A DNA stretch of 33,179 nt. Origin: an uncultured Pseudomonadota bacterium (GTDB lineage: Bacteria; Pseudomonadota; Gammaproteobacteria; Ga0077536). The stretch covers positions 1 through 33,179 of the forward strand of contig CAJWTO010000011.1 in NCBI GenBank assembly GCA_913047675.1. The letters run 5' to 3'. This document shows positions 1 to 33,179 of this stretch, piece after piece. The first letter of the stretch is position 1. Every line of letters starts with the position of its first letter. The translations under genes and the position numbers were made by a program. Under the pieces are notes generated by a model, which was given only the letters and a program-made list of their open reading frames with translations, was not told the origin of the DNA and searched no databases.

Positions 1-371
1 AAACCTTTGAGTCAATAGGAAGGGCTCTACCGGCAAGACAAAACATTGTTTTAACTAGGAATAGTGAATTTTCTGCTAAAGGGGTAGAACTGTTCTGCTC
101 CCTTGGGCAGGCATTAGATGCTGTTACTATAGACAATAATAAAGAAATTTTTATAATCGGCGGTGCCGAAATTTATACTCAAGGATTGGCTAAGGCTCAT
201 CGAATATATTTGACAGAAGTTGAGGCTAGCGTGGACGGAGATACTTATTTTCCGGACCTGTCTATCGATGATTGGGTAGAGATAGAAGATAGTGGCTTGT
301 TTGCAGCTGACGATCGACATACCTATCCCTACCGGTTCCGTACTTTAGAGAGAAGGAAGGTCTCTAAGTGA
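1..371 (+). CDS. folA: Dihydrofolate reductase, C-terminal part (5' truncated by window edge)
   Basis: Frame starting at position 3 reads TFESIGRALPARQNIVLTRN...IFIIGGAEIYTQGLAKAHRIYLTEVEASVDGDTYFPD..., typical DHFR motifs; stop at 371. Convergent with apaH, as in the classic folA/apaHG locus. Confidence 0.96.
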   Translation, partial: TFESIGRALPARQNIVLTRNSEFSAKGVELFCSLGQALDAVTIDNNKEIFIIGGAEIYTQGLAKAHRIYLTEVEASVDGDTYFPDLSIDDWVEIEDSGLFAADDRHTYPYRFRTLERRKVSK

Positions 372-1194
372 CTTTTGCCGAGACAGAAAATAGTTTTTTG
401 TCCTCGAGACTTATTGCTGTTAGGTCACGCCCCCACACTGCGCCAGTATCGATCGGAAATATTTGATTCTCTAAACTAGTATGTTTGGTTACCGACAAAG
501 AAGCCCAATGACCAAATACAATTGGTGTTCCCCTCCAGCGAGCATTGGGCATTAAGTACCAAGGTTGTAAGCTAACCTTAACTAGGGATGGGTGCCTTTT
601 CTCCTCGAATTCCAGATATCCATTAGGTGTGAAATAGCGGCATCTAGTAAGACAGTCGGCGATGAATTTCCAACGATCTATGCCTTCGAGGCGTTCATCC
701 CAAATACTTGGTTCATTACCATACATGTGTTTCAGGAAATTTTTACCCTCAACTTCATCTGATAATATATGCGATAGCTCATTTGCGTGCATTAAGGCGT
801 CATTTATGGACCACTCGGGAGGGAGTCCTGCGTGGACCATTGCAAACTTTAGCTCATTATCGTAATGAAATAAGGGCTGAGCGCGCAGCCATTTGACAAT
901 TCGGTCTAGTTCGGGACTGTCAAGAATCTGGGCTATAGTATCATTTTTCCCTAGCTTCAATTGTCGATTTTGCGACAACGCGAGTAAGTGTAGTTCGTGA
1001 TTACCGAGCACTACAGTCGCCGCATCTTTTAGCGACATCACGTATTTTAGAACAGCTAGGGATGCTGGGCCTCGATTTACCAGATCACCCGCAAGCCAGA
1101 GTTTGTCTTTATCCGGGTTGAATTTTAATAAATCCAGTAGCCGCCTGAATTCATCATAGCAACCTTGTATGTCCCCGACTGCATACGTGGCCAT
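364..1194 (-). CDS. apaH: Symmetrical bis(5'-nucleosyl)-tetraphosphatase (diadenosine tetraphosphatase)
   Basis: MATYAVGDIQGCYDEFRRLL...LVNRGPASLAVLKYV...LGNHELHLLAL metallophosphatase motifs; start trimmed from the track start (1290) to ATG at 1194, which fits the family N-terminus. Confidence 0.96.
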   Translation of the reverse strand: MATYAVGDIQGCYDEFRRLLDLLKFNPDKDKLWLAGDLVNRGPASLAVLKYVMSLKDAATVVLGNHELHLLALSQNRQLKLGKNDTIAQILDSPELDRIVKWLRAQPLFHYDNELKFAMVHAGLPPEWSINDALMHANELSHILSDEVEGKNFLKHMYGNEPSIWDERLEGIDRWKFIADCLTRCRYFTPNGYLEFEEKRHPSLVKVSLQPWYLMPNARWRGTPIVFGHWASLSVTKHTSLENQIFPIDTGAVWGRDLTAISLEDKKLFSVSAKVT

Positions 1195-1225
1195 CTCTTT
1201 GCTACTTCCTAACCATAGGATTAAT

Positions 1226-1603
1226 TTAGTGCAGTGAATTAGGTTTAGAAAGAGTGAACAGCGGAATGGGGGCCTTGAATATAGTTCCATCTTCCGCCTT
1301 CATTCCGTATGAACCTTCCATACTTCCAATAGGAGTTTCGAGCATAGAGCCGCTGGTATACCGAAATGACTCACCTGGTTTCAAGTCAGGCGTCTCACCG
1401 ATTACGCCTTCGCCTTTGACTTCTTCTATCTTCCCGTTAGAGTCGGTAATTATCCAGTGACGATCGATTAGTCGCGCGCTTAAATTTCCGCGATTACTGA
1501 TGGTGATTGTGTACGCGAATACGAACTTATTTGCTGATGGATCAGATTGAGATGAGACATATGATACTTCGCTAGAAACTGCGATCTTATACTTATCAGA
1601 CAA
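1226..1603 (-). CDS. apaG: ApaG protein
   Basis: 125 aa; ApaG/DUF525 pattern (FAYTITISNRG...LIDRHWIITDSNGKIEEVKGEGVIGETPDLKPGESFRYTSGSMLETPIGSMEGSYGM). Start codon is TTG with GGAG upstream. Confidence 0.96.
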   Translation of the reverse strand: MSDKYKIAVSSEVSYVSSQSDPSANKFVFAYTITISNRGNLSARLIDRHWIITDSNGKIEEVKGEGVIGETPDLKPGESFRYTSGSMLETPIGSMEGSYGMKAEDGTIFKAPIPLFTLSKPNSLH

Positions 1604-1628
1604 TATTAATTACTCCGCTCGAATTTTT

Positions 1629-1880
1629 TTATTCCTTGAAATTTTTGAGACGTGCTTCAAGTTCCACTAACTTACGTTCAGCTTGCTGCAATAGGTTACG
1701 TTGTGCTTCAAACTCTTGACGGGTCACAAGATCCGCTTTTTTTAAAATAGCAGATAAAAAGGGTTTAGTACTATTCTTAAATTCCTGTTTAAGGATTTTT
1801 GGATCATCTGGCAAGATAGATGAAATCTTTTGGGCAACTTTTTCTATTTTCCTAAAGTCCAACAATGTTTGGTACCTCAT
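1629..1880 (-). CDS. ubiK: UbiK-type (YqiC/BMFP-domain) ubiquinone biosynthesis accessory factor
   Basis: 83 aa with C-terminal coiled coil RQEFEAQRNLLQQAERKLVELEARLKNFKE, typical of the BMFP/YqiC family; next to an amtB/glnK locus, as in several gammaproteobacteria. Confidence 0.85.
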   Translation of the reverse strand: MRYQTLLDFRKIEKVAQKISSILPDDPKILKQEFKNSTKPFLSAILKKADLVTRQEFEAQRNLLQQAERKLVELEARLKNFKE

Positions 1881-1892
1881 TTTATTTATTGT

Positions 1893-1941
1893 TGCACCAG
1901 CCTAATACCGATTTGCAAACTAGTTGCATCAATATGGTGCT
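1893..1941 (+). promoter_or_regulatory. Candidate NtrC enhancer sites upstream of amtB1
   Basis: TGCATC-AATAT-GGTGCT (1925-1941) is a near match to the NtrC dyad TGCACC-N5-GGTGCA (one mismatch per half). TGCACC at 1893-1898 is a perfect half-site whose 17-mer centre lies 32 bp upstream of the first site's centre. Confidence 0.6.
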
Positions 1942-2026
1942 ATCACACCTAATGATTTCTGCATTTCATCTTAGCCTGGGCCGATTCAGTCTGTTTACAT
2001 GCGATTTTTAAAGAAGATGTTATTTG

Positions 2027-2043
2027 TTGGCACGCATGATGCA
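2027..2043 (+). promoter_or_regulatory. Sigma54 (RpoN) -24/-12 promoter for amtB1
   Basis: TTGGCACGCATGATGCA: -24 GG (2029-2030) and -12 GC (2041-2042) with exactly 10 nt between; matches YTGGCACGrNNNTTGCW at nearly all specified positions. Confidence 0.82.
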
Positions 2044-2138
2044 TTAGTACTAATTATATCGTCAATAGGAGAGTTTAGTTAGATTTTTTTAGTCGATTAG
2101 GAGTGATTTAAAGTTATGTTATTAAGGAGGAAATTTTA

Positions 2139-3389
2139 GTGGACGCGTCGCTAATAGAAGTAAAATACGCAATAGACACCTTTTATTTTTTAGTAATGGG
2201 TGCTTTTGTTATGTTAATGGCTTGCGGATTTGCCATGCTTGAAGCTGGTTTAGTCCGAACCAAAAATACAGCCGAGATACTGACCAAAAATATAGTTTTG
2301 TATTCCCTCGCATGTACGATGTACTTGCTGTGTGGTTATGCTTTTATGTATCCCGCTGAAGCCGTAAATCAACTGTGGCCGGGTTTGCCTAGTATTTTAG
2401 GTGGTTCCGATAACGTAGTTGCCGATGTAGTTGCGAGTGAGGGTTCAGTGTACTATTCGGGCTTGTCTGATTTCTTTTTTCAGGCAGTTTTTGTCGCTGC
2501 AGCCATGTCAATTGTATCCGGTGCGGTAGCGGAGCGGATGAAATTGTTCGCATTTTTAGCTTTTGCGGTTGTGATGACCGGATTCATCTATCCGATAGAA
2601 GGCTATTGGAAATGGGGCGGTGGCTACTTGAATGAAGCAGGATTTTTAGATTTTGCAGGATCCGGAGTGGTACACATGTGCGGCGCAGTAGCGGCATTGG
2701 CTGGTGTCCTATTGTTAGGCCCAAGAAAAGGCAAGTATAACGATGATGGGTCGGTCAATCCGATGCCAGGGGCTAACTTACCTTTGGCCACTCTAGGTAC
2801 TTTCTTGCTTTGGTTCGGATGGTTCGGTTTCAATGGTGGCTCTGAGCTAGTCATATCGAATGTAGCTGAGGCAAATGCTGTAGCGTTAATATTCGTTAAT
2901 ACAAATGCGGCAGCTGCTGGTGGCTGTATTGCGGCACTTCTGTTGGCAAAAATTCTTTTTGGCAAAGCCGATCTAACTATGGCGCTTAATGGTGCTTTAG
3001 CTGGACTAGTGTCAATTACAGCTGAGCCGTTGACTCCAACTCCATTATTGGCAACTGTGATTGGAGCTATAGGAGGGCTTATTGTTGTTATCTCTATAGT
3101 GCGCCTGGATAAGGCTGGGATAGACGATCCAGTGGGCGCTATATCTGTACATGGTACGGCGGGTATTTGGGGTCTCTTAGCTGTTTGCCTGAGCAATGGC
3201 GATGCGACTTTAGGTGCGCAGTTACTCGGGATAGTTATGATATTCGGATGGGTTTTTGTCACTTCGTTTATAGTCTGGTACGTGATACGAGCTATTGCTG
3301 GGATCCGTGTCTCTGCGGAGGAAGAACTCGAAGGTGTCGATAAAGCCGAGTGTGGACTGGAGGCATACCCTGAATTTACACGCCGGTAG
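2139..3389 (+). CDS. amtB: Ammonium transporter, Amt family (first copy, no obvious signal peptide)
   Basis: 416 aa, Amt fold motifs: FAMLEAGLVRTKNTAEIL, AVAERMKL, LDFAGSGVVH (first pore His), WFGFNGGSE, ISVHGTAGIWG (second pore His), C-terminal GIRVSAEEELEGVDKAECGLEAY. GTG start with AAGGAGG. Confidence 0.96.
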   Translation: MDASLIEVKYAIDTFYFLVMGAFVMLMACGFAMLEAGLVRTKNTAEILTKNIVLYSLACTMYLLCGYAFMYPAEAVNQLWPGLPSILGGSDNVVADVVASEGSVYYSGLSDFFFQAVFVAAAMSIVSGAVAERMKLFAFLAFAVVMTGFIYPIEGYWKWGGGYLNEAGFLDFAGSGVVHMCGAVAALAGVLLLGPRKGKYNDDGSVNPMPGANLPLATLGTFLLWFGWFGFNGGSELVISNVAEANAVALIFVNTNAAAAGGCIAALLLAKILFGKADLTMALNGALAGLVSITAEPLTPTPLLATVIGAIGGLIVVISIVRLDKAGIDDPVGAISVHGTAGIWGLLAVCLSNGDATLGAQLLGIVMIFGWVFVTSFIVWYVIRAIAGIRVSAEEELEGVDKAECGLEAYPEFTRR

Positions 3390-3480
3390 TCTTGAACTAC
3401 GCTAGCGACTTCAAATTACAGTGATTCTCATTACACAGTGAATCCGAGGACGTTAGGGTATAATTTTTTTAAAGTGTATA

Positions 3481-3512
3481 GTGAGGTGGCCACAAGGTTA
3501 AGGCCATCTCAC
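3481..3512 (+). promoter_or_regulatory. Strong hairpin in the glnK 5' leader
   Basis: GTGAGGTGGCC-(ACAAGGTTAA)-GGCCATCTCAC: 11-bp stem with one G-U pair and a 10-nt loop, in the amtB1-glnK intergenic region; TATAAT at 3459-3464 just upstream; no U-tract downstream. Confidence 0.55.
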
Positions 3513-3542
3513 GATAGCTTAGATAATTTTAATGATTATTAG

Positions 3543-3896
<354 letters not shown>

Positions 3897-3992
3897 ATGC
3901 ATCTAACCGCTTGATGATTGCGCGTAAAGCTAGGGAGATGCGCGCATAGATTTGCATTTTTTTTGAATTAGGGATAAATAAAGGGGGAGAAC

Positions 3993-5270
3993 ATGTTCTT
4001 TCAACGTTTAATTGTAATTTTTTTATTGCTACCTAGTGTCGCCTTTGCAGATGGACTAGATAGTGGCGACGGGGCGTGGCTTCTTACGTCTACTGCGTTA
4101 GTATTATTCATGACGATACCAGGTCTTGCCCTATTCTATGGTGGTTTGGTGCGCAGTAAAAACGCTTTATCGGTGCTTATGCAGTGTTTTACTTTGACCT
4201 GTGTAACCTCGTTGCTGTGGGTGTTCGCAGGTTATGGACTAGCTTTTGGAAATGGTGGTGCTTGGAACGACTACATTGGCGGTGGTAATGTAATGTTATC
4301 GGAAGTGACCCGAGAGGCTATGAGCGGGACCATTCCTGAAACTGTATTCGTCATGTTTCAGATGACATTTGCTATCATTACCCCTGCGCTCATAGTAGGT
4401 GGTTTTGCCGAGAGGATGAAATTTTCGGCTATTTTAGTGTTCAGTTGCTTGTGGATGTTTTTGGTTTACGTGCCTGTATGTCATTGGGTCTGGGGCGGTG
4501 GATGGCTGAGTCAACTTGGTCTCTTGGATTTCGCTGGAGGGACCGTGGTGCATATTAATGCCGGCGTAGCCGCTATCGTCGCCGCGGTGATTTTAGGAAA
4601 GCGCAAAGGGTTTCCGGAGTCGCCCATGCCTCCCCATAACTTAACTATGACGGTTACAGGGGCTTCGATGCTTTGGGTCGGTTGGTTCGGCTTTAATGCA
4701 GGAAGTGCTGTAGCTGCTAATAATGATGCTGGGATGGCTATGCTTGCGACACATATTTCAGCGGCAGCGGGGTCGCTAGCTTGGATGGCTATAGAATGGA
4801 TGAAACACGGGAAGCCCAGCGTTTTAGGTATTGTGACTGGTATGGTTGCTGGACTTGGGACAATCACTCCCGCTTCAGGTTTCGTCGGTCCGCTCGGAGC
4901 ACTGTGTATTGGTATTTCTGCTGGTATCGTTTGTTATTATAGTACGCAGTATATCAAGCGATCTCTTCGAATAGATGACTCTCTTGATGTATTTCCCGTG
5001 CATGGAGTAGGCGGGATATTGGGCACAATCCTTGCTGCGGTGTTCGTCTCTGAAAAGCTAGGGGGCAGTGGTTATGCTGAGGGAGTAGATATGCTGACTC
5101 AGCTCTCGATACAGCTTGTAGGTGTAGCAGCCACTATAGTTTGGTGTGGCGTAATGACTCTCATAGTGCTGAAAATTACGCGATCACTAACTGGTTTGCG
5201 TGTCAGCGAAGATACGGAGACTGCCGGTCTTGATTTATCTGAGCATGATGAGCGTGGCTACAATATGTAG
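3993..5270 (+). CDS. amtB: Ammonium transporter AmtB (second copy, with signal peptide)
   Basis: 425 aa; signal peptide MFFQRLIVIFLLLPSVAFA; ALFYGGLVRSKN, FAERMKFSA, LDFAGGTVVH, WFGFNAGSAV, DVFPVHGVGGILGT, C-terminal GLRVSEDTETAGLDLSEHDERGYNM. Confidence 0.98.
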   Translation: MFFQRLIVIFLLLPSVAFADGLDSGDGAWLLTSTALVLFMTIPGLALFYGGLVRSKNALSVLMQCFTLTCVTSLLWVFAGYGLAFGNGGAWNDYIGGGNVMLSEVTREAMSGTIPETVFVMFQMTFAIITPALIVGGFAERMKFSAILVFSCLWMFLVYVPVCHWVWGGGWLSQLGLLDFAGGTVVHINAGVAAIVAAVILGKRKGFPESPMPPHNLTMTVTGASMLWVGWFGFNAGSAVAANNDAGMAMLATHISAAAGSLAWMAIEWMKHGKPSVLGIVTGMVAGLGTITPASGFVGPLGALCIGISAGIVCYYSTQYIKRSLRIDDSLDVFPVHGVGGILGTILAAVFVSEKLGGSGYAEGVDMLTQLSIQLVGVAATIVWCGVMTLIVLKITRSLTGLRVSEDTETAGLDLSEHDERGYNM

Positions 5271-5282
5271 AGAAGTTACTAT

Positions 5283-5325
5283 GGATAGTTCCAAGCGACA
5301 CGGCCTATATTGCTCGGGACTATCC
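5283..5325 (+). terminator. Hairpin downstream of amtB2 (possible terminator/attenuator before aroE)
   Basis: GGATAGTTCC-(23 nt)-GGGACTATCC: 10-bp stem with one wobble; inner AGC/GCT can extend it. Only a weak T-rich stretch follows, so the mechanism is uncertain. Confidence 0.35.
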
Positions 5326-5399
5326 TTAATTACTCCGGAATACTGACTTTCGGCACATAGAATTGTCAGGAAGTCGAAAATAAAGTTAATATTTGCCGC

Positions 5400-6248
5400 A
5401 TGGTCACAGAACCTTCAGTCAAAGTCGGCTTACCCAACGCGTATTGCGTGGTGGGAGATCCTATTGCCCATAGCTTGTCTCCGAAAATTCATGCTTGGTT
5501 TGCCGAAAGTGAAGGACAAGCGTTTTTATATCATAAAATAAGGGTTGCTAAGGGAAGTCTGAAGTCCGCGATAGAAGAGTTCATGCGGGTCGGAGGCAAG
5601 GGTATGAATGTTACCGTACCGCTTAAAGAAGAAGCGTATTCAATATCTGATGTTCGCAGTGAAAGAGCGATCGCAGCGGGGGCTGCGAACTTTTTGTCTT
5701 TCGGAGATAACGGTAAAATTACCGCTGATAATACAGATGGTTATGGTTTGATTACAGACATATCCCGGAACTTGCATTTGGCTTTAAGCGGTAAAGTAAT
5801 CTGCTTGCTTGGGGCGGGAGGAGCAGCGCGTGGAGTTCTGGCAGGCATAGCGGCGCAATCTCCATCACTCCTGCAGCTCTCAAATCGTACTCTCTCTAAA
5901 GCCGAGGATTTATCCAATTTATTGCCTAAATCATGTCCACGGGAGATTGTACCATGGGGACAGATGTCTACTACTCAACCCGATATAATTATCAATGCAA
6001 CATCGTTAAGTTTGACCGGCGACCTTCCCAAAATGAATAATTCGGTTTTTGCTTTAACGGAACTGGTCTACGATATGGTCTACAGTTCAAATCCTACTTC
6101 GTTTATGAAGCTCGCCTCACGACAAGGTGCAAAAAATGTTTCCGATGGGCTGGGGATGCTTGTTGAACAAGCTGCGGAATCGTACCGCCTATGGAACGGA
6201 ACATTGCCTCGTACAGACAATATTACAGATCGTTTACGCTCTACTTAG
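5400..6248 (+). CDS. aroE: Shikimate dehydrogenase
   Basis: 282 aa; YCVVGDPIAHSLSPKIHAWFAE, GMNVTVPLKEEAY, DNTDGYGLITDI, CLLGAGGAARGVL. Confidence 0.97.
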   Translation: MVTEPSVKVGLPNAYCVVGDPIAHSLSPKIHAWFAESEGQAFLYHKIRVAKGSLKSAIEEFMRVGGKGMNVTVPLKEEAYSISDVRSERAIAAGAANFLSFGDNGKITADNTDGYGLITDISRNLHLALSGKVICLLGAGGAARGVLAGIAAQSPSLLQLSNRTLSKAEDLSNLLPKSCPREIVPWGQMSTTQPDIIINATSLSLTGDLPKMNNSVFALTELVYDMVYSSNPTSFMKLASRQGAKNVSDGLGMLVEQAAESYRLWNGTLPRTDNITDRLRST

Positions 6249-6259
6249 GACTTCTCACT

Positions 6260-7573
6260 TTATAGTAAGCCATTATAGCGGTCCATGAGGTCTGGGAGCC
6301 AAGTTACCGTCTTTGGAAATGTGATGATAAGAATGAGCGCGACTAGCTGTATCAAGATAAATGGAGTCACACCATTATATATGTGACTTGCCCTTATTTG
6401 CTTAGGCGCTACTGCTTTGAGGTAAAATAGGGAGAATCCGAATGGGGGTGTTAGAAATGAAGTTTGCAGATTCATTGCTATTAAAATAGCGAACCACAAT
6501 GGGTCTAATCCCAGTTGTCGCGCTACTGGCTCAAATATTGGCACGACTATGAAACATATTTCTATAAAATCCAGAAAGAACCCTAGGATGAAGATAATCA
6601 TCATACTGATTAAAATAAAGCCTGTCGCACCGACACCTATAGACGAAAAAAATGTTGCTACTAGTTTATCGCCCCCTAGAGCCTTGAAGACAAGTCCGAA
6701 AGCAGTGGCCCCTATGAGGATCATAAAAACCATACTGGTTAGTTTTGTAGCCTCTATAGCGCCTTCGCTCAGTGATGTTAATGATAATCGATTGCGCATA
6801 ATCGCAAGGACAAGAGCCCCCGACGCGCCGACTGCAGCAGCTTCAGTGGGAGACGCAATACCAATAAAGATTGATCCAAGTACGGCGAATATTAGGGCTA
6901 TTGGGGGTAATATCGCTTTACTCAATGCCGCAAGGTCTGGAGGTTCTATTGTTTGGAACGATGGCGCCAATCGGGGATTTTTATAACTAAGGTACTGTAT
7001 ATATAATATATAGGCCCCAATCAGAAAAAGTCCGGGTATCAAGGTGGCCATGAACATTCGTCCTACGGGAACACCCATAATGTCTGCCAGTAATATCGCT
7101 ACAATACTCGGCGGGATCACTTGTCCTAATGTCCCCGAGGCCGCTACTGTTCCGCAAGCAAGTGACTCATCGTATTTATGTTTCAGCATAGTTGGCAAAG
7201 CTATTACTCCAAGCGTGACAACGGTCGCACCCACTACCCCCGTACTTGCTGCTAACATTGCTCCGACAAGTATAACAGCGGTCGCTAGTCCTCCAGGACT
7301 CCGACCTAAAATTTTTGCCAGAGACTCCAGCAATTCCTCAGCTACTTTAGATTTATCTAAAATAATCCCCATAAATATAAACAATGGAACAGCGAGTAGG
7401 GTGAAATTTGTCATTATTCCAAAAATTCTATAAGGCAGGAGGGCAAATATTTCGATACCTACGGTGAGGGTTCCAAATAGAATAGCAATTGCACCTAATG
7501 TGAAAGCAACCGGATATCCCAGCAAAAGTGCTGGTAGCAAAACTACAAACATTAGGACAGCCCAAATTTCCAT
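6260..7573 (-). CDS. dctM: TRAP transporter large permease (DctM subunit)
   Basis: 437 aa, multi-TM DctM motifs: AVPLFIFMGIILDKSKVAEELLESL, GGLATAVILVGAMLAASTGVVGATVV, QVIPPSIVAILLAD, LDFIEICFIVVPIFEPV, TSFLTPPFGFSLFYLK. Confidence 0.95.
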   Translation of the reverse strand: MEIWAVLMFVVLLPALLLGYPVAFTLGAIAILFGTLTVGIEIFALLPYRIFGIMTNFTLLAVPLFIFMGIILDKSKVAEELLESLAKILGRSPGGLATAVILVGAMLAASTGVVGATVVTLGVIALPTMLKHKYDESLACGTVAASGTLGQVIPPSIVAILLADIMGVPVGRMFMATLIPGLFLIGAYILYIQYLSYKNPRLAPSFQTIEPPDLAALSKAILPPIALIFAVLGSIFIGIASPTEAAAVGASGALVLAIMRNRLSLTSLSEGAIEATKLTSMVFMILIGATAFGLVFKALGGDKLVATFFSSIGVGATGFILISMMIIFILGFFLDFIEICFIVVPIFEPVARQLGLDPLWFAILIAMNLQTSFLTPPFGFSLFYLKAVAPKQIRASHIYNGVTPFILIQLVALILIITFPKTVTWLPDLMDRYNGLL

Positions 7574-7584
7574 AAGTCTAAGCT

Positions 7585-8112
7585 CTAACCTGTATCTTTA
7601 AGTCTTCCGATTAAGTCGTTAAGACTCTGCAACAGAATTAATATAAATGCGCACGGGATAATTGATTTTACGATCCAACGATTAGATAGACCGCCCGGAT
7701 CAGGCGAAGTTTCTGAATGGATAAAAGATTCTAGGGCAAACGGAACAGAATATATGATGATAACTACGCAAAAAGGTATCGAAAAGCATAAAGTTCCAAA
7801 GATGTTAATTCGATTACGGTGCCTATTGTTAAATCGGCGGCTTTGATAAATTAGATCCAGCCGGACATGCTCATCACATTTCATTGTATAGGCCGCCGCT
7901 AGGAGAAAAACTGCACTAAAAAGATGCCACTCGAGCTCCTGTAACCCAATTGCGCCATTTTTAAATACATATCTCATCATCACGTCAAAAATCGTCACGA
8001 TTACTAGCGATACCATGCATGTCGCACTTAGATAGCCGAACCAATTCACTAGTGTTTTGATAAGTTTAATTTCAACGAGTGAGGTTATAAAGCTTTTAAA
8101 ATAACCTACCAT
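7585..8112 (-). CDS. dctQ: TRAP transporter small permease (DctQ subunit)
   Basis: 175 aa with about 4 TM; MRYVFKNGAIGLQELEWHLFSAVFLLAAAYTMKCDEHVRLDLIY is the DctQ signature; 11 bp upstream of dctM. Confidence 0.9.
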   Translation of the reverse strand: MVGYFKSFITSLVEIKLIKTLVNWFGYLSATCMVSLVIVTIFDVMMRYVFKNGAIGLQELEWHLFSAVFLLAAAYTMKCDEHVRLDLIYQSRRFNNRHRNRINIFGTLCFSIPFCVVIIIYSVPFALESFIHSETSPDPGGLSNRWIVKSIIPCAFILILLQSLNDLIGRLKDTG

Positions 8113-8222
8113 TTAGTGTATTGTTCCCAAAAAAGACGTCATTAATTTTTCTAGCTAAGGCTCCAGGATTTGCTCAAGTTTAAATTAAAATCTTACAGCA
8201 ACACAGTTATGATACTGCACAT

Positions 8223-8439
8223 TTATACACATTTGCTTGATATATAGAAGAGTAAAGGATTAGTTAGGACCCGTAATCACTAAGAAGCTATCACATTGAT
8301 ATATAAGTATATGTTTATTATGGATATTTTTTATTTTGACTAAAAATTGACCAATCTAACAGTCGACCAGTGAAATAACGACAAATAATTCATATTTATG
8401 AGACTTTTGAACAAGGTTATCCACAGAAATTGTGGGTAA
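8223..8439. promoter_or_regulatory. Candidate DnaA-box cluster in AT-rich intergenic region
   Basis: TTATACACA (8223-8231) and TTATCCACA (8417-8425) both match TTATNCACA; TGTGGGTAA (8431-8439) is an inverted near-match 5 nt away. Direct repeat TTGATATATA at 8237-8246 and 8296-8305. Confidence 0.45.
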
Positions 8440-8496
8440 AATTAAGCAATTCAGTTTTTTCTCTGCTTAGGCTTTAAAGTAAGTTCAGACACGGTG

Positions 8497-9297
8497 TTAG
8501 TGACCTAAAGCTTCTAGCGTCTTGAGTGCTAGCCTCTCGTACTCTGTTATGGTCAAATCCTCAGCGCGACTTTTCGGATCTATTTCCGCCTGCTTGATGA
8601 CGTCACTAGGTATAAGAGATTTCAAGGAATTAGTAAGAGTTTTTCTGCGAGTAGCGAAAGCTAGCCTCACAATCTTTTCGAAATACACATCAATTTCCGG
8701 ATTCTTTGTATTATTGATTGGTTGAAATCGGACAACTGCAGATTGCACTTTTGGTTGCGGACAAAACGAGGCGGCACTCACCTCAAATTTATAGCTGATA
8801 TGGGCCTGTCTTTGGGCCATAATTGACAATCGGCCGTACGAGCGAGCACCCGCTTTGGCGGTTAGACGCAATGCCACCTCTTTTTGCAGCATGAAGATCA
8901 TTTCTGACCAAAGTGACCTGAGCGTCACTAAGTTCATTATCAAAGGAGTCGCTATGTTATACGGAAGATTTCCTATTATTTTCCATGCGGTCGATCGTTC
9001 CCGGAGAATTTCTAGGTCGAAATTCATTATATCCGAGTTGTGCAACTCGAAGTTTGGAATATCTGCATAGTGTTCTACCAAGCTTCTGGCAAGATCACGG
9101 TCCACTTCTATTGCCGTAATCGCAGCTTTTGTGCGAACAAGTAGATCTGTAAGAGCTCCCGTACCCGGCCCTATTTCAATTATATGATCTGTATGCTGGG
9201 GCTTGATTAATTGAATAATCTGCGCCACAACATAGTCGTCGATTAAAAAGTTTTGCCCCAAGCGTTTTTTCGCTCTGGGAATTGCTAGTCGTTTCAA
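8497..9297 (-). CDS. rsmA: 16S rRNA (adenine(1518)-N(6)/adenine(1519)-N(6))-dimethyltransferase
   Basis: 266 aa; RAKKRLGQNFLIDDYVV, IIEIGPGTGALTDLL, IIGNLPYNIATPLI. TTG start overlaps the pdxA stop (TTGA). Confidence 0.98.
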   Translation of the reverse strand: MKRLAIPRAKKRLGQNFLIDDYVVAQIIQLIKPQHTDHIIEIGPGTGALTDLLVRTKAAITAIEVDRDLARSLVEHYADIPNFELHNSDIMNFDLEILRERSTAWKIIGNLPYNIATPLIMNLVTLRSLWSEMIFMLQKEVALRLTAKAGARSYGRLSIMAQRQAHISYKFEVSAASFCPQPKVQSAVVRFQPINNTKNPEIDVYFEKIVRLAFATRRKTLTNSLKSLIPSDVIKQAEIDPKSRAEDLTITEYERLALKTLEALGH

Positions 9298-10313
9298 GAG
9301 ATTTTACTGATATTAATCGCAAGTTCGAGTGCCGCTTCGACACTACCGGAATCTACATTCCCGGAGCCAGCGATATCGAGGGCAGTGCCATGATCGACCG
9401 AACTCCTGATTATGGGAAGCCCCAGAGTGAGGTTGACGCTACTACCAAATCCAATAGTCTTTAGCGCAACCAGCCCTTGATCATGGTACATGGCAACTAT
9501 GGCGTCGTACTCTTTCCTAGCTGCATCTGTAAACGCGCTATCCGCAGACACAGGACCATTCACGATAATGTCTTTCAAACGAAGCTTTTCTAGGGCCGGC
9601 TTAATTATACTTTCTTCTTCTTGTCCTAGGTGTCCACCTTCTCCAGCATGCGGATTAAGGCCGCAGATTTGAATACGCGGATTTCGGATGCCGAACTTTC
9701 CAATCAACTCTCGATGTACAATTTCAACAACTTCTACTATTTTTCTTTGATTGATTTGACTCGGGACTTTGGAAAGGGGGATGTGGGTCGTGAGCAGTAC
9801 TACCCTCAATGTGTCTGATGTAAGCATCATTACGGGTAGGGGGGCGTTTAATCGTTCAGCAATATATTCGGTGTGACCTGTGAACGAGATTCCAGCATTG
9901 TTAATGATTTCTTTATTTATCGGGCCGGTAACCATTGCATCTAGCTTACCGCTTACGCAGTTATCTACCGCTTTGTCTAAGCATTCGAGAACATAAGGGC
10001 CATTTAATGGATCGGGAGTCCCTACACAAGTCGGATTAGGACACGTACTGGCTATTAGTTGGATATAGCCAGGAGGCACTTTGACCGCCTGATTAGCATC
10101 GCGTATTTCGATGATTTTTATTTGCTGGCCAATGGCTGATGCCCGAGCAGAAATCACTTCAGGATCAGCAAAAAAAACTATAGTCTCTTCTCGCGGGCGA
10201 GTTACCAAAGAAAGCGCCAGATCCGGACCAACGCCTGCAGGTTCTCCAGTAGTGAACGCTATTTTAGTAACTTTTTTCTCTTTTTCATTTTCTGTATTCG
10301 ACATAGGCTTCAT
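9294..10313 (-). CDS. pdxA: 4-hydroxythreonine-4-phosphate dehydrogenase
   Basis: 339 aa; FTTGEPAGVGPDLALSL, TGPINKEIINNAGISFTGHTEYIAE, GLNPHAGEGGHLGQEE, YHDQGLVALKTIGF. Start at 10313 or second Met at 10304. Confidence 0.97.
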   Translation of the reverse strand: MKPMSNTENEKEKKVTKIAFTTGEPAGVGPDLALSLVTRPREETIVFFADPEVISARASAIGQQIKIIEIRDANQAVKVPPGYIQLIASTCPNPTCVGTPDPLNGPYVLECLDKAVDNCVSGKLDAMVTGPINKEIINNAGISFTGHTEYIAERLNAPLPVMMLTSDTLRVVLLTTHIPLSKVPSQINQRKIVEVVEIVHRELIGKFGIRNPRIQICGLNPHAGEGGHLGQEEESIIKPALEKLRLKDIIVNGPVSADSAFTDAARKEYDAIVAMYHDQGLVALKTIGFGSSVNLTLGLPIIRSSVDHGTALDIAGSGNVDSGSVEAALELAINISKIS

Positions 10314-11613
10314 CTCGCAGTCGCCTTAACCAAAATTGCCGCCGTTCGTCTAGTTTTTGTTGGCGGATAGCGCGCCTCGCCCGGTCATGTTTTATTTCCT
10401 CGGAACCATCAAACATTCTCTTTTCCACTACCTGTAATATGTGAAAGCCAAATTCTGATTCAAACGGTGGACTAATTACACCGACTTCAATAGCAGTCAT
10501 TATCTCATCGAATTCAGGCACCATCTGACCTTCATTAACCCAGCCGAGATCTCCACCTTGAAGCGCAGAGGTTCGATCGTCAGAATTATTTTTAGCCATA
10601 TCTGCAAAAATCACATCTCCGTCAATTTCTAACCGCATTTTAAGCTGATTAATTCTATTGAGAGCCTGTGTTTCGGTGACAAGTGCGTTGGGTTTGATCA
10701 ATATATGCCGAGTCTTATATTGTGGAATCATAAAGTCTTCGATACTTCTCTTTTCGGTGAGCTCGATAATATGATAGCCACTCGGGTTGGTTATGATCCC
10801 ACTATGCTCTCCTACTGACAACGTGCTGACGGAGTCAGCAAAAAGGCTAGGGATCTCGGTTCCTTTTCGCCATCCCAGATCTCCACCCTCGAGAGCTTGT
10901 TGCCCATCAGAAACACTAATTGCGACGTCTGCAAAAGGAGTTCCTAACTCTATGACATTATGCGCTTCTGTGGCCTTATCTCGAGCTATCTTCCGTTCAC
11001 TATCAGTCGCACCGCTCGGAGTCGAAATCAAAATATGAGATATACGGTACTCTTGATCATCTGCCGCCGCAGACTCATTGCGGAGGTAGTTCTGTATTTC
11101 CGACTCTCGGACTCGCACGCGATCGTCCACCTGAGACTTTCTGAGCTTGGAGATCAATATCTCTTGTCTTATTTGATCTCTAAACACGTCAAATTCATAA
11201 TTTTCTGAAGCTAGTATTTCTTTGAACTGCGGGAGAGATAGATTATTTTGCTCCGCCATATCAGAAATAGCTAACGCTAAGGCATCCTCAGTTACTTCAA
11301 TTTTGTTTTCGCTTGCCACCTGTAGTTGAATTTTTTCCAGCACTAGACGCTCAAGAACCTGTCTTTCTAATACTGAATTAGGAGGCATTCGAGTACCTTG
11401 CTGTTCAATTTGGAATTTCACTTTGTCCATTTGGCTGGCAAGTTCACTTTCCATAACCACATCTTGCTCAGCTACAACGATTATTTTATCGAGCTCTTCT
11501 GCACCGGCGTTAGCTGTCGAGCAAAGCATAATGAGCGTAACCGTTGTTAGGAGATTACGTCGGTTGATTAATTTAATCTCTAGTAAGCGAAAAATTTGAA
11601 ATTTATTAAACAT
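10285..11613 (-). CDS. surA: Periplasmic chaperone / peptidylprolyl isomerase SurA
   Basis: 442 aa; signal sequence ending STANA, SurA N-domain, two parvulin repeats (EYRISHILIS...GGDLGWRKG; YKTRHILIK...GGDLGWVNEGQMVPEF). Confidence 0.97.
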   Translation of the reverse strand: MFNKFQIFRLLEIKLINRRNLLTTVTLIMLCSTANAGAEELDKIIVVAEQDVVMESELASQMDKVKFQIEQQGTRMPPNSVLERQVLERLVLEKIQLQVASENKIEVTEDALALAISDMAEQNNLSLPQFKEILASENYEFDVFRDQIRQEILISKLRKSQVDDRVRVRESEIQNYLRNESAAADDQEYRISHILISTPSGATDSERKIARDKATEAHNVIELGTPFADVAISVSDGQQALEGGDLGWRKGTEIPSLFADSVSTLSVGEHSGIITNPSGYHIIELTEKRSIEDFMIPQYKTRHILIKPNALVTETQALNRINQLKMRLEIDGDVIFADMAKNNSDDRTSALQGGDLGWVNEGQMVPEFDEIMTAIEVGVISPPFESEFGFHILQVVEKRMFDGSEEIKHDRARRAIRQQKLDERRQFWLRRLRDEAYVEYRK

Positions 11614-11708
11614 ATGCGCGCTTTAATTAATTTGTATACGAATTATAGACTAAAATTACGAATTTTAGACATTTGGTTTCGGTATGCAAATCTATTTTGA
11701 GACTTAGG

Positions 11709-13982
11709 TCAAAATTGGCTGGTCGCTTCGGGCAAATAGCGTGTTGTCAGAGGGTCCCGCCCTTTCCCGAGGCCGCCTAATCCCCTGAGTCGTACCTGTA
11801 TAAAGACACCTGTTACGTATTCTGACTGTCCGCTCGCTTTATTTCCATTCAAGTATCTCTGACCGATCACCCGAAGACCCCAACAGCAACTTTCGTATTC
11901 CAAGCCGCCGAATGCCTCAATTGTTTTCTTTTCTTCTATCGAGTAACTCCAGAGTCCGATAATAGACGTATCTGGTAGCGAATTGATCGGTAAGCGGAAC
12001 ACCGCATCGGTCTGTTTGATATTATCTAAATTTTTGTGCGGCGCTCTGGTAAATCTATAAGCAATTTTAGCAAGCGTATTACTATTTGGTGCATAGTCTA
12101 GAGAAATCGCTTTACGCTCAAAGTTTGTTTGTTTGGGATTCCACACAAAGGAACCTTTAATAGTTAGGTCTGGTTGAGGATTTAGGTCAAAACCTCCAAA
12201 CAAACTGGACAATGTATTTTTAGAGTAAGTTTGATTTGGCAAACTGATTTCTCTTTTCTCTAAGTGGAATACTTGCCCGAGATTGAATGCGAGAAATTGG
12301 CGTCCAGTTTCTTTGCTAGTAATTCGCGAGTTAATACCAGCGCTTATGCGGTTGGCATCGCCGATTCTATCTCCTCCAAAACCAGAGATCCCTCCCGAGA
12401 ATCGATTAGGCAGATACATTGTGTGAGGATTTATGTCCATCGTACCAGTATCAAAAACGGGCAGATTATCTTGGTTAACTTTTGGTATATAAACGTAGTA
12501 AATACGTGGCTCTAAGGTTTGGAAAAGATTAAACCCCATTAGAGAAAAGTCTCTTTCAGCGAATAACGTCGCGTCTAATGTTATTACAGGAACGGTACGG
12601 GACTCATCTTCATAAATCGAAGCGGGATCATCATTAAAGTATTCGGTATGGGAGATCATAAATTTAGGAGTTACCTTAATGAATGATTTGCTATAGTCGT
12701 AGGAGATAGAGGGAGCAACTGTAGTTCTTATACTGGTTAGGCTGTCGTCTCGGTTAAAGTAAGTAAAATCGGCTTCAAAATTAGGTTGCAACGCGAATAC
12801 TTTAGGTAAGTTTTTTTTCCTAAATTCAATTTTTGGCAATAGTTGGTACGGCTTCGCTCCAGCGGGGAGGCTTCGGTTAACACTCTGGTATGCTTGCGTT
12901 AGCGCTGAGACATAATAAGACGCATTTTCGTAAACAAATTCTGCTTTTCTATCCATAAAACTCTGGGAAGATTGGCCAATCGTTGTGCCGAAATCTTGAA
13001 AATATTGATCATCCGAAAGATTCGAAAAGAGAATATCGATTCGTCCCTTATTTTCAAATATCCGGTGATGATGTTCTGCTCTGATATAAGATCGATCTTG
13101 CTTATCTTTGATTTTATCTCTTACTAAATACTCCACGTCTATAGAACCCGCGTAGTCGTGGTTTAGGTACCTATACTCGGTGTCTACTAGTACGCCTCTG
13201 TCTTGCATAAAGCGAGGGGCAATTGTTGCATCTTGAGTCGGTGCAATATTCCAGTAATAGGGCACTTGCGTATCGAAGCCTGATTCATTACTCGTGCCAA
13301 AAATAGGTGCTAAGAATCCCGATTTTCTTTTTTGACTAGTAGGGAAATTAATATACGGCATGTAAAAGACCGGGATATCGCGAAAACGGATGATGGCGTT
13401 GCTGGCTGAAGCGCGTTCATTGTTATGGTCAATTCTGATAGCACTTGCATTCAGTTTCCAAGTTTCATTAGATACCGGGCAAGTGGTGTACTTAACGTTT
13501 TTTAAAATACTTATCTCATTTGCAGAGTCGTGTTCAATGACCGCAGCTTTTCCGCGCCCCAGACTTTCATTCAACCAATACTGACCATCATTCAGTCTGG
13601 CAGTCTCGTTCAGAGAGTTAAAATGAAGGCTGTCTCCAGACCAAATAGCTCCTTTACTCCAAAGATGAGCACGACCTTCCGCATCATAAAGTCCTGTATT
13701 TTTATCGTAGGTGATGACTTCAGCACGTATAGCTTGGAGACCTTTAATAACCTCTACATTGCCATGGAATTGACTGCGCCCGGATTCGACAATTCGAGAG
13801 TTATCTGCACGAATTTCAGTGCTTTCGAGATCGATTCCTGGATCTGCATGCATAGGCCTATCAGGAACAAGTTGATTATTAGGGCAAAAACTCCAGGCAC
13901 TATTAGTCTCAGATCCCGCAGCAGTGACTACTTGCGAAGCAGAAAGTATAGCTGCGAGAACGGAAACAGCGAGTATTCTCAG
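11709..13982 (-). CDS. lptD: LPS-assembly protein LptD; proposed start is CTG at 13982, not the track's ATG at 13853
   Basis: Track ORF is LptD (OstA/beta-barrel; YTTCPVSNETWKL, YESCCWGLRV). Upstream in-frame translation adds (L/M)RILAVSVLAAILSASQVVTAAGSETNSAWSFCPNNQLVPDRP, i.e. signal peptide plus the N-terminal Cys. GAGG lies 7 nt before the CTG; no ATG/GTG/TTG in frame back to the stop at 14091-14093. Confidence 0.85.
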   Translation of the reverse strand: MRILAVSVLAAILSASQVVTAAGSETNSAWSFCPNNQLVPDRPMHADPGIDLESTEIRADNSRIVESGRSQFHGNVEVIKGLQAIRAEVITYDKNTGLYDAEGRAHLWSKGAIWSGDSLHFNSLNETARLNDGQYWLNESLGRGKAAVIEHDSANEISILKNVKYTTCPVSNETWKLNASAIRIDHNNERASASNAIIRFRDIPVFYMPYINFPTSQKRKSGFLAPIFGTSNESGFDTQVPYYWNIAPTQDATIAPRFMQDRGVLVDTEYRYLNHDYAGSIDVEYLVRDKIKDKQDRSYIRAEHHHRIFENKGRIDILFSNLSDDQYFQDFGTTIGQSSQSFMDRKAEFVYENASYYVSALTQAYQSVNRSLPAGAKPYQLLPKIEFRKKNLPKVFALQPNFEADFTYFNRDDSLTSIRTTVAPSISYDYSKSFIKVTPKFMISHTEYFNDDPASIYEDESRTVPVITLDATLFAERDFSLMGFNLFQTLEPRIYYVYIPKVNQDNLPVFDTGTMDINPHTMYLPNRFSGGISGFGGDRIGDANRISAGINSRITSKETGRQFLAFNLGQVFHLEKREISLPNQTYSKNTLSSLFGGFDLNPQPDLTIKGSFVWNPKQTNFERKAISLDYAPNSNTLAKIAYRFTRAPHKNLDNIKQTDAVFRLPINSLPDTSIIGLWSYSIEEKKTIEAFGGLEYESCCWGLRVIGQRYLNGNKASGQSEYVTGVFIQVRLRGLGGLGKGRDPLTTRYLPEATSQF

Positions 13983-14139
13983 ATTGACGCCTCGTTTGCA
14001 AAAATAGCTTGGAAGTTTAACTTTCTTATCCTTATTCAGTTTTAAAAACTTACTGTAAAAATCGCACAGATTACACTCAGCTTCAACACGTTATTTACAC
14101 TATCTGCGAGGTGCTTACTTTGGGTCCGGTACTAAGCCC

Positions 14140-14742
14140 TTAGAGCGTCGATTTAGTTCCGTTATTTATATGAGCTGAAATCTTTTTAATTTTCCCATCC
14201 GCTGTGGGGGAGAGCAAAATTTCAAGTCTATCTTCGTTGTTCAAGGGTAAGAGTTCCGCGAGTCTATATGCTACCCATGCAGCATCGTCTAGGTGCCAAG
14301 GCTTAGGGGGTGCTATTTCTGCCAAACTTTCCAGGACTTCGGACAAAAGCTTGGATAAACGAGAAAGTTCAAACTCGGACGTCCCATCGTCTTGACTTGT
14401 TATTACCGGATCGATTGTTGCAACATTTAATCCGTCTTTCCGCTGTTCACTCTGAACAACCTCAAATAAAGAAGTACCTTTGGCAACTATATGCAATAGG
14501 CCATCTTCGCCTTGATCAAAAGTTTCTATATGGGCAAGGGTACCTACTTTATGAAAACTAACAGGACCTCGAGTTTCCCTCCCCGATTTCATGAGTACTA
14601 CTCCAAATTCCTTTTTCTCTCGTAGGCATGCACTGACCATGTCTATATATCGTGGCTCAAATATTTTGAGAGGCAAGATACTGTCTGGGAATAACACTAA
14701 ATTCAACGGAAAAATTGGTACTTCATTAGGTGCGAATATCAT
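14140..14742 (-). CDS. LON peptidase substrate-binding (N-terminal) domain protein
   Basis: 200 aa; VPIFPLNLVLFPDSILPLKIFEPRYIDMVSACLREKKEFGVVLM is the Lon N-domain pattern; no ATPase/protease domain. Confidence 0.9.
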   Translation of the reverse strand: MIFAPNEVPIFPLNLVLFPDSILPLKIFEPRYIDMVSACLREKKEFGVVLMKSGRETRGPVSFHKVGTLAHIETFDQGEDGLLHIVAKGTSLFEVVQSEQRKDGLNVATIDPVITSQDDGTSEFELSRLSKLLSEVLESLAEIAPPKPWHLDDAAWVAYRLAELLPLNNEDRLEILLSPTADGKIKKISAHINNGTKSTL

Positions 14743-16106
14743 ATTGTCTCAATTACCTCAATTTGTTGAATGATTCGAGTGGGTAGATTTTCCGAGGCCC
14801 CATTGCTCATGATAATCACACTATCTCCTTTTTCTGCTATATCAGCGACTTTTTGCACTATTACCTCAGATTCTTCCGCAATAACTACGTTAGATAAAGT
14901 TTTTAGAGCATCTGCTAAGTCCCATTTTAAATCTGTCGGCTTCAAGACTAGAATTAGATCGGCGCTTTCAAGAGCTGCGGCCAATGCAGATTTATGCACT
15001 CCCATAACCATTGTGTTCGACCGGAGTTCAAGTACTGCTATCAATTTCTTAGTATTTACATACTTTTTTATGGCAGTGAGCGACGAAGCTATAGCCGACG
15101 GATGGTGTGCAAAATCATCATAGACACGAATAGCGCGAGGTGTTCCGATAAGCTGTAACCTTCTACTAGCATTAGCAAATAATGGAAGTTGATTGATTGT
15201 ATGTTGTAAATCCTTTGTGACTAACGCGAGAGCTCCTAAGGCCGCAGCAACATTCCAGGCATTATGTAATCCAAGTAGAGGTGTAGGGACTTTGAAAACG
15301 GTGCCGTCTCTGGTGGTTAGTGTTATTTTTTTTTCTGACAACTCTTCGAAATTGACCATCCAAGTATCAGATTGTTTCGAACCAAATGTTTCCGTTTTTG
15401 ACCAGCACCCTAATTTTATTAGCTGTTCTATCTCGGTATAGTCTGATGGAAATACGATCACCGAGTCGGCTGACATCGTTCTTATAAGATGATGAAATTG
15501 TCTGATGATATCTTGGAGGGAATCAAATATATCCGCATGGTCATACTCTAAATTGTTGATAATGAGGATATTCGGCTGGTAGTGTATAAATTTTGATCTT
15601 TTATCGAAAAAAGCAGTATCGTATTCGTCTGCTTCTATTATGAAGTAGTCTGATTGCCCTAATCGAGCACAAACGTCGAAGTTTTCGGGGACACCTCCGA
15701 TAAGGAAGCCTGGTTTTAGTCCGGCGCTTTCGAATAGCCACGCAACAAGGCTCGATACGGTTGTCTTACCATGAGTCCCGGCGACAGCTATTACAAAACG
15801 GTCCTGCAGAATATTATTTTTTAGCCACTCTGGTCCAGAAATATAGGGTATCCGATTACTGAGCACATATTCGACTGCCAGGTTGCCTCTCGAAAGGGCG
15901 TTCCCAATCACTACTAGGTCAGGACGGTCATCAAAGACGCTAACGTCGTACCCTTCAGCTACTTTGATACCTAGTTCATCAAGAATATCGCTCATAGGAG
16001 GATAAATCTTGTTGTCACTACCGGTTACTTTGTGCCCTTTTGCTTTTGCTAAGGTGGCTATCCCTGCCATAAAAGTCCCACCGACACCTAGAATATGAAT
16101 GTGCAT
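14739..16106 (-). CDS. mpl: UDP-N-acetylmuramate:L-alanyl-gamma-D-glutamyl-meso-diaminopimelate ligase
   Basis: 455 aa Mur-ligase; MHIHILGVGGTFMAGIATLAKAKGHKVTGSD, VAGTHGKTTVSSLVAW, DDFAHHPSAI. ATGA overlap with the downstream gene. Confidence 0.96.
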   Translation of the reverse strand: MHIHILGVGGTFMAGIATLAKAKGHKVTGSDNKIYPPMSDILDELGIKVAEGYDVSVFDDRPDLVVIGNALSRGNLAVEYVLSNRIPYISGPEWLKNNILQDRFVIAVAGTHGKTTVSSLVAWLFESAGLKPGFLIGGVPENFDVCARLGQSDYFIIEADEYDTAFFDKRSKFIHYQPNILIINNLEYDHADIFDSLQDIIRQFHHLIRTMSADSVIVFPSDYTEIEQLIKLGCWSKTETFGSKQSDTWMVNFEELSEKKITLTTRDGTVFKVPTPLLGLHNAWNVAAALGALALVTKDLQHTINQLPLFANASRRLQLIGTPRAIRVYDDFAHHPSAIASSLTAIKKYVNTKKLIAVLELRSNTMVMGVHKSALAAALESADLILVLKPTDLKWDLADALKTLSNVVIAEESEVIVQKVADIAEKGDSVIIMSNGASENLPTRIIQQIEVIETI

Positions 16107-16117
16107 AAATTAGCTCA

Positions 16118-16627
16118 CTAGACCGCTATCTTAGAATAAAAGAAGGTGAGTATTTGCCATAGGCAAAAAGCATATCCGATCGCTATTAAAAAGGCTCGAC
16201 CAAATCCGATCTCCATAGAGTGGGTTAAGACTTTTGCCGTTGCACTAAGATTCCAAATCAGGATTGCAGGCCGAAAAATAATGAGAAGGCTAGGAGGCAA
16301 TACTACGATTAACAGGTACGCGAAAATACCTATGATCGCTCCTACACCCATCAACGCCGAGAGCGTTTTGCTTAACCGCTCATGCTTCTTTGAGTAAAGT
16401 AAAATAGTTGCAGTTAAAACGATTAAAGTCAGACACTCGAGGAGGGACAGTACAGCTGCTAGAGAAATTTTTTCATAATTTAGATTTATCAACAAACTGA
16501 CGAAAAAATTCGCCGAAAGTGACGCCAAGAATATGTTTCTTGAGCCCTTTAGAGTTTCTGGGGAAGCCTTCAAGCAAGCTATCTCCCAAAAGATACCGAT
16601 AGTTTTCAATGAGAAAATTTTAACCAC
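16118..16627 (-). CDS. Hypothetical multi-TM membrane protein (Yip1-like, tentative)
   Basis: 169 aa, about 5 hydrophobic segments; no motif I recognise with certainty; same strand, 11 bp upstream of mpl. Confidence 0.7.
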   Translation of the reverse strand: MVKIFSLKTIGIFWEIACLKASPETLKGSRNIFLASLSANFFVSLLINLNYEKISLAAVLSLLECLTLIVLTATILLYSKKHERLSKTLSALMGVGAIIGIFAYLLIVVLPPSLLIIFRPAILIWNLSATAKVLTHSMEIGFGRAFLIAIGYAFCLWQILTFFYSKIAV

Positions 16628-16722
16628 ATGTTTCTGAAACAGTTTTCTAATAGATAAGTCATTCTTATTTGACGTATCCTACAATTCATTCTCACTATTT
16701 ATTCTAGCTATCGTAAAGCTTT

Positions 16723-17961
16723 TTAAGCGATCGTTTCAGAACGAAAGTTTTTTTTAATATATTCTTCAAGGAGCTGCTTGAATTCGCCAGCTATATTGTC
16801 TCCTCTAAGCGTCACATGTTTTTCGCCATCCACGAAAACTGGTGCAGATAAACCTTCTCCAGTGCCAGGCAGACTTATCCCAATATTCGCGTGTTTACTC
16901 TCTCCGGGACCATTGACCACGCATCCCATTACGGCGAGACTTAAGTCTTCAACACCTGGGAATTTATTTTTCCAAATTGGCATTTGTGTTCTGATATAGG
17001 CTTGGATATCTTGGGCTAATTCTTGGAAAACAGTACTGGTGGTTCGTCCGCAACCTGGACACGCTGTGACAAGTGGACTAAATGACCGAAGGCCCATAGT
17101 TTGCAGCAATTCCTGGGCTACGATTACTTCTTGGGTTCGATCGCCGCCTGGCTCCGGTGTGAGAGAAATCCTAATTGTGTCGCCAATTCCTTGCTGCATC
17201 AGAATAGCCATAGCAGCTGATGACGCAACTATGCCTTTTGAACCCATGCCGGCCTCCGTTAACCCAAGGTGCAATGGGTATTCGCATTCGTCCGCTAGAC
17301 GTTGGTAAACTACGACTAAATCCTGAACATCACTGCATTTGCAAGAGAGGATAATTTTTTCCCTCGCTAGTCCAATTTTTTCGGCCTGTCGAGCGCTATC
17401 AATTGCCGAAAAAATTAGGGCGTCATAAGCTACTTCTTTGGCAGTTTTTGGTTGGGGAAGCAGGTTATTATCATCCATCATTTTAGCTACTAAAGCAGGA
17501 TCCAAACTGCCATAATTGACTCCGATCCGCACGGGCTTATTATTTTCTATAGCAGCCTCTATTATCGTAGAAAATTGAATGTCTTTCTTTCGACCACGAC
17601 CTACGTTCCCTGGATTTATTCGATACTTAGAAAGGGCTTGAGCACACTCGGGATACTTTGTAAGTAATGTATGACCGTTATAATGGAAGTCGCCGACAAG
17701 TGGGACATAACAACCTGTTGCGTCGAGGAGCTCTCGTATTTTTGAAACTTTGCTAGCCGCTTTTTCAGTATCCACGGTGATACGAACTAATTCCGATCCA
17801 GCCGCAGCCAGAGCTTGAATTTGCTTGGCCGTGCCAATGGCATCAGCTGTGTCGGTATTAGTCATGGACTGCACTACAATTGGCGCACCGCCGCCCACAG
17901 CTATTTCCCCCACTTTTGTTTGGGATGACAATCTTCGGTTATTAGAGCCTACAACAGCCAC
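16723..17961 (-). CDS. ispG: 4-hydroxy-3-methylbut-2-en-1-yl diphosphate synthase (flavodoxin)
   Basis: Protein with [66 protein letters not shown]. Track start 18042 gives a long non-conserved extension; GTG at 17961 ([11 protein letters not shown]...) is more likely. Confidence 0.96.
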
Positions 17962-18158
17962 ATTAATTCTCTTTGTATCACCAGCAAAAAATGATGTTTC
18001 TCCTATTATACACCTTGGTCGAACTGAATTACTAAAATACACTGCGGATTTTGGTTAAACGACGTAATATTTGCTCACAATTGTAGTTTTAAGTAAAAAA
18101 TTTTCGTATCCTTAGTCCGTGAAGTTCTTGTGCTTTTAACTATTTTTGGAACGTGTGT

Positions 18159-18554
18159 ATGAAGAAGAGACTCAGGACAGAAGAAGAGTGGAGAGAAATC
18201 CTATCTCCCGAGGCTTACCAAGTATGTAGGCTACAGGGGACAGAACCTCCATTTTCTGGGGAATATGACGGGTGCAAGAGTGCGGGGGTATACCGGTGTA
18301 TATGCTGCGATGCAGTGCTATTTGATTCAGAGCATAAGTTTGATTCGGGTTCAGGATGGCCTAGTTTTTTTCGCGCCCTTAATAGCGATACAGTTGAGTT
18401 GAGAAAAGATGAAAGTCACGGGATGATTCGAGTAGAAGTGGTGTGCGCTAATTGTGAAGCCCATCTCGGACATGTGTTTAATGATGGCCCGCGACCGACC
18501 GGCCAGCGTTACTGCATCAATTCGGTTGCATTGAGCCTTGACTTGGAAGCTTAA
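18159..18554 (+). CDS. msrB: Peptide-methionine (R)-S-oxide reductase
   Basis: [58 protein letters not shown]; two zinc CxxC motifs and catalytic Cys. Confidence 0.97.
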
Positions 18555-18570
18555 TTTTTTACATAAGCTT
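18547..18570. terminator. Possible bidirectional terminator hairpin between msrB and dcd
   Basis: AAGCTTA-(ATTTTTTACA)-TAAGCTT, perfect 7-bp stem spanning the msrB stop; modest T-richness on both sides. Confidence 0.35.
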
Positions 18571-18577
18571 TTAAATG

Positions 18578-19144
18578 CTAAGCCTTCGGCAGAGTTACCC
18601 CTGTTTGGCCTTGATATTTACCGCTTCTGTCGGCATACGAAGTCTCGCACTCATCATCCGATTGTAAAAATATTAATTGGGCAACACCTTCATTCGCATA
18701 AATTTTAGCTGGTAGGGAAGTCGTGTTGGAGAATTCTAATGTGATGTGGCCTTCCCACTCTGGTTCTAACGGAGTTACGTTCACAATTATTCCGCATCGT
18801 GCATAAGTCGACTTACCGAGACAGATTGTCAGTATATCCCTAGGTATTCGAAAGTATTCTACAGTTCTGGCTAGTGCAAATGAGTTTGGAGGAACAACGC
18901 ATATGTCTCTGCTAACATCAATGAAATTTCCAGAGTCGAAATTTTTGGGATCTACCGTAGTTGAGTTTATGTTCGTAAAAACTTTGAATTCTGGAGCGCA
19001 TCGAACATCGTACCCATAGCTAGACGTACCGAAAGAGATGATCTTCTCGTTGTTAGCACTTCGCACTTGGTTTGGTTCAAAAGGCTCTATCAGTTGTGCT
19101 GTTTGCGCCATTTTTCTTATCCACTTGTCCGACTTTATGGGCAA
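18578..19144 (-). CDS. dcd: dCTP deaminase
   Basis: 188 aa; [90 protein letters not shown] start with AGGAG. Confidence 0.97.
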
Positions 19145-19165
19145 CTTTTTCTCCTGATAACTAGC

Positions 19166-20251
19166 TTAAGAATTTTCAATTACAATTTTAGGAAATTTTG
19201 CTGAAAAATCGCGAGCTCGTAGCGATAGTCGTGCGCTAACTTTCCTTGCAATCTCTCTATAACTATCGGCAATTTTTGAATCTGGATCTATTGCTACTGT
19301 CGGTCGACCGTTGTCTGCCCCTTCGCGGATTGACATATCTAATGGCAAGGAGCCTAGCATGTCTACTTCGTATTGCTTCGCCATAGAATCTCCCCCACCT
19401 TCACCGAAGATATGCTCTACATGGCCACAGGCACTACAAATATGAACACTCATATTTTCTACTATCCCGAGGACAGGAACATTGACTTTTTCAAACATCT
19501 TGAGCCCCTTTCGCGCGTCTAGTAAAGCTATATCCTGAGGAGTGGTTACTATGACAGCGCCGCTAACAGGGATTTTTTGACATAGAGTAAGTTGTATGTC
19601 GCCGGTACCTGGTGGAAGATCAACTATCAGGTAGTCAAGGTTAGACCAGTTAGTATCATTTATGAGTTGCTCAAGTGCGCCTGTTGCCATGGGGCCACGC
19701 CATATCATTGGGGTATCTTCCTCTACTAGGTTGCCGATTGACATAGTTTGCAATTGATAACTTAATTTGGGTTCCATGGATTTCCCATCTTTGCTTTCGG
19801 GACGCCCTTGAGTAGCAAGCATTCGTGTTTGGCTCGGCCCGTAAATATCAGCATCAAGCACACCGACGTTGCATCCCTCTTGCTGTAAAGCGAGCGCTAA
19901 GTTTGCAGTCGTAGTGGACTTTCCAACGCCACCTTTGCCCGATGCTACGGCAATGATATTTTTAACTTCCTTCAACGGCTTAGTACCCTTCTGAACTTCC
20001 CTAGAGAGAATTTTAGACGATACTTCTATAGTGATTGAACCAATACTTAATTCTTTTAGTAGCCGCTCTATGCGACTTTTTAGGCTGTTCGCGTATTTTT
20101 TGATAGGGAATCCGACCTCGATTATTACGGTTACACTATCATTATCTATATCTATTGCTGAAAGCGCTCCCGCACTAATCAGATCAGTTCCGAGGTATGG
20201 GTCGATGTCTTGTCTTAATTTTTCTTCTATTTTTGTTTTGAGATTTTCCAT
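19166..20251 (-). CDS. apbC: Iron-sulfur cluster carrier protein ApbC/Mrp
   Basis: 361 aa; IIAVASGKGGVGKSTTTANLALAL, DADIYGPSQTRML, DLPPGTGDIQLTL, CSACGHVEHIFGEGGG (CxxC). Confidence 0.96.
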   Translation of the reverse strand: MENLKTKIEEKLRQDIDPYLGTDLISAGALSAIDIDNDSVTVIIEVGFPIKKYANSLKSRIERLLKELSIGSITIEVSSKILSREVQKGTKPLKEVKNIIAVASGKGGVGKSTTTANLALALQQEGCNVGVLDADIYGPSQTRMLATQGRPESKDGKSMEPKLSYQLQTMSIGNLVEEDTPMIWRGPMATGALEQLINDTNWSNLDYLIVDLPPGTGDIQLTLCQKIPVSGAVIVTTPQDIALLDARKGLKMFEKVNVPVLGIVENMSVHICSACGHVEHIFGEGGGDSMAKQYEVDMLGSLPLDMSIREGADNGRPTVAIDPDSKIADSYREIARKVSARLSLRARDFSAKFPKIVIENS

Positions 20252-20369
20252 GTGCCATATTCTATGGGAAAGAAGATATATTTTACACTAATAGCGGTAA
20301 TGGTTCGCGCCTACTATAATTGAGGTGTGACATAGTGATACACCAAGCTTTAAGGTACGATTTTTCATA

Positions 20370-22382
20370 ATGAACAGCGAGCAGAGAAAGATTTTAGTCA
20401 CGAGCGCGTTACCCTACGCTAATGGTCCTATTCATATAGGTCACTTAGTTGAATATATTCAATGCGATATTTGGGTTCGGTTTCAGAAAATGTGTGGCAA
20501 TCAGTGTATTTTTGTTTGTGCAGATGACGCGCATGGTACTCCGATCATGCTCAAGGCAGAGCAGGAAGGTATATCGCCAGAGGATCTTGTCAGCGTTGTG
20601 AGTGAAGAACATCAGCGTGATTTTTTAAAATTCGGAGTTGGCTTCGATAACTACCATTCGACCCACTCGGAGGAAAATCGACAGATATCTTGCGAAATAT
20701 ACAACAAACTAGTCGTAGGGGGCTATGTGTCGCGCAGGACTATAGAACAGGCATATGATCCTAGTAAGAAGATGTTTTTGCCCGATCGGTTTATAAAAGG
20801 TTCCTGTCCTAAATGTGGGGAGCCAGACCAATATGGAGATAGCTGTGAGAATTGCGGTGCCACGTATTCTCCCACTGATTTAATTGATCCTATTTCGGCG
20901 CTGTCTGGCAAACCTCCCGAAGTTAGAACTTCAGAGCACATCTTTTTCGAACTAGGACAGTTTGAGAATGTTTTGAAAGACTGGCTAAAAAAAACTGATT
21001 TGCATCCGGGAGTTGTGAAAAAGCTGAATGATTGGTTTGAGAGTGGGCTACAGAATTGGGATATTTCGCGCGATGAGCCATACTTTGGATTCGAAATCCC
21101 TGGAGAAAAAGGTAAATATTTTTACGTGTGGCTTGATGCGCCAGTAGGGTATCTCGCGAGTTTTAAAAACTTCTGTGACCGCTCTGATGTAGATTTTGAT
21201 ACTTTCCTAAACAAAGAATCTGATGCGGAGCTTTATCATTTTATTGGTAAAGACATAATGTATTTTCACACTCTATTTTGGCCAGCGATGCTCGAAGGGG
21301 CGGGATATCGCTTGCCAACAAATGTTTTTGTCCATGGTTTTCTCACAGTCGATGGACAAAAAATGTCTAAGTCTAGAGGTAGTTTTGTAAAAGCAAGTAC
21401 TTACCTGTCACACTTAGACCCTGCATATTTACGCTATTATTTTGCGGCAAAATTAGGCCCAGCGATTGAAGATATTGATCTAAATTGGGAGGATTTTGAA
21501 GCGCGAGTCAATAGCGATTTAGTTGGTAAATTTGTTAACATTGGTAGCCGCTGTTCTAGTTTTGTAGAGAAACGTTTCGACGGCATTTTATCTAATAAAG
21601 TGGATAGCCCTGATTTGTTGGAGACATTTGAACTTGCTTCGGAAAATATAAGACATCTCTATGAGTCGCGTGAGTTTGCGAAAGCGATGCGAGAGATAAT
21701 GCTTTTGGCAGATTTAGCCAACCGTTATATTAATGATGAGAAACCATGGGTTATTGCAAAGTCTCCGAATGGAGACGAACGGTTGCATCAAGTGGCTACG
21801 ATGGGCCTTTTGCTTTTTCGTATTATCGCAATTTATTTGAAACCTGTTATACCTAGTATAGTGAATGAAATTGAGAAATTTTTTAACGAAGCTCCGTTTT
21901 GTTGGAATTCTATAACGCAGTCGCTCGCAAATCGACGGGTTAATCGATTTGTTCCTCTAATACGTAGAGTTGAATCTGGGAATATAAAAGCTATGGTAGA
22001 AGAAGTAAAAAAAGAAGACGACCAACCGATGATCAGTGGAAGTAATTCTACGGAAGGCGTTGTTTCTATTGGAGATTTCTCCAAGGTAGAACTCCGTGTT
22101 GGATTGATTGAAGAGGCCAGCCATGTGGATGGAGCGGATAAGCTGTTAAAACTTCATGTTGATCTGGGTGACGAAAAACGTCAAATTTTTGCCGGCATCA
22201 AACAAGCCTATTCTCCGGAGTCGCTAGTCGGTAAATTAGTTGTAGTCGTCGCGAACTTAGCACCGAGGAAAATGCGTTTTGGTGTTTCTGAAGGTATGGT
22301 GCTAGCGGCTGGAGCAGGTGGGAAAGACGTGTTTTTGATCGAGCCGAGTAAAGGTGCAGAACCTGGTATGTTGATTAAATAG
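20370..22382 (+). CDS. metG: Methionine--tRNA ligase
   Basis: 670 aa; TSALPYANGPIHIGHLVEYIQ, zinc Cys cluster GSCPKCGEPDQYGDSCENCG, KMSKS motif, C-terminal tRNA-binding domain FSKVELRVGLIEEASHVDGADKLLKL. Confidence 0.98.
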   Translation: MNSEQRKILVTSALPYANGPIHIGHLVEYIQCDIWVRFQKMCGNQCIFVCADDAHGTPIMLKAEQEGISPEDLVSVVSEEHQRDFLKFGVGFDNYHSTHSEENRQISCEIYNKLVVGGYVSRRTIEQAYDPSKKMFLPDRFIKGSCPKCGEPDQYGDSCENCGATYSPTDLIDPISALSGKPPEVRTSEHIFFELGQFENVLKDWLKKTDLHPGVVKKLNDWFESGLQNWDISRDEPYFGFEIPGEKGKYFYVWLDAPVGYLASFKNFCDRSDVDFDTFLNKESDAELYHFIGKDIMYFHTLFWPAMLEGAGYRLPTNVFVHGFLTVDGQKMSKSRGSFVKASTYLSHLDPAYLRYYFAAKLGPAIEDIDLNWEDFEARVNSDLVGKFVNIGSRCSSFVEKRFDGILSNKVDSPDLLETFELASENIRHLYESREFAKAMREIMLLADLANRYINDEKPWVIAKSPNGDERLHQVATMGLLLFRIIAIYLKPVIPSIVNEIEKFFNEAPFCWNSITQSLANRRVNRFVPLIRRVESGNIKAMVEEVKKEDDQPMISGSNSTEGVVSIGDFSKVELRVGLIEEASHVDGADKLLKLHVDLGDEKRQIFAGIKQAYSPESLVGKLVVVVANLAPRKMRFGVSEGMVLAAGAGGKDVFLIEPSKGAEPGMLIK

Positions 22383-22400
22383 TTAAGAAAATTATGTTGG

Positions 22401-23015
22401 GTGAATAAATCAGTGGCAAGTACCGAGGAAATTAATGAGCTGCTCCCTCAGACTCAATGCAAAATGTGTGGTTATCCAAATTGTTTGGGCTACGCTCGAG
22501 GAATTATCGATGATAATGCTTCAATTGATCTTTGTCCGCCTGGAGGTGAGTCTACTCGAGTTAGGTTAGCCGCCATAATGGGCGTAGCTCTTTCCAGTGA
22601 ACGAGTTTTACTACCTGAGCCAAAAAAACTCTTTGCGTTGATTGATGAAGAAAGCTGTATAGGTTGTACTAAGTGCTTAGTAGAGTGTCCGACTGACGCA
22701 ATAATTGGTGCAAAGTCTAGAGTACATACAACAGTTGAAAAATGGTGCACCGGTTGTGGCCTGTGCGTTCCCGTTTGTCCGGTCGATTGTATAGAAATTA
22801 AAGATAAAAGTGATTCCGCCAGTAATTCTTTATCTTCGAGAACGGCTCGGCAACGTTACGAACTGCATCTTCAAAGATTAGAAAAAAAGCATGAGGATAC
22901 TTTCGAGCAAACTTACGTCACTTTTGATCAAGGTTCTAAGGAAGAAATGCGAACAATTATTGAGGCTGTTGTTGCTAGGAAAAATGGCAACGAAGATTCA
23001 GGATATAAGGGCTAG
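22401..23015 (+). CDS. rsxB: RnfB/RsxB-like electron transport protein (soluble form, no N-terminal TM)
   Basis: 204 aa; LPQTQCKMCGYPNCLGYARGII...DLCPPGGE plus two [4Fe-4S] motifs CIGCTKCLVECPTDAI and CTGCGLCVPVCPVDCI. GTG start. Confidence 0.85.
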   Translation: MNKSVASTEEINELLPQTQCKMCGYPNCLGYARGIIDDNASIDLCPPGGESTRVRLAAIMGVALSSERVLLPEPKKLFALIDEESCIGCTKCLVECPTDAIIGAKSRVHTTVEKWCTGCGLCVPVCPVDCIEIKDKSDSASNSLSSRTARQRYELHLQRLEKKHEDTFEQTYVTFDQGSKEEMRTIIEAVVARKNGNEDSGYKG

Positions 23016-23105
23016 TGCGTGATTTCTAGCATTGGATTTCGTGGAATTCCTTATAGGCTAGTAGAAATAAAAAAGTCTCGAGAAATTTAGTCCTCAAGGG
23101 AGATA

Positions 23106-23567
23106 ATGACCATGTTTGCGGAGACTAGGGATGAAACGAGAAATTTTTTCCACGCTGTTTGGAGCAAAATGTCTGCGTCTGAAGCTCTCACTCCCTTGGA
23201 AACTATAGTTGCTGATGTCATCAAAAAGCACCCTGAGTATCATAAGACTTTAGATACCATTGTGAATGATCCATTAGATTCAAATCAGTCGAATGACTAC
23301 ATAAATAGAGATAATCCTTTTTTACACATGGGACTGCATATTGCACTCGTTGAGCAATTGCAGTCTGATAGGCCTAAGGGAGTTCGGAGGGTCTACTCGC
23401 AAATCATTGAGAAATTAGCAGCCGCGGATGCGAATGGTCTCCATGATGCTGAGCATAGAATAATGCAATGCCTGTCGGACACTCTTTGGTCGGCCGGTAG
23501 GAGCGGTCAGGCACCTGACGAAGATGTCTATTTAGAAAATTTACAAAAACTCATCCCGAAAAGATAA
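23106..23567 (+). CDS. DUF1841 family protein
   Basis: 153 aa; NPFLHMGLHIALVEQLQSDRPKGVRRVYSQI and DAEHRIMQCLSDTLWSAGRSGQAPDEDVYLENLQKL match my recollection of the DUF1841 pattern. Confidence 0.8.
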   Translation: MTMFAETRDETRNFFHAVWSKMSASEALTPLETIVADVIKKHPEYHKTLDTIVNDPLDSNQSNDYINRDNPFLHMGLHIALVEQLQSDRPKGVRRVYSQIIEKLAAADANGLHDAEHRIMQCLSDTLWSAGRSGQAPDEDVYLENLQKLIPKR

Positions 23568-23568
23568 G

Positions 23569-23895
23569 TTAGCGCTCTAGCAAGTCTAATTTCCCTTCTT
23601 TACCAGCCCATTCTTCTGCATCAGGTAGAGGGTCATCCGCCATTTCAGTAATGACAGGCCATTCTTTGGAAAGTTCAGCATTTAGCTCTAGAAACACATT
23701 CTCGTCATCTGTCAGGTCATCTTCAGACTTAATCGCTTCCACAGGACATTCAGGTTCACACAAGGTACAGTCTATGCATTCGTCGGGATCAATGACCAAG
23801 AAGTTTGGCCCTTCATGGAAACAATCTACAGGACATACTTCTACACAGTCGGTGTGCTTGCATTTTATACAGTCTTCTACAACTACGAAAGTCAT
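23569..23895 (-). CDS. fdxA: Ferredoxin FdxA (7Fe type)
   Basis: [58 protein letters not shown] at 23895 matches the family N-terminus; downstream of mutS as in pseudomonads. Confidence 0.96.
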
Positions 23896-23965
23896 ACGCA
23901 ATAGCCTATCTTGATAACATTTATCCTGTGTATTATACATTTGAAAAAGCGTGTTTCCCAATATT

Positions 23966-26506
23966 TTATTTCCTTTCAGCGCTCTTTTTAAGAAAGTACA
24001 GCTTTTCAAGAGCTTCACGGGGGGTCAAAGAATCAGGATCGATCTCAGAAATTAGTTCAACGAAATTATTTTCACATTCTTGACGGGATATATTATTTGA
24101 CTGAGGGGCGTTTTCTAAAGAGTTGAGTATAGCTGCGGCTTTGTCTAACGACTGATAAGGAATTCCTGCTTGCCTGGCTACTGACAGGCCATAACTTTTA
24201 TTTGCTGATCCATCGGTTACCTGATGCAAGAATACAATTTCTTCATCTTGCACGATTGCTTCCAGCTTGACGTTAGATATTTTAGGTACAGATTTCGCAA
24301 GTGAAGTTAGCTCGAAAAAGTGGGTAGAAAACAAGGTATAGGCCTTGGTTTGGGATGCTAAATATTCTGCGGAAGCACTTGCGATCGCTAATCCATCATA
24401 TGTGCTAGTTCCTCGTCCAATTTCATCAATTAGCACTAGACTATTTTTGGTCGCGTTATTCATGATGTAGGCCAATTCTTTCATTTCCACCATAAACGTA
24501 CTTTGCCCTGCAGCAAGATTATCGGTTGCGCCGATCCGAGTATAAATTGCGTCGATTTCGCCTATGAGCGCAGTTTTAGCGGGAACAAAAGAACCAATGT
24601 GGGCGAGCAATACTATCACGGCGTTTTGTCGCATGTAGGTTGATTTTCCACCCATATTAGGACCAGTTATGATCAGTAGTTTTCTATCCTCTCGAAGGTA
24701 TAAATCATTCTTCACAAATTGCCGCTTTTGGTGCATCTCAACAGTGGGATGCCTTCCTTGCGTAATAGAAATTTTCTCCTGCGAAGAAAGTTCGGGTTTA
24801 CACCAGTGAAGGGTTCCTGCGCGTTCTGCGAAGGTACTCAATACATCTAGAGTAGAAATAGAATTTGCTGTAATAACCATTTTTTCGGTTTCGGAGGCTA
24901 ACGATGTCACTAATTCATTAAAAACTTGTTTCTCTCTTAATAGCGCCTGTTCTTTAGCATTTAGTATCTCTGTTTCAAACGCCTGCAGTTCCTCGGTGAT
25001 ATAACGTTCCGTCGCTTTTAAAGTTTGCCGTCGCTGAAAAGAGCTAGGCACCAAATCACTGTGTGATCGACTTGTTTCGATGTAATATCCGTGTACTCTA
25101 TTAAATCCTACTTTTAGGCTAGAGATCCCTGTTGCCTTCTTTTCGCGGGTTTCGATCGAGACAAGTCTCTCATTAGCGTCTGAGAGGATTGATCGCAGTT
25201 TGTCTAGTTCCTCGTCAAAGCCGGTTGCTATAACGGGCTGTTCTTTAATAGTTAAAGGTGGGTTTTCCACCAGCGCGTCAGACAATAATTTGATTACATG
25301 AGGGAACTCAGACGTGTGAAAAATAATTTCGTCTAATAATTTCGCGCATCCAATTTTAAGATGTTCTTTGACTAATGGTAATTTAGTGAGTGTTTTTCGA
25401 AGCGAGTTTAGTTCAGCTGGTTTGATAATTTTTATAGTGATTCTAGCAGCGGCGCGCTCTAAGTCTTTGATGTCTTTTAAGTCACTTCTGAGTCTGCCAA
25501 TATTTATTTCACCTATGAGGGCGCTGACGGCATTGTGTCTTTCGATTAATTGTCGGCCCTGTTTTAATGGCTTGGTGAGCCATCTTTTTAGAAGTCGGCC
25601 ACCCATAGGAGTTTTTGTGGTGTTGATTAGTGAAAAAATTGATGTTGAATCTTTCTTCAAATATGGGCTTGAAATTTCGAGATTCTCTCGACTTTTTTGA
25701 TCGATTCGAATCGAGCTCTCCACGTTGTCGATTTTTATTGTTGTTATATGAGCAGGTCGAGCGCCTTGCATTTTGGTGCAATAACTTAGAAGTAAGCTAG
25801 CGGCCATATTGATGGCATGTGCATCTACCATGCCAAGGTTTTGAAACGTATTGTGGTCTAGACTAAATTGATCGCATAAAATCTTTTTATGGATCTCTGG
25901 TTCTATTGCATAATCTCTCACAATTGTAATTAGATTAGACCATTTTTCAGGTAGTGTTATAGCTACACCGGCAGGTATTAAGATTTCTGCTGGGGAAAGG
26001 CGCTCGATTTCGTCGATCACTAAGTTTATAGAAGAAAGGAATATAGCCTCGAGTTGATTCCCACAGGCATCTAAAAACGCGATTCCATAGGTTTTTGAAC
26101 TATGACCAATGGCTAGAATAAGAGTCTCGCTACTTTCGTCCATTAGCGCCGCATCCAGAACAGTTCCAGGGGTTATGATGCGAGTCACTTTTCTTTCTAA
26201 AGGTTCTTTGGTTTTTCCAGGCAGGCTTATTTGCTCGCATATGGCGACACTCTCTCCCATAGCGATGAGCCTAGCAAGGTAACTATCTGCGGCATGTGCC
26301 GGCACTCCAGCCATTGGGATAGCGGTCCCATCAGCTTTACCCCTTGCGGTTAGGGTGATATTTAGAAGCTCGGCCGCCCGCTTTGCATCTTCGAAAAATA
26401 ACTCGTAAAAATCTCCCATTCTATAGAATAAGAGCATATCCAAGTGCTCTTGCTTGATTTTTAGGTACTGCCTGATCATGGGCGTATGCTGGTTTGAGTC
26501 ATTCAT
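23966..26506 (-). CDS. mutS: DNA mismatch repair protein MutS
   Basis: 846 aa; [29 protein letters not shown], Walker [46 protein letters not shown]. Confidence 0.99.
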
Positions 26507-26732
26507 TCTAATGGGAATTGTGACATCTTATGGGGCAATACTCCACGGCTTGGTAGGTCGTATTTCGCCCTAGTGTGCCCGAAGACCGCTCTAGAAATAA
26601 ATCGTAAATTAGCTCGGAGGTTTTTTCCCAAACCTTAAAATTGTACAATAACTAGGGAATTATAAAATTTGACGAAAAAAGTACGCTCGTCAGAATGATG
26701 TGGTACGAAATGAAGCAATTAAAGGGACGATT

Positions 26733-28601
26733 ATGGCGGAAGGTAGCAATAAAGAAGAATTAGGGTTTGAGTCTGAAGTACAGCAGTTACTAGATTTAGT
26801 AATTAATTCTTTATACAGCAATAAGGAGATCTTTCTGAGGGAGCTCGTCTCGAACGCTTCTGACGCGGTTGATAAGCTACGATTTTCCGCATTATCTGAT
26901 GATGCTTTATATGAGGGCGATCCAGACTTAGGCGTCACAATTGATTTTAATGAAAAAAAGAAAACCATTACCGTAAACGATAATGGTATAGGAATGAATC
27001 GTGAAGATGTTATAGCGAATTTAGGTACTATAGCCAAGTCTGGAACTAAAGAATTCTTTGGTGCCCTTAGTGGAGATGAAACAAAAGACTCGCAATTAAT
27101 AGGACAGTTTGGAGTAGGATTCTACGCAGCTTTTATAGTAGCTGAGAAAGTCGTTGTGACCTCGCGTAAGGCCGGCGATAAGGTTACTAAAGGAGTGCGT
27201 TGGGAATCAGAAGGCAAGGGCGATTATTCAGTAGAAAGTGTTGATAAGATTTCAAGAGGAACTGAGGTCGTTTTACATTTGAAAAAAGAAGCTAAGGAAT
27301 TTGCTTCGAATAGCAAAATCCGTGAGATATGTAAGAAATATTCCGATCATATAGCTGTGCCTATCAGTATGGCACCTATTTCAGGTGAAGGTGATCGCGA
27401 GGTAATAAATGAAGCTACAGCTATTTGGAAGAAGGCTAAAGCTGAGATTAGTAATGACGACTATAAGGAGTTTTACCGACTTATCTCTAATGATTTTATG
27501 GAACCGCTCAAATGGGTCCATTCTCAGGTTGAAGGTAAGTTGGAATACACAACTTTGTTCTATATTCCTCAGATGGCTCCATTTGATCTTTGGGATAGGG
27601 ATTCTAAACAGGGAATTAAGCTTTACGTACAGCGTGTCTTCATTATGGACGACGCAGAGGAACTTTTGCCGCGTTATCTTCGTTTTATTAAAGGGATAAT
27701 TGATACAAATGATTTGCCATTAAATGTGTCGCGCGAGCTTTTACAAAAGGATAAAGCGCTTGAAAAAATTAGGCTTGCGTCTATCAAAAAGATATTAGGA
27801 TTGATTGAGCGTTTAAGTAAGACCGATGATTATCAGAAATTTTGGACCACGTTTGGTCGGGTACTTAAGGAAGGAATCGTAGAGGACGAGGCTCATCGTG
27901 AGCGAATCTCTAAGCTTCTTAGGTTTTCGAGTACCGTAGAAGGCGGGGATGAGCCTACGGTAGGTTTCTCAGATTATGTTTCTAGGATGAAGGAAGACCA
28001 GACTGATATTTTCTATATAACCGCCGATAGTTTTGCGACTGCAAAAAATAGTCCACATATAGAATATTTCTTGTCAAAAGGAGTTGAGGTTCTTCTATTA
28101 CACGATCCGATTGACGAATGGGTTACCTCGCATTTAACTGAGTTTGATGGCAAAAAACTCAAATCTATTGTTCACTCAGACTTAGATGAAGAAAAAGATG
28201 AAAGCGCTAAAAAGACAGAGAATGCTGCGGATGAACAAGAGTATGGAGAATTTCTCGATAAAGTGAAAAATTTATTATCAGACAAAGTTGAAGATGTCAG
28301 AACTAGCAAGCGCTTGACATCATCTCCAGCCTGCTTGGTGTCTAGCGCAGCGTCCCCAAGCGCAAATATGGAGCGATTGCTTCAAGCTGCTGGGCAGCAA
28401 ATTCCCGAATCTAAGAGAATTTTAGAGTTGAATATGAGTCACCCTATTATCACGCTAATTCAAAAAGAGAAAGATGAAGAAAAACTGAAATCTTGGTCAA
28501 ATTACTTATTCGGGCAGTCGATTGTCGCTGAGGGAGGTAAGCTGGATGACCCGGCGGCTTTCATTCAGAATATTAATCAAACGCTACTTGATACGGCGTA
28601 G
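26733..28601 (+). CDS. htpG: Molecular chaperone HtpG (Hsp90)
   Basis: FESEVQQLLDLVINSLYSNKEIFLRELVSNASDAVDKLRF, GIGMNREDVIANLGTIAKSGT, GQFGVGFYAAFIV; ATG at 26733 preferred over the track start 26700. Confidence 0.98.
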   Translation: MAEGSNKEELGFESEVQQLLDLVINSLYSNKEIFLRELVSNASDAVDKLRFSALSDDALYEGDPDLGVTIDFNEKKKTITVNDNGIGMNREDVIANLGTIAKSGTKEFFGALSGDETKDSQLIGQFGVGFYAAFIVAEKVVVTSRKAGDKVTKGVRWESEGKGDYSVESVDKISRGTEVVLHLKKEAKEFASNSKIREICKKYSDHIAVPISMAPISGEGDREVINEATAIWKKAKAEISNDDYKEFYRLISNDFMEPLKWVHSQVEGKLEYTTLFYIPQMAPFDLWDRDSKQGIKLYVQRVFIMDDAEELLPRYLRFIKGIIDTNDLPLNVSRELLQKDKALEKIRLASIKKILGLIERLSKTDDYQKFWTTFGRVLKEGIVEDEAHRERISKLLRFSSTVEGGDEPTVGFSDYVSRMKEDQTDIFYITADSFATAKNSPHIEYFLSKGVEVLLLHDPIDEWVTSHLTEFDGKKLKSIVHSDLDEEKDESAKKTENAADEQEYGEFLDKVKNLLSDKVEDVRTSKRLTSSPACLVSSAASPSANMERLLQAAGQQIPESKRILELNMSHPIITLIQKEKDEEKLKSWSNYLFGQSIVAEGGKLDDPAAFIQNINQTLLDTA

Positions 28602-28606
28602 CGACA

Positions 28607-29467
28607 CTGAATGTTTTTGATCTTGTTAACTCAGCGGCTCAGCGCTTAGCTGCCGCTGATGTTTGCTTAGGTCACGGTATTGACAATGCTGAAGATGAGG
28701 CGCTTTTCTTAGTTTTACATGCCACAGGGCTGTCTTATGATTCGCCGGACGCAGCTCTTAACACTGAGCTTACTTCTGTTCAACTTAACGCGATTGATCG
28801 GTTAATTACTGAGCGAATAGAGAGTCGGAAACCGTCCGCATATTTGACTGGTTATATGTGGTTTTGTGGGTATAAATTTCGGACTGATGAGCGAGTTTTG
28901 GTTCCTAGATCGCCGATTGCCGAGTTGATTGTTAAAAGATTTCAGCCTTGGTGGTCTGAGACTGAGAACCCGACTGCTTTAGAAATCGGCACGGGTGGAG
29001 GATGTATAGCAATTAGTATGGCCTTGAGTTTGGAAAACCTAGATGTAGAAGCGACCGATATAAGTGCAGGTGCTATAAAAGTAGCTCAGGAAAATGCTCT
29101 ATTACATTCTGTTGGAAGCCGGGTACGATTTTACCTGGCAGACTTATTTCCGGAACAAAAGCGTAAATATGACCTGATAATTTCGAATCCGCCATACGTA
29201 CCTTCCGCGCGTTATACTAGACTCCCCAAAGAGTACCACTGTGAGCCTGCGGGTGCCCTTGTGAGTGGAGAAGATGGTATGGACTGTGTGCGTCGTATTC
29301 TCGAGCAAGCACCAGATTATTTGATGGATGGAGGGCTGCTATTTATGGAGGTGGGAGAGCTTTGGGAAGTTGTAGACAAGACATTTTCCAGCATAGACTT
29401 TACTTGGGTAGATTTAGAGTTCGGAGGCGAAGGCGTTCTCTTGGTGTCTAAAGAACAGCTTGTATAA
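28607..29467 (+). CDS. prmB: 50S ribosomal protein L3 N(5)-glutamine methyltransferase; proposed start CTG at 28607
   Basis: Track ORF begins at an internal TTG (28844). In-frame upstream sequence reads (L/M)NVFDLVNSAAQRLAAADVCLGHGIDNAEDEALFLVLHATGL...SRKPSAYLTGYMWFCGYKF, aligning with the PrmB N-terminus (GHGTDN..DEA, AYLT..WFCG). NPPY motif at ISNPPYVPSARY. Confidence 0.88.
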   Translation: MNVFDLVNSAAQRLAAADVCLGHGIDNAEDEALFLVLHATGLSYDSPDAALNTELTSVQLNAIDRLITERIESRKPSAYLTGYMWFCGYKFRTDERVLVPRSPIAELIVKRFQPWWSETENPTALEIGTGGGCIAISMALSLENLDVEATDISAGAIKVAQENALLHSVGSRVRFYLADLFPEQKRKYDLIISNPPYVPSARYTRLPKEYHCEPAGALVSGEDGMDCVRRILEQAPDYLMDGGLLFMEVGELWEVVDKTFSSIDFTWVDLEFGGEGVLLVSKEQLV

Positions 29468-29522
29468 ATCATTAGTCAAAATATTTTGGTTAAATAGCGC
29501 GGTAGACTGATAGAATAGACAG

Positions 29523-30608
29523 ATGGCAGGAAATACTTTTGGAAAATTGTTCAGCTTAACTACAGCCGGCGAAAGCCACGGTTTAGGTTATGTTGGAATT
29601 GTAGACGGTTGTCCACCAGGAATGGCGTTGAGCGAGTCCGACTTACAAGCAGAGCTTGATAGAAGAAAGCCAGGCCAATCTCGTCATACTACTCAACGAA
29701 GAGAACCTGATCAGGTTAAAATATTTTCAGGTCTTTTCGAGGGGAAAACGACTGGAACTCCGATAGGACTTTTAATAGAGAATGTGGACCAGAAATCAAA
29801 GGATTATCAAAAGATACAGGGTAAATTTCGCCCCGGTCACGCTGACTATACTTACTGGCACAAATATGGGATTCGAGACCCTAGGGGAGGAGGACGAGCG
29901 TCGGCGAGAGAGACCTGCATGCGAGTTGCTGGCGGCGCTATAGCGAAAAAGTATCTGACTGCATACTATGGTATTTCTATTTACGCCTATCTATCGGCAA
30001 TCGGTCCGTTAGAATTTGCTTTTAAAGACAGGTCGGCGATTTCTAAAAATGATTTTTTTTGCGCTGACCCTGATCGGGTTGATGAGATAGATGCCTATAT
30101 GACAGCTCTGCGAAAAGAGGGAGAGTCTATTGGTGCTCGCATAAATGTTGTCGTTTCTGATGTCCCCATAGGCTGGGGCGAACCAGTCTTTGATCGTATA
30201 GACGCTGATATAGCTCGCGCAATGATGAGTATTAATGCGGTCAAAGGCGTTGAAGTTGGGGATGGCTTCGAATCTGCCCGGCAGAAAGGTACCGAACATC
30301 GAGACGAGATGGATGAAAATGGATTTCGAACCAATCACGCTGGTGGAGTATTAGGAGGTATTTCCACAGGGCAGGATCTGTTGGTGAGCATTGCACTTAA
30401 ACCTACCTCGAGCATCAGGATAGAGGGGGACACATTAGACACAGAGGGTAAGTCAACTAAAGTGTCTACCGGTGGTCGTCACGATCCTTGCGTTGGTATT
30501 CGCGCAGTTCCCATTGCAGAAGCAATGATGGCTCTCGTCTTAATGGATCATTGTCTGAGGCAGCGGGCACAAAATCCCGAACGAGATGATTATTTGGCAT
30601 CTAACTGA
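29523..30608 (+). CDS. aroC: Chorismate synthase
   Basis: 361 aa; [77 protein letters not shown]. Confidence 0.98.
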
Positions 30609-30642
30609 ACCCGCGTGGGGTTCCAATTTTGAAGAGTTTTAG

Positions 30643-31398
30643 CTAGTAGATCCTGAGGATCGCGGCGTCACCTTCGCCCTCGATATAGTCATCAAATTCA
30701 TCGCCCGGCGGGTTACCGTCGTAAATTACATACTCTCTTTGTTGTCTCCAGGCTTCTCGTACAAACGCATAGGGATCTAAGGCTGCCTGGTCGACCATAC
30801 GAGTGGCATCAAGTAAATTCGCCCTAGTATTAACTGCGCTGACAAGACTCGCAGGGATGGTTACTACAGCAGCTAGGTAGGTCAGTGGATTTGTAAATAC
30901 ACCCATGACTGGAGAACCAATATCTCTATAGGAGCTAGGCCCCATCAGAGGGATAGTTAAGTAAGCTCCTTCATCGGCTCCCCATTTTCCAAGGGTCTGT
31001 CCCAGATCTTCTTTCTTTTGAACCAATCCCATGGAGGTTGCAGGATCAAATAACCCGCCGATTCCAATAGTACTATTGATAACAAACCGTCCAGTACTTT
31101 TTACAAAGTCGAGTCCTTTGGCTTGGAGAAGATCATTAGTCATTGTGTTTAGTGAAGACACGTTATCAAAGAAATTTGTAATTCCTTTTCTGACTACTTT
31201 GGGAGTTACCGCAACATATTTTTTGGCTACAGGTTCAACAAACGACTTATCTAACTTGTCGTTAAACGCATAGATTTTTCTATTCATTGATTCGTGGGGA
31301 TCACCATTGCTAGTATTGGAAGTTGATGCGCAGCCAGCCATCAGTAATAAACATAGACCTCCCAGTAATCCTTTAACACGCCAATTGTTTAACGACAT
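30643..31398 (-). CDS. mlaA: MlaA/VacJ family outer-membrane lipoprotein
   Basis: Lipobox LLLMAGC after MSLNNWRVKGLLGG; DPHESMNRKIYAFNDKLDKSFVEPVAKKY...FFDNVSSLNTMTNDLLQAK. Start trimmed to ATG 31398. Confidence 0.95.
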   Translation of the reverse strand: MSLNNWRVKGLLGGLCLLLMAGCASTSNTSNGDPHESMNRKIYAFNDKLDKSFVEPVAKKYVAVTPKVVRKGITNFFDNVSSLNTMTNDLLQAKGLDFVKSTGRFVINSTIGIGGLFDPATSMGLVQKKEDLGQTLGKWGADEGAYLTIPLMGPSSYRDIGSPVMGVFTNPLTYLAAVVTIPASLVSAVNTRANLLDATRMVDQAALDPYAFVREAWRQQREYVIYDGNPPGDEFDDYIEGEGDAAILRIY

Positions 31399-31485
31399 TT
31401 TCTGCTGCTCCATCAAGTACCTATTATTAAATATTACATTATTCTTGGGGTCATTTACCACGATTTTTTATCTGATTTAATTAGT

Positions 31486-32094
31486 TTACTGCAGATCCGC
31501 GATTTTATCGTTGAGTTGACTGACTAAGCTATTAAATCCGTCTTTTTTTATTACGTAGGCGTATTCGGCTTGCTTGAGCGCTAGGTCCGACACCCCTTGT
31601 GCGATCACATTGATTATTCGCCATCTGTCATCTTTTCGGATGAGCAAATATCGCATCGAGATAGACTGGTCATCGACACTGCCATTCAAAGGAATTAAGC
31701 GTGTATCAACAACAGTCGATTTCTTTTTATCCTTCACTTTGGTCACTAAAAATTTTTCACCAGAAAACTTTGAAAAATGGCCCGCATAAGTAGCCACACT
31801 AAGGCGTTGCAATGTGTCCTGAAATACAGTCCGCTGTTCGTTAGAAAGAGTTGCCCACAAGTCACCAAGAATTATCCTAGCAATTGTCGGAAAATCAAAT
31901 GAGGCCTCTATTACTGGTTTCAGAGTTGCAATTCGTTCAGCCACCGAGGTTTCTTCTGGTAGCTGCATTGCGAGCAACAGCTCTGAATGCAGATTATTTA
32001 CGGTATCTTCAGCCGATTCGCTTTTTGGAACCGCAAGTGCAGATTGCCATGAGGTTAGGACTGCAGCTAGTAAAAGTGAATAAATTAAATTCAT
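31486..32094 (-). CDS. mlaC: MlaC/Ttg2D family (HpnM-like) periplasmic phospholipid-binding protein
   Basis: 202 aa; signal peptide MNLIYSLLLAAVLTSWQSALA; VIEASFDFPTIARIILGDLWATLSNEQRTVFQDTLQRLSVATYAGHF...WRIINVIAQGVSDLALKQAEYAYVIKKDGFNSLVSQLNDKI. Confidence 0.85.
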   Translation of the reverse strand: MNLIYSLLLAAVLTSWQSALAVPKSESAEDTVNNLHSELLLAMQLPEETSVAERIATLKPVIEASFDFPTIARIILGDLWATLSNEQRTVFQDTLQRLSVATYAGHFSKFSGEKFLVTKVKDKKKSTVVDTRLIPLNGSVDDQSISMRYLLIRKDDRWRIINVIAQGVSDLALKQAEYAYVIKKDGFNSLVSQLNDKIADLQ

Positions 32095-32157
32095 AATAGC
32101 TATTATGTAATTGACTCGGCAATTTATACAATCCTTAATCCTTTCTCGGTACTATTT

Positions 32158-33179
32158 TTAAAGATTTCGATAGCTTCGCTCTTTCCATCGGGTACGTTCG
32201 CCGCGCCAATATCGGATAGCAGATGTCCAGGTCATTGCTAGAAAAAGGACACTTGCTAAAGGCAGGGTGAGTAACCAAAAAGTAGGTAAATTATAAAATT
32301 TTGTGACTGGATGATATGTGATTGTCATGCAGATGAAGGCAGTAAGCGCGACGAGGCCGACATAAGTATCTGCAATAAATATCTGCATGAGTGGAATAGC
32401 GAAACATATCAGCATCAGTACCGTACACAGCATTAGAAGTGCTACTGAGTAGTTGAGTTGAGTATAGGCTGTCCGGGCGACCATGTTCCAAATGCTCCCT
32501 AGTGTCGTGCTGGGTCTGGTGGAGGAGACCAATGTACTCAGTCCCAACCAAGTTTTACCGCCTTTTTCTTTTATACGTTTTGCTAAAGTGCAGTCGTCTA
32601 TAATCGCATGCTTGAGACTTGTAAATTCTCCAATGTCTTTAAGTTTGCTAGTCTTTATTAGGATACAGCCACCGGCAGCCGCGGCTACATTAGAAGTCTC
32701 CTTGTTTGATAGTGCAAAAGGATAGATAAGTTTGAAAAAGTAAATAAAAGGCGGCAGCAGCAACTTTTCCCAGAAGGATTTCACGTGCAGTGTTGCCATG
32801 ACGGAGACTAGATCGTAATCGCGCTCTTTTTGCTTTTGCAGTAACGCGACTAATGCACCTTGTTCTAGTGCGATGTCTGCGTCGAGGAGAAGTAAGAGTT
32901 CGCTCGAAATGTATGGCAGTCCCTGTTGCAGAGCCCAGAGCTTGCCTGTCCAACCATCAGGAGGGTCTTCTCCATTTATTAGCGATACGTTACTTAGATT
33001 AAGTGCCTCAACGATTACTGCTGTGCCATCACTACTTTGATCATCCACGACGGTAATATGTTTTAAATCTCGTTGCGACGATAGAGCTCTTAGTGTCCGT
33101 TGGATTTGCTGTGCTTCGTCTCGCGCAGGGATAAGGGCGGATATGGTCTTACTTTGACTGTTTGACGTTGGGGTACGCA
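32158..33179 (-). CDS. hpnB: Glycosyltransferase family 2, HpnB-like (hopene-associated), 5' end beyond window
   Basis: Frame continues past the track start to the window edge: SALIPARDEAQQIQRTLRALSSQRDLKHITVVDDQSSDGTAV...GWTGKLWALQQGL...LLLDADI...WNMVARTAYTQLNYS...RYWRGERTRWKERSYRNL, HpnB-like. Confidence 0.82.
   Translation of the reverse strand, partial: RTPTSNSQSKTISALIPARDEAQQIQRTLRALSSQRDLKHITVVDDQSSDGTAVIVEALNLSNVSLINGEDPPDGWTGKLWALQQGLPYISSELLLLLDADIALEQGALVALLQKQKERDYDLVSVMATLHVKSFWEKLLLPPFIYFFKLIYPFALSNKETSNVAAAAGGCILIKTSKLKDIGEFTSLKHAIIDDCTLAKRIKEKGGKTWLGLSTLVSSTRPSTTLGSIWNMVARTAYTQLNYSVALLMLCTVLMLICFAIPLMQIFIADTYVGLVALTAFICMTITYHPVTKFYNLPTFWLLTLPLASVLFLAMTWTSAIRYWRGERTRWKERSYRNL

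Follow-up and report, generated by a model that had tools for sequence, protein, structure and literature searches.

The lptD gene on the minus strand of the window, the whole 33,179-nt stretch of DNA from an uncultured gammaproteobacterium analyzed here, is very probably a conserved member of the known but rare class of genes that begin with CUG. In our reading translation of LptD probably begins at CUG 13982, a near-cognate codon, with fMet in the ordinary way and mostly unaided by a Shine-Dalgarno (SD) sequence; it would follow a short leader transcribed from a conserved promoter, and this start would be a weak one. Annotations contain very few natural CUG starts, in part because gene finders disallow them. 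Comparative evidence points to such a start in an essential outer-membrane gene, and to a second one, in prmB, in the same 33-kb window of the same species. Should this hold, LptD as annotated in these genomes is missing its signal peptide together with its N-terminal disulfide cysteine, and lptD would make a test case for whether the level of an essential protein is governed by weak starts.

Reading frame and product of lptD

The lptD frame is open from the TAA at 14093-14091 down to the stop at 11711-11709, and its first in-frame ATG, GTG or TTG counted from that TAA is ATG 13853-13851, the start that standard annotation would choose. A first-pass annotation of this DNA had stated that no canonical start precedes this ATG in frame and that a CTG at 13982 lies ahead of an encoded signal peptide and cysteine; all of this is borne out by the sequence. 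The landmarks are as follows.

11709..13982, minus strand: lptD coding sequence as read from the putative CUG, 757 aa plus stop, with Pfam and PDB matches
13980..13982, minus strand: proposed CUG start codon, CTG in the window and in loci L002 and L003; the maximum-likelihood coding start falls on the same codon
13920..13982, minus strand: signal peptide (M)RILAVSVLAAILSASQVVTA, read by eye, with predicted cleavage after VTA
13884..13886, minus strand: codon of the N-terminal Cys in WSFCP, preprotein residue 33; WxFCP is kept in the genus and xxCP in the family
13851..13853, minus strand: first in-frame ATG, from the list of open reading frames, internal and 43 codons into LptD; the upstream codons 28-42 are under protein-level selection

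LptD is an essential, low-abundance protein. The window protein matches both the barrel model PF04453 (E=2.5e-70) and the LptA-like N-terminal domain PF03968 (E=2.5e-7) above cut-off, as well as 15 LptD sequences in the PDB (best 1.7e-88); the NCBIfam LptD equivalogs also match it, with scores below their cut-offs. Downstream of CTG 13982 the translation runs RILAVSVLAAILSASQVVTA-AGSETNSAWSFCPNNQLVPDRP, and read from the CTG itself LptD begins (M)RILAVSVLAAILSASQVVTA-AGSETNSAWSFCPNN..., by eye a normal Sec signal peptide whose n-region charge is supplied by the R directly after the CTG. The four-cysteine pattern C1, C2, C3-C4 is present as WSFCP, TTCPV and ESCCWG. The corresponding cysteines of E. 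coli LptD are Cys31, 173, 724 and 725 (PMC10567701), and Cys at residue 33 is the predicted counterpart of Cys31.

Translation from ATG 13853, with the upstream frame open by chance, retains almost no probability. No other canonical start precedes the conserved LptD body in the window's frame, but use of this one would leave an outer-membrane protein without signal peptide and N-terminal Cys. The previous argument that the mature Cys should be translated holds up, with WxFCP kept through the family and the C-CC pairs present. Moreover, codons 28-42, which adjoin the ATG upstream, show six synonymous changes against one non-synonymous change between L002 and L003, the widest pair, and such selection at the protein level indicates that the sequence upstream of ATG 13853 is evolving as protein.

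The CTG codon in related genomes

CTG occupies the identical codon in the alignment of lptD from three species, namely that of the window and those of its nearest relatives L002 and L003 (93% LptD identity over the match); the CTG-bearing genomes are these three only, all close. L002 is a metagenome-assembled genome (MAG), and L003 is record AG-390-I23, taken as a single-cell genome from its record style. Neither L002 nor L003 has a canonical lptD start upstream of the CTG, and none is common to all three species. In L003 an in-frame TGA stands at codon -21 relative to the CTG. A GTG at codon 7, within the signal peptide, is found in L002 and L003 only, the window having GTT there, and a start at this GTG would strip the charged n-region.

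The first-pass annotation had weighed CUG initiation against a sequencing or assembly error, and had proposed an alignment of orthologues at this codon. The alignment favors CUG initiation, given the CTG in L002 and L003 and the lack of a shared canonical start. An error that masks an ATG, GTG or TTG, or an indel, might be entertained for a draft genome in 138 contigs such as that of the window, but two independent genomes of other species, the MAG L002 and the presumed single-cell genome L003, carry the same CTG, are identical at CTGAGAATACTCGCTGTTTC and likewise lack a canonical start; we reject this option as highly improbable.

In the more distant cousins L004-L006 (three species, 61% identity) a TTG lies one codon away from the CTG position, and the distance from the start to the conserved Cys is 33 codons from this TTG versus 32 from the CTG. 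Other genera of the family mostly start lptD with ATG, and the Woeseiaceae-type group almost always with TTG; over the relatives TTG was called as the start in 53/80 loci by a simple signal-peptide rule, a rough criterion that puts the start of a few loci in the wrong place. In the Woeseiaceae-type loci L023-L081 surA is mostly GTG-started (38/80 loci). The simplest history would be a change from UUG to CUG: since lptD of the relatives is already UUG-started without an SD, the step to CUG would take only one transition. Belinky et al. recorded only one UUG to CUG change among 2,468 ancestral UUG starts (PMC5622118).

Where coding begins

For the window-L002 pair the maximum-likelihood coding boundary coincides with the CTG codon when the rates are taken from these genomes; the counts of codon changes behind it are small. 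Codons 0-5, which include the CTG, are identical in DNA among the three species and codons 6-9 all vary synonymously; identity over the first six codons is as would be expected of a translation start region. Further upstream, codons -13 to -1 show three synonymous versus four non-synonymous changes between L002 and L003 and none versus three between the window and L002, while in the comparison with L003 6/9 changes fall at third positions, so that weak coding may extend into this segment.

This segment would be translated if initiation took place at the in-frame GUU 14021-14019, which would lengthen the signal peptide by 13 residues (VKLPSYFCKRGVN) and follows an SD-like element by 7 nt:

14029..14033, minus strand: AAGGA, SD-like, 7 nt before in-frame GTT 14021-14019; AGGA-N7-GTT occurs in 6/6 genus members

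The in-frame conservation of AGGA-N7-GTT throughout the genus counts against a start at the CUG, the added stretch is free of acidic residues, and the GUC start of sigR provides a precedent for a G-U-pyrimidine start (PMC5472188). We nevertheless regard initiation at this GUU, the main rival of the CUG, as improbable: adding codons -13 to -1 lowers the coding log-likelihood of the window-L002 pair by ~3 nats, the cousins start canonically, with TTG, at the place of the CTG, and the block holds an inverted repeat, AAGTTAAACTT, which could be an operator instead. The AGGA and the repeat that follows it span 14033-14013 on the minus strand and are partly kept in the genus.

Less likely again, with only a slim chance, is a start at AUA 13976-13974, the second codon after the CTG. 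The ATA is kept in the three species and infC begins at ATA in five genomes of the genus, but the signal peptide would lose its sole positive charge (LAVSVLAAILS), and the strong GGGAGG of infC has no equivalent at the lptD AUA.

Putative promoter, predicted leader and Shine-Dalgarno sequence

Upstream of CUG 13982, our preferred start, three elements are distinguished.

14058..14086, minus strand: promoter-like element TTGAAG-N14-TGYGATTTT, with -35, 17-nt spacer and extended -10, by pattern match
13983..14051, minus strand: predicted leader of ~69 nt, no frame of which contains ATG or GTG, from the promoter position and the sequence
13990..13993, minus strand: GAGG, 7 nt before the CTG in the window, not kept in L002 or L003

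The promoter-like element recurs in 20 further loci with a constant length of 29 bases, each time just upstream of lptD, and is absent elsewhere in the ~2.4 Mb of G000 and G033; its chance expectation in the window is 0.01. The geometry suggests a sigma-70-type promoter with a transcription start at about 14051. The loci with this element (L012, L015-L017, L020 and L092-L107) belong to diverse Gammaproteobacteria. Folding of the leader revealed no stabilising structure: the window sequence is less folded than its shuffles (z +1.8), and the relatives show no consistent trend.

The GAGG had been described as a good SD driving the CUG start. Its presence and 7-nt spacing are confirmed, but not that role, as it is absent from the two nearest relatives and lptD of the relatives is mostly without an SD; across the window, L002 and L003 no conserved SD at proper spacing for the CTG was found. 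Most ATG-started lptD genes of the family are likewise without an SD. Among the surveyed ATG genes an SD core is present in 114/419 (27%), versus 35 in shuffles. The 16S rRNA, sought for its anti-SD, was not recovered in any genome of the genus.

Other probable non-canonical starts in these genomes

Roughly half the genome was surveyed, as ~1.18 Mb of G000 and ~1.27 Mb of G033, which gave 522 orthologue pairs whose 5' ends were closed; genes were picked out where the sequence ahead of the first canonical start common to both genomes evolves like protein, and the candidates were then inspected. Three, lptD, ispB and prmB, were left without an ordinary explanation. Discarded on inspection were groEL (a paralogue whose ATGs do not line up), a CoA-transferase gene (interrupted in frame by a stop in G033, near L191 7221, but not in G000), an amidohydrolase (an indel) and a further high scorer that is a paralogue pair. 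A 77-codon open reading frame on L123 was also among the high scorers.

The second candidate CUG start lies in the window itself, where the first-pass annotation had overlooked it.

28607..28609, plus strand: proposed CUG start of prmB, CTG in G000, G033 and G032, placed by the family model
28607..29467, plus strand: prmB coding sequence, ribosomal protein L3 glutamine methyltransferase (TIGR03533, 308 bits, cut-off 229.7)

The prmB frame opens after TGA 28589-28591 and its first canonical start is TTG 28844, whereas the TIGR03533 match already begins at residue 8 of the open reading frame, at profile position 4. CTG 28607 is thus the only near-cognate codon in place for prmB, and it is found in the same three species as the CTG of lptD. 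The likelihood score is modest (3.3), and the first scoring missed prmB, the family model settling the case. As the htpG stop at 28599-28601 precedes the CTG by 5 nt, reinitiation is possible. The presence of this CTG in the same species counts for the proposed CUG start of lptD.

In ispB the N-terminus lacks ATG, GTG and TTG in both G000 and G033, and ATC stands where the family model begins (L251/L252, L125, L204); the start is probably AUC, its exact position being uncertain. The cousins' ispB has ATG where G000 has CTG and G033 has CTA. In each of the five genus genomes where infC was found (L261-L265) its start is an ATA preceded by GGGAGG, which is expected behavior for a gene known for non-canonical starts (PMC5472188). 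The sequence of IF3 is ordinary in the genus, and a CAU tRNA is present whose anticodon stem has three G-C pairs (GGG-CCC). These features of IF3, infC and the tRNA were counted for the CUG reading of lptD. A broader proposal, that start choice is relaxed in the genus, with CUG (lptD, prmB), AUC (ispB) and AUA (infC) used routinely, essential genes throttled by weak codons and the IF3 level tuning envelope assembly with translation, strikes us as doubtful.

Probable weak initiation at CUG and its parallels

Under the proposed mechanism the 30S subunit would initiate with fMet-tRNA at the lptD CUG, an event weak by nature, and the leader context together with a low demand for LptD would make it sufficient. 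The CUG would then be a deliberately or tolerably weak start that keeps LptD low, in line with a presumed low expression of the gene, and IF3, whose own gene is AUA-started here, would be expected to repress it. In E. coli, reporter activity from CUG is 0.86% of that from AUG, and CUG makes up 0.024% of annotated starts (PMC11497404). Activity as low as 0.86% is hard to square with an essential gene that lacks an SD, and this counts against the CUG start.

Several known systems offer parallels. Like lptD, infC is essential and has a conserved non-canonical start that annotation misses; this start is AUU in E. coli, in Streptomyces AUC and in this genus AUA. It combines a strong SD with autoregulation by IF3, whereas lptD has no conserved SD and its control by IF3 is hypothetical. 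The rep gene of the FIB replicon of F-like plasmids has a CTG start chosen to hold expression low (PMC11983097). As in lptD, this CTG is misannotated to a downstream canonical codon, and in rep it sets the low expression; rep is, however, a plasmid gene with an SD (GGAGG/GGAAG) and experimental proof, whereas lptD is chromosomal and non-SD and its CUG putative. In Streptomyces the GTC start of sigR is repressed by IF3 (PMC5472188). This gene resembles lptD in being chromosomal with a conserved weak start, which in sigR limits the amount of protein, but differs in its codon, its SD context and the available proof, and in encoding a regulator rather than an outer-membrane protein. The closest parallel in position is the UUG-started lptD of the Woeseiaceae-type group, the same gene with a non-AUG start at the same place relative to the signal peptide; that UUG is canonical, whereas the CUG of the window would be expected to be far weaker.
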